NCBI RefSeq assembly: GCF_010667575.1
Contig: NZ_JAABNT010000002.1
Coordinates: 1 to 64,000 of the forward strand
DNA length: 64,000 bases
Direction of reading: 5' to 3'
Source of the DNA: Sulfitobacter sediminilitoris
Lineage (GTDB): Bacteria > Pseudomonadota > Alphaproteobacteria > Rhodobacterales > Rhodobacteraceae
Positions 1 through 64,000 of the stretch are shown piece after piece. The first letter of the stretch is position 1; every line of letters begins with the position of its first letter. A program made the position numbers and the translations under genes. The notes below the pieces were generated by a model, which searched no databases, was not told the DNA's origin, and worked only from the letters and a program-made list of their open reading frames with translations.

Positions 1-864
1 CTTTGCCAAATCTACACCGATCATTGTATCAATCATATTGCCGTCCTCTCTCTAGCGTGGCCGTGTACGACCACATCTTTGGCACATTGCGATGCCGTAT
101 GGGGAGGGCGGCAACCATACCATCTCTGGACGGTCGTAACGGTCTATTTCTACTGGCAGTGGTGGCACTATACCCGGCAAAGCTGGGGTATCTCCCGCGC
201 TTATCGGGGCAAAGACCGCGAGGCGATCTATGAAGATGGTTGGCTGGACCAGGCTATCTTCTACGCGATCCCGATCTTCGGCATCATCAGCCGCTCTGCT
301 GAACAGCATCCGACATTCATCGGAATGGAACTTTGGTCATTTCCTGTCCCGCCCGTGGTTGCAGAGTTCTCCGGCTATTTCGCAATGGCGCTTCTGGTCT
401 ATTGGTGCCTCGCCCGTATCCGTGCTGCTGCGCTTGGAAAGCTTGCGACGATACATACGCTCTACATGGCGACGCATTTCGCAATCTTTTATCTGGGTTA
501 CATCGCAACCAGCGACATCACGCTGGGGTGGCTCATGATCAATATCTGGCACAACGCCCAGTACATTCTGTTCGTGTGGATGTATAACAACAAGCGGTTC
601 AGCAATGGCATCGACCCGAATGCGAAAATTCTGTCCTATATCTCGCAGAACGGTCGGATGTGGTTCTACATGCTTACCTGCATCGCGGTCACGGGTGTTA
701 TCTATTGGGGCGTTCTGAGGACGCTGGACTGGCTCTTCTTTGCAGGGCTTTCCGCGACCATTGTTCTCTACCAGATCGTCAACTTCCACCACTACCTGAT
801 CGACACCAAGATCTGGAAGCTCCGCAAGCCAAAGCTGCAAAAGACGCTTGAGATTGACGGCTGA
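1..864 (+). CDS. polytopic membrane protein of unknown function, 5' truncated by the window
   Basis: The frame is open from the first base, so the true start lies outside the window; a TTG at 79 is the only internal start-like codon near the edge and is probably not the start. The readable part holds about six hydrophobic segments. Conserved-looking aromatic and His clusters (WQWWHYTRQSW, NIWHNAQY, NFHHYLIDTKIW) resemble multi-pass proteins that place His pairs at membrane faces. The gene ends 3 nt before an acyltransferase-3 gene, so the two are probably co-transcribed and may both act on an envelope lipid or glycan. I do not recognise a characterised family. The first 50 bases look more hydrophobic in frame 2 (ending at a CT repeat), so a frameshift at the edge cannot be excluded. 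Confidence 0.7.
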   Translation, partial: LCQIYTDHCINHIAVLSLAWPCTTTSLAHCDAVWGGRQPYHLWTVVTVYFYWQWWHYTRQSWGISRAYRGKDREAIYEDGWLDQAIFYAIPIFGIISRSAEQHPTFIGMELWSFPVPPVVAEFSGYFAMALLVYWCLARIRAAALGKLATIHTLYMATHFAIFYLGYIATSDITLGWLMINIWHNAQYILFVWMYNNKRFSNGIDPNAKILSYISQNGRMWFYMLTCIAVTGVIYWGVLRTLDWLFFAGLSATIVLYQIVNFHHYLIDTKIWKLRKPKLQKTLEIDG

Positions 865-867
865 TCC

Positions 868-2046
868 ATGAATGTTTCGCTGAAGGTTCTTAGCCCCGGA
901 AAACGTCTTGCCGAGGCGCTTGCACCGAACCCGGCGGATAATGCATGGCTTGATTGCCTGCGAGCGCTGGCGATAGCGCTCGTCCTTCTGCGCCACGGGC
1001 AGCGGGTTCTGGAAATGGGACCCGCTGCGAGCTTCATCGAAGTCATAAGCGTCAACGGCTGGGCCGGCGTGGACCTCTTCTTTGTGTTGAGCGGCTATCT
1101 CGTTACAGCCGGATTACTGCGTAAATATTCGGAACGGGGTTTCATCGACCTGAGCCAATTCGCGGTCAAACGCATCCGCCGGATCGTGCCGGCTTACTTT
1201 GCCGTATTGACCCTCGTGCTCATCGGTTACTTCCCATCGTTCGCCGTGCCTGATGAAGACCTCGGCACCCGCGTTCTTTATCACCTGTTCTTTCTACAGG
1301 ATGTTTTCCCAAGTGATATCAATGTTGTCTTCTGGTCCTTGGGTGTGGAAGCCAAGTATTACGCGCTCGTTCCCTTTTTGCTGTTCCCCATCCTCCGCAT
1401 CTCGTCCCTGCGCCTGATCCTCTGCCTGGGGCTCATGGCTGTGCTTCTTGGCCCCGCTGTGCGTTGGCTGATTTACGCGACCACTCAGATAGCCGATTAC
1501 AATGCGTTCTGGCAAACGCTGCGCAGTCCGTTTTATGCATGCCTTGAGCCATTTGCGCTGGGGTTTCTGGTGGCGGTTCTGGAGAAGCGTGGGGTCCTTC
1601 GCCTTGGCCCCAAGGCAGCTTCGATGCTGTTTTTTGGTGCGCTGGGTGTTTTGGCGGTCTTCCTGGGTTCTCATATCCTGCTCGAAGATATCGGCACCTG
1701 GGACGCCACTGTTCAACCACTGTTCCTGGCATTGATCTTCGCGGCATTGGTTGTCGCCGCGATCAACATGAAACCCATGAAGAGCCAGTATGAACCGATC
1801 TGTCGTTTTGGTGCGAGGATCAGCTACTCGCTCTATCTTGTCCACTTTCCCCTCATACCGCTCAGCATAAGCCTGACAAACGCCCTTGGCCTTGGCGTTC
1901 CGGCGTTCTGGATGCTTTACACAACCATCAGCATTGCTCATGCCCTGATAATACTCGCCTATATCGAAATACCATTCATGAAATCAAAGAGCCAAGCCCG
2001 GTCGATCCTGCCCGCCCAACATAACGGACAGAACGCGGTCAATTGA
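868..2046 (+). CDS. acyltransferase family 3 (OafA/YrhL-like) membrane protein
   Basis: This 392-residue protein has the pattern of the acyltransferase-3 family, which transfers acyl groups (often acetyl) to sugars or envelope polymers across the inner membrane. Visible motifs are an N-terminal LDCLRALAI followed by LLRHGQ with the family's His, then GVDLFFVLSGY, a basic loop KRIRRIVPAY, and FWSLGVEAKYY, the counterpart of the family WSL-VE-FY motif. About ten hydrophobic segments fill the rest. It starts 3 nt after the upstream membrane protein stop, so the pair looks like an operon. The acceptor molecule cannot be told from the sequence. Confidence 0.88.
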   Translation: MNVSLKVLSPGKRLAEALAPNPADNAWLDCLRALAIALVLLRHGQRVLEMGPAASFIEVISVNGWAGVDLFFVLSGYLVTAGLLRKYSERGFIDLSQFAVKRIRRIVPAYFAVLTLVLIGYFPSFAVPDEDLGTRVLYHLFFLQDVFPSDINVVFWSLGVEAKYYALVPFLLFPILRISSLRLILCLGLMAVLLGPAVRWLIYATTQIADYNAFWQTLRSPFYACLEPFALGFLVAVLEKRGVLRLGPKAASMLFFGALGVLAVFLGSHILLEDIGTWDATVQPLFLALIFAALVVAAINMKPMKSQYEPICRFGARISYSLYLVHFPLIPLSISLTNALGLGVPAFWMLYTTISIAHALIILAYIEIPFMKSKSQARSILPAQHNGQNAVN

Positions 2047-2290
2047 CTGTTCTAAGAAGGGTCACCGCCCGAAAGAATGACTGTCTTCGATTGAGCTCTG
2101 GGTACTGACAAGAACGCCAATCCCATCATCTTGGTGATCTTAAATGCGCGCCATGCGGACCTTCGCCGCACCCCACCCCCCGCGTGATGCCCCTCCAACC
2201 GAGTCCCGGCTGAGCCATCCGCCGGAATACGGACTGGCAGCCGCTGCCCCAACGCTATTATAGAGAAGCGACACCAAGGGGAGCACGTTC
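2047..2290. other. intergenic region upstream of polA
   Basis: These 244 bases separate the acyltransferase stop from polA. I see no convincing coding frame (the short minus-strand frame here lacks any family signature), no clear hairpin terminator and no recognisable RNA. The last bases carry the polA ribosome binding site, GGGGAG at about 2278-2283, so the promoter of polA presumably lies here. Confidence 0.4.
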
Positions 2291-5104
2291 ATGTCCGGAA
2301 CATTCGGCAAAGGCCATCATCTGCATTTGATTGATGGCTCCGCTTTTATCTTTCGCGCCTTCCACGCACTGCCGCCACTGACGCGCAAATCCGACGGCCT
2401 GCCCATCGGAGCGGTGTCAGGGTTCTGCAACATGATCTTCAAGATGGTCGAGGACAATCGCGGACCCGACGCGCCCACCCATGTCGCCGTGATCTTTGAC
2501 AAGGGCAGCCATACATTTCGCAACGACATGTATGATCAGTACAAGGCCAACCGCGAGGCGATGCCCGAAGAGCTGCGTCCGCAAATCCCCCTGACCCGCC
2601 GTGCGACCGAAGCCTTCAACATCGCCTGCAAGGAGAAAGAAGGATACGAGGCTGATGACATCATTGCCACGCTGGCCGTTCAGGCGCGCGAGGCCGGGGG
2701 GCGCTGCACCATCATCAGCTCTGACAAGGATCTGATGCAATTGGTGGGCGATGGCGTCGAAATGCTGGATGCCATGAAGAACACGCGCATCGACCGCGAG
2801 GGCGTTCTTGAGAAATTCGGCGTTTATCCGGAACACGTGGTCGACGTGCAGGCGCTGGCGGGCGATTCCGTTGACAACGTACCGGGTGCGCCGGGTATCG
2901 GGATCAAGACAGCGGCCCTGTTGATCAACGAATACGGCGATCTTGAAACCCTGCTGGAGCGTGCCTCCGAGATCAAGCAACCCAAACGACGCGAAACACT
3001 GATCGAACATGCCGACCAGATCAGACTGTCACGCAAACTGGTATTGCTGGATGACAAAACCCCGCTCGATTTCACGCTCGACGATCTTGAGGTCAAAGAG
3101 CCGGACGCCGATACGCTGCTCGCATTCCTGGCCGAGATGGAGTTCCGCACGCTGACCAAACGGGTGGCAGAACAGATGGGCAAGGAGATGCCCACGATCG
3201 AGGACACGCCGGCGCTGCCGGACGCGCCGCAGATCGACGACATCCCTTTTGACGCGGACAAGTACGAGCAGGTCAGCGATGCATCCGCCCTGCAAAAGTG
3301 GATCGATGCGATCTACGAGGTAGGCTACGTTGCCGTGGATACCGAGACAACCGGCCTGAACGAGATGACTGCCGAACTGGTGGGCATTTCGCTGGCCACG
3401 GAGCCGGGCAAGGCGTGCTATATCCCGCTGATACACAAGGCCAACCGGGGCAATGATCTGTTCGGCTCGGACGATCTGGCCGAAGGCCAGATGCCGCTTG
3501 AGCAGGCGTTGGAGATGCTGACGCCCATGCTGGAGGATCCAAGCATCCTCAAGATCGGGCAGAACATGAAATACGATGCCAAGATCTTTGCCCAGATCGG
3601 CATCACCGTGGCCCCGTTCGATGATACGATGCTGATGTCCTACGCCCAGCACGCCGGCCTGCACGGTCATGGCATGGACACGTTAAGCGAACGTTACCTC
3701 AACCACACACCAATCCCGATCAAACCACTGCTGGGATCAGGCAAGAGTGCAATTACTTTTGACAAGGTCCCATTGGAGGACGCGGTCAAATACGCGGCCG
3801 AGGACGCGGATATCACACTGCGTCTGTGGCAGTTGCTTAAACCCCAGTTGCATATGGCGCAGGTCACCCGCGTTTACGAACGTCTTGAACGCCCGCTGGT
3901 GCCGGTGCTGGCCCAGATGGAACGTTCCGGCATCAAGGTGGATCGCGACACGCTGTCGCGGATGTCCAACGCATTTTCGCAGAAAATGGTGGGGCTGGAG
4001 GATGAAATTTTCGAGCTGGCTGGGCGCAAGTTCAGCGTCGGCTCTCCCAAGCAGATCGGTGAAATCCTATTCGACGAAATGGATCTGGAACTGCCCGACG
4101 GAAAGAAACCCAAGAAGGGCAAATCAGGCGCGTGGAGCACGGGCGCCGACGTGCTGGAAGACCTCGCCACCGTGCACGACCTGCCGCGCCGTATTCTTGA
4201 CTGGCGACAGTTGGACAAGCTGAAATCGACCTATACCGACGCGCTGCAGAACCATATCAATCCTGATACCGGCCGCGTGCACACGTCCTATTCCATCGCC
4301 GGTGCCTCAACCGGGCGGCTTGCCTCCACCGATCCGAACCTGCAGAACATCCCGATCCGCACCGAAGAAGGCCGCCGCATCCGCGAGGCCTTTGTGGCCG
4401 AAGAGGGCAAGACGCTGGTCGCGCTTGATTATTCCCAGATTGAGTTGCGCATCTTGGCACATATCGCGGACCTGCCTGCGCTCAAGGACGCTTTCGCACG
4501 CGGCGATGACATTCACGCCATGACCGCGTCCGAGATGTTCGATGTGCCGATGGAAGAGATGACCCCCGACATCCGGCGCCGCGCCAAGGCGATCAATTTC
4601 GGTGTGATCTATGGCATTTCCGGCTTTGGCCTTGCCCGCAACCTGCGCATTCCTCGGGCCGAAGCGCAGGGCTTTATCGACCGCTATTTCGAACGTTTCC
4701 CCGGCATCCGCACCTACATGGATGACACCAAGACCTTCGCAAAGGAACATTGCTACGTTCAGACGCTCTTTGGCCGCAAGATCCACACGCCAGAGATTGC
4801 GTCGAAAGGGCCGCGCGCCGGGTTCGCCGCCCGCGCCGCAATTAACGCGCCGATTCAGGGCACGGCGGCAGACGTCATTCGCCGCGCAATGATCCGCATG
4901 CCGGATGCGATTGCCGATCTGCCCGCCAAGATGCTTTTGCAAGTCCATGACGAATTGCTGTTCGAGGTTGAGCAGGGATCAGAGGATAAGCTGATCGACG
5001 CCGCACGCGAGGTGATGGAAAACGCGAACGATCCCGTTGTGAAACTTGACGTGAAGCTGACGGTGGATGCAGGCACTGGCCAGAACTGGGCCGAAGCGCA
5101 CTGA
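2291..5104 (+). CDS. polA: DNA polymerase I
   Basis: At 937 residues this is a full-length DNA polymerase I, used in Okazaki fragment maturation and excision repair. The N-terminal third is the 5'-3' exonuclease (flap nuclease) with LIDGSAFIFRAFHA and the EADD and DSVDNVPG metal-binding motifs. The middle carries a 3'-5' exonuclease domain whose first motif AVDTETTGL is intact, so proofreading is likely. The C-terminal part is the polymerase domain with YSQIELR (motif A), RRRAKAINFGVIYG (O helix, motif B) and QVHDELLFE (motif C). The ATG at 2291 follows a good GGGGAG site. A GST-like gene begins 5 nt downstream and may be read from the same transcript. Confidence 0.98.
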   Translation: MSGTFGKGHHLHLIDGSAFIFRAFHALPPLTRKSDGLPIGAVSGFCNMIFKMVEDNRGPDAPTHVAVIFDKGSHTFRNDMYDQYKANREAMPEELRPQIPLTRRATEAFNIACKEKEGYEADDIIATLAVQAREAGGRCTIISSDKDLMQLVGDGVEMLDAMKNTRIDREGVLEKFGVYPEHVVDVQALAGDSVDNVPGAPGIGIKTAALLINEYGDLETLLERASEIKQPKRRETLIEHADQIRLSRKLVLLDDKTPLDFTLDDLEVKEPDADTLLAFLAEMEFRTLTKRVAEQMGKEMPTIEDTPALPDAPQIDDIPFDADKYEQVSDASALQKWIDAIYEVGYVAVDTETTGLNEMTAELVGISLATEPGKACYIPLIHKANRGNDLFGSDDLAEGQMPLEQALEMLTPMLEDPSILKIGQNMKYDAKIFAQIGITVAPFDDTMLMSYAQHAGLHGHGMDTLSERYLNHTPIPIKPLLGSGKSAITFDKVPLEDAVKYAAEDADITLRLWQLLKPQLHMAQVTRVYERLERPLVPVLAQMERSGIKVDRDTLSRMSNAFSQKMVGLEDEIFELAGRKFSVGSPKQIGEILFDEMDLELPDGKKPKKGKSGAWSTGADVLEDLATVHDLPRRILDWRQLDKLKSTYTDALQNHINPDTGRVHTSYSIAGASTGRLASTDPNLQNIPIRTEEGRRIREAFVAEEGKTLVALDYSQIELRILAHIADLPALKDAFARGDDIHAMTASEMFDVPMEEMTPDIRRRAKAINFGVIYGISGFGLARNLRIPRAEAQGFIDRYFERFPGIRTYMDDTKTFAKEHCYVQTLFGRKIHTPEIASKGPRAGFAARAAINAPIQGTAADVIRRAMIRMPDAIADLPAKMLLQVHDELLFEVEQGSEDKLIDAAREVMENANDPVVKLDVKLTVDAGTGQNWAEAH

Positions 5105-5109
5105 CCGCC

Positions 5110-5739
5110 ATGCAGCCGCCTGTCCTGTATTCGTTTCGCCGCTGCCCCTATGCCATGCGCGCACGGTTGGCGCTGGCCAGTTCAGGTATGCAAGTCGAAC
5201 TGCGCGAGGTCGTGCTGCGGGACAAGCCGGAGGCATTTCTGAAACTGTCCCCCAGTGCCACGGTACCCTGTCTGGCGACACCTGAGGCTGTGATCGACGA
5301 GAGCCTCGATATCATGATCTGGGCCTTGCGTCAGAGCGACCCAGAAGGCTGGCTGGACATGCCGGACACCGGTTTTGAGTGGATCGCCCGCTGTGACGGC
5401 CCCTTCAAGAATGCACTGGACCGAACAAAATACGCGACCCGCTATCCGGACGAAGACCCCGACAGGCATCGCGCGCTTGCTTCGGACTATCTGCGCGATC
5501 TGGACAGACAGGTCGAGAACTGGATTTTCGACAAGCCGACACTGGCCGATTTTGCAATCCTGCCTTTCGTGCGGCAATTCGCCTTCATCGACAAGCCATG
5601 GTTCGATGCGCAGCCATGGAGCCAGCTTCAGCAGTGGCTGGAGCGGTTTTTGTCTTCGCCTCGGTTCGCGCAGATCATGCCCAAATACACACAATGGAAA
5701 CCGGGCGACACGCCGGTTCTGTTTCCTGCGTCCAGCTGA
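5110..5739 (+). CDS. glutathione S-transferase family protein
   Basis: The 209-residue product starts with a thioredoxin-fold GST N-terminal domain: LYSFRRCPYAMRARLAL has the Cys-Pro-Tyr arrangement of the omega/zeta-type and stringent-starvation-like GSTs, and ATVPCL carries the cis-Pro that contacts glutathione. The second half is alpha-helical with the conserved N-capping stretch TLADFAILPFVRQF. It starts 5 nt after the polA stop, suggesting read-through transcription. The substrate is unknown. A Cys rather than Ser or Tyr at the active position suggests thiol-transferase or dehydroascorbate-type chemistry, which is inference. Confidence 0.88.
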   Translation: MQPPVLYSFRRCPYAMRARLALASSGMQVELREVVLRDKPEAFLKLSPSATVPCLATPEAVIDESLDIMIWALRQSDPEGWLDMPDTGFEWIARCDGPFKNALDRTKYATRYPDEDPDRHRALASDYLRDLDRQVENWIFDKPTLADFAILPFVRQFAFIDKPWFDAQPWSQLQQWLERFLSSPRFAQIMPKYTQWKPGDTPVLFPASS

Positions 5740-5788
5740 CCGCCTGATTGTGTCCTCCAGACGCGGTCAGGAGGGAATGGAAACACGG

Positions 5789-6016
5789 CTACTCCTGCCG
5801 CACCAGTCTCGCGACCAACCGACGCGTGATCGGTGCGACAACCAAAACCGCAGGGAACGCGACCATCCAGCTTGGCACCCATGCCGCAAACCAGAGATCG
5901 AAAAAGTCAGGTACGGCGCCCACCGCGCGCAAAGTCGAAATACCCGATACGAGAAAAGACATCAGTCCAGACAGGATAAAGCCAAAGAGAACAGGGGAAA
6001 ACCGCGCTGGGATCAT
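5789..6016 (-). CDS. DUF2798 family small membrane protein
   Basis: This 75-residue protein has two hydrophobic segments separated by a short loop with FFDLWFAAWVPSW, the layout of DUF2798 proteins, whose function is unknown. I chose the ATG at 6016 because it overlaps the stop of the upstream hyi-like gene as ATGA, the junction type used throughout this window; a TTG five codons earlier is possible. It ends an operon of DUF1285, hyi-like and DUF2798 genes. The C-terminus is basic (RRLVARLVR), expected on the cytoplasmic side. Confidence 0.75.
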   Translation of the reverse strand: MIPARFSPVLFGFILSGLMSFLVSGISTLRAVGAVPDFFDLWFAAWVPSWMVAFPAVLVVAPITRRLVARLVRQE

Positions 6017-6774
6017 GATCTTTTCATCCAATTCAAAGTGTCGCCGGTACGTCCATCGGTGTGGTACTCCGCGCTGATCCAGCCGTCATAGCCAGAGCTA
6101 TCGATCCGGTCAAACAATGTGCCAAAATCCACATTACCGCTGCCCGGAACACCGCGTTTGGGCGTGTCGCCGATCTGAATATGGCGGGCCAACGGACTGT
6201 ATTCGTCAAACACCGCGATCGCGTCCCCGTGGATCATCTGCGCATGGTAGCTGTCGTATTGCAGCGCGACGTTCGGCGCATCCACCGCTATCAGGACTTC
6301 GGCGGCCAGACCGTAGTCGCACATGAAATAACCGGGCATCGCGGTCTTATTGAGCGGTTCAACCGTCAGGGTCAGCCCGTCTGGTGCACACTCAGCCGCC
6401 CAGCACAGATTATCAACGAAGGTTTGCTTGGCCTTCTGCCCCTCAGCTTCGCCCGACATGACGTGAACAAAGGAAACCCCCAGCGCCTCGGCGTAGCGAT
6501 AGGCGCGCACGATGTCGCGGCGGAAACGCTCCACCATGTCGGGCTGCGCGGCAAAGCCCCTTGGACCGCCGGTATAGTTTGGAGGCGGGGCGTTCAGCAG
6601 GATCATCTGCAAACCATTGGCCGTCAGCGCGCGCTGCGTTTCCATGGCAGCGATGTCATAGGGGAAAAGTACCTCGACAGCCTCAAATCCCGCGTCCGCT
6701 GCGGCGTCAAAGCGATCAAGATAGGGCAGTTCAGACCAAAGGAAGGTGAGGTTGGCGGCAAACTTCAGGGGCAT
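6013..6774 (-). CDS. hyi: hydroxypyruvate isomerase family TIM-barrel protein
   Basis: The 253-residue protein is a single xylose-isomerase-like TIM barrel. It shows the N-terminal FAANLTFLWSELP, the metal-site Glu in TVEPLNK, YDSYHAQ, HIQIGDTPKRGVPGSGNVDF and a C-terminal ISAEYH, all typical of hydroxypyruvate isomerase and its relatives (OtnI, YgbM). Hydroxypyruvate isomerase interconverts hydroxypyruvate and tartronate semialdehyde in glyoxylate metabolism. No glyoxylate carboligase or tartronate semialdehyde reductase gene is adjacent, so the exact substrate is uncertain. The start directly abuts the stop of DUF1285, and the stop overlaps DUF2798 by ATGA. Confidence 0.85.
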   Translation of the reverse strand: MPLKFAANLTFLWSELPYLDRFDAAADAGFEAVEVLFPYDIAAMETQRALTANGLQMILLNAPPPNYTGGPRGFAAQPDMVERFRRDIVRAYRYAEALGVSFVHVMSGEAEGQKAKQTFVDNLCWAAECAPDGLTLTVEPLNKTAMPGYFMCDYGLAAEVLIAVDAPNVALQYDSYHAQMIHGDAIAVFDEYSPLARHIQIGDTPKRGVPGSGNVDFGTLFDRIDSSGYDGWISAEYHTDGRTGDTLNWMKRS

Positions 6775-7377
6775 TCAGGCATCTTGTGGCAATTCATCTG
6801 ATGGTATGATGCCAAAGAACGCGCCGCCTGACCACACGCCAAACCAACCGTCATGATGTACCCCAAGATCGACAAGCCGGTAAAAGCTCTTGCGGTCGAT
6901 CAGCGCCTCAAGATTGCGTCGGATCAGCACGTAGGGCGACGGCTCCCCGGTTTCGGGGTCACGAACCACACGGATCGGGTGATCCGGGCCCGCCTTGGCC
7001 TGATCGTCGACATTGGTCGTGAACGTCAGCGTCTGGTCCGCTCCCGCACCGGTGACATCGAAATCGACTGCGACAAATGGCGCATCCTCGACCTGTATCC
7101 CGACCTTCTCAACTGGGGTGACAAGGAAATAATCGTCGCCCTCGCGCCACAGAATCGTTGCGAAAAGTTTGACCAGTTCCTTCCGCCCGATGGGCGTTCC
7201 TTCGTAAAACCATGTCCCGTCACGCTTAATCTGCATGTCCAGATCACCGCAAAACGGTGGGTTCCATTTCTCCAACGGCGGCAAACCGCGCGATTTTGCT
7301 GCTTTTGCAGACGCTGCGAGGCTGCTGGCGGTCGGGGTCACAGTTTTTTGTCCGCTCATTGCTTTTGCCATTTCCAC
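6775..7377 (-). CDS. DUF1285 domain-containing protein
   Basis: The 200-residue product matches the DUF1285 layout: PLEKWNPPFCGDLDMQI followed by W-F-Y-EGTPIGR, a central LVTPVEKVGIQVEDAPF and a C-terminal YVLIRRNLEALIDRKSFYRLV that ends in a small Gly-rich tail. The function is not known; the fold is reported to be a small beta-rich domain. The first 30 residues are low-complexity (Ala, Ser, Lys) and may be disordered. The GTG at 7377 gives the longest product; an ATG two codons later is just as plausible. It is the first gene of a three-gene minus-strand operon and is transcribed divergently from moxR across about 50 nt. Confidence 0.78.
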   Translation of the reverse strand: MEMAKAMSGQKTVTPTASSLAASAKAAKSRGLPPLEKWNPPFCGDLDMQIKRDGTWFYEGTPIGRKELVKLFATILWREGDDYFLVTPVEKVGIQVEDAPFVAVDFDVTGAGADQTLTFTTNVDDQAKAGPDHPIRVVRDPETGEPSPYVLIRRNLEALIDRKSFYRLVDLGVHHDGWFGVWSGGAFFGIIPSDELPQDA

Positions 7378-7429
7378 TTAAAGAGATAGATTTACACTAA
7401 CGCTATATAATCCCGAGGAAGCAATTGTC

Positions 7430-8437
7430 ATGACCAAGGCCGAAGACATGGTGGCGCAGATCGAAGCATTGGGCGAAAAGCTCGCCGAGGCGAAGAAGTC
7501 CATCACCAACCGTTTCATCGGTCAGGAGCGCGTGGTTGAGCTGACTTTGACCGCCCTGCTGTGTGGTGGTCACGGACTGCTGATTGGTCTGCCGGGGTTG
7601 GGCAAGACCCGGCTGGTTGAAACCCTGAGCACCGTGATGGGCCTGCATGGCAATCGGGTTCAGTTTACCCCTGACCTGATGCCTGCGGACATCCTGGGAT
7701 CGGAAGTTCTGGACACCGCCGAAGATGGCAGCCGCGCTTTTCGTTTCATCGAAGGGCCGATTTTCTGCCAGCTTTTGATGGCGGATGAGATCAACCGTGC
7801 CTCGCCCCGGACGCAATCGGCGCTGTTGCAGGCGATGCAGGAAAAGACCGTGACCGTTGCTGGCAAGGACCGCCCATTGGGTGTGCCGTTCCATGTATTG
7901 GCCACGCAGAACCCCATCGAGCAAGAAGGCACATACCCCCTGCCAGAAGCGCAGCTTGACCGTTTCCTCGTTCAAATCGACGTGGCTTATCCGGATCGCG
8001 ATACGGAGCGTGACATCCTGCTGGCAACAACGGGTGAGACCGAAGCCAAGTCCACACAAGTCTTTTCTGCTGAAGAACTGATCGAGGCCCAGCGCGTGTT
8101 GCGCCGCATGCCGGTGGGCGATTCTGTGGTTGAAATGATCCTTGATCTGGTCCGGGCCTTCCGCCCCGAAGAAGAAAGCGCCAGCCAGCAGGTGCGCGAA
8201 ACAGTGGCTTGGGGTCCCGGCCCGCGTGCGGCGCAGGCGCTAATGCTGGCTGTACGCGCCAAGGCGTTGCTGAACGGGCGGCTTGCCCCTTCTGCCGATG
8301 ACGTGCTTGACATGGCGCGGCCTGTGTTGAGCCACCGAATGGCGCTGAACTTTGCCGCTCGCGCACGCGGAGACAGCTTGCAAGGTCTGATTGATGAAAC
8401 CGCCGCCACGCTGACCGGGTCAAAGGCCGCCGCGTGA
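7430..8437 (+). CDS. moxR: MoxR family AAA+ ATPase
   Basis: The 335-residue protein is a MoxR-type AAA+ ATPase. Walker A is GLPGLGKTRL near residue 60, Walker B is LLMADEINRASPRTQ near residue 120, and the sensor segment ATQNPIEQEGTYPLPEAQLDRF is essentially the family consensus. MoxR ATPases act as chaperones that mature or activate partner proteins, usually encoded next to them together with DUF58 and von Willebrand-type proteins. Here the partner genes follow directly: the stop overlaps the DUF58 start by 4 nt (GTGA). The start ATG at 7430 has the weak site GAGGAAG upstream. Confidence 0.95.
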   Translation: MTKAEDMVAQIEALGEKLAEAKKSITNRFIGQERVVELTLTALLCGGHGLLIGLPGLGKTRLVETLSTVMGLHGNRVQFTPDLMPADILGSEVLDTAEDGSRAFRFIEGPIFCQLLMADEINRASPRTQSALLQAMQEKTVTVAGKDRPLGVPFHVLATQNPIEQEGTYPLPEAQLDRFLVQIDVAYPDRDTERDILLATTGETEAKSTQVFSAEELIEAQRVLRRMPVGDSVVEMILDLVRAFRPEEESASQQVRETVAWGPGPRAAQALMLAVRAKALLNGRLAPSADDVLDMARPVLSHRMALNFAARARGDSLQGLIDETAATLTGSKAAA

Positions 8438-9318
8438 ATACGCCCCTCACCCTTCGTGCTGACGCAGAAGATCAGGCGTCCCGGCTGCCCGCCCTTCTGG
8501 CGCGGGCAGAACACCTTGCGGGCACGGTCCTGCTTGGGGCGCATGGGCGCAGGCGTGCTGGTGTGGGGGATGATTTCTGGCAATACCGTCCGGCGCAGAT
8601 GGGCGACAGCCGCCGCATGATCGACCATCGTAGATCGGCAATGGGTGATCAGGAATTCGTTCGCGAACGCGAATGGCAGATTGCGCAATCCGTCATGCTT
8701 TGGGTCGATCAGGGCGCCTCTATGCGCTTTTCTTCCGAAAAATCGTTACCGCAGAAAGCAGATCGCGCACGGCTGTTGGGGCTGGCACTGGCCATCATGC
8801 TGTTGCGTGGAGGAGAGCGCGTCGGCCTGACCGGGACAGCATTGCCGCCACGCCGGGGTAATCCGCAGGTGCTGCGACTGGCCGAGATGTTTTGTCAGGA
8901 TGACGAGACTGACTACAGCCCGCCAGAACATCGTGCGATGATCCCGCATGCGCGGGCAGTCTTTATCTCTGATTTCATGGGTGATCTCGACGGGGTGCAA
9001 ACGGCCCTTACCAAGGCCGCGGACCGGGGCGTGCGCGGTGTACTTTATCACGTGCTCGACCCGTCAGAAGAACTGTTTCCCTTCACGGGCCGCACGATTT
9101 TCGAGAGCGTCGGCGGCACGCTGCGACATGAAACGCTCAAGGCCAATGACCTTAAGGACCGCTATCTTGAACGGCTGGCCGCCCGCAAGGCAGAGCTTCA
9201 AAGGCTCTGTGCGCTGACCGGCTGGCAATACGGATTGCACCACACCGACCATTCGGCCCAATCCGCGCTGCTTTGGCTGTACGGGGCACTTGATGCACGT
9301 GCGGGGGTAGCAGCGTGA
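8434..9318 (+). CDS. DUF58 domain-containing protein
   Basis: At 294 residues this is a DUF58 protein, the usual partner of MoxR. The diagnostic block is GVGDDFWQYRPAQMGDSRRMIDHRRSA, followed by a degenerate von Willebrand-like strand MLWVDQGASM in which a MIDAS-like D-x-S-x-S is not intact (D-Q-G-A-S). There is no signal peptide or membrane segment. GTG at 8434 overlaps the moxR stop and the gene's own stop overlaps the next start, so translation of the four genes is probably coupled. The role is inferred from context as a cytoplasmic adaptor between MoxR and the two membrane proteins downstream. Confidence 0.92.
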   Translation: MNTPLTLRADAEDQASRLPALLARAEHLAGTVLLGAHGRRRAGVGDDFWQYRPAQMGDSRRMIDHRRSAMGDQEFVREREWQIAQSVMLWVDQGASMRFSSEKSLPQKADRARLLGLALAIMLLRGGERVGLTGTALPPRRGNPQVLRLAEMFCQDDETDYSPPEHRAMIPHARAVFISDFMGDLDGVQTALTKAADRGVRGVLYHVLDPSEELFPFTGRTIFESVGGTLRHETLKANDLKDRYLERLAARKAELQRLCALTGWQYGLHHTDHSAQSALLWLYGALDARAGVAA

Positions 9319-12086
9319 CGGTTCTGGGTGGCATCGGCTTTACTGCACCGTGGTTGCTGACAGCGCTGCTGGCGCTGCCAATTCTCTGGTTGATCCTGCG
9401 GGCGGTCCCACCTGCGCCGATCCGCCGCCGCTTTCCGGGTGTTGCGCTTCTGCTGGGCCTGACCGACGATGAAACAGTGTCGGATCGCACGCCATGGTGG
9501 CTGTTGCTGCTGCGGATGTTGGCCGTTGCTGCGATTATTCTTGGCCTTGCAGGTCCGGTTCTGAACCCTGATGTCGACCGGGCCGAGGGGGATGGCCCGC
9601 TCCTGATCGTGCTTGACGGCACATGGGCCGGCGCCACCCGCTGGCCGCAGCAAATACAGGCGATCGAGGCACAACTGACCCGCGCCAGCCGGGCCGAGCG
9701 CCCGGTAGGCTTTCTCACCCTCACCCGGCCGGATGAACCGTCGTTCCAGTCTGCCGATGTGTGGCGCTCGCGTCTGGCGGGGTTTGCCCCCGCGCCATGG
9801 CAGCCATCGCAGGCCGATATTGCCCGCGCCACGGAAATTATGGGCAACCTGCCTGATTTCGATACGCTTTGGTTCAGCGATGCACTGGATTTTGACGGGC
9901 GCGACGCCGTGTTAGATACCCTGCAATCACGTGGTGCAGTGGAGGTATATCAGACCGCTGCAAACGTGCTGGCCATCGCCCCGGCAGTCTATGAGAACAA
10001 TGTCGTAAATCTGAATGTCGCGCGGGCCGTCCCCGGTCTTGAGCGCGAAGTTGTCATTCAGGCCGAAGGCCGTGATCCCGCAGGAAACGCACGTATCCTG
10101 GCGACAGCTTTCGCATCCTTTGACCAAGGTGCCACAACGGCAACGGCCGAACTTTCCCTGCCATCGGAACTGCGCGCAAGGATTACCGGGTTCACCATCG
10201 CCGGACAGCGGTCCGCCGGGGCCACGACGCTGGTGGATGATGCGCTGCGACGGCGCGAGGTTGCCTTGATCGGAAACGATGGCGGCGAGGAAGGTCTGCA
10301 ACTCCTGTCGCCGCTCCACTACATCGAACAGGCGCTGGCCCCCACGGCAGACCTGATCGACGGCTCCATCGCGGATGTCCTGCCTGCCAACCCCGATGTG
10401 ATCGTGCTGGCCGATGTGGCGACATTGTCCGAGGCCGAGGCAAACCCGCTGATTGAATGGATTGACGCAGGCGGCATGCTGATGCGTTTTGCCGGGCCAC
10501 GCATTGCCGCCAGTGACATCAGCCGTTTCGACGAAGACCCGCTCATGCCCGTCCGTCTGCGTGCCGGGGGCCGCAGCGTTGGCGGCGCGATGAGCTGGGG
10601 AGAGCCGAAATCGCTGGAAGCCTTCAAGGAAACGTCGCCCTTCTTTGGCCTGTCGATCCCCGATGATGTCGTGGTGTCAGCGCAGGTCGTGGCGCAGCCT
10701 GATCCGACGCTGGCGGACCGTGTGATTGCGTCGCTCAGCGATGGTACGCCACTGGTCACGCGCAAGGTCGTCGGCCAGGGCCAGATTGTCCTGTTCCATG
10801 TGACCGCGACGGCAGAATGGTCCACTTTGCCGCTCTCAGGTCTGTTTGTTGAAATGCTGGAACGGCTGGCGGTATCATCTGCCGCAGCATCACCAGACGC
10901 AGGCGATCTTGAAGGGACGACATGGACGCCACTGCGGGTGATGGATGGCTATGGTGTGCTGTCAGATGCCGGAAACCTTCCCGGTGTCGATGGGCCGGAA
11001 CTGGTTTCCGCCCCGGCAGGCCCGTCGATGCAACCTGGCATCTATGGCAACGGCGACCGCCGTTTGGCGCGCAATGTCTTTACTGCTGACAGTTCGTTGG
11101 AGCCTGCAAACTGGCCGCTGGATGTGCCGGTGCAGGGATTGGCCGTTGCGCCGGAACAGCCGGTCGCGGGTTGGTTGCTCAGCCTGTCGATCCTTTTGTT
11201 GCTGGCAGATGTGGTTGCGTCGCTTGCTCTGTCAGGGCGTTTGCTGGGTCGTACCTCAATAGCTGTGATCGCGCTCTGCGCCCTGCCTTTCCTGGGTTTT
11301 GCTCCCCCGGCTTTCGCTCAGTCAGAGCCTGATGAATTCGCCCTCGCCGCCACCGCCGAAGTGTCTCTGGCCCATGTCATCACTGGCAATGCACGTGTTG
11401 ATGAGATCGCAGCGGCAGGGCTGAACGGCTTGTCAGACACGCTGTTCTTTCGCACCTCTGTTGAACCGGCCACGGCAACTGCTGTTGATCTTGAGACAGA
11501 CGAGCTCGCCTTTTTCCCGATGCTTTACTGGCCGATCACCCCTGATCAGCCCCGCCCCTCAACCGAGGCTTATGCCAAGCTGAATGACTATCTGCGCTCT
11601 GGCGGGCTGATCCTGTTCGATACCCGCGACGCAGATATCGCAAGCTTTGGCGCAGCCAGCCCAAATGGCCGCAAGCTGCAGGAGCTTGCCGCGCCTCTGG
11701 ATATACCGCCGCTTGAACCTTTGCCGGGCGATCACGTTTTGACGCGCACCTTTTATCTGTTGCAGGACTTCCCCGGCCGCCATAACAGCCGCGATGTCTG
11801 GGTCGAGGCTGCTCCGCCGAATGCGGAACAGATCGAAGGCATGCCGTTCCGCAATCTCAACGATGGCGTGACGCCGGTGGTGATCGGCGGCAATGACTGG
11901 GCTGCCGCATGGGCCGTGCGCAGCGATGGCGCCCCGCTGTTGCCCATTGGCCGTGGCTATTCCGGGGAACGGCAGCGCGAACTGGCGAACCGCTTTGGGG
12001 TGAATTTGATCATGCACGTTCTGACAGGCAACTATAAGTCGGATCAGGTTCACGTGCCTGCCCTGCTGGATCGGTTGGGCCAATGA
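9315..12086 (+). CDS. BatA-like N-terminal and DUF4159 domain membrane protein
   Basis: The 923-residue protein has two N-terminal membrane segments in the arrangement of the aerotolerance-regulator (BatA) N-terminal domain, a long region of alternating strands, a further membrane pair near residues 615-665 (WLLSLSILLLLADVVASLAL, then a Leu-rich segment ending in Ala-Phe-Ala) and a C-terminal DUF4159 domain from about residue 680. The DUF4159 part contains FFRTSVEP, LAFFPMLYWPI and GGLILFDTRD, a glutamine-amidotransferase-like Rossmann fold reported to lack catalytic residues. The GTG start overlaps the DUF58 stop and the stop overlaps the next ATG. Such MoxR/DUF58/DUF4159 operons are widespread in alphaproteobacteria and have been connected to envelope stress, but the molecular role is unproven. 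Confidence 0.88.
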   Translation: MTVLGGIGFTAPWLLTALLALPILWLILRAVPPAPIRRRFPGVALLLGLTDDETVSDRTPWWLLLLRMLAVAAIILGLAGPVLNPDVDRAEGDGPLLIVLDGTWAGATRWPQQIQAIEAQLTRASRAERPVGFLTLTRPDEPSFQSADVWRSRLAGFAPAPWQPSQADIARATEIMGNLPDFDTLWFSDALDFDGRDAVLDTLQSRGAVEVYQTAANVLAIAPAVYENNVVNLNVARAVPGLEREVVIQAEGRDPAGNARILATAFASFDQGATTATAELSLPSELRARITGFTIAGQRSAGATTLVDDALRRREVALIGNDGGEEGLQLLSPLHYIEQALAPTADLIDGSIADVLPANPDVIVLADVATLSEAEANPLIEWIDAGGMLMRFAGPRIAASDISRFDEDPLMPVRLRAGGRSVGGAMSWGEPKSLEAFKETSPFFGLSIPDDVVVSAQVVAQPDPTLADRVIASLSDGTPLVTRKVVGQGQIVLFHVTATAEWSTLPLSGLFVEMLERLAVSSAAASPDAGDLEGTTWTPLRVMDGYGVLSDAGNLPGVDGPELVSAPAGPSMQPGIYGNGDRRLARNVFTADSSLEPANWPLDVPVQGLAVAPEQPVAGWLLSLSILLLLADVVASLALSGRLLGRTSIAVIALCALPFLGFAPPAFAQSEPDEFALAATAEVSLAHVITGNARVDEIAAAGLNGLSDTLFFRTSVEPATATAVDLETDELAFFPMLYWPITPDQPRPSTEAYAKLNDYLRSGGLILFDTRDADIASFGAASPNGRKLQELAAPLDIPPLEPLPGDHVLTRTFYLLQDFPGRHNSRDVWVEAAPPNAEQIEGMPFRNLNDGVTPVVIGGNDWAAAWAVRSDGAPLLPIGRGYSGERQRELANRFGVNLIMHVLTGNYKSDQVHVPALLDRLGQ

Positions 12087-14125
12087 CATCCAGCATCGTA
12101 TATGACCCGCTGATCCCACTGCCGCTGTTGATCGTTGTCGCGATCATCGCGCTGATCGGTCTGATCCTAGCGATCCTGCGGGGCCTGAATGGCTGGCCGC
12201 TGCGCGGACTTGCGGCCGCCGTGGTGCTGGGCGCACTGGCCAACCCGTCCTTCCAGCAAGAAGACCGCGCTCCACTCAGCGATATTGTGCTGCTGGTCGA
12301 GGATGAAAGTGCCAGCGGACGGCTGGCGGACCGGGCCGAAGAGACTGCAGACGCGGCCACGGCACTTGCCGCACAGATCACCGCCCGTCCGAACACCGAA
12401 CTGCGCCGCATTGCCGTGCCTGACGGGGCGGGCGATGCAGGCACCGAAATGATGGCCGCTATCAGCGAGGCATTGGCCGAAGAACCGCGTGCGCGCATTG
12501 CAGGGATCCTCGCCATCAGCGATGGGCGCGTGCATGATGCGGACCTTCCGATTGATCTGCCCGCGCCGATGCATCTGTTGATGACGGGCAAGGAAACCGA
12601 CTGGGACCGCCGCCTGACAGTGCGGAATGCGCCTGCTTTTGCCATCATCGGTGAACCAGTCACCCTGACCCTGCGCATTGACGACCTTGGTGCGGCACCC
12701 GAAGGACAAGAGCTTGCACCGCTGGACATCTCTATCGACGGTGAGCCGGCGCAAACCTTCCGAGTGCCAATCGGCCAGGATCTGGAATTGCCCATCACCC
12801 TGCCCCACGGGGGGCGGAACGTGATCCGCTTTTCCCTCCCCGAAGCAGAGGGTGAACTGACGGACCGGAACAACGCCGCGCTGATCCAGATGAACGGCGT
12901 GCGCGACCGCCTCAGCGTGCTGCTGGTCAGTGGAGAGCCGCACCCCGGCGGGCGGACATGGCGCAACCTGCTCAAGTCCGACAGCTCTGTTGATCTGGTG
13001 CATTTCACCATCCTGCGTCCGCCCGAGAAACAAGACGGCGTGCCGGTCAATGAGCTGTCGCTCATCGCCTTTCCGACGCGCGAGTTGTTCATGGAAAAGA
13101 TCGACGATTTCGATCTGATCATCTTTGACCGCTATCAGAGGCGCGGCATCCTGCCCGCGCTTTATCTGGATAACGTCGCAAGCTATGTGCGCGAGGGTGG
13201 TGCGGTTTTGGTGGCGGCAGGGCCGGATTTTGCCACAGCTGACAGCATTTACCGGTCACCGCTTGGCACGGTGCTGCCTGCGACGCCAACCGCGCGTGTG
13301 CTTGAAGAACCTTTCAGCCCGACGGTCACTGACCTTGGCAAACGCCATCCTGTCACCACTGATTTGCCAGACAATGGCGATTGGGGCCGGTGGCTGAGGC
13401 AGATCGACGTCGCGGACCAGCAGGGCAACGTGGTGATGCAGGGCCATGATGAACGCCCCTTGCTGATCTTGAACCGCGTCGGCGAAGGCAGGGTCGCTCT
13501 TCTGGCGTCCGATCATGCCTGGCTCTGGAGCAGGGGATACGAAGGCGGCGGTCCACAGCTTGAATTGCTGCGCCGCCTTGCACACTGGATGATGAAGGAA
13601 CCGGAGCTTGAGGAAGAGGCGCTGACCGCGACTGCCGAAGGCCAGACGATGCGGATCATCCGCCGCACCTTGGGCGACAGCGTGCCGCCAGTCACCATCA
13701 CCAAACCCGATGGCAGCACCGAAGAGCTGCCGCTGACCGAGGGCGCCGCTGGTATATTCGAAGGTGTCTATCAGGGACCGGAAATCGGGCTTTACCGGCT
13801 GGACAACGGCGATCAAACCGCTGTGATTGGGCTGGGCCCTGCAGCCCCGCGAGAGTTCATTGAAACCATCGCAAGCGGCGAAGCGCTTGATCCGGTTATT
13901 TCTTCTTTGCGAGGTGGCGTAGTACGTCTCGAAGACGGCTTGCCCCGGTTGCGCAACGTCCGTGCAGGCCGTCCTGCTGCCGGTCGGGGCTGGCTGGGTA
14001 TCACCCCGCGCGGCGCTTATGAAACCCGCGATATCCGGCAAACGGCCATTCTGCCGGGATGGCTTGTGCTGTTGCTGTCCGCTGCGCTGATCACCGCAGC
14101 CTGGTTGCGTGAAGGGCGTCGGTAG
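12083..14125 (+). CDS. large membrane protein of the MoxR/DUF58/DUF4159 operon
   Basis: The 680-residue product has two N-terminal membrane helices (residues about 10-50), a large presumably periplasmic region and one C-terminal helix (about 655-675) before a basic tail. The soluble region reads as a von Willebrand A-like half (IVLLVEDESASGR as a degenerate MIDAS) and a glutamine-amidotransferase-like half with VREGGAVLVAAGPDF and GEGRVALLASDHAW. Proteins of this layout normally close the moxR operon in alphaproteobacteria. The ATG overlaps the previous stop (ATGA). No catalytic triad could be identified, so a binding or scaffold role is more likely than enzymatic activity. Confidence 0.82.
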   Translation: MTSSIVYDPLIPLPLLIVVAIIALIGLILAILRGLNGWPLRGLAAAVVLGALANPSFQQEDRAPLSDIVLLVEDESASGRLADRAEETADAATALAAQITARPNTELRRIAVPDGAGDAGTEMMAAISEALAEEPRARIAGILAISDGRVHDADLPIDLPAPMHLLMTGKETDWDRRLTVRNAPAFAIIGEPVTLTLRIDDLGAAPEGQELAPLDISIDGEPAQTFRVPIGQDLELPITLPHGGRNVIRFSLPEAEGELTDRNNAALIQMNGVRDRLSVLLVSGEPHPGGRTWRNLLKSDSSVDLVHFTILRPPEKQDGVPVNELSLIAFPTRELFMEKIDDFDLIIFDRYQRRGILPALYLDNVASYVREGGAVLVAAGPDFATADSIYRSPLGTVLPATPTARVLEEPFSPTVTDLGKRHPVTTDLPDNGDWGRWLRQIDVADQQGNVVMQGHDERPLLILNRVGEGRVALLASDHAWLWSRGYEGGGPQLELLRRLAHWMMKEPELEEEALTATAEGQTMRIIRRTLGDSVPPVTITKPDGSTEELPLTEGAAGIFEGVYQGPEIGLYRLDNGDQTAVIGLGPAAPREFIETIASGEALDPVISSLRGGVVRLEDGLPRLRNVRAGRPAAGRGWLGITPRGAYETRDIRQTAILPGWLVLLLSAALITAAWLREGRR

Positions 14126-14131
14126 ACCCTG

Positions 14132-15025
14132 CTAAATCGCCCGCAGCAACAAGCCGCCCGCGATAAAGAGCACCGCAGCACCTGCCAGAACCTCTATCCC
14201 GGCCATGGCTCGCGCCAGCTGAGCGGAACCGTTTAGCCCTGCCAGAACACCACTGCGCAGCCCTCCGGCCGCAAGTCCAACGAAGATCGTGATCAAAGCC
14301 GTCCCCAACGCCATGGCGAAAGCCCCGCCAATGCCAAGCCCGCCGATGCCCATCTGCCATGTGATGATCAGCACGAAAAGCGCGCCGGTGCAGGGTCTGA
14401 TCGCGATGCCCGCAATCAGCGCGAAGGCCTCGCGCAGCGAACCTGCCTGGTCAACCTGATCCAGCGTCGGTCCGTGTGCATGGCCGCAGCTTGAGCAGAC
14501 CGCGCCATCGCCCGCATGGGCATGATCGTAAGACCGTGCCAGCAGCTTGCGCGCCCCGCGCCAGACCAGCCACAGACCGATCAGGCCAATCGCGCCATAG
14601 CTGATCGGGGCCATCATCGCTTCAGTCACGTTTACCATCGCCTGTCTGCCGATGTTCAGCACCAGAACACCCAGATAAACCAGCGTAACTGCCGTGACAG
14701 CCTGCCCAAGGGAGGCCAGCAGCGCAATTAGAGAAAGCCGCAGCATCGGCACCTTGCGGGCAAACCCATAGCCTCCGATCAGAACCTTGCCATGTCCCGG
14801 ACCCGCCGCATGGGCAAGGCCGTAGGCAAAGCAGGCTCCCAACAGTGCCATCACCGCACCAGCTTCCCCTGCGCGAGCACTGCGGAGGGCGCGGGCGATT
14901 GTATTCTGGAAACCGCGTTGCTGGCTCGCCGCCCAGGCGCTCAGTTGATCAAACCCGCCGCTGAGCCAAAGCCAGCCAAGAGCCGCCAGCACGACAAGTG
15001 CCGCGAAACTCAGGAAATATCGCAT
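14132..15025 (-). CDS. NicO/RcnA-type nickel or cobalt transporter
   Basis: This 297-residue membrane protein belongs to the NicO (RcnA-like) group. It has about six to seven helices, the motif HAAGPGHGKVL in the second helix (HxxGPGHGK is the family signature for metal binding), a cytoplasmic His/Cys-rich loop with DHAHAGDGAVCSSCGHAHGP, and IRPCTGALFVL later in the chain. It follows the DUF1007 gene with a 16-nt overlap, a pairing common in proteobacteria for periplasmic metal delivery plus transport. Because the window also has a cobalamin locus, Co2+ is a reasonable cargo, but uptake versus efflux cannot be told from sequence. It converges with the MoxR operon, leaving 6 nt between stops. 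Confidence 0.87.
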   Translation of the reverse strand: MRYFLSFAALVVLAALGWLWLSGGFDQLSAWAASQQRGFQNTIARALRSARAGEAGAVMALLGACFAYGLAHAAGPGHGKVLIGGYGFARKVPMLRLSLIALLASLGQAVTAVTLVYLGVLVLNIGRQAMVNVTEAMMAPISYGAIGLIGLWLVWRGARKLLARSYDHAHAGDGAVCSSCGHAHGPTLDQVDQAGSLREAFALIAGIAIRPCTGALFVLIITWQMGIGGLGIGGAFAMALGTALITIFVGLAAGGLRSGVLAGLNGSAQLARAMAGIEVLAGAAVLFIAGGLLLRAI

Positions 15026-15660
15026 GTGACCATCACCGTACTGGCCAACAGGCCACCGATGTCGGGCAGACCTTCGTCCTGCGGTGTGGTGTCCATGTCC
15101 AGCGTATTCAGCAAATCGCGCATTTCACGCAAACGGGCGTCAATATCGGGCATATCGATGCTGTGGCGACATGCATCAAGGCCGGAAATCCGCACAGGCA
15201 GCGTGATGTCATACGCGGTATAATACGTCGCATCATAGGGCTTCACATCAATCCGCGCACCAACGTGCTGGTCCGGATCCACGCGGCGCACATGGGTCGT
15301 CGTGATCCGGCCATCGTTGAACACGGCGGTTGCCTCCATCGGACCGGACAGGGGCAATTCACGCCCCTCCTGCATGATCACAAGATCGCCGTTAAAGCCT
15401 TCGGTCCACTGCATATCGAATCCGGTGAGGTCCGCCAGCTCTGTGGGTGTAAGAACGCCGTCGAAATCGGGATCAAGCCCGCGATCCTCTGTGATCAGCA
15501 GCGAATAGAATTCGTCGTAGGCCCATGTGACCTTGACCTCGGTTAGCCGACCTTCGGCGTCAAAACGCAGGTCCAGACCCGTATCCACAAAGATATGCGG
15601 ATGGGCTGCCAGCGGGCTGGCAAGCATCACGGACAGCATAAGGACAAGAGCGTTTTTCAT
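15010..15660 (-). CDS. DUF1007 family periplasmic protein
   Basis: The protein is 216 residues from the ATG at 15660, which gives a clean signal peptide (KNALVLMLSVMLASPLAA followed by HPHIF). An ATG eight codons earlier would add a less typical start. DUF1007 proteins begin their mature form with AHPHIF(V/I)D, as seen here, and are usually encoded with NicO/RcnA-type transporters; the N-terminal His residues may bind Ni2+ or Co2+. The overlap with the downstream transporter gene suggests coupled translation. Function is inferred from this context only. Confidence 0.85.
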   Translation of the reverse strand: MKNALVLMLSVMLASPLAAHPHIFVDTGLDLRFDAEGRLTEVKVTWAYDEFYSLLITEDRGLDPDFDGVLTPTELADLTGFDMQWTEGFNGDLVIMQEGRELPLSGPMEATAVFNDGRITTTHVRRVDPDQHVGARIDVKPYDATYYTAYDITLPVRISGLDACRHSIDMPDIDARLREMRDLLNTLDMDTTPQDEGLPDIGGLLASTVMVTCDIS

Positions 15661-15720
15661 GGTGAACCGGACATATAACATCACCCTGCTACCGGCAATA
15701 TCCCCAGCGGCGGATTCGTG

Positions 15721-17748
15721 CTACTGCAGTCGGATCTGAACGCTTGCCGCACGCCCCTTGGCATCGATCACCGAAATGCGCGAGAACCCCGGTCCTGTCA
15801 TCGGCAACAACGCGTCGCGATGGCGCAGGTTGGTCAGAACCGGTGCGCCATCCACCAACACCGTCAGCGGCAAGACACCTGCGCTGAGCTTGAGCGGCAC
15901 CGGCTCGCCTGTCATCCGCAGGACCGCGCCGTCGGGAGGAAAGCTGACCTGCGGCGCATCACGGGCCGGGGCAAAAACCGCGTCCCGGCTCCGAAAGCGC
16001 TGCAAAGGTTTGGGCAGGGCTGCCGTGCTCAGGATCAGGGTTTCGGGCGGCGGTGGCGGCAAAGGCGCGGCGCGCGCCTTCAGTCGGCCAAATGCCTCGA
16101 ACAGAACGGGGGCAGCGAGATCACCGCCAAAGGCACCCGGCACCGGGGTTCCGTCGGGGCGCCCTAGCCAAACGCCTATTACATGCGCCCCGTCAAAGCC
16201 GATTGCCCAAGCATCCCTGTGGCCGTAGGACGTGCCGGTCTTGAAAGCGATGTGCCGCGCATCAGCAGCGCTGCCTTGTGGCGCGGATATGCTGGCAAGG
16301 ATATGCCCTACCTGCCATGCTGCACTGCGCGACACGATCCGATGTGATGACTGATTTGCCTGTCCCGTGCGCCAACTCAACGGGCGGACCTCCCCCCCAT
16401 TTGCCAGCCCGCCGTAGAGCTGCACCAGATCATTCAGCGTCAGGCCAACACCGCCCAAAGCCACGGCCAATCCTGCCTGACCGCCCGGCACTTGTGGTTG
16501 CGCGCCGCCTTTGCGCAGGGTCGCCAAAAGCCTTGCCGGTCCCAGCTCTTGCATCAGCAGCACGGGCGGAATGTTCAAAGACAATTGCAACGCCTTGCGC
16601 AGCGTCAGTTGACCGCGGAATTGGCCGTCGAAATTCTGCGGCGCATAGCGGCCAAAGGAGACGGGCACATCATCAATCAGCGTGTCAGGATGCGCCAGCC
16701 CCTGATCAAACGCCAGCGCGTAGATGAATGGTTTCAGCGTTGAGCCGGGAGAACGGACAGCGCGCGTCATGTCAACGAACCCAAGGCGCCCACCGGTGGC
16801 GGCATAGGCTGGTGATCCGACCGAGGCAAGCACCTCTCCGCTTTGATGGTCCGCCGCTACGATCGCGGCGGAAACGCCCTGCGGCTGCCCCCGGACGGCT
16901 TGGGCCGCAAGCTCTGCTATCTGTTTTTGCAGGCCTGCATCCAAGGTCACGTCATGCCGCTGGCTCAGCGGGGATTGCCGACGCATCTGGTCAGCTAAAT
17001 GCGGGGCAAGGCGTGCGAAAGGACGCATGGCGGCAGGCACAGGTGCCGCGCGTAAGTCCTCCGGCGCATTCACCCGGTCCAGCACACGGGCGCGGGCAGC
17101 TTGGGCAATATCCGGGTACCGGTCCGGGCGGCGCGCCTCGGGTGCTTGCGGCAAGGCCACCAGCAAGGCCGCTTCGTTCATGCTCAGGCGTTTAGGCTCC
17201 TTGCCGAACCAGGCAAGCGATCCCGCACGCAATCCTTCGACCGGACCACCATAGGGGGCGTGGGCAAGATACAACTCAAGTATCTGCGCTTTGCTCAATC
17301 GCCGCTCCAGCGCCAGCGCAAGCCGAACCTGCCGCAGCTTGCCCGCCAAGCGCCCGGTGCCTGAATTCTCCAGAAGGCGGGCCACCTGCATCGTCAGCGT
17401 GGAGCCTCCTGACACCACCTCGCCTGCCCAGATCGCCTGCACCGCAGCGCGCAGTGCGGCCAGCGGATCAACACCTGAATGGGTGTAGAACCGTTTGTCC
17501 TCGTAGGTGATCAGCATCGACAGGAAATCCGGGTCGACCTGATCAAGGTCAGGCGCCAGACGGATGCGACCATCCTCAACCGGAAAGACACGCATCAAGG
17601 TGCCATGGCGGTCCCGCACTTCAACCGATGTTTCAACCAGAACCGGCGGTACCTTGGTCCCTGCGACCCAGCCGTCGAAAGCATCACGCAGGCCAGCCCC
17701 CAGCCCAAGGGCGAGGACCAGCCCAAAGAGTGCGTACCGCCGGATCAT
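15721..17748 (-). CDS. pbpC: penicillin-binding protein 1C
   Basis: The 675-residue protein has one N-terminal membrane anchor, a glycosyltransferase domain (EDKRFYTHSGVDPLAALRA and GGSTLTMQVARL are the family-51 motifs), a transpeptidase domain with the active-site STLK in RSPGSTLKPFIYAL, the SLN motif and KTGTSYG, and a C-terminal BiPBP_C domain. PBP1C polymerises peptidoglycan in the periplasm. Its start overlaps the stop of the alpha-2-macroglobulin gene by 4 nt; this pbpC plus A2M pairing is known from many proteobacteria, including E. coli (pbpC/yfhM). The order here is A2M first, then pbpC. Confidence 0.95.
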   Translation of the reverse strand: MIRRYALFGLVLALGLGAGLRDAFDGWVAGTKVPPVLVETSVEVRDRHGTLMRVFPVEDGRIRLAPDLDQVDPDFLSMLITYEDKRFYTHSGVDPLAALRAAVQAIWAGEVVSGGSTLTMQVARLLENSGTGRLAGKLRQVRLALALERRLSKAQILELYLAHAPYGGPVEGLRAGSLAWFGKEPKRLSMNEAALLVALPQAPEARRPDRYPDIAQAARARVLDRVNAPEDLRAAPVPAAMRPFARLAPHLADQMRRQSPLSQRHDVTLDAGLQKQIAELAAQAVRGQPQGVSAAIVAADHQSGEVLASVGSPAYAATGGRLGFVDMTRAVRSPGSTLKPFIYALAFDQGLAHPDTLIDDVPVSFGRYAPQNFDGQFRGQLTLRKALQLSLNIPPVLLMQELGPARLLATLRKGGAQPQVPGGQAGLAVALGGVGLTLNDLVQLYGGLANGGEVRPLSWRTGQANQSSHRIVSRSAAWQVGHILASISAPQGSAADARHIAFKTGTSYGHRDAWAIGFDGAHVIGVWLGRPDGTPVPGAFGGDLAAPVLFEAFGRLKARAAPLPPPPPETLILSTAALPKPLQRFRSRDAVFAPARDAPQVSFPPDGAVLRMTGEPVPLKLSAGVLPLTVLVDGAPVLTNLRHRDALLPMTGPGFSRISVIDAKGRAASVQIRLQ

Positions 17749-20700
17749 GGCGTCACAGTCACCTGACCCGTCGCGGTGTTGGCGCGGTACTCAGGGCGGT
17801 ACATGTCTTCAACGGTCGCTGCGGGGTGATGGTAGCGTCCCGGCGTGACCGCGCGCACGGCATAGGCCAGCCTGAACGGCTCTGCCTTTCGATGATCGAC
17901 AGCGGCGATGAAGCGGTCGCTCCGGAACTCCGCTGTTTCCGGCTCTTTCGTCTTGAGCCAGTCAAGCGCGCCAATGTCGCCACTGCGCAGAAGGTTCGGA
18001 TTGTCGATCTCAAACCCGGCGGGCAGCGGATCATCGACGATCAGCCGCGCGCCGATATCCTCAAACGGTGTTACTTCGATCACCACGACCAACCGGTCAC
18101 CCGACGCGACAGGCCCCTCTGCCGGTGCGCCGTCCATCGTGTAATAGCGGCGCGTAATCTTGTAGCCATACCCATCGGCAGCCGACGCAACCTCTGGAAC
18201 ACCGTAAGCTGTCATGGTCACATCCATTGGAACGGTACTGATGTTTTCAATCACTGACACCTGCGTGTCTGTATCGTCCATCCGTTTGACCACCGGGCCG
18301 TTTGCCACCTGCCCGTCGACCCGTAGCCCCGGTACTGCATCAGAAGAGCTGAGCGCATGGGCGGCCATCACGACCTGCGCAGCTTCCTGCGTGGATAGTC
18401 GTCCGGTGCCCCGATGCACCAGAGACACAAGGCTCGCCCGATCAATGGCGGCGCTACCTGCTTCTGCGGTCAGCTTCAGCACAGCGGCTGTGTCGCGCAG
18501 CGGTGTGCCGAAATCCACACGCCAACCGCGATTGTCGCGCTGTCCCACCAGCATCGCACCGGCACGCCGGAACATTGCATCGGCCCGGACCGGATCACCA
18601 TAAGACGCCAGCGCAGCACCAAGCTGTGCTGCGGCAAGTGGCGTGGCAAAATCCTGCGCCTTGGTATCGGCATAGTATCGCAGATCTCCCATGCTTGCGG
18701 CACCCTCACGGGCCAGCACCAGAAGGGCATAGGCGATATCCTCTCCTCCGTTGTCAAAGTCGGGGGCATAGCTGATCCGGTTGCGCAGGTTGTCCATGGC
18801 AAGACTGAAGGCCAGATCAGGCACGGTATGCCCCTGCCCGCGCGCCCGCGACAGGAAATCAGTGACGTAAGCATCCAGCCAGAACTCGCCCGAACCGGCC
18901 CGCCACAGGCCAAAGGCACCGTTGCTAGATTGCCGTGTAAGCACCCGTGCGATGGCCTTGCTGATCTTGTCGTCAATGCGCTCCGGCTCTCCCAGTCCGG
19001 CGGCTTGTGCCATCGAACTGAGGTAGAGCAGCGGCATCGCGCCTGAGGTGACCTGTTCAGTACAGCCGTAGGGATAGCGATCAAGCTGCCGCAACAGTCC
19101 CGGCACATCGAAACGCGCAAGCGGGCCTGCGGTCAGCGTTGCCGATCCGGTGCCCAGCCGCAGTCCGGCAAAGACATTCACGTCAAAGCTGAACTTCTCC
19201 CCGACACCAAGGGAGAACTGCCGCGTCAGCGCGGTCTCTGGATCATTGTCGCGGACTGGCAGTGTCAGCACCTTGCGCAGCTCTACGCCATCAGGAGTGG
19301 TAAGCACGACAGTGATCAGATGATTGCCAATCTCTCGGGCTGTCACCGGGATCGCCAGCCGTTCCGATCCTTGGTCATTCAGGGTCACACTGGTCGGCAC
19401 GTCGCCCAAGGCCACGCCTGCATCGGCATAGACCTGAACAGGCATCTCGCCTGCCCCGCCATTAGCGTGAACCAGTTCCAGCAAGAGACGGCTTTCATCT
19501 TGAGGGGCCAGGAACCGTGGCAAAGATGCGGTCACGACCACCGGGTCCTTCGCCACCACGTCTTGCGTCGCATCGCCAACAGCAGTTGGTGACCACGCCA
19601 CGGCCATCAGCTTGATGGTCCCGTTAAAGGCGGGCTTGATGATCTCAACCTCCGCGCGGCCGTCCGGCCCAACCTCAACCGGACCAGTGAAAAACGCCAT
19701 CAGTTTCTCGGTCGGCGGCGGTGATTGCACCTGTGCACTGGCGGCGGCATCCCCGCCTGAACGCACCGTACCCATCGCGCCGTTCATGCCGTCAATCAGG
19801 CGCCCGTAGATATCCCGCATCTCGACGCCCAGCCTTCGCTGGCCAAAGTAGTGATCGGTGACATCGGGGGCTTCAAATCCCGTGAGGTTGAGGATACCGA
19901 CATCGACTGCGGCAAGGGTGACATAGCCCGTCTCGCCTGAAGCGACCCCGTCAACCTGTACCGCTGCACGTATGGTGCCTGCTTGACCATCGACGACGTC
20001 GGGCGCATCGACGCGAACGGAAAGCGCCTTGTCACCGGGTGCCACGGCGGCATGGGCCACGCCGAGCTGTCGCGAAGGGTTCAGCCCCGCTGAAACATCC
20101 ATTCCGCGAAGCACCGACACGGTGACATAAGCCCCGCTGCCCCAATCCTCTCCCACATCAAGCGCGACGGAATTCTCACCCGGACGTACCGGCACCACCC
20201 GTCGTTCGACTATCCTGTTTGAGAGCACGGAGATCATCGCAACGCCATCACCCTCGGCCACCAGCCGTAGTGTCGCCGTGTCGCCGATGTCGTAGCGTTC
20301 CGCATCAAGGGACATTTCCAGCCGGTCCGGCGTATCGGTTGACCCATCGTTGCCGTACCAACCGGAATGGAACGTGACCGAAGACGCTGAATATGGTGCG
20401 CCGACACGCTCCACCACGATCTCGTACATTCCCCATTCGGTAGGTGCCGATACAGTCGTTGGATCCTCGCCCAGCATGATTTCACCGGTGTCTACCCGAA
20501 TGCGCCGGGTAACGGGTTCCCACTCCCAATTGCCGTATAGCTGATACCATTGATAACGGGTTTCGACCTTGTTGACGGTCCAGCGGACGGCCATCGGAAT
20601 CGCAGCGCCGTCAGGCGACACTGCAATCAGATCGAATGCGGCCTCAGCCCCTTCGGCGATTACGTCATCAAACAAGGGTTTGATCCCGATCAGGGCGGCA

Positions 20701-23180
20701 TCCGACGTCACTGGCTTGGTCACGCGCCGTTCAACAGGACGGCCTGACCCCTCTGCAACGCGCAGGATGACCTCGGCCTCAAGCTGGGTTCCGGGGTTTT
20801 CGTCCAGGGTCGGCAATTGCAGGGCCAATGTCGCCTTGCCCTCCGCATCGGTCACGGCACTCTGAATGATCCGGGTCTGGGTGCGGAAGGGTGTATCATG
20901 CCGACCAAAGAGGTATCCCGCCCAAGTATCCAGCGTGCGCGTCGCACGCAGCCGCACATCGCCTTCCACGGTCAGGTCGGCCCCCGGCGCGCCAAAAAGA
21001 TAGCGGACATCGACCGTCAAAGGGGGCGTCTGGCCCAATCTCATTGGCGCATCCGGCAGGGTAATGTCGAAATCGATCCGCTCGGGCAGGAAATCCTCGA
21101 CCAGCACCGTCTGGCTTGCCAGCACGGGGGCATCTACGTCCGAAAGGATGTCCAGCCGCCAGGCCCCGTGCGGCACATCCGGGCCCAAAGGCAATGCAAA
21201 AACATGCCCCCCCGCCTTGGCGTTCTGGCTCAGCTGTCGGCTATACTCCACCCCGTCGGGACGTTTGAGGATGGCCGTCACCGGCAAGCCCTCCAGCGCC
21301 TGCGACTGCGCATCGCGGGTCAGGGCGGTGGCATAGATCGTCTCGCCCACGCGGTAGGCACCCCTGTCGGTTGTCAGAAACGTGTCGATGGGGGGCGCAG
21401 GCGGGTGGCCCTCGACGCCCCTGTCGGACAGATCGAACGCCGGGTCCGTCAGCGGCAAAAAGGCAATGTCCACCGCCGCATCCTCGGCCATCACAAGTGC
21501 GGGCTGTGCTGCCCCTGATCCACGCGTCAGACCTGCCGGGAAGCGTGCGAAACCGTCTGCATCGGTCACCGCCGTACCCAGCACGGCATTGGCGCGGCTG
21601 ATCAGACTGACGGTCACGCCCGATTTGGCCGATGCGTCGGCAAGGCGCCTTACCGCCACCTGCATGCCATCCACGCCAGACCACGTGGAAAGGCCCAGAT
21701 CAGACAGAACGAACCACTGCATTGCGGCGGCGTTCTCGTAAGGGTCCTGACCCGGTATGGCGGCGCTCAATGCGTAAATACCAGGGGGCTGATCCGCCAG
21801 CGCCTCCCCCATGAGCAGGCGCGTTGTCATGTCGACGTTCAGGTCATTTTGTACCTCTGCCTGACCGGTCCAGACCTCTTGGGCGAGGTTCTGCGCAAAC
21901 TGATCATCCTCGTAGGCGCTGAGCGGCCTGCCGAAATAGCTTTCCCGAATGGCGCGTACAAGGTTGCGGTCGCTGACCCGGCGCAAGCGAAGATCAAGCG
22001 TTGAGGCATTGACCGTTTCGATTGGGAGCGCCGCATCCGCACTGCGCGGCAGGACATAGGCGCGGCCCGGAAAACGGACTGCTGGCGTCCGGTCGCGGAC
22101 GTAAAGCTGCAGGCGCACGTCCTTGTGCAAGGTTTCTCCGCTGGCAGCGGGCAAGCCTGCACGGAAGGTCACACCATAGCGCTGACCGTGTTCCACCCCG
22201 TCAATGCACAGCTGACTGTTCTGCGCCTGCACGACCAGCCCGCGCCCCTCGACGCGCACGAAAGGTTCGTAGTCCACACCGACCTGCACCAACTTTTCAG
22301 AAAACTCAGCGCAGATGCGCGGCGCGGCGGCGTCATTGTCAACCCGGTGTTCGGTGATACGAAAACCATACTTGCCAATGGCATCGTCCAACGCCTGTTC
22401 GATATCTTGCCGAGGCGAAATGCCAAGCGCCAGACGCAAAGCGGGGATCATGTCGCGCCCGCGCCGGTTGGCCTCAAGTGCGCGCGCCATAACGCTGAGC
22501 CCCTCGACCTGCACAGTGGGCTGATCAGCGCGCAGATAGGCGTTGATCGCAGCCAGCAAGGCCTCGCGCCGGAATTGGCGGCGCTCCGCGCTTTCACCGT
22601 TTTCTGCCCGGATCAGGGCAAGGCGTGCGTAGCCCGCCCAGATCTCCCCCCGGTCGGTCAGTGCCGCAGTCTTGCCTGCCCAGCGCAACGCTGCGCGTGT
22701 ATCCCCGGCCTGCTCTGCCTCCGCCATGGCGGCAGTCAGATCCTGCACCGTTTCACCGGAAAAGGAATAGCGTGCGCTGTTGGTCGCGACAAAGCCGCGT
22801 GCGGCATTCAGACCCGTTTCATCAAGAAATCCAAGGTCAGAGCGCCTTGCCGTTTGGGTGGCCAGAACGACCGCATCGGTGGCAACCTTTTGTGCGGACA
22901 ATGCCCCTTGGTACGGCTGCCTGTCCGTGATGGCCGACTTTGGAAAACAGGCGTTGTTACGCTGGTTATAGGTAAAGGCGATGCACGCCTCTTGGGCCGA
23001 ACAGGCACGCGCACAAGCCTCTTGGCTGGTGTCAAAGAGATTGGTCAGATCAGCGCCATAGAAATCCACATCACGGGAATAAAGGTACCGGTGATCGGGC
23101 ACGGCGTTTTGGGCCGCTGTTTGGAAAACCCCCAGGATCAACAGGACGAACGACAGCGCAAGGCCATGCAAAGGGCGCAT
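17745..23180 (-). CDS. bacterial alpha-2-macroglobulin with N-terminal PAN/Apple-like domain
   Basis: At 1811 residues this is a full-length bacterial alpha-2-macroglobulin, a periplasmic protease trap. After a type I signal peptide (cleavage near AQNA) comes a Cys-rich block (residues about 30-90, with ACARACSAQEACIAF) resembling a PAN/Apple domain. Repeated macroglobulin-like beta domains follow, then the thioester motif YGCTEQ with Cys near 1373, and the alpha/alpha thioester domain. There is no lipobox Cys at the signal cleavage site, unlike E. coli YfhM, so it is probably soluble or held by partners. The downstream pbpC overlaps by 4 nt; the pair is thought to protect and repair the cell wall after envelope breach. 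Confidence 0.93.
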   Translation of the reverse strand: MRPLHGLALSFVLLILGVFQTAAQNAVPDHRYLYSRDVDFYGADLTNLFDTSQEACARACSAQEACIAFTYNQRNNACFPKSAITDRQPYQGALSAQKVATDAVVLATQTARRSDLGFLDETGLNAARGFVATNSARYSFSGETVQDLTAAMAEAEQAGDTRAALRWAGKTAALTDRGEIWAGYARLALIRAENGESAERRQFRREALLAAINAYLRADQPTVQVEGLSVMARALEANRRGRDMIPALRLALGISPRQDIEQALDDAIGKYGFRITEHRVDNDAAAPRICAEFSEKLVQVGVDYEPFVRVEGRGLVVQAQNSQLCIDGVEHGQRYGVTFRAGLPAASGETLHKDVRLQLYVRDRTPAVRFPGRAYVLPRSADAALPIETVNASTLDLRLRRVSDRNLVRAIRESYFGRPLSAYEDDQFAQNLAQEVWTGQAEVQNDLNVDMTTRLLMGEALADQPPGIYALSAAIPGQDPYENAAAMQWFVLSDLGLSTWSGVDGMQVAVRRLADASAKSGVTVSLISRANAVLGTAVTDADGFARFPAGLTRGSGAAQPALVMAEDAAVDIAFLPLTDPAFDLSDRGVEGHPPAPPIDTFLTTDRGAYRVGETIYATALTRDAQSQALEGLPVTAILKRPDGVEYSRQLSQNAKAGGHVFALPLGPDVPHGAWRLDILSDVDAPVLASQTVLVEDFLPERIDFDITLPDAPMRLGQTPPLTVDVRYLFGAPGADLTVEGDVRLRATRTLDTWAGYLFGRHDTPFRTQTRIIQSAVTDAEGKATLALQLPTLDENPGTQLEAEVILRVAEGSGRPVERRVTKPVTSDAALIGIKPLFDDVIAEGAEAAFDLIAVSPDGAAIPMAVRWTVNKVETRYQWYQLYGNWEWEPVTRRIRVDTGEIMLGEDPTTVSAPTEWGMYEIVVERVGAPYSASSVTFHSGWYGNDGSTDTPDRLEMSLDAERYDIGDTATLRLVAEGDGVAMISVLSNRIVERRVVPVRPGENSVALDVGEDWGSGAYVTVSVLRGMDVSAGLNPSRQLGVAHAAVAPGDKALSVRVDAPDVVDGQAGTIRAAVQVDGVASGETGYVTLAAVDVGILNLTGFEAPDVTDHYFGQRRLGVEMRDIYGRLIDGMNGAMGTVRSGGDAAASAQVQSPPPTEKLMAFFTGPVEVGPDGRAEVEIIKPAFNGTIKLMAVAWSPTAVGDATQDVVAKDPVVVTASLPRFLAPQDESRLLLELVHANGGAGEMPVQVYADAGVALGDVPTSVTLNDQGSERLAIPVTAREIGNHLITVVLTTPDGVELRKVLTLPVRDNDPETALTRQFSLGVGEKFSFDVNVFAGLRLGTGSATLTAGPLARFDVPGLLRQLDRYPYGCTEQVTSGAMPLLYLSSMAQAAGLGEPERIDDKISKAIARVLTRQSSNGAFGLWRAGSGEFWLDAYVTDFLSRARGQGHTVPDLAFSLAMDNLRNRISYAPDFDNGGEDIAYALLVLAREGAASMGDLRYYADTKAQDFATPLAAAQLGAALASYGDPVRADAMFRRAGAMLVGQRDNRGWRVDFGTPLRDTAAVLKLTAEAGSAAIDRASLVSLVHRGTGRLSTQEAAQVVMAAHALSSSDAVPGLRVDGQVANGPVVKRMDDTDTQVSVIENISTVPMDVTMTAYGVPEVASAADGYGYKITRRYYTMDGAPAEGPVASGDRLVVVIEVTPFEDIGARLIVDDPLPAGFEIDNPNLLRSGDIGALDWLKTKEPETAEFRSDRFIAAVDHRKAEPFRLAYAVRAVTPGRYHHPAATVEDMYRPEYRANTATGQVTVTP

Positions 23181-23314
23181 CAGAAATCTCCTTTTGAAAT
23201 GCCGTCAGGGTGCCACGCGGCTTGCGATGCGGCAAGTCTGGCGTCAGATTTAAGCAGATGTTCACCGCGCTGGTTCAGTGTGCGCCCCACGACAGGAACC
23301 CTTTGGAGCGGCGC

Positions 23315-25126
23315 ATGAGCCTTGCCAGCAAACTGACACAAGAACGGCGCAGCAGGCTTGCCGCCGAACGGTTGCCGGAACTGAAACAGGCCGAACTTTT
23401 TGCCGCCAATCGCAAGCTGGGCCAGCACGCGCAACAACTCAGCGAAGAGATCGTTGAAACCCGCGCCGAGGTCGCAAGCATCCGGGGTGAAAACCAGCGC
23501 GTGAAATCCGACCTGAGTGCGGCCAACCAGCGAATTGCGATCACGGAACGGCGTTTGTGGTACACGATCGAATCAATCAAGGACGGATTTGCTTTCTTTA
23601 ATGCGGACCATGAGATGATCATGGCCAACAACGCCTATCTTCAGGCCTTTGACGGGGTCGAAGCGATCCGCACAGGCGTGAATTATGTCACGATCCTGCA
23701 GGTCCTCACGGACGAGGGGATTTTGAACACCGCAGGCATGCCGCCCGCCGACTGGCGCCGAATGATGATGGAACGGTTTCAACAGGCCAGTCCTGACCCG
23801 ATCGACATTCAGCTGTGGAATGGGGAATACATCTGTTTGATCGACCAGCGCGGTCCTGAAGGCGACATTGTTTCGCTTGCGCTGAATATCACTGAGGCCG
23901 TCGCTTATGAGGAAAAGCTGAAAGAGGCCCGCAGCGTGGCGGAAAGCGCAAACAGGGCCAAATCCGCCTTTCTGGCCAACATGACCCACGAAATACGCAC
24001 TCCCATGAACGGTGTGATCGGCATGAGCGACCTGCTCATGGAAACCGAACTGGATGAAGAACAGCGGCCATATGCCGAGACCATCAAAAGCTCAGCCGAA
24101 GCCTTGCTGGTTATCATTAACGACGTGCTGGATTACTCCAAGATCGAGGCACAACGGCTTGAGCTGAAGCCGAAACCCTTCAACCTGCAGGTCACCATTC
24201 AGGAAGTACTGATGCTGTTGATGCCAACGGCCAAGGGCAAGGGCATCGCGCTTGAGCTGGAATATGACACATCTGTCCCGGTGCATCTGATCGGTGATCC
24301 GGTCCGTCTGCGCCAAATTCTGGCAAACCTCATCGGCAATGCTGTGAAATTCACCTCTGACGGTCATGTCGCGGTGCGGGTGACCGCAGGCGAGGTCCAA
24401 GAGGATGGTCAGATCGATATGCAGATCGACATTGCGGACACGGGCATCGGTATCCCCGCAGATATGATCGATCACGTGTTTGGTGAATTCAATCAGGTCG
24501 AGGGAGAGCGGAACCGTCAGTTCGAAGGCACCGGCCTTGGGCTTGCCATCTGCGAACGCTTGGTCCGGATGATGGGCGGAGATATCTGGGTCACCTCAGA
24601 AGAAGGTCAGGGAACCTGCTTCAGTTTCAAGATGACCTTAGCACTGGCCAAGACACCCGACAGCCAGCCAGATGCCGCCGCCCCCCATGACACAAAACCG
24701 CAGCAAGGCGCGGCCGAGCTGCGACCGATGCGGATTCTTGCAGCGGAGGATAACAAGACAAACCAGTTCGTCTTTGGCAAAATGATCAAGGATCTGAATA
24801 TCGATCTGGTCTTTGCCAACAACGGGGCAGAGGCGATCAGCCTGTTTCAGGAAAACACGCCAGACCTGATCTTTATGGATATCTCAATGCCGATCGTGGA
24901 CGGCAAAGAAGCGACCGCCGCCATTCGCCAGCTTGAGACAGACAGGCGAACACCGATCATCGCGCTAACCGCTCACGCCATGGCCGGGGATGAGGATGAA
25001 ATACTCAAGGCCGGTTTAGACGGCTACCTGACCAAGCCGCTGCGCAAGCCATCACTTCTTGAACAGATCGAGACCGTGCACACCCCCGACATGGCACCGC
25101 TTTATGCGCTTCAGGAAGCCGGGTAA
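23315..25126 (+). CDS. soluble hybrid histidine kinase with PAS and receiver domains
   Basis: I chose the ATG at 23315 because GGAG sits 6 nt upstream; the frame is open further 5' to a GTG but without a site. The 603-residue protein has no membrane segment. Order: a coiled coil (residues about 5-85, rich in Glu, Arg, Gln), a PAS domain (about 75-200), a HisKA domain with the phospho-acceptor His near 225 in NMTHEIRTPMNG, an ATPase domain with GNAVKFT, DTGIGIP and GTGLGLAI, and a C-terminal receiver with Asp near 522 in LIFMDISMPIVDG and Lys in YLTKPLR. It therefore senses a cytoplasmic signal and relays phosphate to an unknown phosphotransferase. No response regulator is adjacent. It converges on yaaA with a 16-nt overlap. 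Confidence 0.93.
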   Translation: MSLASKLTQERRSRLAAERLPELKQAELFAANRKLGQHAQQLSEEIVETRAEVASIRGENQRVKSDLSAANQRIAITERRLWYTIESIKDGFAFFNADHEMIMANNAYLQAFDGVEAIRTGVNYVTILQVLTDEGILNTAGMPPADWRRMMMERFQQASPDPIDIQLWNGEYICLIDQRGPEGDIVSLALNITEAVAYEEKLKEARSVAESANRAKSAFLANMTHEIRTPMNGVIGMSDLLMETELDEEQRPYAETIKSSAEALLVIINDVLDYSKIEAQRLELKPKPFNLQVTIQEVLMLLMPTAKGKGIALELEYDTSVPVHLIGDPVRLRQILANLIGNAVKFTSDGHVAVRVTAGEVQEDGQIDMQIDIADTGIGIPADMIDHVFGEFNQVEGERNRQFEGTGLGLAICERLVRMMGGDIWVTSEEGQGTCFSFKMTLALAKTPDSQPDAAAPHDTKPQQGAAELRPMRILAAEDNKTNQFVFGKMIKDLNIDLVFANNGAEAISLFQENTPDLIFMDISMPIVDGKEATAAIRQLETDRRTPIIALTAHAMAGDEDEILKAGLDGYLTKPLRKPSLLEQIETVHTPDMAPLYALQEAG

Positions 25127-25890
25127 TCGCGAACAAAGACGGGTTTTTCAGGCGTAGATGCGTCCGCCTGCCAGGCATATCCGCCAGTGTCGAAGTCCCT
25201 GATCGCATCGGGGTCGGTCAACCGGTTCTGAACGATGAATCGCGCCATTGCGCCGCGCGCCTTCTTGGCAAAAAAGCTGACAATCTTCGGCCCTTTGCCG
25301 TCGCGCTTGTCTTCCATGAACTGCGGTGTGATCACCCGCAACTTAAGCGCCTTGGGGGCCACCGCGCCAAAGTATTCCTGGCTTGCGCAGTTGATCAGCA
25401 CATCGCTGCACACCTCATCGGCCTGGGCGTTCAGCGCCTTGGCAATGTCATCGCGCCAGTAGTCATAGAGGTTCGCGCCCCGGCGTGTCTTGAGCTTGCT
25501 GCCCATCTCAAGCCTGTAGGGCTGGATCGCGTCCATCGGGCGCAGCACACCATAAAGACCCGAAAGGATGCGCAGGTGCTTCTGCGCCCATGCCATTTCA
25601 TCCGGATCAAGACTGGCTGCCTCCAGACCCTGATAGGTGTCCCCGGCAAAAGCCAGGGCCGCCGGACGCGTCGCTTCGGCCTCTGGGGCGTCTTCGAACG
25701 CCTGAAACCGGTCCCGGTTCAGCCGCGCCAGATCATCACTCAGATCCATCAGGTCCTTGAGTTTGCCCAGCGTCAGATTGCGCATGGTCTTGGCCAGCCG
25801 CACTGCGTCATCCTGAAAATCAGGTTGCGTCATCTGCGCTTCTCGCGCGTCCCAATCCAGCCTTTTGGCAGGCGAAATCACCACCAGCAT
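25111..25890 (-). CDS. yaaA: peroxide stress protein YaaA (DUF328)
   Basis: The 259-residue protein starts with the family signature MLVVISPAKRLDW and carries LSGLYGVLRPMDAIQPYRLEMG and NLYDYWRDDI, all diagnostic of YaaA. In E. coli YaaA is induced by OxyR and limits DNA and protein damage by lowering free intracellular iron during peroxide stress; the fold has been described as DNA-binding. The 3' end overlaps the convergent histidine kinase gene by 16 nt. No OxyR site was identified upstream. Confidence 0.95.
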   Translation of the reverse strand: MLVVISPAKRLDWDAREAQMTQPDFQDDAVRLAKTMRNLTLGKLKDLMDLSDDLARLNRDRFQAFEDAPEAEATRPAALAFAGDTYQGLEAASLDPDEMAWAQKHLRILSGLYGVLRPMDAIQPYRLEMGSKLKTRRGANLYDYWRDDIAKALNAQADEVCSDVLINCASQEYFGAVAPKALKLRVITPQFMEDKRDGKGPKIVSFFAKKARGAMARFIVQNRLTDPDAIRDFDTGGYAWQADASTPEKPVFVRDYPAS

Positions 25891-25959
25891 TGCGGTCCCC
25901 CTTCAAACGTTTCATCACACATAGCGGCTGAGAACATGACCGCAAGGTCGCTGCGGCAT

Positions 25960-28005
25960 TCAGCCCGCCTCGCGGAGCACATCCAAAAAAGCGGAGCCGA
26001 AACGCGATGCGCGCCGTTCACCCAGCAGGCGTTCAATTGCTGTCTCATCCGCGTTGCGCAGTTGCGCAACCTTTGCCAGCAAGGAGGCCGAGCAACTCAA
26101 AGGTTTTTCTGTCCCTGCCTCACCGCGGGCCAGATCTGCCTGAACCTGCAAAAGCTGATCATAGACTGTGCCCGCGTCTCGACCGGCCAATTTGCGGCGC
26201 GTCGGGTGCATGACTTCGGCTTCGCCGTTGATCACTTCAAGGAACGCCGCACCGTAGGTTTCCAGCTTCTTCGTGCCTACACCACTGATCCCGGCCATGG
26301 CGTCCAGATTGTGCGGTCGTGTTTCGGCCATCTCGATCAGCGTTCGGTCGGTGAAAATAATATACGCCGGAACCTTGGCCGCCTCGGCCAGTGCACGCCG
26401 CTTGGCCTTGAGCGCGGACAGCAGCGGCGCGTCCTCTTCGCTGACCATTGCCTTGACGGCGGGTCGCCGCGTGGCGCTTGCGGTCTTGATGGAATCCCGC
26501 CGCAGGCTGATCTTGGCCTCGTCACGCAGAATGGGCAGGGCGGCATCGGTCATGCGCAGGGCACCATGGCGTTCAGGATCAGGTCGGATCAGATCGTGGC
26601 CCATCATCTGCCGGAAAACCGCCTGCCATTGGCGGCGATCATATTCACCCCCCACGCCGAAAGTCGGTAAATCAGCGTGACCACGCGCTTTGACTTTATC
26701 CGTCTCAATCCCCAGCAAGATATCGATCAAATGTCCCGACCCGAACCATTCCCCGGTGCGTAGGATCGCTGACAGCGCCTTGCGCACTGCCGTTGTGCCG
26801 TCGAACACGTCCGCTGGCGTGTCACACAGATCGCAGCGACCGCAGGTCACCTCCGTTTCATCGAAATATCCCAGCAGCGTCTTGCGCCGACATTCCAGCG
26901 CCTCCGCCAGTCCCAAAAGCGAATTCAACCGCGCGTGATCTGCGGCACGACGTTCAGGCGGGGCAAGCCCCTCGTCAATCTGGCTGCGTCGAAGGCGAAT
27001 GTCATCGGGACCAAACAGCGTCAGCGTCTCGGCCGGTGCCCCGTCGCGACCCGCGCGGCCAATCTCCTGGTAATAGGCCTCAATGGATTTCGGCAGATCG
27101 GCATGAGCGACCCATCGGATGTCGGGCTTGTCCACGCCCATGCCAAAGGCCACCGTCGCGCAGACAATCAGCCCGTCCTCTTGCTGAAAACGTCGCTCCG
27201 CGATGCGGCGGTCCTCTGCTTCCATCCCACCATGGTAATGGATCGCTTTCTGCCCAGCCTCGTTCAACGCCCGGGCTATACCTTCGGTCTTCGCCCGCGT
27301 GCCGCAATAGACGATGCCGGATTGTCCCTTGCGGGCGGCGGCAAAGTTCAGGATCTGCTCTCGCGGCTTGTTCTTGGCGGCAAAGGCAAGATGAATGTTT
27401 GGCCGGTCAAAACCGCGCAGGAAGGCGTGTGGCGGTGCGCCATCAAAAAGCTTTTCAACAATCTCAGCCTGCGTTTCGGCATCCGCCGTCGCGGTGAACG
27501 CTGCCAAAGGCACATTCAGTGTCCGCCTCAGCTCACCGATGCGCAGGTAATCAGGGCGAAAATCGTGGCCCCACTGGCTCACGCAGTGGGCCTCGTCCAC
27601 GGCAATCATGTTGACGCCGACGCGTTTCAGCATGCCCATGGCGGACCCTGCCGCCAACCGCTCTGGCGCCATATAGAGCAGCTTGATCGTCCCCGCTTCC
27701 AGCCCTTCCCATACGGCATCCGTTTCTTCTGGTGTATTCCCAGAGGTCAGAGCCCCCGCGCCAACGCCCGCCTCTTGCAGGAAACGCACCTGATCCCGCA
27801 TCAGCGCAATCAGCGGGGAAATCACGACAGTGACCCCCTCGCGCATCAGCGCCGGCAATTGAAAACACAGTGATTTGCCGCCACCCGTCGGCATGATCGC
27901 CAGCACGTTTTCACCCGCGGTCACAGCCTCGACAATCTCTTGCTGGCCGGGGCGAAAGGCATCAAAGCCAAAGACGTCTCGAAGTAGCGTGGCAGCGCCA
28001 GTCAT
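25960..28005 (-). CDS. recQ: ATP-dependent DNA helicase RecQ
   Basis: The start chosen is the ATG at 28005 (681 residues) because TGAATLLRDVFGFDAFRPGQQEIV is where RecQ homology begins and an AGG lies about 10 nt upstream; the frame extends 18 codons further without an ATG. The helicase core has PTGGGKS (Walker A), VDEAHCVS (DEAH box), FTATAD and RAGRDG (motif VI). A zinc-binding block with four Cys (CRRKTLLGYF, then CGRCDLC) and a winged-helix domain follow, and an HRDC domain lies near the C-terminus (GISGVGTKKLETYG). RecQ unwinds recombination intermediates and stalled-fork structures. The gene stands alone between yggT and yaaA. Confidence 0.97.
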   Translation of the reverse strand: MTGAATLLRDVFGFDAFRPGQQEIVEAVTAGENVLAIMPTGGGKSLCFQLPALMREGVTVVISPLIALMRDQVRFLQEAGVGAGALTSGNTPEETDAVWEGLEAGTIKLLYMAPERLAAGSAMGMLKRVGVNMIAVDEAHCVSQWGHDFRPDYLRIGELRRTLNVPLAAFTATADAETQAEIVEKLFDGAPPHAFLRGFDRPNIHLAFAAKNKPREQILNFAAARKGQSGIVYCGTRAKTEGIARALNEAGQKAIHYHGGMEAEDRRIAERRFQQEDGLIVCATVAFGMGVDKPDIRWVAHADLPKSIEAYYQEIGRAGRDGAPAETLTLFGPDDIRLRRSQIDEGLAPPERRAADHARLNSLLGLAEALECRRKTLLGYFDETEVTCGRCDLCDTPADVFDGTTAVRKALSAILRTGEWFGSGHLIDILLGIETDKVKARGHADLPTFGVGGEYDRRQWQAVFRQMMGHDLIRPDPERHGALRMTDAALPILRDEAKISLRRDSIKTASATRRPAVKAMVSEEDAPLLSALKAKRRALAEAAKVPAYIIFTDRTLIEMAETRPHNLDAMAGISGVGTKKLETYGAAFLEVINGEAEVMHPTRRKLAGRDAGTVYDQLLQVQADLARGEAGTEKPLSCSASLLAKVAQLRNADETAIERLLGERRASRFGSAFLDVLREAG

Positions 28006-28083
28006 CGGGGGAACCTGTAAATTTATCTGCTCTTTTTTTGCAGATTCCCACACTAACAATTAATGAACAAGCCCGAACTCGCC

Positions 28084-28371
28084 TTAGTAAAAGGCCGCCG
28101 CGTTGTTGATCAGAACAATCCGTAGAATTGCCACGCCGATCAGCACGATCAACGGCGCAAGGTCCAGGCCGCCCATCGGCGGAACGATCCTGCGCACGCG
28201 GCTGTAGATCGGCTCAAGCAGGCGGTTCAGCCCGTCCCAGATCTGCGCGACCAGCGGCTGACGCAGGTTCAGCACCTGAAAATTGATCAGCCAGGACATG
28301 ATGACATGCGCGATCACGATGAAATAGACGATGTTCAGCAGCAGCATCAGGATCTGGAAAATGGATGTCAT
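28084..28371 (-). CDS. YggT family membrane protein
   Basis: This 95-residue protein has two hydrophobic hairpins (residues about 5-30 and 65-90) joined by the conserved stretch LNRLLEPIYSRVRRIVPPMGGLDLAPLIVLI, the YggT signature (Pfam YGGT; CCB3/YlmG in other organisms). Homologues are implicated in osmotic tolerance, septum function or haem attachment, but the bacterial role is not settled. It lies just upstream of recQ on the same strand with a gap of about 78 nt. Confidence 0.9.
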   Translation of the reverse strand: MTSIFQILMLLLNIVYFIVIAHVIMSWLINFQVLNLRQPLVAQIWDGLNRLLEPIYSRVRRIVPPMGGLDLAPLIVLIGVAILRIVLINNAAAFY

Positions 28372-28496
28372 GTCTGGCCTCTCTGGGATGATGCCTGTCA
28401 GTTAAGCTGCGATCCGCAAAACCGCAAGAGTGCCGCGACGTTCCCAATTGACGCAGCCACACCATAGGTCAACTGCGAGGGTAAAGGAGCCAGTCC

Positions 28497-29111
28497 ATGT
28501 ACCCATTTGTCCGTACCTTCAAAGAACTCTACATCGCTAACCGCCAGCCGCGTTTCACCGAATTGACGCAGACGCATGTCAGCCAGCATATCTGCTGGCC
28601 CCATGACCTCGATTTCTGGATGGAACTGAACAACGGGCGCGCCATGTCACTCTATGACATCGGGCGCACGGCGATGGCGCTGCGTGCCGGTCTGATCGAC
28701 GTGGTGCGCAAGAACCGCTGGGGGCTGACGATGGCTGGCACAACGACCCGGTTTCGCAAGCGCATCCACGGTTTTGAGCGTTTCGAGATGCGCAGTCGTG
28801 CGGTTTGTTGGGATGACAAGTTCGTGTATCTTGAACAAAGCATGTGGAAAGCGAACGGCGACTGCGCCAGCCATGTGCTATACCGCGCGGCCGTCACCGA
28901 CAAGAATGGGCTGGTGTCTCCCGACAAGGTGCTTGAGGCGATGGGAAAAGAGGTCAGCTCTCCTCCAACGCCGGAATGGATTGCACACTGGTGTGCAGCG
29001 GAAAGCCACCGGCCATGGCCGCCAATGCAAGAGGTCTATGCCTGCATCGCGTTGATCACGACTGAGAAATCAAGCGCATCCACCAGCTTCATCGACCAAT
29101 CTGAGAAATAG
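28497..29111 (+). CDS. hotdog-fold acyl-CoA thioesterase family protein
   Basis: The 204-residue product is a 4HBT-like hotdog protein of the THEM6/YbgC-related type: DLDFWMELNNGRAMSLYDIGRT carries the conserved Asn-Asn-Gly of the substrate tunnel, and TTTRFRKRIHGFERFEM and YLEQSMWKANG form the central sheet. Catalysis would release fatty acid or another acid from CoA or ACP. The last 25 or so residues (after RPWPPMQEV) have no family feature and are encoded antisense to the 3' end of the BLUF gene, which suggests an extension after loss of an earlier stop. Confidence 0.85.
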   Translation: MYPFVRTFKELYIANRQPRFTELTQTHVSQHICWPHDLDFWMELNNGRAMSLYDIGRTAMALRAGLIDVVRKNRWGLTMAGTTTRFRKRIHGFERFEMRSRAVCWDDKFVYLEQSMWKANGDCASHVLYRAAVTDKNGLVSPDKVLEAMGKEVSSPPTPEWIAHWCAAESHRPWPPMQEVYACIALITTEKSSASTSFIDQSEK

Positions 29112-29362
29112 CGGCTGGTGATCTCTTTTTGATCGATGATCTTGAACCCGGAATGGCGCGGATCGGCTTTGATCGTTTCGATCAATGCCATCACCCTGTC
29201 ATCCGGACCTTCCAGAAGCTGGCAAAAGTTACGCCCATTGTAGGCCAGCGCCCCGGTGATCCCCAGATCCGCATTCTTCACTTCCGCTTCAGCCACGATC
29301 CTGGCCACGTCTGCAGCGCTCAAATTTACACGGGCCGTGCTAAAATAAAGAACTCTGATCAC
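29036..29362 (-). CDS. BLUF-domain blue-light photoreceptor, stand-alone
   Basis: The 108-residue protein is essentially one BLUF domain, which binds FAD and senses blue light. The residues of the light switch are present: Tyr6 (VLYFS), Asn30, Gln48 in FCQLLEG, and Trp89 and Met91 in DWSM; GITGALAYNG and DPRH also match the family. There is no output domain, so signalling must go through a partner protein, as in short BLUF proteins such as PixD or the AppA N-terminus. The gene overlaps the 3' end of the convergent thioesterase gene by 76 nt, and that overlap includes the Trp/Met codons. It is transcribed divergently from the UMF1 transporter gene. Confidence 0.93.
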   Translation of the reverse strand: MIRVLYFSTARVNLSAADVARIVAEAEVKNADLGITGALAYNGRNFCQLLEGPDDRVMALIETIKADPRHSGFKIIDQKEITSRYFSDWSMKLVDALDFSVVINAMQA

Positions 29363-29545
29363 CTGGCCGCACCTTTAGTAGTCTGCCCACGGGTGATCCA
29401 CGTTACTTTGAGCACTGATCAATACAAGGGTTTAATCGTCGCAAACCAGGCAAAACCCGTGATCAACCCGCCTTGAACGGTACAGTCTCTCTTGCGCGGC
29501 GGCGGCGCGCCTGCTCTACCCTTAGTCAGGGTACGGGGGGCAAGA

Positions 29546-30919
29546 ATGGCAGAGATTTCACAGCGCAAACGCATCTGGGGATGGTATTTCTTCGATTGGG
29601 CAAGTCAGCCTTATAATACGCTCTTGCTGACCTTTATATTCGGTCCTTATTTCGCCCAGACGGCAACCAATGCGCTGATTGAGGGGGGAATGGCCGTTGA
29701 CGCGGCCAAAGCACAGGCGCAGGCCTATTGGGGATACGGCCTTACGGTGACGGGCATCTGCATCGCAATACTCGCGCCCATCCTTGGTGCAATCGCTGAT
29801 TCCACGGGCAAGCGTATGCCATGGATATGGCTGTTTTCACTGCTTTACTTCGTCGGCGCGGGCGCACTTTGGTGGACGGCCCCGCAGGATTTCTCAATCC
29901 TCTGGGCGCTGTTCTTTTTCGGCATTGGCCTCATTGGAATGGAGTTTGCGACGATCTTTACCAACTCCTACCTTCCAGAACTTGACCCGGACCCGGCAGA
30001 GCGCGGGCGCATTTCCGGCTCTGGCTGGGCCTTCGGCTATGTCGGCGGCGTGGTCGCCCTGATCGCAATGATTGCGCTGTTCCAGGCAGGCGAGAACGGG
30101 CGCACGATGGCAGGGCTTTCACCGTTGTTTGGTCTGGATCCGGGAACCGAGGCCGACACCCGCATCGTCGGACCTTTTGCCGCGATCTGGTTCGCGATCT
30201 TCATGATCCCCTTCTTTCTCTACACCCGCGACGACCCGACGTTCGAAGGCAAACGCTATCGCTTTGGTCAGGGCCTAAGCGATCTGATGCGTACTTTGCG
30301 CAATCTGCCCCGGCATCCGTCCCTGCTCGCCTATCTTGGCTCGTCCATGTTCTACCGGGATGCGCTGAACGGCATGTACACCTTTGGCGGCATCTACGCG
30401 CTGGGGGTGCTGAACTGGTCGATCATCGACATCGGCATTTTCGGCATACTCGCCGCAATCTCCGGTGCGATCTTTTGCTGGATCGGTGGCCGGGTAGATC
30501 GGCGCATAGGCCCGATGCCGGTGATCGTGTTTTGCTGCGTGACGCTGATCCTGACCGCCATTCTTATCATTTCACTCACTCCGACGTCGATCATGGGTAT
30601 CGACTTTGGGGAAGGCACATCTGCCCCTGATGTCGCCTTCTACATTGCCGGTGCCCTTATCGGTGCGGCAGGTGGCGCTCTGCAGGCATCCTCCCGCAAC
30701 ATGATGACCCGGCAGGGTGATCCCGAACGCATGACCGAAGCTTTCGGGCTCTATGCGCTCTCTGGCAAGGCGACGTCATTTCTTGCCCCTGCACTGATTG
30801 CCGTGACCAGCGACATCACAGGCAGCCAAAGACTTGGCATTTCCCCCGTTGTGGGGCTGTTCATCCTTGGGTTGATCCTGTTAGCATGGGTGAAACGAGA
30901 TGGAGATTTTGCCAAATGA
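29546..30919 (+). CDS. UMF1 family MFS transporter
   Basis: The ATG at 29546 gives 457 residues; the frame is open 18 codons further but a G-rich site (GGGGGG) precedes this ATG. The protein has about 12 helices and the UMF1 (Atg22-like) signature WYFFDWASQPYNTLLLTFIFGPYF at the N-terminus, plus NSYLPEL and GSGWAFGYVGG. UMF1 proteins are thought to export amino acids or related solutes; the bacterial substrate is unknown. The stop overlaps mepA by ATGA. Confidence 0.9.
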   Translation: MAEISQRKRIWGWYFFDWASQPYNTLLLTFIFGPYFAQTATNALIEGGMAVDAAKAQAQAYWGYGLTVTGICIAILAPILGAIADSTGKRMPWIWLFSLLYFVGAGALWWTAPQDFSILWALFFFGIGLIGMEFATIFTNSYLPELDPDPAERGRISGSGWAFGYVGGVVALIAMIALFQAGENGRTMAGLSPLFGLDPGTEADTRIVGPFAAIWFAIFMIPFFLYTRDDPTFEGKRYRFGQGLSDLMRTLRNLPRHPSLLAYLGSSMFYRDALNGMYTFGGIYALGVLNWSIIDIGIFGILAAISGAIFCWIGGRVDRRIGPMPVIVFCCVTLILTAILIISLTPTSIMGIDFGEGTSAPDVAFYIAGALIGAAGGALQASSRNMMTRQGDPERMTEAFGLYALSGKATSFLAPALIAVTSDITGSQRLGISPVVGLFILGLILLAWVKRDGDFAK

Positions 30920-31848
30920 TCCTTTCCCGAATACTCACAATTACTGCACTGACATTCACGCTCGCCTCCTGCGGCGGCGGAGGGGGCCGTGACATCAGCG
31001 GCGAAAAAGTGGTCTTGCCAACGATCGGCACCTCCGGCGGTGCGCTGTCCGGGGTGCAGGCCAAGAAGCTGTTCGGGGCGAAAAGCTTTGCCTCTGCGCA
31101 AGGCCCCGCACCCTTTGGAAGTTACGCCAAGGGATGCCTTGCAGGGGCCGCGCAACTGCCTGAAACCGGACCGACCTGGCAGGCCATGCGTCTGTCGCGC
31201 AACCGCAACTGGGCTCACCCTGAAATGATCGACATGGTTAAAAAACTGTCGACCTTTGCGGCGACGCAACCCGGTTGGGAAGGGCTCTATATCGGCGACA
31301 TGAGCCAGCCGCGCGGCGGGCCCATGCTGACCGGGCACCGCAGCCATCAGATCGGACTGGATGCCGACATCTGGATGCTCCCGCCCAAGTCGCTCAGCCT
31401 GAGCGCAGGGCAGCGCGAGAAAATCTCATCGATTTCAATGCGGCGCGCCAACGGCGCATACGTCAACAGTTCCTGGACCCAGGCGCACCATAACATCCTG
31501 AAGGCCGCCGCCAAGGATCCGCGCGTTTCCCGAATCTTTGTGTTCCCCGGTGCCAAGGTCCAGATGTGCAACGACGAAAAAGGCGACCGCAGCTACCTGC
31601 GAAAGATCAGACCGTGGTACGGGCATCACTATCATTTCCACGTACGCCTGAACTGCCCCAAGGGACTGGCCGGATGCGTGAACCAGAAGGCCCCGCCCGC
31701 AGGCGATGGCTGCGCCGATGCGGTTCAGTGGCAGCAGAATATCCTCAATCCGCCGCCGCCAAACCCCAATGCAAAACCGCCCAAGCCCCGGCGCGAGCTT
31801 TTGCTGGCCGATCTGCCGGCACAGTGCAAGGCGGTTCTGGAAAACTGA
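30916..31848 (+). CDS. mepA: penicillin-insensitive murein endopeptidase MepA (lipoprotein)
   Basis: Starting at the ATG that overlaps the previous stop, the product has 310 residues and a lipoprotein signal with LASC then a Gly run, so it is probably anchored in a membrane facing the periplasm. The M74/LAS peptidase motifs are visible: HRSHQIGLDADIW (His and Asp of the zinc site) and WYGHHYHFHVRL near residue 235. MepA cleaves D-Ala-mDAP and mDAP-mDAP crosslinks in peptidoglycan. The C-terminal tail is Pro/Asn-rich. It is followed by an esterase-like gene that starts inside its 3' end. Confidence 0.94.
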   Translation: MILSRILTITALTFTLASCGGGGGRDISGEKVVLPTIGTSGGALSGVQAKKLFGAKSFASAQGPAPFGSYAKGCLAGAAQLPETGPTWQAMRLSRNRNWAHPEMIDMVKKLSTFAATQPGWEGLYIGDMSQPRGGPMLTGHRSHQIGLDADIWMLPPKSLSLSAGQREKISSISMRRANGAYVNSSWTQAHHNILKAAAKDPRVSRIFVFPGAKVQMCNDEKGDRSYLRKIRPWYGHHYHFHVRLNCPKGLAGCVNQKAPPAGDGCADAVQWQQNILNPPPPNPNAKPPKPRRELLLADLPAQCKAVLEN

Positions 31849-32720
31849 GACGTCTTATCCTTGGCTTGATCGTCGCGGCATATGCTGCGGCCCTGCCCGC
31901 ATCGGCCGATCCCGCGCAAAAGATCGATTCAAACCTGATCTGGGATATCTCGGAGCCATGGTTCGGCGGTTTCTCCGGTCTGGAGGTCTCTCCTGATGGA
32001 CAATCACTGACCATAATTTCTGATCGTGGCGTGTTGGTTACGGCCCGCCTGATCCGCTCGGCAGGCACGGTGATCGGGATTGAATTGCTGTCGGTCACCC
32101 CGCTGCGACAGGCGGATGGCACGCCATTGCAAGGCGATCTGATCGACGCAGAGGGGCTGGCGATTGATGCGGATGGTCAGGCCTTTATCTCTTTCGAGAA
32201 CAAGCATCGGGTTATGGCGCTCGACCTCTCCGGGGGCATCACGACCCCATTGGCCTCTTACAAGGATTTCGAGCAGCTTGGTTTCAACACGGGTCTCGAA
32301 GCGCTCGCCATTCATCCTGACGGCAGGCTCTTTACCCTTTCCGAGGGCAAAGCAGATGAAACCGGGTCAACGCCTCTTTATCAATTGCATGGCGGGCGCT
32401 GGACCATCTCTCACCGGGTGCCCCTGAGAGGGCCCTTTGTCCCAGTCGGGGCCGATTTTGATGACAACGGACGTTTTTACCTGCTTGAACGCATGCTCTC
32501 TCCGCTGGGGTTTCGCAGCCGCATCCGCCGGTTCGATCTGGATGCTGGACCAAACGCCGTTGAGACGCTCGTGTCCACCATTCCCGGCACCTTCGACAAC
32601 CTTGAGGCGCTGAGCGTCTGGCGTGACCCCATGGGGCAAATCCGCCTGACGCTGATATCGGACGACAACTTTTTATCACTCCAGCGTACCCAGATCGTGG
32701 AATACGTCATCAAGGAATGA
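31824..32720 (+). CDS. esterase-like activity of phytase family protein
   Basis: The frame opens well upstream inside mepA, but the signal peptide (LILGLIVAAYAAALPASA) fixes the real start near the mepA stop. GTG at 31824 is used here, with a TTG at 31866 as the alternative. The mature part, about 270 residues, is a beta-propeller-like esterase-like-phytase domain with FSGLEVSPDGQSLTIISDRG, DAEGLAIDADGQAFISFE and NLEALSVW. The family is periplasmic and poorly characterised; phosphoester or lactone substrates have been suggested. It probably forms an operon with the UMF1 gene and mepA. Confidence 0.82.
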   Translation: MQGGSGKLRRLILGLIVAAYAAALPASADPAQKIDSNLIWDISEPWFGGFSGLEVSPDGQSLTIISDRGVLVTARLIRSAGTVIGIELLSVTPLRQADGTPLQGDLIDAEGLAIDADGQAFISFENKHRVMALDLSGGITTPLASYKDFEQLGFNTGLEALAIHPDGRLFTLSEGKADETGSTPLYQLHGGRWTISHRVPLRGPFVPVGADFDDNGRFYLLERMLSPLGFRSRIRRFDLDAGPNAVETLVSTIPGTFDNLEALSVWRDPMGQIRLTLISDDNFLSLQRTQIVEYVIKE

Positions 32721-32810
32721 CTTGCGCCCGACCGCGTGAACCCCTAAAGCGCGACCGTCTGCGATCCCCGCAGGCCAAGTCGCCGCACCCTTGTACAAAA
32801 CGGTTTACAT

Positions 32811-33431
32811 ATGACACGCACACACCTTCCCGGCATCCTTGCCATGGCCGCCATTGTTGTGGCCTCCAATATTCTTGTTCAATTTCTCTTCGGTCAGTGG
32901 CTGACCTGGGGGGCATTCACGTACCCGCTTGCCTTCCTCGTCACCGACATCATGAACCGCGTCTACGGCACGTCGGCTGCCCGCCGGGTGGTGCTGGTGG
33001 GCTTTGTCGTCGGTCTGATCTGTTCGCTGATCGGCACCCAGATCATGGGTGAATTCGGCCCTCTCGTTACGGTTCGGATCGCCATCGGATCAGGTATCGC
33101 CTTCCTTGTGGCCCAGTTGATCGACGTGTCGATCTTCTCTGCCCTGAAAGACGGCGCATGGTGGCGCGCACCTTTGGTCAGCACGCTGATCGGCTCGACC
33201 GTGGATACGGCGCTGTTCTTCTCCATCGCCTTCTCCGGTGCGCTCAGCTTTATCCACCCGGCAACGGATGTCTCCTGGGCGGCGGACAGCCTTCCGCTCT
33301 TGGGAAGTGGCCCCATGGCACCGCTTTGGGTCTCTCTTGCCGTGGCAGACTGGACCGTGAAACTCAGCATCGCGCTGATCGCGCTGATCCCGTTCCGGGT
33401 GATCACAGGCCGCTTGCTGCGCACGGCATAA
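32811..33431 (+). CDS. queuosine precursor transporter (YhhQ/VUT family)
   Basis: The 206-residue protein has six hydrophobic segments and the family markers VASNILVQF, YPLAFLVTDIMNRVYG and VAQLIDVSIF. YhhQ/QrtT-type proteins import the queuosine precursors preQ0 or preQ1 for tRNA modification. The ATG follows the phytase-like stop by about 90 nt with only a weak ribosome site. No preQ1 riboswitch was recognised in that gap. Confidence 0.9.
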   Translation: MTRTHLPGILAMAAIVVASNILVQFLFGQWLTWGAFTYPLAFLVTDIMNRVYGTSAARRVVLVGFVVGLICSLIGTQIMGEFGPLVTVRIAIGSGIAFLVAQLIDVSIFSALKDGAWWRAPLVSTLIGSTVDTALFFSIAFSGALSFIHPATDVSWAADSLPLLGSGPMAPLWVSLAVADWTVKLSIALIALIPFRVITGRLLRTA

Positions 33432-33618
33432 GGCCGCCCGGCCCCGCCGTCATGCTATGACTTTCAGGGGTCGGGGGCAGTCCTCCGGCCCTTGTCATAT
33501 GATCTGCAAGCGACGGACAGCAGGACCACCTCAGGGTGCGACACAAAAAACACTTTGCGTTTGCAGAAATTCATGCGACGATTCGGGTGAGTTCAACAAA
33601 TGTAAAGGAGGTGATCCA

Positions 33619-33675
33619 GTGTCAAGAAAGGTATTGGAGAGAGGTGTCGGAACAGCTTTGGAGGGTTCCTGCTAG
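33619..33675 (+). CDS. putative 18-residue peptide behind a near-perfect Shine-Dalgarno sequence
   Basis: GTG at 33619 is preceded by AAAGGAGGTGATCCAG (33604-33619), which equals the reverse complement of the usual 3' end of 16S rRNA over about 16 nt, with ideal spacing to the GTG. The predicted peptide, MSRKVLERGVGTALEGSC, has no hydrophobic segment and no known family. Two overlapping forward frames are also open here, so another small protein or a non-coding RNA with an anti-16S element is possible. Coding status is unproven. Confidence 0.3.
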   Translation: MSRKVLERGVGTALEGSC

Positions 33676-33748
33676 GGCAGCCCCTGGCGGTCGAGAACTG
33701 CAAAGTGGACGTCGGTCTAACCGGCACACCTCCGTAAACCATTCGATT

Positions 33749-33774
33749 GGGCCGCTCCGTCACCGGGGCGGCCC
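33749..33774 (+). terminator. GC-rich hairpin, possible terminator
   Basis: GGGCCGC (33749-33755) and GCGGCCC (33768-33774) form a 7-bp stem with a 12-nt loop. It ends 8 nt before the stop of the minus-strand SpoIIAA-like gene. The U-tract after it is poor (ATTTCG), so it may act in both directions only weakly. Confidence 0.4.
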
Positions 33775-33782
33775 ATTTCGCT

Positions 33783-34169
33783 TCAGGCGGCGACTGCCTC
33801 GGCGTCCAGTGAACGCCAGGCGGCGAATTCTTCGTCAAAGGTTTCCTCCTCGACCGGGATGATCGCGTTCATCACGTCGATCAGCGTTTCCGCCCCATCG
33901 GGTGCGCCGACCACCACATAGCGGCCCACGTTAGTCACCGACCGGAAACGCGATTTCAGCGCTTCCCAGCTTAACGACGCACCTGTCTCGGCACCTTTGT
34001 AGCGGTCAAAGATCATCAGCATGTCGACCTTTTCGGTCTGGTCAAACACGCGGTTCATATATTCGGCCATCGCCGTCATGTCCTCGCGGCTGACTTCCGC
34101 GGTGATGCGGAAGGCATAGAGATCTTTGCGGCTGGTGGCGATTTGGGTGATAGAGGGACGCGTCAGCAT
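33783..34169 (-). CDS. SpoIIAA-like (STAS-type) protein
   Basis: From the ATG at 34169 the product has 128 residues with alternating strand/helix pattern and the family-like segments YAFRITAEVSREDMTAMAEYMN, MLMIFDRYKGAE and FRSVTNVGRYVVVGAPD. This matches the SpoIIAA-like group (PF11964), whose structure resembles anti-sigma-factor antagonists but whose role is mostly unknown. The gene is divergent from arfB across about 77 nt. Confidence 0.78.
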   Translation of the reverse strand: MLTRPSITQIATSRKDLYAFRITAEVSREDMTAMAEYMNRVFDQTEKVDMLMIFDRYKGAETGASLSWEALKSRFRSVTNVGRYVVVGAPDGAETLIDVMNAIIPVEEETFDEEFAAWRSLDAEAVAA

Positions 34170-34246
34170 GGGGTGCCTTTCTGTTTCAGCAGTTGCAATG
34201 CCAACGCCCCTTCCCCTCAACCAGTTCCGATGCGATGTTGGCTCTC

Positions 34247-34669
34247 ATGCTGCGGATCAATGACACCATCACCATTCAGGACTGGGAAATCACAGAGCAA
34301 TTCGTGCGGTCATCGGGCCCGGGCGGCCAGAATGTGAACAAGGTCGCCACCGCTGTCGAATTGCGGTTCGAAGCTGCGAGTTCGCCCTCGTTACCGGGCC
34401 CAGTCAAGACGCGGCTCAAACGGTTGGCGGGACGGCGCTGGACCAATGAAGGCGCGCTGATCATCCAATGCGATGAAACGCGAAGTCAGGCGCGCAACCG
34501 CGACATCGCGCGGGATCGTCTGACCGATTTGATCAAGAAGGCGCTGACGCCGCCCAAACGCCGGATCGCCACGCGCCCCACGCTGGGCTCCAAGAAACGT
34601 CGACTGAAAGCCAAGAAGGTCCGCGGAGAAGTGAAAGCGTTGCGCGGCAAGGTCGACCCGGAAAACTGA
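34247..34669 (+). CDS. arfB: alternative ribosome-rescue factor ArfB (YaeJ), GGQ peptidyl-tRNA hydrolase
   Basis: Using the ATG at 34247 the product has 140 residues, the normal ArfB length. The catalytic GGQ lies at residues 26-28 in RSSGPGGQNVNKVATAVELRF, and the C-terminal tail (KKRRLKAKKVRGEVKALRGKV) is strongly basic, as required to enter the empty mRNA channel of stalled ribosomes. It releases the nascent chain on non-stop mRNAs. Earlier in-frame ATGs at 34193 and 34235 exist but would add residues absent from the family. Confidence 0.95.
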   Translation: MLRINDTITIQDWEITEQFVRSSGPGGQNVNKVATAVELRFEAASSPSLPGPVKTRLKRLAGRRWTNEGALIIQCDETRSQARNRDIARDRLTDLIKKALTPPKRRIATRPTLGSKKRRLKAKKVRGEVKALRGKVDPEN

Positions 34670-34710
34670 GCCGCCGTTCTTCTTACACCATTATGATTTC
34701 ATAAACTTTT

Positions 34711-34726
34711 TGTCCCCGCGGGGACA
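34711..34726. terminator. perfect 16-nt palindrome between convergent arfB and cobF
   Basis: TGTCCCCGCGGGGACA is self-complementary over its full length. It follows the arfB stop by 41 nt and lies 4 nt beyond the cobF stop, with T runs on the left (34708-34711) and right (34733-34737). It could serve as a weak bidirectional terminator for the end of the cob operon. A hairpin with no unpaired loop is unusual, so a protein-binding site is the alternative. Confidence 0.45.
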
Positions 34727-34730
34727 GGCG

Positions 34731-35474
34731 TTATTTTTCTTTGCGCAGCACGTAGATATCCATGATCCACCCGTGATTTTCACGTGCTTCCGCCCGCATT
34801 TTCAAGATCTGCGCGCTGACCTCGGCCAGCGGCCCTTCACAGATGATCTGTTCCTCCATGCCGACATAGCCGCCCCACCAGATGTGATACCCGTCAGGCG
34901 GCAAGGTTTGAAACGCACAGGTGCCGTCCAGCATCACAGCAATCGTATCGACGCCCGGGGGCCAGCCATCATCGCGCAATCGCCTGCCCGTGGTCACCGT
35001 AAAGGGTGCGCCGATCTCGTTGATCGGGATCGCGTGGGCCGCCGTCAGCGCCTGCAACGAGGTTATGCCCGGGATCACCTCGATCTGCGGGGCCGGGTTC
35101 AGCCGCGCGGCGATGCGAAGTGTGCTGTCATATAGCGATGGGTCGCCCCAGACCAGAAGCGCAACCTTTTGCGCCGCCGGATGCGTCGCCATCGCGTCCT
35201 GCCAAGCGAGGGCGATGGCATCGTGCCAGTCATCGACACGTTGGCGGTAGTCGGCCGTCGCCTCGTCCCGCACAGGTAAATCGAATGCGACGATCCGTGT
35301 TTCAGGATTTGTCAGCACGTCATCACAAATCGTTCGGCGCAGCTCGGCCAGATCTGCTTTCCCCTCCCCTTTTTCCGGGATCAGGATTAGATCCTGCGCA
35401 TTGATCGCACGAATTGCCTGAAGCGTGAGGTGCTCAGGATTGCCGGTTCCAATACCGATAAGCGTCAGATGCAT
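34731..35474 (-). CDS. cobF: precorrin-6A synthase (deacetylating)
   Basis: The ATG at 35474 gives 247 residues. The N-terminal LIGIGTGNPEHLTLQAI is the methyltransferase SAM-binding loop as found in CobF, and LLVWGDPSLYDSTLRI and VIPGITSLQALTAAHAIP fit the tetrapyrrole methylase fold. CobF methylates C1 of precorrin-5 and releases acetate, a step specific to the aerobic pathway. It is the last gene of the minus-strand cob run and follows DUF1636 by 4 nt. Confidence 0.95.
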   Translation of the reverse strand: MHLTLIGIGTGNPEHLTLQAIRAINAQDLILIPEKGEGKADLAELRRTICDDVLTNPETRIVAFDLPVRDEATADYRQRVDDWHDAIALAWQDAMATHPAAQKVALLVWGDPSLYDSTLRIAARLNPAPQIEVIPGITSLQALTAAHAIPINEIGAPFTVTTGRRLRDDGWPPGVDTIAVMLDGTCAFQTLPPDGYHIWWGGYVGMEEQIICEGPLAEVSAQILKMRAEARENHGWIMDIYVLRKEK

Positions 35475-35478
35475 CGCT

Positions 35479-35781
35479 CTACCCCGGTATCCGCGCAATG
35501 GCCTTGGTTCGCAGATTGCCGATCACGCGGGCATCCTCGAACGTGCCGTCGGGCGAGCGTGCGTAATGATCCACAAAGGCCTGCAAATCGGGCAGATCAG
35601 CCTCCGACACGTCGCCAAAGAGATAGGCCACCTTGCCCGCCTCGCGGAAGGCCACGGTCTGCGGACGCTTGCAGCCGGACATGCAACTGACGGCTTCGAC
35701 CTCGACATCACGCAGGCCGTCACGCAGCACATCGACGATGGCACCGTCTTCGGTACAAGTCTGGCAAACGAACATTTTCAT
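35479..35781 (-). CDS. DUF1636 Cys-rich protein, copy 1 (cobA-cobF)
   Basis: The 100-residue protein has four Cys, C6-x2-C9 and C33-x3-C37 (FVCQTC and VSCMSGC), on a thioredoxin-like fold, and matches DUF1636. The spacing suggests a thioredoxin-like [2Fe-2S] ferredoxin or a metal-binding domain, though the cluster has not been shown here. Its start overlaps cobA by 4 nt and it lies 4 nt from cobF. DUF1636 genes are often found with cobalamin genes; a job in electron supply or cobalt handling is inference. A second copy is present upstream of cobW. Confidence 0.82.
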   Translation of the reverse strand: MKMFVCQTCTEDGAIVDVLRDGLRDVEVEAVSCMSGCKRPQTVAFREAGKVAYLFGDVSEADLPDLQAFVDHYARSPDGTFEDARVIGNLRTKAIARIPG

Positions 35782-36503
35782 CCCTCCAGCTCCGCCAGAG
35801 GCCCGTAAAAGATCAGGGCCGGGGTCGTGCTGGTCGTACTTTCAAGGTGGGCGGCAAGGGTTGCAATCGTGTGGCGCGTGACCTTCTCGGCAGGCGTCGA
35901 CACAGCCTCTGCCAGCATCGCAGGGGTGCTGGAGGGCAATCCGTGTTCGATCAGCTTTTGCACCAGACCGGGAAACGTGCGCTTGCCCATGTAGACCACG
36001 GTCGTCGCCATTGGGTCTGCCAGTGCAGCCATGTTCACATCCGGTGGCAGATCGCCGGTCACATCGGCCCCGGTGATGAATTGCACACGCCGTGCTGTAA
36101 GGCGACGCGTCAGCGGGATACCAGCCGTCGCGGCAGCGGCCGAAGCAGAGGTGACGCCTGGAATGATCTCGAACGGGATGCCAACGTTTTGTAGGGCGGT
36201 GATCTCCTCCTCAAGACGACCGAACATGCCGCTGTCACCGGATTTCAGGCGCACCACCCGAAGACCGGCCTTGGCATGATCGACCAAAACCTGAGACACA
36301 TGATGCTGTTTGGGAGACGCCCTGCCCGCCCGTTTGCCCACACCGATCAGGTCCGCATCCGGGTTGGCATGCTCAAGGATCGGTCCTGCGCTGAGGTCAT
36401 CAAACAACACCACCTCAGCCGCCCTTATACGATCCACCGCCTTGACCGTCAGCAACTCAGGGTCGCCGGGTCCCGATGACACGAATGAGACAAACCCGCT
36501 CAT
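35778..36503 (-). CDS. cobA: uroporphyrinogen-III C-methyltransferase
   Basis: The 241-residue protein is a stand-alone SUMT without the siroheme-specific domains of CysG. It shows VSSGPGDPELLTVKA (SAM loop), VVRLKSGDSGMFGR and VIPGVTSASAAAATAGIPLTRR, all family motifs. It makes precorrin-2, the branch point to cobalamin and siroheme. Overlaps of 4 nt on both sides place it firmly in the operon. Confidence 0.96.
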   Translation of the reverse strand: MSGFVSFVSSGPGDPELLTVKAVDRIRAAEVVLFDDLSAGPILEHANPDADLIGVGKRAGRASPKQHHVSQVLVDHAKAGLRVVRLKSGDSGMFGRLEEEITALQNVGIPFEIIPGVTSASAAAATAGIPLTRRLTARRVQFITGADVTGDLPPDVNMAALADPMATTVVYMGKRTFPGLVQKLIEHGLPSSTPAMLAEAVSTPAEKVTRHTIATLAAHLESTTSTTPALIFYGPLAELEG

Positions 36504-37825
36504 GCGCCCTCCGAGATCATGTGAAAGAACGTGCCCGTTGCACGTCCCCCACCTTCGAAGGTGCGCACAGACCCGGTTTCTGACACTTCCTGATCGTTGC
36601 TATCGGTGATCTTTGCCAGCGGAGCATCCGGTTCTGTCAGGATCGTCGCATAGTGGAATTCGTGACCGCGCAGGCGGGTGCCCTCATCGAAGCCCGGTAT
36701 CGGTGCGTTCAGCGTGGCCTTGCGATAGCCAAGGTGAAACTTGCGTTTTTCGAATGACGTCTCAAGCTCAAGCAACCCGGCCATCTGGTGCGGGGTGCCT
36801 TCCTTGTCGACCAGCACCGCGCCCATGGCCATATAGCCCCCGCATTCACCATGTACGGGCCGCGTGCGGGCAAAGCTGCGGATGCCATCGCGAAATGTTT
36901 CTGCCGCGGCAAGCTTGCCCGCGTGCAGTTCAGGGTATCCGCCCGGCAACCAGCAGACATCGGCGCGATCGTCCGGCGCCTGATCAGCCAGAGGGGAATA
37001 TGGAAGAACCTCAGCCCCCGCTGCACGCCATCCGGCCAGCAGGTGCGGATAGACAAAGGCAAAGGCTTCGTCCTGCGCCAGCGCAATGCGCTGCCCCGGC
37101 GGGACAACTTTGGCCGGGGATGGTGCATCCTGCAAATGGCCCGTTGCCGCATCGCGCAGCGCACCCAGATCGACGTGCGCTGCAACAAAGGCCGCTGCCT
37201 CGGCCAGGATCTCGGGCAGGTTTTCCTGCTCACCAGCCTGCACGAGGCCGAGATGGCGTTCAGGCAACTCGATCTCTTTCCGGCGCGGCAACGCGCCTAG
37301 AACCGTGATGCCAACCTGCTCCATCCCGACGCGGATCAGCGTCTCGTGCCGGGGCGATGCGACGCGGTTCAGCACCACACCGGCGAGGGTTACGTCAGGC
37401 CGGTACGTCTTGAAGCCCAATGCCATTGCCGCCACGGATTGCGCCGCGCCCGATGCATCAAGCACCAGCACAACTGGCCACCCCATATGCGCGGCAATAT
37501 CGGCGCTGGCACCATTTCCGTAAGCACCGGGGATCGCGACACCATCGAATAGGCCCATCGACCCTTCCGCAAGGATCAGGTCCGCGCCATCTGCATTGCC
37601 GACAAGCCCGCTGATGGATGGCAGGTCCATCGACCAACTGTCGAGATTGAAAGACGCGCGGCCCGATGCGGCCGTATGAAAGGCCGGGTCGATATAATCA
37701 GGTCCGCTTTTGAAGGGCTGCACATTGATGCCCTGTGCGCGAAATTCAGCGAGAAGACCCAGCATCAGCGTGGTCTTTCCCGTCCCCGAAGACGGGGCTG
37801 ATATCATCAGGCCGGGCGGGATCAT
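36500..37825 (-). CDS. cobB: hydrogenobyrinic acid a,c-diamide synthase
   Basis: The 441-residue protein has an N-terminal P-loop ATPase domain ([18 protein letters not shown], then [14 protein letters not shown]) and a C-terminal class I glutamine amidotransferase domain with [12 protein letters not shown] (nucleophile Cys) and GHEFHYA. CobB amidates the a and c side chains of hydrogenobyrinic acid before cobalt insertion. Overlaps of 4 nt join it to cobM upstream and cobA downstream. Confidence 0.96.
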
Positions 37826-38607
37826 TCGGCCGTCTCCGGGAATCGAGGTGATGTCCCCACGGGGCGGAACCGACGATCGTAATCGCCAGCGTATAGGCGG
37901 CTTTCACCGAAGTCTTCCGCACCGATGGCATGGCCGACAAGGATCAGCGCGGTGCGTTCCATTTCCTCGCCTATGGCGGTTTGCAGGGTCGCAAGCGTTG
38001 CCTTGACCACGCGTTGGTCAGGCCAGCTGGCCCGCCAGACCACGGCAACAGGGCAATCCGCGCCGTAATGTGGCGTCAGTTCCTCAACGACTTTGTCAAG
38101 GACATGGACCGACAGGTGAATGGCAAGCGTCGCACCGGTTCTGGCGAAATTCTCAAGGGTCTCGCCCTCGGGCATCGCCGTGGCACGGCCAGATGTGCGG
38201 GTCAGGATGACCGATTGGGCGACACCCGGCAAAGTGAGTTCCGCATTCAACGCAGCGGCAGCGGCGGCGAAGGACGGCACGCCGGGCGTCACGTCATACG
38301 GGATGTCCAGCTCGCGCAGGCGGCGCAACTGCTCCCCCATGGCGGACCAGACCGACAGATCGCCCGAATGGAGGCGTGCCACATCGTGACCTGCCGCGTG
38401 TGCGGTGCTGATTTCGGCCATGATCTCGTCCAGCGACATGCGCGCCGTGTTCACGATCTTTGCCCCCTCGGGGCAGTGAGCGAGCAGGGCTTCAGGCACC
38501 AGCGATCCGGCATAAAGGCAGACCGGGCACGCCGCGATCAGGTCGCGGCCACGCAGGGTGATCAGGTCAGGGGCACCGGGGCCAGCACCGATAAAATGGA
38601 CGGTCAT
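37822..38607 (-). CDS. cobM: precorrin-4 C11-methyltransferase
   Basis: The 261-residue enzyme has the SAM-binding [47 protein letters not shown] and [16 protein letters not shown] motifs characteristic of CobM. It methylates C11 of precorrin-4. It starts 14 nt after the cobE stop and overlaps cobB by 4 nt. The tail beyond residue 245 is Arg/Pro-rich and short. Confidence 0.96.
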
Positions 38608-38621
38608 TGGGTCTGATTCCT

Positions 38622-38990
38622 TCAGCTTTCCGCAATGGCGGCTGTGGCCATACCATCGCCCGAGACGACACGCGCCGCAACCAGCCGGGCGTTCGGACCC
38701 GCAGCAGCAAGAGCGGCGGCTTCGGCCAGCGAGCCGGTGCCGAACTTGTCCTGAATGCGCTGGGATTGGGTGGGCGTGATCATCTGTTCAAGGTCTGTTT
38801 TCGTGATGCCAAGGCCGGGAAGGCCAAGCAATTGGGCGAATTCACGGAACACTTTTTCACGGGACTTTGCGCTTTCTGTGACCAGCGCATTAGGTTTCTG
38901 GCTGCCGCTTGCTTCGAGCGCCAGACGCATGGCGTCTTGCAAACTGGACAGATCGGCAGCCGCGCGGAACCCCAGACCCATAACCCTCAT
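38622..38990 (-). CDS. cobE: cobalamin biosynthesis protein CobE (CbiG C-terminal type)
   Basis: Starting at the ATG that overlaps the cobL stop (ATGA at 38987-38990), the protein has 122 residues. [13 protein letters not shown] and [13 protein letters not shown] at the N-terminal half, and [16 protein letters not shown] with [10 protein letters not shown] at the end, match the CbiG C-terminal/CobE domain. The role is not firmly assigned; it may help the ring-contraction steps. The position between cobL and cobM is the usual one. Confidence 0.88.
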
Positions 38991-40171
38991 AGCGTGACAC
39001 TCCACTGCACGACAGGTCGCGCCGGGGACCACCCGCGCAGACCGCCGAGCGGTTGGGCCTGTGCCAGCTCTATGCGCAAAAGCTCACCGCCATGCGCTGC
39101 GTGAAGCTGGGTGAGCAGTGCCTCGGTCTCCAGCGTCACACCATTGGCGACAAGTCGCGTGCCGGGGCGAAGACAGTTGAACAGACGCTCGAACAGCTCT
39201 GCGGTGCCGCCGCCACCGACGAAAACGGCGTCAGGCGGGGGATGGCCCTCAATGCTCTGAATCGACGGGCCTTCGACCACCTGCATCAAGTGGTCGATGC
39301 CGAAATCCGTGATGTTGCGGGCGATGTTGGCGGCGCGGTCCGGTCTGATCTCAAAGGCGGTGGCGCGGCCACGCGCAAGACACCATTCTACAGATATGGA
39401 CCCCGACCCTGCGCCAATATCCCAAAGGTGTTCCCCGGCTCGTGGCGCGAGTGCCGAGAGGGTCAGCGCGCGCACGGGGCGCTTGGTGATCTGGCCGTCA
39501 TGGGTGAAAGCGTCATCCGGCAGGCCAGACGCCCGCGAAAAGCCGACATCGGCGGGGAGATCAATCGCAACAGCAACCGGCGCTTGGACATCGGTGAGGT
39601 CGAACCCGGCTGCGGTAGTGTTTCGGATACGCTGGTGCGCGCCCCCCATACGCTCGCAAACAAAAAGCTCCGCTGCCCCGGCGTCCTGATCCGTCAGCCA
39701 TCTGGCAAGCGCGGCAGGGACGTCTGCATCACGGACAAGGCAGATCAGGCGGCCCTTTGGGGACAGGACGCGGCGCAGTCGGGCGAAAGGCGCCGCGTGC
39801 AACCCGTGGCACGTCGTTTCCTCAAGCCGCCAGCCCAAAGCACCCGCCACCAGCGAAAAGGTCGAAGGGGCGGGCAGCACAGTCCAGTCTGCGGGATCAA
39901 GGTGCGCTGAAAGACTGCCGCCTGCGCCGAACCAGAACGGATCCCCCGAGGCAAGTACCACGGTCGGGCGGCCTTTGGCGGCGAGCACCGGGTCGATGGA
40001 GAAGGGCACCGGCCAAGGATGCCCCTTGTCGCCCGCGCCAATCAGATCGAGGTGCCGTGGCCCGCCAAAGATCATCTCTGCCGCGTCAATCGCTGCACGA
40101 CTTGCAGGCGGCAGGTTTGCCGCGCTATCGTCGGCCATTCCGATGATCGTCAACCAAGGATCACCCATCAT
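38987..40171 (-). CDS. cobL: precorrin-6Y C5,15-methyltransferase (decarboxylating)
   Basis: The start is ATG 40171 or the adjacent ATG 40168 (GDPWLTIIGM follows), giving about 394 residues; AAGGA precedes it. The N-terminal domain is a CbiE-type methylase and the C-terminal domain (LWDIGAGSGSISVEWCLA) a CbiT-type methyltransferase with decarboxylation. It methylates C5 and C15 and decarboxylates the C12 acetate of precorrin-6B. The start codon overlaps the divergent cobK start codon by 2 nt, so the two genes must share their start region. Confidence 0.94.
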   Translation of the reverse strand: MMGDPWLTIIGMADDSAANLPPASRAAIDAAEMIFGGPRHLDLIGAGDKGHPWPVPFSIDPVLAAKGRPTVVLASGDPFWFGAGGSLSAHLDPADWTVLPAPSTFSLVAGALGWRLEETTCHGLHAAPFARLRRVLSPKGRLICLVRDADVPAALARWLTDQDAGAAELFVCERMGGAHQRIRNTTAAGFDLTDVQAPVAVAIDLPADVGFSRASGLPDDAFTHDGQITKRPVRALTLSALAPRAGEHLWDIGAGSGSISVEWCLARGRATAFEIRPDRAANIARNITDFGIDHLMQVVEGPSIQSIEGHPPPDAVFVGGGGTAELFERLFNCLRPGTRLVANGVTLETEALLTQLHAAHGGELLRIELAQAQPLGGLRGWSPARPVVQWSVTL

Positions 40172-40181
40172 GCGCATCCTT
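40156..40181. promoter_or_regulatory. inverted repeat holding both the cobK and cobL ribosome sites
   Basis: AAGGAT (40156-40161) and ATCCTT (40176-40181) form inverted arms. The left arm serves as the cobK Shine-Dalgarno on the plus strand, 9 nt before its ATG at 40170. The right arm, read on the minus strand, serves cobL about 4 to 7 nt before ATG 40171/40168. The transcripts are complementary here, so each ribosome site would be masked by pairing with the opposite mRNA or by a hairpin in its own. Confidence 0.5.
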
Positions 40182-40916
40182 CTGCTCGGCGGTACAACCG
40201 AGGCCAGCAGCTTGGCCGAAACCCTCGCCAAGGCGGGTGTGGATGCCGTGTTCTCCTACGCGGGACGAACGAACGCGCCCAAGGCACAGCCTTTGCCAAT
40301 GCGGCTTGGCGGCTTTGGCGGTGTGGCCGGTCTGATGGACTATTTGCGCAGCGAAAGCATCACGCATGTCGTTGACGCGACACACCCCTTTGCCGCCGGG
40401 ATGAGCCGAAATGCCTTTGAGGCCTGTGCGCAGATCAATCTGCCGCTTATTCGGCTGGAGCGCCCGGAATGGGTGCCGGGGAGCGGTGACAACTGGACGC
40501 TTTTGCCCATCGTCGAAGACATTCCGGCGGCCCTGCCCGACGAACCGTCGCGCGTGTTCCTGGCGATTGGCAAGCAGCAGATCGGCCTCTTTGCCGTGAA
40601 ACCGCAGCATCACTATCTCTTGCGGCTGGTCGATGAACCAAAGGACGCACTGCCCCTGCCTGATTGCAGCGTTGTGATCGAACGCGGGCCGTTTGACGTG
40701 AGCGCGGACCGGGCGCTGATGGAGACGCATCGGATCACTCATGTCGTTGCAAAGAACGGGGGCGGGCGTGGGGCGCGGGCAAAGCTGGATGCCGCACGGG
40801 CCTTGGGATTGCCTGTGTTGATGGCAAAGCGTCCGGCGCTTCCGGGGAACAGTGTCGCAAGGGATGCGGAGGAAGTGATGCGCTGGTTGGATCATGATGC
40901 GGATCGGGGCGTATAG
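40170..40916 (+). CDS. cobK: precorrin-6A reductase, antisense within the cob operon
   Basis: The 248-residue protein begins MRILLLGGTTEASSLAE (nucleotide-binding fold) and has VVDATHPFAAGMS, ERGPFDVSADRALM and KNGGGRGARAKL, the CobK motifs. It reduces precorrin-6A to precorrin-6B with NADPH. It is the only cob gene here on the plus strand: its 5' end overlaps the cobL start and its 3' end overlaps the cobJ stop by 25 nt. A promoter would have to lie inside cobL. Transcription of the flanking minus-strand operon through this gene would give full antisense RNA. Confidence 0.95.
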   Translation: MRILLLGGTTEASSLAETLAKAGVDAVFSYAGRTNAPKAQPLPMRLGGFGGVAGLMDYLRSESITHVVDATHPFAAGMSRNAFEACAQINLPLIRLERPEWVPGSGDNWTLLPIVEDIPAALPDEPSRVFLAIGKQQIGLFAVKPQHHYLLRLVDEPKDALPLPDCSVVIERGPFDVSADRALMETHRITHVVAKNGGGRGARAKLDAARALGLPVLMAKRPALPGNSVARDAEEVMRWLDHDADRGV

Positions 40917-41626
40917 ACATAGCGCCCCACACGTTTTGTGGATGCATTGCCGACGATCACAACCGTACGCATGTCAGCCATTTCTGGCGTGGCTTCTGAC
41001 AGGACAACGGTATTGAGCATCTGATCAGGCGTGCTGACGGCGCGGGCGAAAATAATCAGGCGCTCAGGTTCACATTCCTCGCGCAGGATTTTCAGGGTCT
41101 TTTCAAAGCCTTCAGGCCGGGATTTCGAACGTGGATTGTAGAATGCCATCGCAAAGTCGCCACGTGCCGCCATGCGCAGGCGATGTTCGATCAACTCCCA
41201 CGGCTTGAGATTATCGCTGAGGTTGATCGCGCAGAAATCATGGCCCAATGGCGCACCTGCGGCGGCGGCGGCGGCGAGCATCGCGGTAATGCCGGGCAGG
41301 ACGCGAATTTCTGTTTCCTGAAACGCCAGATGCTGTTCAAGCGCCTCGAACACGGCGGAGGCCATGGCGAAAACGCCCGGATCACCGGAAGATACGACAA
41401 CGACCTTTGCCCCTTGGGCGGCGAGCTGAAGCGCGTGCAACGCGCGGTCAAGTTCAACCCGGTTGTCCGTGGGATGCAAGTTAAGACCGGGGCGTTCGGC
41501 GACGCGGGCGACATAAGGGATATAGCCGATGATATCGGTCGCCTGATCAAGTGCCGCAGTCACTTCGGGCGTGACAAGGGCCTCGTTGCCCGGCCCAAGT
41601 CCCGCGATGGCCACCCATCCGGTCAT
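40892..41626 (-). CDS. cobJ: precorrin-3B C17-methyltransferase
   Basis: The 244-residue enzyme has VAIAGLGPGNEALVTPEV, VVVSSGDPGVFAMASAVFE, VLPGITAMLAAAAAAGAPLGHDF and FYNPRSKSR, the CobJ/CbiH motifs. It contracts the ring and methylates C17 of precorrin-3B. The start overlaps the cobI stop by 4 nt. Its 3' end overlaps the convergent cobK gene. Confidence 0.96.
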   Translation of the reverse strand: MTGWVAIAGLGPGNEALVTPEVTAALDQATDIIGYIPYVARVAERPGLNLHPTDNRVELDRALHALQLAAQGAKVVVVSSGDPGVFAMASAVFEALEQHLAFQETEIRVLPGITAMLAAAAAAGAPLGHDFCAINLSDNLKPWELIEHRLRMAARGDFAMAFYNPRSKSRPEGFEKTLKILREECEPERLIIFARAVSTPDQMLNTVVLSEATPEMADMRTVVIVGNASTKRVGRYVYTPRSAS

Positions 41627-42354
41627 TCGGCCGCCTCAGGCCTGCGGCCCTGCCCATGCACAAGGACGATAGCGAAATAAGGACAATCGTCTTCGGCAAC
41701 GTCCGCAAGCTTTGCAATGCGCTGTCCTCGCATCGTGCCCTTTTCGACCAGCCAGGCGTCCTGCAACTTGCCTGCCCTTTCCAACGCCCGCTTCACACGC
41801 GGGAGATTACGGCCGGTCTTCATCACCACCAGCGCGTCAGCGGCCTTCATGTGGGCGACAAGGTCATCTTCGGGCAGCGTGCCCATCAGAACCGTCATCA
41901 CGTCATCGCCCCAGGTGTAAGGCATATCGAGGGCGTTCCAGCAGCCAACCATACCGGGGATGGCCGGGAGCACCTCAACCTCGGCGCGGCCTTGCAAGCG
42001 AGTATGCAGATGCATGAACGAGCCATAGAAGAACGGATCGCCTTCACACAGAACGACCAAGTCATGGTCCTTGGCAAGCGCTTCTAGCTTGTCGGCCCAT
42101 TCCTCATAGAAATCGACCATCAACTGGCGATATTCTTCGCTGTCAAAATGCAATTCGGTCGTGACAGGATATTCCATTGGATACTCGATCGCGTCGTCGC
42201 GCAGCAGGTCTTTTACAATTGTACGCGCCTGTCCTGCACGGCCCTTCTTGCGAAAGAAGGCGACATGTTTTGCACTTCGGATCACGCGGTCGGATTTGAC
42301 GCTGATCAGGTCAGGGTCACCGGGGCCAAGGCCCGCACAGATGATTTTGCCCAT
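41623..42354 (-). CDS. cobI: precorrin-2 C20-methyltransferase
   Basis: The 243-residue enzyme shows ICAGLGPGDPDLISVKS, YPVTTELHF, VVLCEGDPFFYGSFMHLHTRL and VLPAIPGMVGCWNALDMPYTWGDD, typical of CobI. It methylates C20 of precorrin-2. It begins 3 nt after the cobH stop and overlaps cobJ by 4 nt. Confidence 0.96.
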   Translation of the reverse strand: MGKIICAGLGPGDPDLISVKSDRVIRSAKHVAFFRKKGRAGQARTIVKDLLRDDAIEYPMEYPVTTELHFDSEEYRQLMVDFYEEWADKLEALAKDHDLVVLCEGDPFFYGSFMHLHTRLQGRAEVEVLPAIPGMVGCWNALDMPYTWGDDVMTVLMGTLPEDDLVAHMKAADALVVMKTGRNLPRVKRALERAGKLQDAWLVEKGTMRGQRIAKLADVAEDDCPYFAIVLVHGQGRRPEAAE

Positions 42355-42357
42355 GAC

Positions 42358-42987
42358 CTATTCCACCCTGCTGGCAAGCGCGTTGACGGCGGCGACGGTG
42401 ATCGCGGATCCCCCCAGACGCCCCCGGACGATCATCGACGGGACAGGCAGGTCCTGCATCAGCGCCTCCTTGGATTCGGCGGCCCCGATGAAACCAACCG
42501 GGCAGCCGATGATTGCAGCCGGACGCGGGCAGGTGGGATCCTCAAGCATGTTCAGCAAGTGGAACAAGGCCGTGGGCGCATTGCCGATGGCAACGACCGC
42601 GCCACCGAGGTTGGGCCGCCAGAGTTCAAGTGCCGCGGCTGAGCGCGTGTTGCTCATTGCCTTGGCCATGTCGGGCACACGTGGGTCCCTCAGGGTGCAG
42701 ATAACTTCGTTTTCGCGGGGCAACCGTTTGCGGGTGATCCCTTCGCTGACCATGTAGGCGTCACACAGGATCGGCGCGCCGTCCTCAAGCGCGGCACGGG
42801 CGGCGATGGCCATGCCGTCCGAAAACTCCACATGCTCTTCAAGCCCCACCATGCCTGCGGCGTGGATCATGCGGACTGTCACGATCTCTTCTTCGGGTGT
42901 GAACCGGGCAAGGTTGGCCTCGGCCCGGATCGTGGCAAAGGACTGGCGGTAAATCTCTGCGCCGTCGGTGATGTAGGTGTGGGGCAT
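42358..42987 (-). CDS. cobH: precorrin-8X methylmutase
   Basis: The 209-residue protein has RMIHAAGMVG with the catalytic His near residue 42, the substrate-binding ILCDAYMVSEGITRKRLPR, NTRSAAALELW and GCPVGFIGAAESKEAL, all CobH signatures. It moves the C11 methyl group to C12 to give hydrogenobyrinate. The start abuts the cobG stop directly, so translation is likely coupled. Confidence 0.97.
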   Translation of the reverse strand: MPHTYITDGAEIYRQSFATIRAEANLARFTPEEEIVTVRMIHAAGMVGLEEHVEFSDGMAIAARAALEDGAPILCDAYMVSEGITRKRLPRENEVICTLRDPRVPDMAKAMSNTRSAAALELWRPNLGGAVVAIGNAPTALFHLLNMLEDPTCPRPAAIIGCPVGFIGAAESKEALMQDLPVPSMIVRGRLGGSAITVAAVNALASRVE

Positions 42988-44115
42988 TCAGAGAGCCTTG
43001 ATAATTTCTTCGGGTGTCATGCCAGCGCGGTCAGGCGCATCGTCGGCGCGGCCATCGCGGATCAGGTTCAGACCGTCTGGCGTGGCCGTTACGGTCAGAT
43101 GTGTCGGTTTGGGATGTGCGCAGCCTTTGGCGCAGCCGGAAACGTGCAGAAACGCCCCGTCTTTCAAATGCAGCGCAAGGGTCCGGGCAAGCGGGCGTGT
43201 CTTGGCCTGTCCCTGTGCGCAGCGCGGTGCGCCCGTGCAGGCGATGACCCTCAAGAGCGGATCGTTCGGGTCGGTGATGATGCCATCGACACCGGGCAGT
43301 TCGCGGGCGCTTTCTACCAGCAACATACGCCACGGTGTCATGCGCAGACCGCCTTGTTTCGCAAGGCTTGCCAGCGTTTTGACGGGCAATTGCCCAAAGG
43401 CGAGCCCGACCATAGCACCAAGGGGCGTGTACCCCGGTGCCGGAACATGGGTCTGTTTCTGGCGCGGGATAAAATGATCGGCGGGCAGTGCGGCACCATC
43501 GCGCAGCAAGGCCGCCATGCGGTTCTGGTCGGTGCGGGTTTCCATGAACCAGCGGGCCAGCGCCATCGCTTCATCAATGATCGTTTCGATGGAGACAGCC
43601 TTGCCCTTGTCCGACCCGTCCGCGACCAGGATCAGTCCACCGCCCGCATCCCGTTCCAGCCGAATGTCGGCAGAGGCGGTCTGGAGCACCGGCTGGCGGC
43701 CCGTGTCTATGGCGAAACCGAATTTCCCCGGAATTGCTGGGGCATCCGCTGCGCTGATGGCTTCTGTCAGGGCGGGGGCCAGTGCTTCGGTCTCACCCCC
43801 AGTTTGCCAGAAGGGCGTGACGATGATGTTCCGGCGGCTTTCTATGGCCTCGTCAGGGTCGAGCAGACCCATGCGGCGCAGCCCTTCGATCAGTGCGGGA
43901 TAGGTCGCTTCGGTCACGCCCCTTATTTGCAGATTTCCCCGGCTGGACAGATCAATCATCCCATTTCCATGGGCGGCGGCAAGGGTCGCGATGCCATCCG
44001 CCTGCGCACGGCGCAGACGTCCGTTAAACGGACGGATACGCACAACAATGCCGTCGCCCGATTGCATGGGGCGCAGGGCACCCGGGCAATACCCTTTGAT
44101 CTGCGGCACCGTCAT
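42988..44115 (-). CDS. cobG: precorrin-3B synthase (Fe-S monooxygenase)
   Basis: I take the ATG at 44115 because it overlaps the cobN stop (ATGA); the frame is open 16 codons further. The 375-residue protein has nitrite/sulfite-reductase-like repeats: KGYCPGALRPM and IDLSSRGNLQIRG near the N-terminus, and the cluster ligands ACTGAPRCAQGQAKT and LHVSGCAKGCAHP near residues 285-330 for a [4Fe-4S] centre. It uses O2 to make precorrin-3B, which defines the pathway as aerobic. Confidence 0.95.
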   Translation of the reverse strand: MTVPQIKGYCPGALRPMQSGDGIVVRIRPFNGRLRRAQADGIATLAAAHGNGMIDLSSRGNLQIRGVTEATYPALIEGLRRMGLLDPDEAIESRRNIIVTPFWQTGGETEALAPALTEAISAADAPAIPGKFGFAIDTGRQPVLQTASADIRLERDAGGGLILVADGSDKGKAVSIETIIDEAMALARWFMETRTDQNRMAALLRDGAALPADHFIPRQKQTHVPAPGYTPLGAMVGLAFGQLPVKTLASLAKQGGLRMTPWRMLLVESARELPGVDGIITDPNDPLLRVIACTGAPRCAQGQAKTRPLARTLALHLKDGAFLHVSGCAKGCAHPKPTHLTVTATPDGLNLIRDGRADDAPDRAGMTPEEIIKAL

Positions 44116-47100
44116 TCGGCGGCATCCATCTGTGCGCTGATCGAATTGCGGCGTGTTGTCCAAAGACCCGCGTCGCGCAGGGCAGCAAAGCGGGCGCGCA
44201 TTTCTTCGAGAGCTTGGGGGTTTTCACGATCCATAAATTCCACCAGATCGGCGCGGCCAAGGGTTGCGTCATAGTAGAGGTCGAACAGATGGGCCGGCAC
44301 GTCACGTGTCAGATGCGCGAAAGCAGCGAGATTGTCGAGGGTCGCGGCGATTTCGGCAGCACCCCGGAAGGCGTGGCGCATCATGCCGCTGGCCCAGTCG
44401 GGGTTCGCAGCGCGGGCACGGACGACACGGGCGATTTCCTCGGCCATGGTGCGTGCCTTTGGCGACCCCAGTTTTGTGGTGTCGACGTGGTACATGCTGA
44501 GTTTCGATGCACCAAGGTGGGCCATCGCGGCGGCGAACCCGCCCTCATGGCTGGCGTAATCGGACGCCAGCAGCACGTCGGATTCGGTGAGGTCCTGAAT
44601 ATGGGCAAAACTGTCCGTGGTTTGCAGACGCTGTTCAAGTGCTGCGCGGTTCTGCGTTGCCTCGCCCTTGGCGTCGATCGCCCATTCGGAGGCTTTCAGC
44701 CAAGCCTCGCCCGCGGCCGCACGACCCTCGCTGGAATAGTCCAGCATCGCGGCTTCCATGTTCATGCCGTAAAGGCCCGGCTTGGGGCCGAAAACGCGTG
44801 GCGTTTTGATGGCATAGGGGTTCATGTCAGGCGCTTCTTCACGCTCGGCCAGCGCCAGTGCGCCTGCCTCGAAAAGCTGCGACAGACCGGGGAAGACATC
44901 ACGGAACAGACCGGAGATACGCAGGGTCACGTCGATGCGGGGACGGTTGATCAGTGCAAGCGGCAGGATCTCAAAGCCGCTGACGCGCTCGGACCCGTCG
45001 TCCCATTTCGGTGCGAGGCCGGCAAGGTGCATGGCCATCGCGATTTCCTCGCCCGCCGTGCGCATGGTGGCAGAGCCCCAGAGATCAACGACAAGGCCGC
45101 GCGGATAGTCGCCTTCGTCCTGCAGATGGCGACGGATAAGTTCCTCGGCCAGCTTCACGCCTTGGGTATGCGCCGCACGTGTTGGCACGCTGCGCGGATC
45201 GACGGCAAATAGGTTACGGCCCGTAGGTAAAACGTCTGACCGGCCCCGGTAAGGAGAGCCACTTGGCCCTGCCTCGATACGTTTGCCTAAAAGTGCGTTC
45301 AGCAGCCCTTCCGTCTCGCCCTGCCCTCCGCCAAAGGTGTGCAGCCCGTCGCCGTACTGGGATTCCTTGATATCACAGACAAAGCGGTCGATCGCCGTGA
45401 TAGCCTCGGCCATGCAGCTGTCGGCGGTGAGGCCAAGGTCGTCTTCGACGCCTGCAGCCTGTGCCTCGGACCGGATGGTTTCGATCAGCCGGTCGCGGCG
45501 GGCGGGGTCAAGGCCATCGGCGGTGGAGTACTCGTCGAGCAGTCGTTCAAGTTGCAGCAGGCCGTCTGGCGTGGCGCTGTCCTTCATCGGGGGTGGCAGG
45601 TGGCCAAGAGTCATTGCGCCGATGCGGCGTTTGGCCTGTGCCGCTTCGCCGGGGTCATTGACGATGAAAGGATAGATGACAGGCAAGTCGGCGGTCAGCG
45701 CTTCGGGCCAACAGTCGTCCGACAAGGCGACGGATTTGCCGGGTAGCCATTCGAGCGTGCCGTGGGCACCGATGTGAACAAGGGCGTGAATGCCTTGAGT
45801 GCGCAGCCAGAGGTAGAAGGCGACGTAGGAATGGCGCGGCACGCGGGCAAGGTCATGATAATCGGTGTCGCGCTGGTCAATCGCACCCCGTTCGGGTTGC
45901 AGCGCAACAAGGGCATTTCCGCAGGATTGAGCGGGGAAGTGAAACGCCCCATCTTTGTGCAGCGGGTCGCTTGCTGGATCGCCCCACGCCGTGTGCAGGT
46001 CTTGTTGAAGCTGCGCCGGGAGCGTGCGGAGCGCCTCTTCGTATGCACTCATCGGCCAGGCAATGGTCGTCCGGGGCAGAGTTTTCCCAAAGCCGATTTC
46101 GGGCGTCACGGCATAGCCCGCACCCGCCAGCGTCAGCAGCATATCCTCTGCCGAGGCGAGCGCATCCAGTCCGACGGCATGGGCAATCTGATCGGCGCGG
46201 CCCGGATAGGTCGACAGGACAAGGGCAAGTTTCTTGTCCGCCACCGGTGTCGCGGCAAGGCGGTGCCAGCCTGCGACACGGTCCACCACGGCCTTGATAC
46301 GCGGCGCATTGGCGCGGTGGGAAAAGCGGGAATACTGAAGATGCGGATCTTTCTTTTCCGGCGCCTTGAAGCTGACGACACCGGTAAAGATGCGACCGTC
46401 CACTTCTGGCAGGACGACATGCATCGCAAGATCAGCAGGGGACAGGCCGCGTTCCGATGTGGCCCAGTCCTTTTTCCGGGCCGTGGACAGGGCGACCTGA
46501 AACACCGGACAATCAGGCGCGTTGAGCGGCGATGCGCCATCCGCACCACGCCCCGAAAAAGCGGTGGCATTGATGATTGCGGCAGGCGGATGATCCCGCA
46601 ATGCGGTGGCAAGGAAGGTGCGTGCGGCTTCGGCCTTGAGCGAGGGCACGAAGAGGCCCATCGCGGTAAAGCCCCGGTCACGCAGTGCGCGGATCAGCGC
46701 GTCAATCGGAGCGGTATCGGCGGCGGTCAGATAGCTGCGGTAAAAGGTAACTGCGATGAGTGGCGCGTCACCAAGCGAGCTGCGCGGGCAGAGGGTGACG
46801 ATGCCCTGATCGGGATCGTAGTATCCACAGGGGGGCACGGTCTTGGTACCTGTTACCGGGCCTGCGTAGAAACCGGCGGCAAGGCTGAGTTGCGCCAGTG
46901 CGGCCTGCGCAGCAACCGCACCGCCTGCATCACAGAGGTGCGACAGGCGACGAAGGGTGGAGACAGGCAGCGTCGAATGGGCGTCAAGCGAGGGATCCTC
47001 GCGGCCGTCGGCAGGCAGAACTGCCAGCGCGATGCCGTTGCGGCGGGCGAAATCCTGCACCTGCATGATGCCGTAGGGCCAGTAATTCTCGCCCCCGATA

Positions 47101-47366
47101 AGGCGGATGAGGATGCCCTTGGCCCCTGTCAGAGTCTGTTCAACGTAGTTGTCGACGCTTGCAGGATGGCGCAGGGCCGTGAGGTTGCACAAGCGCAGCG
47201 TGGGCAGCTTGCCCTCCGGTCCGCCACCACGATGCCAGCCTGCCGCGAAAGCGCCAAGGTCGCTGTCGGAAAACGAAAGCACCACCAGATCGGCGGGCGT
47301 CTGACCCGGATCATAGGGGGTCTCGCTATCCTCTAGCCCGTGGCTTTCGCGGAAGACGACATGCAT
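44112..47366 (-). CDS. cobN: cobaltochelatase subunit CobN
   Basis: At 1084 residues this is the large subunit of the aerobic ATP-dependent cobaltochelatase (CobNST), which inserts Co2+ into hydrogenobyrinic acid a,c-diamide. Motifs include HIGAHGTLEWLPGKSVALSDDCWPEAL, YPFIVNDPGEAAQAKRRIGA and GSPYRGRSDVLPTGRNLFAVDPRSVPT, as in CobN and ChlH/BchH. It is somewhat shorter than the roughly 1250-residue enzyme known from Pseudomonas denitrificans, with no obvious internal gap. cobS and cobT are not in the window. It starts 6 nt after the cobW stop. Confidence 0.96.
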   Translation of the reverse strand: MHVVFRESHGLEDSETPYDPGQTPADLVVLSFSDSDLGAFAAGWHRGGGPEGKLPTLRLCNLTALRHPASVDNYVEQTLTGAKGILIRLIGGENYWPYGIMQVQDFARRNGIALAVLPADGREDPSLDAHSTLPVSTLRRLSHLCDAGGAVAAQAALAQLSLAAGFYAGPVTGTKTVPPCGYYDPDQGIVTLCPRSSLGDAPLIAVTFYRSYLTAADTAPIDALIRALRDRGFTAMGLFVPSLKAEAARTFLATALRDHPPAAIINATAFSGRGADGASPLNAPDCPVFQVALSTARKKDWATSERGLSPADLAMHVVLPEVDGRIFTGVVSFKAPEKKDPHLQYSRFSHRANAPRIKAVVDRVAGWHRLAATPVADKKLALVLSTYPGRADQIAHAVGLDALASAEDMLLTLAGAGYAVTPEIGFGKTLPRTTIAWPMSAYEEALRTLPAQLQQDLHTAWGDPASDPLHKDGAFHFPAQSCGNALVALQPERGAIDQRDTDYHDLARVPRHSYVAFYLWLRTQGIHALVHIGAHGTLEWLPGKSVALSDDCWPEALTADLPVIYPFIVNDPGEAAQAKRRIGAMTLGHLPPPMKDSATPDGLLQLERLLDEYSTADGLDPARRDRLIETIRSEAQAAGVEDDLGLTADSCMAEAITAIDRFVCDIKESQYGDGLHTFGGGQGETEGLLNALLGKRIEAGPSGSPYRGRSDVLPTGRNLFAVDPRSVPTRAAHTQGVKLAEELIRRHLQDEGDYPRGLVVDLWGSATMRTAGEEIAMAMHLAGLAPKWDDGSERVSGFEILPLALINRPRIDVTLRISGLFRDVFPGLSQLFEAGALALAEREEAPDMNPYAIKTPRVFGPKPGLYGMNMEAAMLDYSSEGRAAAGEAWLKASEWAIDAKGEATQNRAALEQRLQTTDSFAHIQDLTESDVLLASDYASHEGGFAAAMAHLGASKLSMYHVDTTKLGSPKARTMAEEIARVVRARAANPDWASGMMRHAFRGAAEIAATLDNLAAFAHLTRDVPAHLFDLYYDATLGRADLVEFMDRENPQALEEMRARFAALRDAGLWTTRRNSISAQMDAAE

Positions 47367-47372
47367 GGCGTA

Positions 47373-48407
47373 TCACGCACCCAGAACGGCGCGAATGGCG
47401 GCGGTGTCGATGTGATCATGTTCAGCAATGACCACCAGATGTCCCTGACGCGCATCAGCGCCCCATGGGCGGTCGTACTGGTGCCGCACACGCGCACCGA
47501 CCGCCTGCACCAGCAGCCGCATCGGCTTGCCTTCCACGGCTACGTATCCCTTGACGCGCAGGATATGCTGTTCGTTGGCCAGCCGTTCGATCGCGGCGGT
47601 CAGCGCGGCGGGGTCCGCGATCTCGGGCATGGGCACGACGATGGTCTCGAAATCATCATGTTCGTGATCGTCATGCCCGTCATGATGCGAGGGGCGCGCG
47701 GCCAGATCGTCTTCGGCCTTGGCGTTCAGGCCAAGAATAACGGAAGGATCGATCACGCCTTCGCTCATCGACAGGATCGGGATCTTGCGGGGGCTTTCCG
47801 CTTCGATCACCATGCGCGCGCGGCCCAAGCCCTCGTCACCGGCAAGGTCGGCCTTGGACATCAGGATGATGTCGGCGCAGGAAATTTGGTCCTCGAATAC
47901 CTCGGAAAGTGGGGTTTCGTGGTCAAGACTTTCATCGGCCTTGCGCTGCTCGTCCACCGCATGTTCGTCGGCGGCAAAGCGGCCTGCGGCGACAGCCTCG
48001 GCATCGGCCAGTGCAATGACGCCGTCGACGGTGATCTTGGAGCGGATCGCGGGCCAGTCGAACGCCTTGAGCAGCGGTTTGGGCAGGGCGAGACCGGAGG
48101 TTTCGATCAGGATATGATCGGGGCGGGTGGGCAGTTCCATCAGCGCTTCGATTGTCGGGATGAAGTCATCTGCAACGGTGCAGCAGATACAGCCGTTGGC
48201 CAGCTCCACGATATTCTCCGCCGGGCAATCGTCAATCGCGCAGCTTTTCAGGATGTCGCCATCGACGCCAACGGTGCCAAATTCATTGACCAGAACGGCC
48301 AGCTTGCGACCGCCTGCGTTGGTCATAAGGTGGCGGATCAGGGTTGTCTTGCCGGACCCCAGAAACCCGGTGATCACAGTGACAGGGATTTTGCTCAGGT
48401 CATTCAT
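47373..48407 (-). CDS. cobW: CobW, COG0523 GTPase metal chaperone
   Basis: The ATG at 48407 overlaps the stop of the second DUF1636 gene (ATGA). The 344-residue protein has P-loop VITGFLGSGKTTLIRHL, the metal-binding CICC in NGCICCTVADDF, a DEFG-like NEFGTVG switch and a His-rich linker HHDGHDDHEHDDFE. CobW delivers Co2+ for cobalamin synthesis. The C-terminal COG0523 domain ends with EHDHIDTAAIRAVLG. Confidence 0.96.
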   Translation of the reverse strand: MNDLSKIPVTVITGFLGSGKTTLIRHLMTNAGGRKLAVLVNEFGTVGVDGDILKSCAIDDCPAENIVELANGCICCTVADDFIPTIEALMELPTRPDHILIETSGLALPKPLLKAFDWPAIRSKITVDGVIALADAEAVAAGRFAADEHAVDEQRKADESLDHETPLSEVFEDQISCADIILMSKADLAGDEGLGRARMVIEAESPRKIPILSMSEGVIDPSVILGLNAKAEDDLAARPSHHDGHDDHEHDDFETIVVPMPEIADPAALTAAIERLANEQHILRVKGYVAVEGKPMRLLVQAVGARVRHQYDRPWGADARQGHLVVIAEHDHIDTAAIRAVLGA

Positions 48408-48778
48408 TCGGCGGCCTCCAGCGGCATTTGAAACGGGGGAATACGCGCAAGGCTTTGCTTGCGAAATTGCACGACGCGTTCGCGCCATGGGACAAGCCCA
48501 TCCGGCGTGGCGGCATAGGCGGCGGCACCGGCAAGGATATCGGGCGCATCGTCAAGCGTCATGCGCCCGTAGACATAGGTCCATTTGCCTGGGGCCGAGA
48601 GAGCTACGGCGGCACCTTGCGAACATGCTGAAAGGCAATTGACGCCGACCACCTGTACACCTTCGGGCGCCTCCATTGCCGCAAGCGCTGCGTGCAGACG
48701 CGCGCCGGGCCGGTTGGCATCGTCTTCGTGGACTTCGCCTGCTTTGCAGGTCTGACAGACGTAGAGGGTCGTTGTCAT
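48404..48778 (-). CDS. DUF1636 Cys-rich protein, copy 2 (upstream of cobW)
   Basis: From the ATG at 48778 the protein has 124 residues with C8-x2-C11 (YVCQTC) and C48-x3-C52 (VNCLSAC). It shares the DUF1636 pattern of copy 1 but has about 20 extra residues between the Cys pairs. PGKWTYVYGRM and FRKQSLARIP also match copy 1 in style. Co-transcription with cobW suggests a role in cobalt handling or electron transfer, which is inference. Confidence 0.82.
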   Translation of the reverse strand: MTTTLYVCQTCKAGEVHEDDANRPGARLHAALAAMEAPEGVQVVGVNCLSACSQGAAVALSAPGKWTYVYGRMTLDDAPDILAGAAAYAATPDGLVPWRERVVQFRKQSLARIPPFQMPLEAAE

Positions 48779-48782
48779 CGCG

Positions 48783-49283
48783 TTACTCCACGGTGATTGT
48801 TTGTCGGGCTGTGACGGGCGTGCCGTCCACAGCAAGGGGGCGGTGGTCGTTGGTATTGAGGGTCACTTCAACCTCGACCTCACCTTTGGGCAGATTGTCG
48901 AGGTGCATCCACGCGCCATAAAGGCGGCCCAGCTTTTCGCCGTTGATGTAGACATGGGCGTGCCCTTCGCCTGTCACGTTCTCAACCCCCGCGTTCTGCG
49001 GAGAGAACGCGAAATTGTCAGTCATGACGTGCAGATTGAAGCCTGCCAACGGATCGGGGTGCAGTTCGATTGACAGACGCGGGGCGTCTGCGGCGGGAAC
49101 GTCGAGGGGTGTGTCATGCATGATAGCGTGGTCCAAACTGCCATGATCCATCGCAGCATCGTGGTGCGCCGGGTCGCCGTGGTCATGACCATCGAAAGTA
49201 ATGCCATTCCCTGCGGCGATGGTGAACCCGATGCCGCCACCAAAGATCAGGCCGATCACGAAAAGGGACAGGGTGCGGCTCAT
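48783..49283 (-). CDS. His-rich membrane-anchored protein of the cob locus
   Basis: Starting at the ATG at 49283, the product has 166 residues: a single hydrophobic N-terminus (LSLFVIGLIFGGGIGFTIAAG), a His/Asp-rich stretch (FDGHDHGDPAHHDAAMDHG) and a C-terminal beta-sandwich-like part with GEGHAHVYINGEKLGRLYGAWMHL. The topology suggests a periplasmic metal-binding protein. It starts 1 nt after the cbtA stop and ends 4 nt before DUF1636. I do not recognise a named family; cobalt binding for CbtA/CbtB-mediated uptake is inferred. Confidence 0.8.
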   Translation of the reverse strand: MSRTLSLFVIGLIFGGGIGFTIAAGNGITFDGHDHGDPAHHDAAMDHGSLDHAIMHDTPLDVPAADAPRLSIELHPDPLAGFNLHVMTDNFAFSPQNAGVENVTGEGHAHVYINGEKLGRLYGAWMHLDNLPKGEVEVEVTLNTNDHRPLAVDGTPVTARQTITVE

Positions 49284-49284
49284 T

Positions 49285-49992
49285 CTAGTTTCCTGCTCGT
49301 GCGGTCGCTTCGGCATGGGCCCCTTCACGCTGCCAGAAATAGCCAGCGAAGGCACCCACCAGGGTCCAGGCAACCAGACCAAGACCAAGCGCACGGGCGG
49401 CAAAGAGGGCGGCAAGCTCTGTCGGTACGGGACCGGTAAAGATGTCCGGCTCAGGCGCGCCGATTACATGCGGAGCCAGCAGCAGGATGGCGGCAAGCCC
49501 CCACATCGACCAGCCTTTGCCAAATGCAATCAGCCACATGGCTGCGGCTGCCGCCGCTGCCGTCGCAAACCACCAAATCTGGCGGGCGGTGATGTCCGCT
49601 GCCGACACGCCGGGGAGTTCCGGCGCCAGCGAAAAACCGGGGGCAAGGTGAAACGAGACAAAACCAGCGATGCCCCACAGGATACCGGTGCGACCATTGA
49701 TCTGCGCACCACGATCCTCGGCGATGCCCATCGCTGCCAGCATGATCAGGGCATAACCGCTATAGGTCAGCATGCTGAAGACCAGACTCAATCCGTCGCG
49801 CACTGGGTTGAACCCCGGCAGCTCAGGCGTGACCGTGGCCGCCTTGTCAGCGCCAAAGTGGACCAGATCGCCGCCTTCATAGAGTTCGGCATGCAGCATG
49901 ATGGGCTGAAGGAACCAAAGCTGCAGAAGGGCTGCGATCAACCCGGCAGCGGCACCGGCAAAAAGAGCGGAAATCAGAAAGCGAGCGTACAT
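49285..49992 (-). CDS. cbtA: CbtA family cobalt transporter membrane subunit
   Basis: The ATG at 49992 gives 235 residues; an ATG six codons earlier is possible. Five or so helices are visible, with RFLISALFAGAAAGLIAALLQL at the start and QLWFLQPIMLHAELYE and LPGFNPVRDG in the first loop, as in CbtA. CbtA with CbtB is a predicted cobalt transporter usually controlled by a cobalamin riboswitch, which is the case here. A gap of about 200 nt separates it from cbtB. Confidence 0.87.
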   Translation of the reverse strand: MYARFLISALFAGAAAGLIAALLQLWFLQPIMLHAELYEGGDLVHFGADKAATVTPELPGFNPVRDGLSLVFSMLTYSGYALIMLAAMGIAEDRGAQINGRTGILWGIAGFVSFHLAPGFSLAPELPGVSAADITARQIWWFATAAAAAAAMWLIAFGKGWSMWGLAAILLLAPHVIGAPEPDIFTGPVPTELAALFAARALGLGLVAWTLVGAFAGYFWQREGAHAEATARAGN

Positions 49993-50192
49993 CACGGAGT
50001 ACCTGTGCATTGGGTTCGATAAGGTGCTCGGAACGCGCTTTTACCAACGCAAAAAAGCGGGCCACCAATAAGTGGGGCCGCGATCACACCAACGAAGATG
50101 GGTGGGCCGATCAGGCAGCCCCAAAACGCCTAACGCCACGGCACCGCCGTTCGCTGATGCGACGCAGCCCGAAACGTTTCAGGAAGACCTGC

Positions 50193-50357
50193 TTAGTGGC
50201 AGGGAAAGCCTGTCGCGTGGCGCACATCATGGGCCGCATCGTGCAGGGCTGCTGCCTGAACGTGACCTGTCAGCGAGATCACAGCGATGCCCAGAGCAGC
50301 CGCAAAGAGGGCGGGCACAAAGCGAAGCGCGCTGCGTGTTTGTGTGGTTGTTGTCAT
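50193..50357 (-). CDS. cbtB: CbtB small cobalt transporter subunit
   Basis: The 54-residue protein starts at the ATG at 50357, which follows AAGGAGAG. It has one membrane helix (ALRFVPALFAAALGIAVISL) and a C-terminal His-rich tail (ALHDAAHDVRHATGFPCH) that is the CbtB metal-binding signature. The cobalamin riboswitch ends about 43 nt upstream, so expression should fall when B12 is plentiful. Confidence 0.9.
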   Translation of the reverse strand: MTTTTQTRSALRFVPALFAAALGIAVISLTGHVQAAALHDAAHDVRHATGFPCH

Positions 50358-50400
50358 GTCTTCTCTCCTTACCGTCACACCCGACGGCATATTTCTTGCG

Positions 50401-50560
50401 CTTGCCTGGCAGGTCTCCTGGCTCGCGGTTCAGCGCCTTTTCCCGCCTTCCCTGTCCAAAGACAAGTGGCATATCGGGTCAGGCTCACCGCTTACAGTCG
50501 CGGGGGCGGCTTCAGCTTGGGGCGGATGCCTTGACTGAATTCCCTGTTAGGTCCCATGCA
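50401..50560 (-). ncRNA. cobalamin (B12) riboswitch
   Basis: On the minus strand, in 5' to 3' order, I see GGGAATTCAG (50545-50536 area), the core CGCCCCCGCGACTGTAAGCGG-type segment (about 50510-50489), ATGCCACTTG (50472-50463) and the B12 box GCCAGGAGACCTGCCAGGC (about 50422-50404). These are the conserved blocks of adenosylcobalamin riboswitches. The element lies 43 nt upstream of cbtB and probably controls the whole minus-strand cob run. The exact 5' boundary is approximate. Confidence 0.92.
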
Positions 50561-50746
50561 GATTTGCCGCATATCGGGACACCAAGCGTTTAAAACGTCG
50601 CATTTTGGTCCTGTGAAAGCAAGATTGATTTGCGACGCAAAAGCGCCTCAAAACGCGCTTGCTCTGGCGTCAACAGCCTGCATTCGACATAAACGGACTA
50701 CGCTTGGGGGTTGCCCGGCGAATCCTCGCCGATACCGGAGCGCCTG

Positions 50747-51658
50747 ATGCCGACCAATCGAACCACCCTCGCGATCATCTATTCGCTGATGGCGATCGTG
50801 CTGTTCGATGCCATGGGGCTGATCATCAAGCGCCTGTCGGTTGATTACGGCGCGGCGGAACTATCGGCATGGCGCAACCTGTTTGGATTGATCCCGGCGG
50901 GTCTGGTGCTGTGGGGTTCGGCAGAGTGGCAACGCAGGGGGCGGCAACTGAAGCTGCGGCAATGGCGACTGGCACTTTTTCGCGGCGTCGTTCTGACTTT
51001 TGCGCAGTTCTCTTTCTATTTGTCACTTGGCTTGCTGACATTCGCCACGGCCTCAACAATCACTTACGCGAATGCGCTGTTTCTTGTGGCCCTTGCGGTG
51101 CCAATTCTGGGTGAACGGGTGGGACTGGTCAGGTGGGTTGCGGTGTTGATTGGGTTCATCGGGGTGATCCTGATCGTCGGACCGGCGCGTGACACGTTTT
51201 CATGGTCTGCGTTGCTGCCTTTGGTCGCCGCCTTTTGCTATGCGCTGACCGGTGTCACCGCGCGGCTGATTGACGAGGACGTGCCGACCGCGCTGATCAA
51301 TCTTTACTCTTCAACGATTGCCGCCATTGGGGCGGTTCTGCTGGCCGTTTTCACGGGTGGGTTTTCCCCGATTGGACAAGCGCAGGACATGCTGTGGATC
51401 GCAGGCATGGGCGCTTTCGGTGGCAGCGCTGTTTTGTTGCTGATCAGCGCCTACCGCATGGCCGATCAAAGCGATCTGGCACCCTTCAGCTATTTCGGCA
51501 TCCCGATTGCCTTCGTCTTGGGATGGCTCTTTTACGATGAGGCGCCATGGTCAGAGCTCTTCCCCGGCTCGCTCCTGATCGTCTTCGGCGGTCTGATGAT
51601 CATCTGGCGAGAACGCAAGCTGCGACAGGGTCAGACCAGCACCTCCTCGGCCACCTGA
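50747..51658 (+). CDS. EamA/DMT family transporter
   Basis: The ATG at 50747 with GGAG upstream gives 303 residues in ten helices with the two EamA repeats (TYANALFLVALAVPILGERVG in the first, FSYFGIPIAFVLGWLFYDEAP in the second). DMT proteins export or import small metabolites; the substrate is unknown. It is divergent from the riboswitch-led operon and converges with pncB, overlapping it by 28 nt. Confidence 0.88.
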   Translation: MPTNRTTLAIIYSLMAIVLFDAMGLIIKRLSVDYGAAELSAWRNLFGLIPAGLVLWGSAEWQRRGRQLKLRQWRLALFRGVVLTFAQFSFYLSLGLLTFATASTITYANALFLVALAVPILGERVGLVRWVAVLIGFIGVILIVGPARDTFSWSALLPLVAAFCYALTGVTARLIDEDVPTALINLYSSTIAAIGAVLLAVFTGGFSPIGQAQDMLWIAGMGAFGGSAVLLLISAYRMADQSDLAPFSYFGIPIAFVLGWLFYDEAPWSELFPGSLLIVFGGLMIIWRERKLRQGQTSTSSAT

Positions 51659-52923
51659 TCGCCGACGCCGAAAACCCTTTTGTAGCGTTCAATCTCGTCC
51701 GCTGGTCCCATCGCCTTGTTGGGATTGTCAGACAGCTTGACCGTGGGCCGCCCGTTGGCCGAAACGGCCTTGCAGACTAGCGAAAACGGTGCCAGCGCGT
51801 CATTGGGGACCAGACCCCGGAAGTCGTTGGTAAGCAACGTGCCCCAGCCAAAGGAAACGTTGACCTTGCCCGCGAATTCCGCGTGCAATTCGGTGATCTT
51901 GTCCACATCCAGGCCGTCACTGAAGATGATCCGCTTGGTTGAGGGGTCTTCACCCCTTTCTTTCCACCAGTCGATAGCGATATTGGCCCCGGTCGCGGGA
52001 TCGCCACTGTCGATACGCACCCCGGTCCAACCCGCCAGCCAATCGGGCGCGTGTTTCAGGAAACCCTTGGACCCGAAGGTGTCCGGCAGAATGATGCGCA
52101 GATTGCCCTCGTGTTCGTCATGCCAATCCTGCAACACGTCGTAGGGTGCTTGTGACAGCGCTGCGTCATCCTCGGCCAGCGCGGCATATACCATGGGCAA
52201 TTCATGTGCGTTGGTGCCGATGGCCTCAAGCTCGCGCATCATGGCGATCCGGCAGTTCGAGGTACCGGTAAAGGCGGCACCCAGACCTTCGTGCATGGCC
52301 TGCACGCACCAGTCCTGCCAGAGGTAGGAATGCCGCCGCCGCGTGCCGAAATCCGCGATGGAGAGGTTCGGTATGTCGCGCAGCACCTCGATCTTTTCCC
52401 AAACACGGGTCATCGCGCGGGCATAAAGCACCTGCAATTCGAACTTGCCCATGGTGTTGAGCACGGAACGGCCCCGGAGTTCCATCAGCACGGCGAGAGC
52501 AGGAATTTCCCACAGCATCACCTCGTGCCATTTCCCCTCGAATGTCAGTTCGTATTGGTCTCCCTTGCGCTCAAGGTAATAGGGCGGCAGGCGCAGCCCT
52601 TCGAACCATTCCATGAAATCGGATCGAAACATCTGGCGCTTGCCATAAAAGGTATTGCCGCGCAGCCAGGTGGATTCGCCGCGGCTCAGCGACAGGGAGC
52701 GGATGTGATCCAGTTGCTCGCGCAGCTCCCCCTCGTCGATCAGCTTGGCCAGCGGCACATGCTTGGACCGGTTGATGAGCGAGAAGGTGACGGTCGTGTC
52801 CGGCTTGTTGCGAAAGATCGACTGACACATCAGCAGCTTGTAGAAATCTGTGTCGATGAGCGACCGCACAATCGGGTCGATCTTCCATTTGTGGTTCCAG
52901 ACGCGGGTGGCGATATCAACCAT
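51631..52923 (-). CDS. pncB: nicotinate phosphoribosyltransferase
   Basis: The ATG at 52923 gives 430 residues. SLIDTDFYKLLMCQSIF at the N-terminus, FGTRRRHSYLWQ with the autophosphorylated His, GTSNCRIAM and IIFSDGLDVDKI are the PncB motifs. It converts nicotinate and PRPP to nicotinate mononucleotide in NAD salvage. pncA, which makes nicotinate, lies 1.1 kb away on the same strand. Confidence 0.97.
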   Translation of the reverse strand: MVDIATRVWNHKWKIDPIVRSLIDTDFYKLLMCQSIFRNKPDTTVTFSLINRSKHVPLAKLIDEGELREQLDHIRSLSLSRGESTWLRGNTFYGKRQMFRSDFMEWFEGLRLPPYYLERKGDQYELTFEGKWHEVMLWEIPALAVLMELRGRSVLNTMGKFELQVLYARAMTRVWEKIEVLRDIPNLSIADFGTRRRHSYLWQDWCVQAMHEGLGAAFTGTSNCRIAMMRELEAIGTNAHELPMVYAALAEDDAALSQAPYDVLQDWHDEHEGNLRIILPDTFGSKGFLKHAPDWLAGWTGVRIDSGDPATGANIAIDWWKERGEDPSTKRIIFSDGLDVDKITELHAEFAGKVNVSFGWGTLLTNDFRGLVPNDALAPFSLVCKAVSANGRPTVKLSDNPNKAMGPADEIERYKRVFGVGDQVAEEVLV

Positions 52924-53051
52924 TGAGTATCCTCGTATATGCGTGCCTTTGTCGCAAAACTGGAGCGGCAGGGGCAAGGGCGATTTCACCAGAGGTCATA
53001 AGGTTGCCCGAATCGTGTCTCAGGCTGATGATGCAACCGCAGGAGATTGTG

Positions 53052-53708
53052 ATGACGCCGCTCGATATTCTAACCCCTCTCATCCTCTTGCTGGCCTTCA
53101 TTGGGTACATCACCTGTTTTGTACGGATGTTCCGGCTGACGCTCGCCGGGACAGCAGCATTGGCGATCGTCATATCGCGTGATTTCGGCTTTGAAACGGG
53201 AAACCTTGTCTATTGGGGTGCAGGGTTCAGCGTTGTGCTGGCTGCTGTTCTTGCGGCAACCTTCCAACGGGAAACACAACGCGCTGAAGCCCCGACAAAG
53301 AAAAACGGCAAGTCAAGAAAACCATCTTCCGAGGTGGTTATTGGCGGGACCAACGTGATGTACTGGGACGGAGAAGCGGACTTGCGCACACTGCGGTCTG
53401 TGGTTGATCAGCTTCGCTCCAAGGGCAAGTATCCATTTGTCTTTCTCGATGCGTCTTCGCGACACCATTTGAAGGATCCGTCGCTGGATGAAAGAGGTTT
53501 CGCGAAGGCACTGGGCCTGAAACGCGACCGGATCATGGTGTGCCCTGCCCGCACCGAAGCAGACGCGTTCATCCTGAAGTACGCGCGTGAACATCGGCTG
53601 CCGGTGGTGTCAAACGATCGCTTTGGCGACCGGGCACAGCAAGCCAAGGGTCTCAAACTGATCAAGGGCGGTGTTGCCGGAGGCAAACCTATCCTTGAAG
53701 GCCTGTAG
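53052..53708 (+). CDS. membrane-anchored NYN/Zc3h12a-type nuclease-like protein lacking the first Asp
   Basis: From the ATG at 53052 (AGGAG upstream) the 218-residue protein has two N-terminal helices, a Lys-rich linker and a NYN/PIN-like domain from about residue 95. The first acidic motif of the family, normally I-D-G-(S/T)-N-V, reads VVIGGTNVMYWDG; the codon is GGC, one base from GAC. Other acidic positions remain (VFLDASS, EADAFILKYA, SNDRFGD). Family members are RNases; loss of this Asp may abolish or weaken catalysis. Confidence 0.8.
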   Translation: MTPLDILTPLILLLAFIGYITCFVRMFRLTLAGTAALAIVISRDFGFETGNLVYWGAGFSVVLAAVLAATFQRETQRAEAPTKKNGKSRKPSSEVVIGGTNVMYWDGEADLRTLRSVVDQLRSKGKYPFVFLDASSRHHLKDPSLDERGFAKALGLKRDRIMVCPARTEADAFILKYAREHRLPVVSNDRFGDRAQQAKGLKLIKGGVAGGKPILEGL

Positions 53709-53785
53709 CTTTGTCGCGGGTCTCAAAGCCTGCAAAGAACGCCAAATCATGGTAACCTGACGCGATTTCATTCAGGAAAGCCACC

Positions 53786-54076
53786 ATGCCCAAAGCTTAT
53801 ATCATTGCCCACATTGACGTTCACAACGCCGACCTATTCGCCAAGTTCAGAGAGCTTTCCGCGCCGGTCCTTGCCGAGTACGGGGCGAAGGTTCTTGTCG
53901 GAAACCCCTCGCCGGATCAACGCGAAGGGGCGGTGAAACCAACAACGGTTATTGTTGAGTTCAAGGACATGGAAACTGCGACGACGTTTTACGAATCACA
54001 AGGCTATACCGAGGCACGTGCGGTCAGGCAGCAGGCCGCAGACACGGACCTGATAATTGTAGAGGGCCTTGGTTAG
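53786..54076 (+). CDS. DUF1330 family protein
   Basis: The 96-residue protein is a ferredoxin-like DUF1330 domain: KAYIIAHIDVHNADLF, VLVGNPSP, TVIVEFKDMETATTFYESQGYTEARAVRQQ. Function is unknown; the fold is related to dimeric alpha/beta barrel proteins such as monooxygenases. It converges with pncA with a 4-nt overlap. Confidence 0.88.
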   Translation: MPKAYIIAHIDVHNADLFAKFRELSAPVLAEYGAKVLVGNPSPDQREGAVKPTTVIVEFKDMETATTFYESQGYTEARAVRQQAADTDLIIVEGLG

Positions 54077-54666
54077 GTCAGGGCTACCCCCGCCTCGCGC
54101 ATACCGTCTTGGGCTGCCGCCAGCGAACCATTCAGATCAATCGCCCGGCACAGATCCTGCCGCACGGTCACGTCGAAACCCAGTTTCGCTGCGTCCACTG
54201 CCGAGTAATTCACGCAGAAATCCAGCGCCAGGCCGACCATCGTGAGCTCTGATATTCCCCGCGTGCGCAGATATCCCTCAAGCCCGGTCGGGGTTTCGTG
54301 ATCATTCTCAAAGAACGCAGAATAGCTGTCGATCTTCGGATTATAGCCTTTGCGGATGATCAGATCGGCGCGGTCCTGATGCAGTTCCATATGAAACTTG
54401 GCGCCCATGCTGCCCTGGATGCAGTGATCTGGCCAGAGTACCTGTGGGCCGTAAGGCATCTCGATCATGTCATAGGGGTTCTTGTCTTCGTGGGATGACG
54501 CGAAAGAGGAATGGCCCGCCGGGTGCCAATCCTGCGTCAGGATCACCGCATTGAAGTCAGCCATCAGCGCATTGATGTCCTGTACGATCTCATCACCGCC
54601 CGGGACGGCCAGCGCGCCACCGGGGCAGAAATCATTTTGGACGTCGATCACGATAAGGGCACGCAT
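54073..54666 (-). CDS. pncA: nicotinamidase
   Basis: The 197-residue enzyme has the isochorismatase-fold triad: Asp8 in VIDVQNDFCPGG, a Lys in the central part (QGSMGAKFH region) and nucleophile Cys151 in ALDFCVNYSAVDA. The metal site QDWHPAGHSSFASSH is intact. It hydrolyses nicotinamide to nicotinate, the substrate of the nearby PncB. Confidence 0.96.
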   Translation of the reverse strand: MRALIVIDVQNDFCPGGALAVPGGDEIVQDINALMADFNAVILTQDWHPAGHSSFASSHEDKNPYDMIEMPYGPQVLWPDHCIQGSMGAKFHMELHQDRADLIIRKGYNPKIDSYSAFFENDHETPTGLEGYLRTRGISELTMVGLALDFCVNYSAVDAAKLGFDVTVRQDLCRAIDLNGSLAAAQDGMREAGVALT

Positions 54667-54754
54667 GTTGCTGTTCCTTGATAGGTGCTCTTAGTGTGGA
54701 TTTTAGCCTACCTCCCACTTGCACAACAGGGGCCTGAGGGCCTATTTCGCCGCC

Positions 54755-55645
54755 ATGTACACAATTGCCGCCCTTTATCACTTCACCCGTTTCGAAGATC
54801 CTGCCGCGCTCAAACCTGCGCTGCTGGACCTGTGCGTGTCACAGGATGTGAAAGGAACGCTTCTGCTGGCGCAGGAAGGGGTGAACGGAACCATCGCAGG
54901 CCCGCGTGCCGGGATCGACGCAGTGATTGCGCATTTGCGCGGCTTGCCGGGATGCAAAGAGCTTGAGTGGAAAGAGGCCACGTCAGAGACACCGCCGTTC
55001 CCGCGCATGAAAGTGCGGATCAAGCGCGAGATCGTGACGATGGGCCAGCCCGATGTGGATCCGGCAAGCAAGGTCGGCAATTATGTGGATCCCGCCGATT
55101 GGAATGAGCTGATCACAAGCCCTGATGTGGCGGTGATTGACACGCGCAACGATTACGAGGTTGCGATTGGTACCTTCGAGGGGGCGATTGACCCCGAAAC
55201 CAAAAGTTTTGGTGAATTCCCAGCTTGGTGGGAAAAGAACAAGGATCGTTTTCACAACAAGCGGATTGCGATGTTTTGCACCGGTGGCATCCGCTGCGAG
55301 AAATCGACGAACTACCTGCTGGGTCAGGGCGTCGAGGATGTCTATCACCTTAAAGGTGGTATTCTGAAATACCTCGAGGAAGTGCCCGAGGAAGAAAGCA
55401 CATGGGACGGTGACTGCTTTGTCTTTGATGCCCGCGTGAGCGTGGGCCACGGGCTGAAAGAAGGGCCGCACCTGCTGTGCCACGGCTGCCGTCAGCCGAT
55501 CCTGCCCCAAGACACGCACCGGCCCGAATACGAGCATGGCGTCAGCTGTCACAACTGCTTTGACAAGACGTCCGATTGGGACAAGGAACGCTTTCGCGAG
55601 CGGCAAAAGCAGATCAAGCTGGCTGAGGCGCGGGGACAGGGATAG
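54755..55645 (+). CDS. trhO: tRNA uridine-5-hydroxylase TrhO (rhodanese domain)
   Basis: The ATG at 54755 gives 296 residues. An N-terminal acylphosphatase-like part (GTLLLAQEGVNGTIAG) is followed by a rhodanese domain with VIDTRNDYEV and the active-site loop MFCTGGIRCEKS, and a Cys-rich C-terminal part (LCHGCRQPI and VSCHNCFDK). TrhO forms 5-hydroxyuridine at position 34 of some tRNAs using O2. The 3' end overlaps the convergent MFS gene by 32 nt. Confidence 0.95.
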   Translation: MYTIAALYHFTRFEDPAALKPALLDLCVSQDVKGTLLLAQEGVNGTIAGPRAGIDAVIAHLRGLPGCKELEWKEATSETPPFPRMKVRIKREIVTMGQPDVDPASKVGNYVDPADWNELITSPDVAVIDTRNDYEVAIGTFEGAIDPETKSFGEFPAWWEKNKDRFHNKRIAMFCTGGIRCEKSTNYLLGQGVEDVYHLKGGILKYLEEVPEEESTWDGDCFVFDARVSVGHGLKEGPHLLCHGCRQPILPQDTHRPEYEHGVSCHNCFDKTSDWDKERFRERQKQIKLAEARGQG

Positions 55646-56873
55646 CGGGTTTGCGTGGCCTGCTGCGCAGCAAAAGCCAAAGCATGATGGCGACGTTCAC
55701 CCCGTTCCAGACGATCCCGTTGATAAACGCCCATTGGTAACTGCCGGTCCAGTCATAGATCTGACCAGAGACCCAGCCGCCCAGCGCCATGCCCATGATC
55801 GTTGCCATCATCACAAATCCGACGCGCGCGCCCGCCTCCTTGGCGGGCATGTATTCGCGGACAATCAGCGCGTAGCTGGGGACAATGCCGCCCTGGCTTA
55901 ATCCAAAGACAAGACTGACAACGTAGAGCGAGACGAGACCGCCCGCCGGCAGATACAGAAACAGCGCCAGTCCCTGAAGCGTGGATCCGATGAGCAACGT
56001 GCGAACGCCACCCAGCCGATCCGCCAGGAGGCCCGACACGATGCGAGAGCCAACGCCACCCAAAAGCATCAGCGACAACATCTCGGCCCCAACAGCGGGG
56101 CCAAAGCCCAGATCGACGCAAAGTGCCACGATGTGAACCTGTGGCATCGACATGGCAATGCAACAACAGATACCTGCAAACCCCAGCAAAATGGCGAGTG
56201 TGCGCGGGCTGAGACCAGCTGACTGTGCGTTGAGGCTGGAGGCCGCGTGGGCGCTGGCATGAGTCTCTGAGGAAACCTGTCGCCGGAGCAGCAGGGCAAG
56301 CGGTATAATACCGAAAAAGGTGACAACAGCCATCACGGTGTAGACCGCCCGCCAGCCGCTGTCCTGCATGACACCCGCAAGGACCATCGGCCAGATCGCT
56401 CCAGAAAGGTAATTGCCACTGGCCACCAGCGCGACGGCGATGCCGCGCCTGCGGACGAACCAGTGCGAGATGTCGGCTATCAGAGGACCGAAACCAACGG
56501 CTGAGGCAAACCCGATGAGAAGTTGCGCAAAAGACAGCATGGCGATGGATTGAGAAAGGATCGCCAGGATCAGACCGCCAACAATACCGAGTGCGGCAAG
56601 GATGAGCGAGACAGTCACGCCGAACCGATCCAGCGCCCGGCCCAGTGCAAAATTGCCCAAGGCGAACCCGATCATGTTCAGCGTGTACGGAAGAGACGCA
56701 TCCGCACGACTGGTCCCGAATTCAGCCTGGACGGCAGGCAGGATCACGATAATCGCCCACATGCCCGCATTGGCAATAATCGCCACCAGCATCGTGACGA
56801 CAAGTCGAAACCACGAATAGCGGCTGTCTGTTTCGGCAATCTGGGTCAAACAGGATCCTTCCACCTGCATCAA
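55614..56873 (-). CDS. MFS transporter (oxalate/formate antiporter-like)
   Basis: The 419-residue protein has 12 predicted helices. ALGNFALGRALDRFGVTVSL is the loop 2-3 motif and GFGPLIADISHWFVRRRGIAVALVASGNYLSGAIWP is typical of the YhjX/monocarboxylate type. The substrate is unknown. ATG 56873 and 56870 are adjacent candidates. It is divergent from the flagellar motB gene. Confidence 0.85.
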   Translation of the reverse strand: MMQVEGSCLTQIAETDSRYSWFRLVVTMLVAIIANAGMWAIIVILPAVQAEFGTSRADASLPYTLNMIGFALGNFALGRALDRFGVTVSLILAALGIVGGLILAILSQSIAMLSFAQLLIGFASAVGFGPLIADISHWFVRRRGIAVALVASGNYLSGAIWPMVLAGVMQDSGWRAVYTVMAVVTFFGIIPLALLLRRQVSSETHASAHAASSLNAQSAGLSPRTLAILLGFAGICCCIAMSMPQVHIVALCVDLGFGPAVGAEMLSLMLLGGVGSRIVSGLLADRLGGVRTLLIGSTLQGLALFLYLPAGGLVSLYVVSLVFGLSQGGIVPSYALIVREYMPAKEAGARVGFVMMATIMGMALGGWVSGQIYDWTGSYQWAFINGIVWNGVNVAIMLWLLLRSRPRKPAIPVPAPQPA

Positions 56874-56929
56874 GCGTCAAACCAGAATTATGCGCAAGGG
56901 CTGAGGTGAAATGCGCACAATTGAAGCTG

Positions 56930-56944
56930 TTAAGCTCGCGTTAG
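56930..56944. promoter_or_regulatory. candidate CtrA box upstream of motB
   Basis: TTAA-N7-TTAG (56930-56944) is one base from the CtrA consensus TTAA-N7-TTAA and lies about 45 nt before the motB ATG. CtrA controls flagellar genes in Rhodobacterales. A near-identical box precedes flgE. Confidence 0.5.
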
Positions 56945-56989
56945 GGGCCACCTTGCTAGCACAGCCTTGGGTGAATAGAGGTGGTGGAG

Positions 56990-57831
56990 ATGGGTGCGCA
57001 AGCAAATGCGGCGCCAGTCATCATCAAGAAGAAAAAGGTCGTTGGCGGCGGTGGGCATCATGGCGGTGCCTGGAAGGTTGCCTACGCGGATTTCGTGACC
57101 GCGATGATGGCTTTTTTCATGTTGATGTGGCTGCTGAATGCGACGACAGAACAGCAACGCAAGGGTATTGCGGATTATTTTTCGCCGACGATTCCGATCA
57201 ATCGGGTGTCTGGCGGCGGGAATGGTGCGTTTGGCGGAGAAAGCATATTCTCCGAGACCACACTGCCACAGACAGGGACCGGCGGCACCGATACACGGAT
57301 TTCCCCGAAGTGAGTGCGCGTGGAAATACCGGCACCGAGATGGACGACGACGCAGACCAGGAAGCCTTTGAGACGCTCGAGAAAATGCTGGTCGGGCAAG
57401 GCGGCGAGACCATGGTCATGGAAAACGCGCTGCGGCATATCGTGACCCGGATCACTGATGAAGGCTTGGTGATCGAACTTTTTGAACTTGAGGGAATTCC
57501 TCTGTTCGAGGATGGCACTGACACGCCAACGCAGCTTTTGCGGGATTTGTCGGCACTTATCTCTTCAACGGCCAAGGCCGTTACGAACGGCATAGCGATT
57601 GGCGGGCATGTCCGCGCGACACCCATTGTATTGGCCAACAGTCCGGTCTGGGATCAATCAGCCAATCGCGCGGCAAAAATGCGTGAGCTGCTCGAAGATT
57701 CCGGCATCGCACCCGCCCGTATCAAAAGAGTCACCGGACATGCTGATCGCACTCCGGTTCTGCAGGACACGATGGCGCGACGTAACAATCGCATCGAAGT
57801 GGTGTTGTTGCGGAAAACTGACCGCAAATAG
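56990..57831 (+). pseudogene. motB: flagellar motor protein MotB, frameshifted
   Basis: The first part, from ATG 56990, has GGAWKVAYADFVTAMMAFFMLMWLLNAT, the single MotB helix with the proton-binding Asp. It stops at 57311-57313 after DTRISPK. The rest continues in another frame from about 57303 (EVSARGNTGTEMDDDADQ) to 57831 and carries the OmpA-like peptidoglycan-binding domain ending in RVTGHADRTPVLQDTMARRNNRIEVVLL. One extra C in the CCCC run at 57303-57306 would restore a single frame. Without that, the product lacks the OmpA-like domain. Confidence 0.85.
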
Positions 57832-57870
57832 GCTGGTTACGGCCACGGCAAATACCCGGCATTTTATCTG

Positions 57871-57885
57871 TTAGCCCGGAATTAA
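57871..57885. promoter_or_regulatory. candidate CtrA box upstream of flgE
   Basis: TTAG-N7-TTAA (57871-57885) is one base from TTAA-N7-TTAA and sits 61 nt before the flgE ATG. Having similar sites in front of both motB and flgE strengthens the case for CtrA control. Confidence 0.5.
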
Positions 57886-58097
57886 GCCGGCGTCGTCTAT
57901 GTGTCCGGTGAACAACACTGACACAGCAGAAAGGCGTTTCTGACTTATGACCATTTCTTCTTCGCTCAATGCCGGGGTGGCGGGCCTTCAGGCGAATGCA
58001 ACCCGATTGGCTTCGATTTCGGACAACATCGCAAATTCGTCGACCTTCGGGTACAAGCGGGTCGAAACGGATTTCCATTCCATCGTGATCGCCTCCC

Positions 58098-58106
58098 GGG
58101 GGGGGG
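58098..58106 (+). repeat. nine-G tract inside flgE at the frameshift point
   Basis: A homopolymer of nine G lies near codon 51 of flgE. Eight G would give the continuous hook protein (RGGTYSAGGVRALTER), so the tract could vary in length by slippage. A sequencing or assembly error in the tract is equally possible. Confidence 0.8.
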
Positions 58107-59206
58107 ACATATTCGGCAGGCGGCGTGCGCGCCTTGACAGAGCGCCTGATTGATGAGCGAGGCTACCTTGTCTCAACCAACAATGCCACGGATCTTGCTG
58201 TACGTGGACGCGGGTTTCTACCTGTGACGCAAGCCACGGACGTTGAGGTTGCCAATGGCGAGGCAAGCATGTTCCTGACCACCACAGGATCTTTCCGGAC
58301 CGATTCCGAAGGGTATTTGAGGTCCAACTCCGGTCTGGTGCTACTGGGGTGGCCTGCGTTGCCAGATGGCACCATACCCAGCTTTCCGCGCGACACATCC
58401 GATGGGCTTGAGCCTGTCCAGATCAATGTCAATCAATTCTCAGGAGAACCGACAACGCGCATGACGCTTGGCGTGAACCTGCCCGCAACCGAAACAGATG
58501 CGGGTTCGGACGGTGATATCTCGGAGTTGTCGGTGGAGTATTACGATAACCTGGGCACGTCTGAGAATATTAACATCACTTTCTCGCCCGATGTGCCTGC
58601 AACGGGGTCCTCCAATACTTGGACTATGACCCTGCGCGACTCGGTCGACCCTACGGTGACGATCGGGGAATACACCCTGGAATTTGCGGATGACCGTACT
58701 GCGGGCGGGACGCTTTTGTCCGTAACATCTGTCGGTCCGACAGGTGGTGCCTATGATCCATTGACCGGCACGATCATCGTGGATGTGGCTGGCGGCCCAA
58801 TGGAGATCGATATCGGTCAACTTGGTGAGAGCGACGGGATTACCCAACTTTCTGACAATTTCGCACCGATCTCGATTTCAAAAGACGGTTCACCTGTCGG
58901 GAACATGACCAGCGTCGAAGTGGACCCAAATGGGTTTGTCTTTGCCTATTTCGACACGGGAATCACACGGGTGATTTACCAGGTGCCGCTGGTCGATCTG
59001 CCATACCCAAACGGCATGGTCGCGCTTGATCAGCAGACCTATCAGCCGTCGCTCGATAGCGGGTCGTTTTTCCTTTGGGATGCCAGTGACGGTCCGACCG
59101 GAGATATCCTGTCTTTCGCATTGGAGGAATCCAACACCGATGTAGCGGGTGAGCTGACGTCGATGATCCAGACACAGCGCGCCTATAGCTCGAACGCGAA
59201 GGTCAT

Positions 59207-59347
59207 TCAGACCGTGGAATTATCCTTGGCACTGGCGACCGATTTACCGGTCGAAATTGCGTTTTGCGTCCCGGCCAGGCTGGCATTGATGGATTTCAGA
59301 GTCTGCAGCGCAACCATTGCGCTGTTGTTGGTAAGAATGCTCGACAT
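59207..59347 (-). pseudogene. fliC: flagellin gene remnant, N-terminal 46 residues only
   Basis: On the minus strand the ATG at 59347, with AAGGA 8 nt upstream, encodes MSSILTNNSAMVALQTLKSI, then a stretch through STGKSVASAKDNS: the conserved flagellin N-terminus (D0 region). It stops at a TGA formed by flgE sequence, right after KDNSTV, where flagellins continue with AVWAISK. The remaining 85% of the gene is absent. The 5' leader up to flgN is still present. Confidence 0.88.
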
Positions 59348-59554
59348 AAGCATGTTCCTTCAGTCATTGACGCTTTGCGTCCGTTATGTCCCACCCCCCA
59401 CGGGGCTGGACGACATGTCGTTCTGACCAATGCATGCGCTTTTGATGTAAGACGATGCGCCACCCGACCTCGGATGCGGCACCACTGATGCCTCTGCCGG
59501 GTTAACGAATGCTGAACACCTGTACGTGGATTCTTAAGATTTTTAATTAAAGAC

Positions 59555-59914
59555 TCATGCCCGCCGTTCGACAGAGCTATCAGGCAATGCAACGATGTCG
59601 TGTTTCTTGCCGTCTGCCCCATAGGTCTCAAGGGCGCCTTTCACCTCTCGCAGTTTTGCAAGCCGGGATGCGACCGCGCGAATACCTTCTAGCGCCCCGT
59701 CCATCAGCAGCTGATTCCGACGTACTTTGCTGTCCAGCATTTGCATTGCTGAAAGGTCGGATTGCGGTGTGCTGTTCATCGCCTCAATCAACGCTTCCTT
59801 GGAAACAAGGAGCTCATTGAGCTTTTCAAGATCTCCCTTCAAAAGCGCTTCGCGCTCTGTATCCAGCAGATCACTCAGTTCAATCACCGGTCCGTTCCCA
59901 GTCTTAGCCGTCAT
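59555..59914 (-). CDS. flgN: FlgN-like flagellar export chaperone
   Basis: The 119-residue protein is helical: LSDLLDTEREALLKGDLEKLNELLVSKEALIEAM, then SKVRRNQLLMDGALEGIRAVASRLAKL, in the style of FlgN, the chaperone for hook-associated proteins FlgK and FlgL. It overlaps the flgJ-like stop by 11 nt and lies just upstream of the flagellin remnant. The frame is intact although its substrates' genes are not in the window. Confidence 0.78.
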   Translation of the reverse strand: MTAKTGNGPVIELSDLLDTEREALLKGDLEKLNELLVSKEALIEAMNSTPQSDLSAMQMLDSKVRRNQLLMDGALEGIRAVASRLAKLREVKGALETYGADGKKHDIVALPDSSVERRA

Positions 59915-60224
59915 TGTCTCGCTCCTTCAGTGCTTCAAAAATCGATTCGCTCAACCCGATACCCCCTGCCCGGACCATTGCCATTGCGTGTTCCTCTACC
60001 AGGAACGAAGAAAACTGGTCTTCTCCCGGGCCACCACCAAACCCCTCGCGCGACGAGCCAAGTCCAGCTCCTTTCAGCATTTCCGCAAGAAAACTTGCCT
60101 CAAGTTTCTGAGCCGCTTGGCGAAGGGACTGATCAAGAGAATTGCTGGTATGAGCCGGTAGTGCAGGTCGTACGGTATCCACGGGCTGGGTCCTTAAATT
60201 GCGGTCTATTTTCCGCAACATGCG
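59904..60224 (-). CDS. flgJ: FlgJ-like rod-binding protein (no muramidase domain)
   Basis: With the ATG at 60224 the product has 106 residues; the frame is open further, but the extra N-terminus has no family feature. LRQAAQKLEASFLAEMLKGAGLG, GGPGEDQFSSFL and GGIGLSESIFEAL match the N-terminal rod-binding domain of FlgJ, which caps or scaffolds rod assembly. There is no C-terminal peptidoglycan hydrolase domain, as is usual in alphaproteobacteria. Divergent from fliK. Confidence 0.85.
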   Translation of the reverse strand, partial: RMLRKIDRNLRTQPVDTVRPALPAHTSNSLDQSLRQAAQKLEASFLAEMLKGAGLGSSREGFGGGPGEDQFSSFLVEEHAMAMVRAGGIGLSESIFEALKERDNDG

Positions 60225-60299
60225 CCACGCCTGGTAAACAACCGGTAACGACCTTCGCAGATAAAGAAGCCCAACGGAGAAGAAATCCCGGAGGTTTTC

Positions 60300-61898
60300 G
60301 TGCATCAAATCATGTCGGGCAGCTTGCTACCGCTGGCTCCCGAAGTGGCGGCCCAGCCTATTGCGCCGCAACAGAATACAACACCGGAAGGTGCAGTATC
60401 TCCGAAAGTTTTGGAAAACGCCCAAAGTTTTGCAGCGCTTTTTGCCGAAGAGCATTCACAGGGCGAGGGAGCGACGACCCTGTCGCCTGATTTGACTGCC
60501 GTCAAATCTGACGCGCCTGTTTCAATCACCGCCCCGGACGCCGTTGAGGGTAGCCTAGAAGCAGACCAGATAGACGTCAGGCATGCGACGGGTAGCAAGT
60601 TGTCTCTGGAAAATTCAGAAGACGTTGATACAGCACGTTCTGGCCCGAATGCTACCAGCTCCAAAAATATTGCCAATGGAAACGATGAAATTGCGGTCGG
60701 TCGCTCTGATGATCAGGTACGTTTCACTGAAGCAGGGCGCGTCCCGATCCAGCCAGCGACCCGTGCGGTGGATCTTTAACAGAAAGCGCCAAAATCTACA
60801 GATATGCAGACGGACATGGCAGGCGTCGCACCATTGAAGAAGGCGTCAGGCGCAACAACGTCCGCGCAGACTTCCGTTCAAGCTTTGCATTTGGATCAAA
60901 CCGTCCACAACTCAAAGGCTCTTTCCAACGATAAGATAGCGAAATCTTCCTTTGGTAGGCCGGGAAAAACTGATGGCGTTGAGACCACCCAGACGCGCAC
61001 CTCTGAGGTGGGGAGTTCGCAGTTGCAGAAAACAACATCTTCATTTGCAGCCAAAACTCAATCGCACGGCAATCAGATATCATTAGTAGCTTAGGATGCA
61101 CCGGCTGATCCGAAGCATGTCATTCTTCAAAGACACATCAGCACTCCACAATCTGGCTTTAATCCAGACGTCATGCTAAATAGCCCCCAAGCCCCTGGCA
61201 ACGATGAAATTCTCATTCCCACTCTTCCCGGGCAGCGATCCAAACGTCGTGCTGAAATCAGACGCAGTGTTGATCCTGTCTCTACAACCGCAACGCTCCC
61301 GCTAAAGCCTAACAATCCCGGACAAGCAACGCCCAACGCTCCTTCAGGTTTCTCGATGCACGTCCTGCCGGAGCATCGCAGAAATGTGTTCTTTACCACT
61401 CGTTCAGGCGATCAGATCGATCCACACGCATCTGTTCGAACCGATTCTCAAACAACAACCTCACTGCCAGTCAATAACACCATACCCTCTCGTATGGATT
61501 TGCCTCAGATGATTTCGAGGCAGATCGCAGAGGCGCTTTACCATATGCCAGCACGGCCGGTGGAAATCACGCTCAGCCCGGAGGAACAGGGACGGGTACG
61601 ATTGGCTCTTTCATCGTCAGAAGCTGGGATTGTGGTCATTGTGCTGGCTGAACGGAGCGAAACAATTGATCTGATGCGGCGCCACATCAATAGTCTTGAA
61701 GCGGCATTTCAGGCCATTGGCTACAGCGATATTTCCTTCTCTTTCTCAGGGGGCGGGGATGCAGAAACGGAAAGCAGGGCTGAGCAAACAGACACTTCTC
61801 CGTCCAAACGTTTGAATGGAGCGGAACACGCCGACCCACAAGCCTCTCAGATCAGATTAGCACCCGGCGTCACAGCTGGGCTCGACATCCGCCTTTGA
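60300..61898 (+). pseudogene. fliK: flagellar hook-length control protein FliK with two in-frame stops
   Basis: GTG at 60300 (GGAGG 5 nt upstream) opens a frame that would encode about 532 codons to 61898. It is broken by TAA at 60777-60779 and TAG at 61092-61094, all in the same frame, so these are nonsense changes rather than indels. The C-terminal part from 61173 has the FliK domain: RPVEITLSPEEQGRVRLALSS and MRRHINSLEAAFQAIGYSDISFSFSGG. The N-terminal and middle parts are Ser/Thr/Gln-rich, as in other FliK proteins. Confidence 0.85.
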
Positions 61899-61910
61899 AC
61901 AGGACAAAGC

Positions 61911-62573
61911 ATGGACATCAACTCCCCCACCATGGCGCCGTCAGCCCCATCGGCAGCAACCGCGCCACAGGCCAACGCCGTACTCTCATCGGATTTTGAG
62001 ACATTCTTAAAAATGCTCACTGCCCAAGCGCGATATCACGATCCATTGGAACCGATCGATTCTTCCGAATACGCTGCGCAGCTTGCGCAGTTCTCAATGG
62101 TGGAACAGCAGGTCATGTCGAACGATCTGTTGGCCTCGCTCGCTGCGCAGCTAGGCTCTGGAAATATGGCGCAAACGGCAAGCTGGATCGGGATGGAAGC
62201 CCTGACAACAGCACCCACCTACTTTGATGGAACACCCCTGCGCATCACACCGAACCCTGCTGCCATTTCTGATGAGGTCTTTCTGATTGTCCGTGACGAA
62301 ACCGGGCAAGAGGTCCAGCGTGTCGCACTTCCCGTCTCGGCAGAGCCCTTTGAATGGGCAGGTGTGGCAAAGGATGGCGGCCCGTTCGAAAACGGTATCT
62401 ACAGCTTTGACATCGAAAGCCGCGCAAACGGAGAAGTCATTCTATCGGAACCTGCTGAAACCTACGGACGGATCACCAAAACACGCCTTCAAGACGGTGA
62501 AGCGATTCTGATCCTTGAGGGTGGATCTGCAATTCTTGCGGCTGGCGTCACCGGGCTTCGCGAACCAGTCTGA
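61911..62573 (+). CDS. flgD: flagellar hook capping protein FlgD
   Basis: The 220-residue protein has SDFETFLKMLTAQARYHDPLEPIDSSEYAAQLAQFSMVEQQV, the FlgD N-terminal signature, followed by a FLG-Ig-like and Tudor-like part with FEWAGVAKDGGPFENGIYSF. It builds the hook cap. The frame is intact, 12 nt after fliK. With hook and flagellin genes broken it is probably not functional in assembly. Confidence 0.92.
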   Translation: MDINSPTMAPSAPSAATAPQANAVLSSDFETFLKMLTAQARYHDPLEPIDSSEYAAQLAQFSMVEQQVMSNDLLASLAAQLGSGNMAQTASWIGMEALTTAPTYFDGTPLRITPNPAAISDEVFLIVRDETGQEVQRVALPVSAEPFEWAGVAKDGGPFENGIYSFDIESRANGEVILSEPAETYGRITKTRLQDGEAILILEGGSAILAAGVTGLREPV

Positions 62574-62578
62574 TCAGG

Positions 62579-63907
62579 TCATCTGTCTTGCAGCGCAAAT
62601 CCTGCATAGGCAATCGGCATGATTGCGCGGCGCAGCCGACCAAGTTCAAATTTTGACAGCGGACGTTGGATCGCTTTGGGGTAGACGCGTTCTGGCTCTT
62701 TGTCGCGCACCAAATCGGCCAGCAATACACCGCAATAGCTGGCCATGGCCACACCGTTCCCATGATAGCAAAGGCTGGTGTAGAATCCGGGTTCTCCCGG
62801 CACTGGCCCAACATAGGGCATCCGATCACGGCCGATACAGACCATTCCGGACCATGCATTCGTGGTTTCAATATGCCTCCAAGCCGGAAACATCGCATCG
62901 AAGTCGGCGCGCGCGCGGCTGATCGCGCGTGCTTCTGACGCTGGATTGGCCATCAAACCGCCGCGCACGCCGAACAGCATGCGATTGTCCGGCATCAGCC
63001 GGAAGTAGTGCAAAAGGTGACGGGTGTCATAGGACGCCTGCCCAGAGGTCCAACCCTGTGCACCCAGTTCCGATTGGGTCATGGGACGGCTGACGATGAT
63101 GCTGGATTGTGTAGGCATGTACCGACCGGCCAGCCAATTTGGCAGATCTTCGGAGGAATAGCCGTTGGTCGCAAATATCACTCTGTCTGCCTGCACCTGA
63201 CCACTGCCCGCCTGCACTCGGAACCCGTCATGCGAGCGCGTTATCCCCGTCACCGGCGTGTCATGAAATATCCGGGCACCGGCACCTTCAGCAGCCCTTG
63301 CCAATCCATTGATGTATTTCCGCGGGTTCAGGGCAAACCCGATCGGCGTCGTCAAGGCTCCAAAGAATCCGGCATTCATACCGCTGGCCTCAAGCTCTCC
63401 CGGATCGGTGAGCCGCGCCTCCAGACCATAGCTGTCGCTGTAATAGGCCAGCTGTTGTTTCATCTCTTCGAAATCGCGCGGTCTGTGGGCAAACTGCGTC
63501 TCCCCGTCAGAGTGGCGGTCTACGTCGATATCAAACCGCTGCAGCAGAGATTCGACCAAATGGATCGCGTCCATTTCGGCCTTTCGCCAATCATTTCGGC
63601 CAGCTCGGCCAAAGGCTTTCTCCAGCGCTGCATTGTCCAGCATCCCGCCACCCAGACAACAGAACCCACCATTCCGGCCGGACGCACCCCAGCCGACAAA
63701 TCGGCTTTCCAGCACCGCGACGGAAACACCCGCCTCAGCCAGATGCAGGGCAGCAGAAATACCAGTAAACCCACCTCCGATGATCGCAACATCGCAGGTA
63801 TGTGCGCCATTCAGCGAATCGCGTTGCGGCAAATCGGTGGTCTGATCCCACCAGCACCCGGCGCGTGGTGCATCAGAATAGGCAAAGTCCGAATATATCC
63901 GGCGCAT
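62579..63907 (-). CDS. puuB: FAD-dependent oxidoreductase, gamma-glutamylputrescine oxidase-like
   Basis: The 442-residue protein is a DAO-family flavoenzyme: CDVAIIGGGFTGISAALHLAEAG is the FAD-binding fold, GWGASGRNGGFCC the next conserved block, and YTSLCYHGNGVAMASYCG the C-terminal part. The layout fits gamma-glutamylputrescine oxidoreductase (PuuB/PuuB-like). Its start overlaps the upstream ABC permease stop (TGATG), which suggests putrescine as substrate. It converges with flgD with a 5-nt gap. Confidence 0.85.
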   Translation of the reverse strand: MRRIYSDFAYSDAPRAGCWWDQTTDLPQRDSLNGAHTCDVAIIGGGFTGISAALHLAEAGVSVAVLESRFVGWGASGRNGGFCCLGGGMLDNAALEKAFGRAGRNDWRKAEMDAIHLVESLLQRFDIDVDRHSDGETQFAHRPRDFEEMKQQLAYYSDSYGLEARLTDPGELEASGMNAGFFGALTTPIGFALNPRKYINGLARAAEGAGARIFHDTPVTGITRSHDGFRVQAGSGQVQADRVIFATNGYSSEDLPNWLAGRYMPTQSSIIVSRPMTQSELGAQGWTSGQASYDTRHLLHYFRLMPDNRMLFGVRGGLMANPASEARAISRARADFDAMFPAWRHIETTNAWSGMVCIGRDRMPYVGPVPGEPGFYTSLCYHGNGVAMASYCGVLLADLVRDKEPERVYPKAIQRPLSKFELGRLRRAIMPIAYAGFALQDR

Positions 63908-64000
63908 CAGGCCGTGCGCTCGGCCGCACGCGCGTCCTTTTGTGCGCGGACCGCGCTCTGCTTGCTGACCAAAGACGCGCTGATAACACCCACGGTCACA
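63907..64000 (-). CDS. ABC transporter permease C-terminus (PotI/PotC-like), partial
   Basis: Only the last 30 residues are in the window: VTVGVISASLVSKQSAVRAQ, then a basic tail KDARAAERTA, ending at TGA (63909-63907). This is the typical last helix and tail of spermidine/putrescine permease PotI/PotC. The assignment rests on this tail and on the adjacent puuB-like gene, so it is tentative. Confidence 0.5.
   Translation of the reverse strand, partial: VTVGVISASLVSKQSAVRAQKDARAAERTA

Follow-up and report, generated by a model that had tools for sequence, protein, structure and literature searches.

We analysed a window of 64,000 nucleotides from Sulfitobacter sediminilitoris (contig NZ_JAABNT010000002.1, positions 1 to 64,000 of the forward strand), in which the following flagellar features lie side by side.

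56981..57831, plus strand: remnant of motB, left end of the old cluster (MotB_plug, 73 bits; two tblastn pieces)
57947..59216, plus strand: flgE without its last 12 codons (Flg_bb_rod, FlgE_D2 and Flg_bbr_C; two tblastn pieces)
59215..59217, no strand: deletion junction of type 1, base 59216 from either gene
59217..59347, minus strand: flagellin codons 1-44, 3' part gone (Flagellin_N 1-40)
59348..59554, no strand: flagellin leader and spacer towards flgN, kept in both types of scar
59555..59914, minus strand: flgN, open reading frame (PF05130, 29.6 bits, slightly below cut-off)
59904..60308, minus strand: gene for a FlgJ-like rod-binding protein, open reading frame (PF10135, 36 bits)
60300..61898, plus strand: fliK, frame broken by stops near 60779 and 61094 (Flg_hook, 42 bits in 61173-61898)
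61911..62573, plus strand: flgD, right end of the old cluster, open reading frame (FlgD and FlgD_ig)

At positions 59199-59219 the flgE frame K-V-I-Q-T-V passes straight into the reverse-complemented 5' end of a flagellin gene. The flgE side of the join reads AAG GTC ATT CAG ACC GT, with its last base at 59215, and the flagellin side reads GA ATT ATC C, starting at 59217, while base 59216 could derive from either gene. The flagellin fragment (minus strand, 59347-59217; MSSILTNNSAMVALQTLKSINASLAGTQNAISTGKSVASAKDNS) corresponds to the N-terminus (44 codons), and the 3' parts of both flgE and flagellin are absent at the join. Pfam recognised the FlgE C-terminal and D2 domains within 58125-59426, as well as positions 1-40 of Flagellin_N in 59347-59216, the latter with 25.5 bits, just below the cut-off of 26.6; this fragment was recovered in another search with an E-value of 6e-5, likewise below the cut-off. 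The MotB plug domain was found to the left of the fusion, and FlgN (29.6 bits for a cut-off of 30.5), Rod-binding, FliK and FlgD domains to the right. The frames were also found to be damaged in places that the initial annotation had not mentioned: motB is split over two frames (about 56981-57298 and 57310-57828), flgE occupies two frames due to a frameshift at a G run near 58100, and the fliK frame contains stops. An MFS transporter gene (55614-56873) is present between a rhodanese-like gene and motB, as in some relatives, intact or scarred; others are devoid of it.

Alignment of intact relatives to positions 56900-60320 of the window broke at query position 2318/2319, which is the fusion point, while the alignment of some other relatives ran unbroken across it. 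The fusion is therefore more than a chance resemblance. In G019, an intact relative in which the window aligned as two pieces meeting at this same position, the motB-flgE and flagellin-flgN parts are on the same strand, about 26 kb apart, and the interval between them contains at least 18 recognisable flagellar genes. To determine the content of the deleted segment, we scanned the 28 ORFs of one intact segment with Pfam, some of which may not be genes. This identified flgK, a flgL-like gene, flgI, fliP, fliN, fliF, fliL, motA, flhB, flgH, flgA, three rod-type genes, fliI, flbT, flaF, a DUF1217 gene and one weak match, while 9 of the 28 ORFs belonged to no Pfam family and none of the 28 was recognised as a recombinase. 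flhA likewise lies inside the deleted interval. The locus, which is present in a single copy in the genome, has motB and flgE at one end and flgN, flgJ, fliK and flgD at the other, and intact relatives carry the interior expected of a fla1-type cluster (the fla1 gene order is given in PMC12363192). It is thus a collapsed fla1-type flagellar cluster.

These results bear out what had been proposed from the window alone, namely a fusion of flgE to antisense flagellin, at the correct coordinates and with both genes truncated, caused by a deletion of the intervening genes; flgK, flgL, flaF and flbT had been named as missing, and flgK, a flgL-like gene, flaF and flbT are indeed in the G019 interval. 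The suggestion that these genes be sought elsewhere in the genome was answered in part: a flgK and a flgL-like gene were found on contig C2, as members of another flagellar set. This second, different set comprises FlgE, FlgK, a FlgL-like protein, flagellins, FliI, FliF, FliP, FliG and FlhA. Its FlhA, the only one of the genome, scored 808.6 bits, compared to 705-732 bits for the FlhA of intact fla1-type clusters. We used this gap in score to separate FlhA types, and by this measure the fla1 export gate has probably gone from the genome.

Other arrangements of the locus were also observed in Sulfitobacter. In one genome (G033:C9:2828950-2850088) the flgE and flagellin parts are on opposite strands, about 19 kb apart, a layout that suggests an inversion within the cluster. 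We also fetched seven regions from Sulfitobacter without the locus; in three of them (G462, G003 and G009; loci L301, L302 and L303) nothing of the flagellar locus is left, and about 30 bases separate the rhodanese-like gene from a FAD-dependent oxidoreductase gene.

We then determined how widespread the junction is. Alignment of the window to 36 Sulfitobacter genomes, its own included, was the only survey free of the bias of a junction pattern, as patterns anchored on a junction would miss other junctions. It disclosed two types of junction, and the alignment ran unbroken through the window's junction in G015, G035, G001 and G026. The window's junction, designated type 1, was found, identical to the base, in 22 genomes, each counted once. 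Its consensus consists of CAR ACN GT from flgE, one base from either gene, and flagellin-derived GA or GC. The fusion pattern matched 12 of 394 genomes of the family (393 genera, about one genome per genus), and its reversed control matched none of these 394. A pattern recognising both states matched 33 of 62 Sulfitobacter genomes, 7 of them fused and 26 intact, and 249 of the 394 family genomes; the matches listed for the family included no fusion in which Ala replaces the last Val. The 80 named loci that we retained comprised 7 fused and 5 unreadable ones, the remainder being intact. A private accident of one genome is ruled out by the presence of the junction in 22. The initial annotation had taken a shared fusion in relatives with working flagella as an argument against a deletion scar. 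Relatives do share the fusion, but none of the 22 genomes shows a fla1-type export gate: 14 contain no FlhA and 8 only an FlhA of a different score class.

In the type-2 junction, motB is retained through the final Ala of GGAWKVA (codon 34 in G019) and joined to the AT of the flagellin ATG. It was first observed in five Sulfitobacter genomes (G032, G008, G014, G007 and G022), in which the complement of AT is followed by the flagellin leader. A pattern for the motB cut matched 18 of the 394 family genomes, of which 17 were real and one (L251) was due to chance; the reversed control gave 2 matches. With G459 and other Sulfitobacter, type 2 was found in a total of 22 genomes, distinct from the 22 with type 1, and all 22 junctions read GCN and then AT, while the leader is not conserved between genera. 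The two types together account for 29 of the 394 sampled family genomes. In both, third bases at the cuts are variable, which indicates that there is no strict DNA motif.

Several observations bear on whether these scars arose independently. Trees were built from genes at the locus rather than from whole genomes. In a nucleotide tree of flgE (97 loci), 21 fused tips fell into 16 groups, corresponding to at least 12 origins after branches with less than 0.99 support had been collapsed. For type 2, trees of the neighbouring oxidoreductase and of flgD indicated 4-5 losses in Sulfitobacter. A scarred and an intact genome were paired with 0.99-1.00 support in four instances (G007/G499, G008/G019, G473/G020 and G001/G458). 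The neighbouring MFS gene could not serve as a marker of common descent of the scars, as it adjoins motB in intact genomes too.

The main rival to repeated deletion is that each scar arose once, long ago, and was kept across species as a presence/absence allele or transferred between them, recombination with intact alleles refreshing its flanks. Because gene transfer agents package only short DNA, they could spread a deletion but not a 26-kb cluster. This explanation, which we consider unlikely, would account for joins without sequence logic and for the existence of just two of them, each with its own pair of ends. It would also fit the flagellin fragments of the window, G015 and G482, which resemble each other and that of G199 more than those of their sampled intact sisters; these four genomes may share one event or an exchange. 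A further point in its favour is the metagenome-assembled genome G270, which holds a type-2 scar with a broken flgD (L285) together with a fla1-type FlhA on a separate contig (C93), although this combination would represent either a mixed population or contamination and the contig, of 6.7 kb, does not decide the matter.

On the other hand, when pairs of equal flgE distance were compared (22 fused and 31 intact genomes), fused fragments were no more alike among themselves than fused and intact ones. Over the 45 bases nearest the join the difference was -0.0004 (permutation share 0.48), and over the entire flagellin fragment +0.007 (permutation share 0.89); the test has little power, because the 45-base stretch is only weakly correlated with flgE distance (r 0.11). 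Raw identity over the 45 bases next to the join pointed in the opposite direction, as the intact sister came first, alone or jointly, in no more than 6 of 19 pairs when compared with the best other fused genome. Rare states shared with the intact sister were nevertheless found within about 5-7 bases of the join, which argues against old alleles: KDGS is common to the pair G448/G485, and ATAAGCTA to fused G007 and intact G499. The flagellin fragments of G473 and G020 are identical in protein sequence. Furthermore, the codons touching the join had not drifted in any of the 11 junctions found without a junction pattern, all of which kept codon-consistent bases on both sides, and the lack of conservation of the type-2 leader between genera would hinder recombination there. 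The distance-matched test, the rare states shared with sisters next to the join and the lack of codon drift lead us to favour a process of breaking and joining over the exchange of old alleles.

The remnants show little decay. The flgE frame stays open as far as the junction in 19 of 21 fused loci, and that of flgD is open in 41 of 43 scar loci, one of the other two being broken and one ended by a contig edge. The window, flgE of G327 and flgD of G270 are clearly decayed. Compared to the nearest intact copy (n = 21), non-synonymous change in flgE was within 0.02 in 12 cases, higher in 8 and lower in 1, and several of the 8 genomes with higher change have no close intact copy in the set. This relative-rate comparison was used alone, since synonymous sites were too saturated for pN/pS ratios; the length of the FlgJ ORF was also dropped as a measure of decay, as it was short in 3 of 18 intact loci too. 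FlhA was absent from 28 of 44 scar genomes, present outside the fla1 score range in 15 and of fla1 type in one (G270), while all 13 intact genomes included in the same searches had at least one. In the scar loci L122-L126, L143-L158 and L279-L295, flgN, flgJ, fliK and flgD are mostly open, despite the 28 of 44 genomes without FlhA. Open remnant genes mean either that the scars are young or that the genes still matter. Because fused copies are not more alike and the remnant genes are mostly undecayed, most scars appear to be young and locally made.

The mechanism put forward in the initial annotation, recombination between short direct repeats, would in its recurrent form involve the QTVD codons of flgE and antisense flagellin codons. 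It did not hold up well and appears improbable to us. The CAGACCGTGGA repeat of 11 bp needs a Thr codon in flagellin (S-T-V-W or A-T-V-W), and all 32 intact flagellins examined have Ala or Ser at this codon (these were the best matches to the G019 flagellin, with neighbours checked for part of them). The lost flagellin of the window is itself not visible and could have carried Thr, and CCAGA with up to three bases at the join does match in part. Comparison of 20-base contexts in seven intact clusters showed 8-11 matching bases for type 1, which is above average (top 0.4-11% of pairs); among the 9.5-11.7 million pairs of flank positions, 42,147 to 1.27 million did equally well or better. For type 2, only 5-6 of 20 bases matched, which is the average (six clusters; G028, in which the position was misplaced, was left out). 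The flanks of G010 contain 21 exact repeats of at least 11 bp, none of them at the join, and in all 22 type-1 genomes the T that precedes the join belongs to flgE.

Another feature of the cut sites was a partial inverted repeat at the joined type-1 sites (12-base arms, 67% complementary, top 0.11% of positions), which results from Ala-Lys codons in both genes. There was hardly any at the type-2 sites (38%, top 2%). By eye and post hoc, we also noted that all four kept ends (motB, flgE, flagellin start and flagellin codon 44), each read in its own direction, have AARG a few bases ahead of the cut, where it represents Lys codons or a ribosome-binding site.

Chance deletion of the ordinary kind does not account for a break point shared to the base by so many apparently separate losses. 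Taken together, we infer that the events were independent and mostly young, and that a cutting or recombining agent, rather than shared descent, fixes the junction. We therefore propose a recurrent, position-exact deletion of the fla1 cluster by a putative break-and-join process, to which we give a probability of about 0.5. In the window genome, the fla1 interior, a stretch of about 26 kb that starts 12 codons short of the flgE end and reaches codon 44 of flagellin, would have been deleted and the two ends of the cluster joined, after which the remnants would have begun to decay. Both types of junction would have arisen repeatedly, and mostly recently, in separate lineages of Rhodobacteraceae, the chromosome being broken and rejoined at fixed positions in conserved flagellar codons by a process that would tolerate third-base changes and would not be guided by homology between the ends. 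The probability is not set higher because no agent or circle was found, third bases vary and the inverted repeat is restricted to type 1. Reciprocal (circle) joints were absent from 305 short loci, which is a weak test, and the reciprocal joints of type 2 were absent from viral contigs as well.

Carriage of the scar by a phage or a plasmid was rejected for the viral contigs and plasmid records searched. The type-1 pattern had no match in viral contigs; the type-2 pattern had two, without flagellar match (one a long phage-like ORF, the other an ORF unrelated to motB), which we took as chance. Twenty plasmid records matched the flgE or the flagellin part, but none covered 80% of the query.

More speculatively, the Rhodobacteraceae, or a mobile element circulating among them, might own a site-specific system that cuts motB, flgE and flagellin codons regardless of third bases and excises the cluster. 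If so, flagella-less lineages would be produced at an appreciable rate in nature, and excision would perhaps be an exit from motility or a protection from phages that bind flagella.

An artefact of data preparation or assembly, removing the cluster at fixed coding positions, seems very improbable: codon-exact, homology-free ends in many unrelated assemblies would be unusual for nature, but the junction is present in two collections of different release, the window shows decay subsequent to the loss, and sporadic independent fla1 losses are described in PMC12363192. A single ancient deletion, inherited vertically with remnants selected for a new role, would explain why their ORFs are mostly open but is hardly credible, since fused tips are scattered among intact ones and intact clusters would need many regains.

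How do these scars compare with known systems? Sporadic, independent losses of the fla1-type cluster in Rhodobacterales have been reported (Tomasch et al. 2025, PMC12363192). They concern the same cluster, which is inherited vertically and was lost in scattered lineages; as observed here, some of these retain a flagellar set of another type. Break points are not described in the part of the paper available to us, exact recurrent junctions being the feature found in the present work, and we found no mention of a shared fla1 junction in it, or of a common scar in the literature that we searched. To us, exact recurrent junctions in fla1 loss are new.

Deletions between short direct repeats are similar in that two genes are truncated and joined with loss of the interior. 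They differ in that a perfect repeat is present at both ends in the intact state, while intact relatives have no repeat at the site of the join (the ancestor of the window is itself not visible) and the same join occurs in many lineages.

The sigK skin element and the nif elements are examples of programmed, site-specific excision. They resemble the present case in that tens of kilobases are removed exactly and repeatedly, leaving one and the same junction, which we observed here in events whose independence would follow from the gene trees. In contrast to those elements, no recombinase was recognised in the segment (28 ORFs of one intact segment), no clear shared core was apparent, no circle was seen, and the genes are destroyed rather than restored. 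Flagellar loss tends to be viewed as a matter of random decay, yet two base-exact junctions without useful homology recur across this family. They point either to a deletion hotspot or excision process of a new kind, or to alleles of the deletion that are very old and have passed between species.
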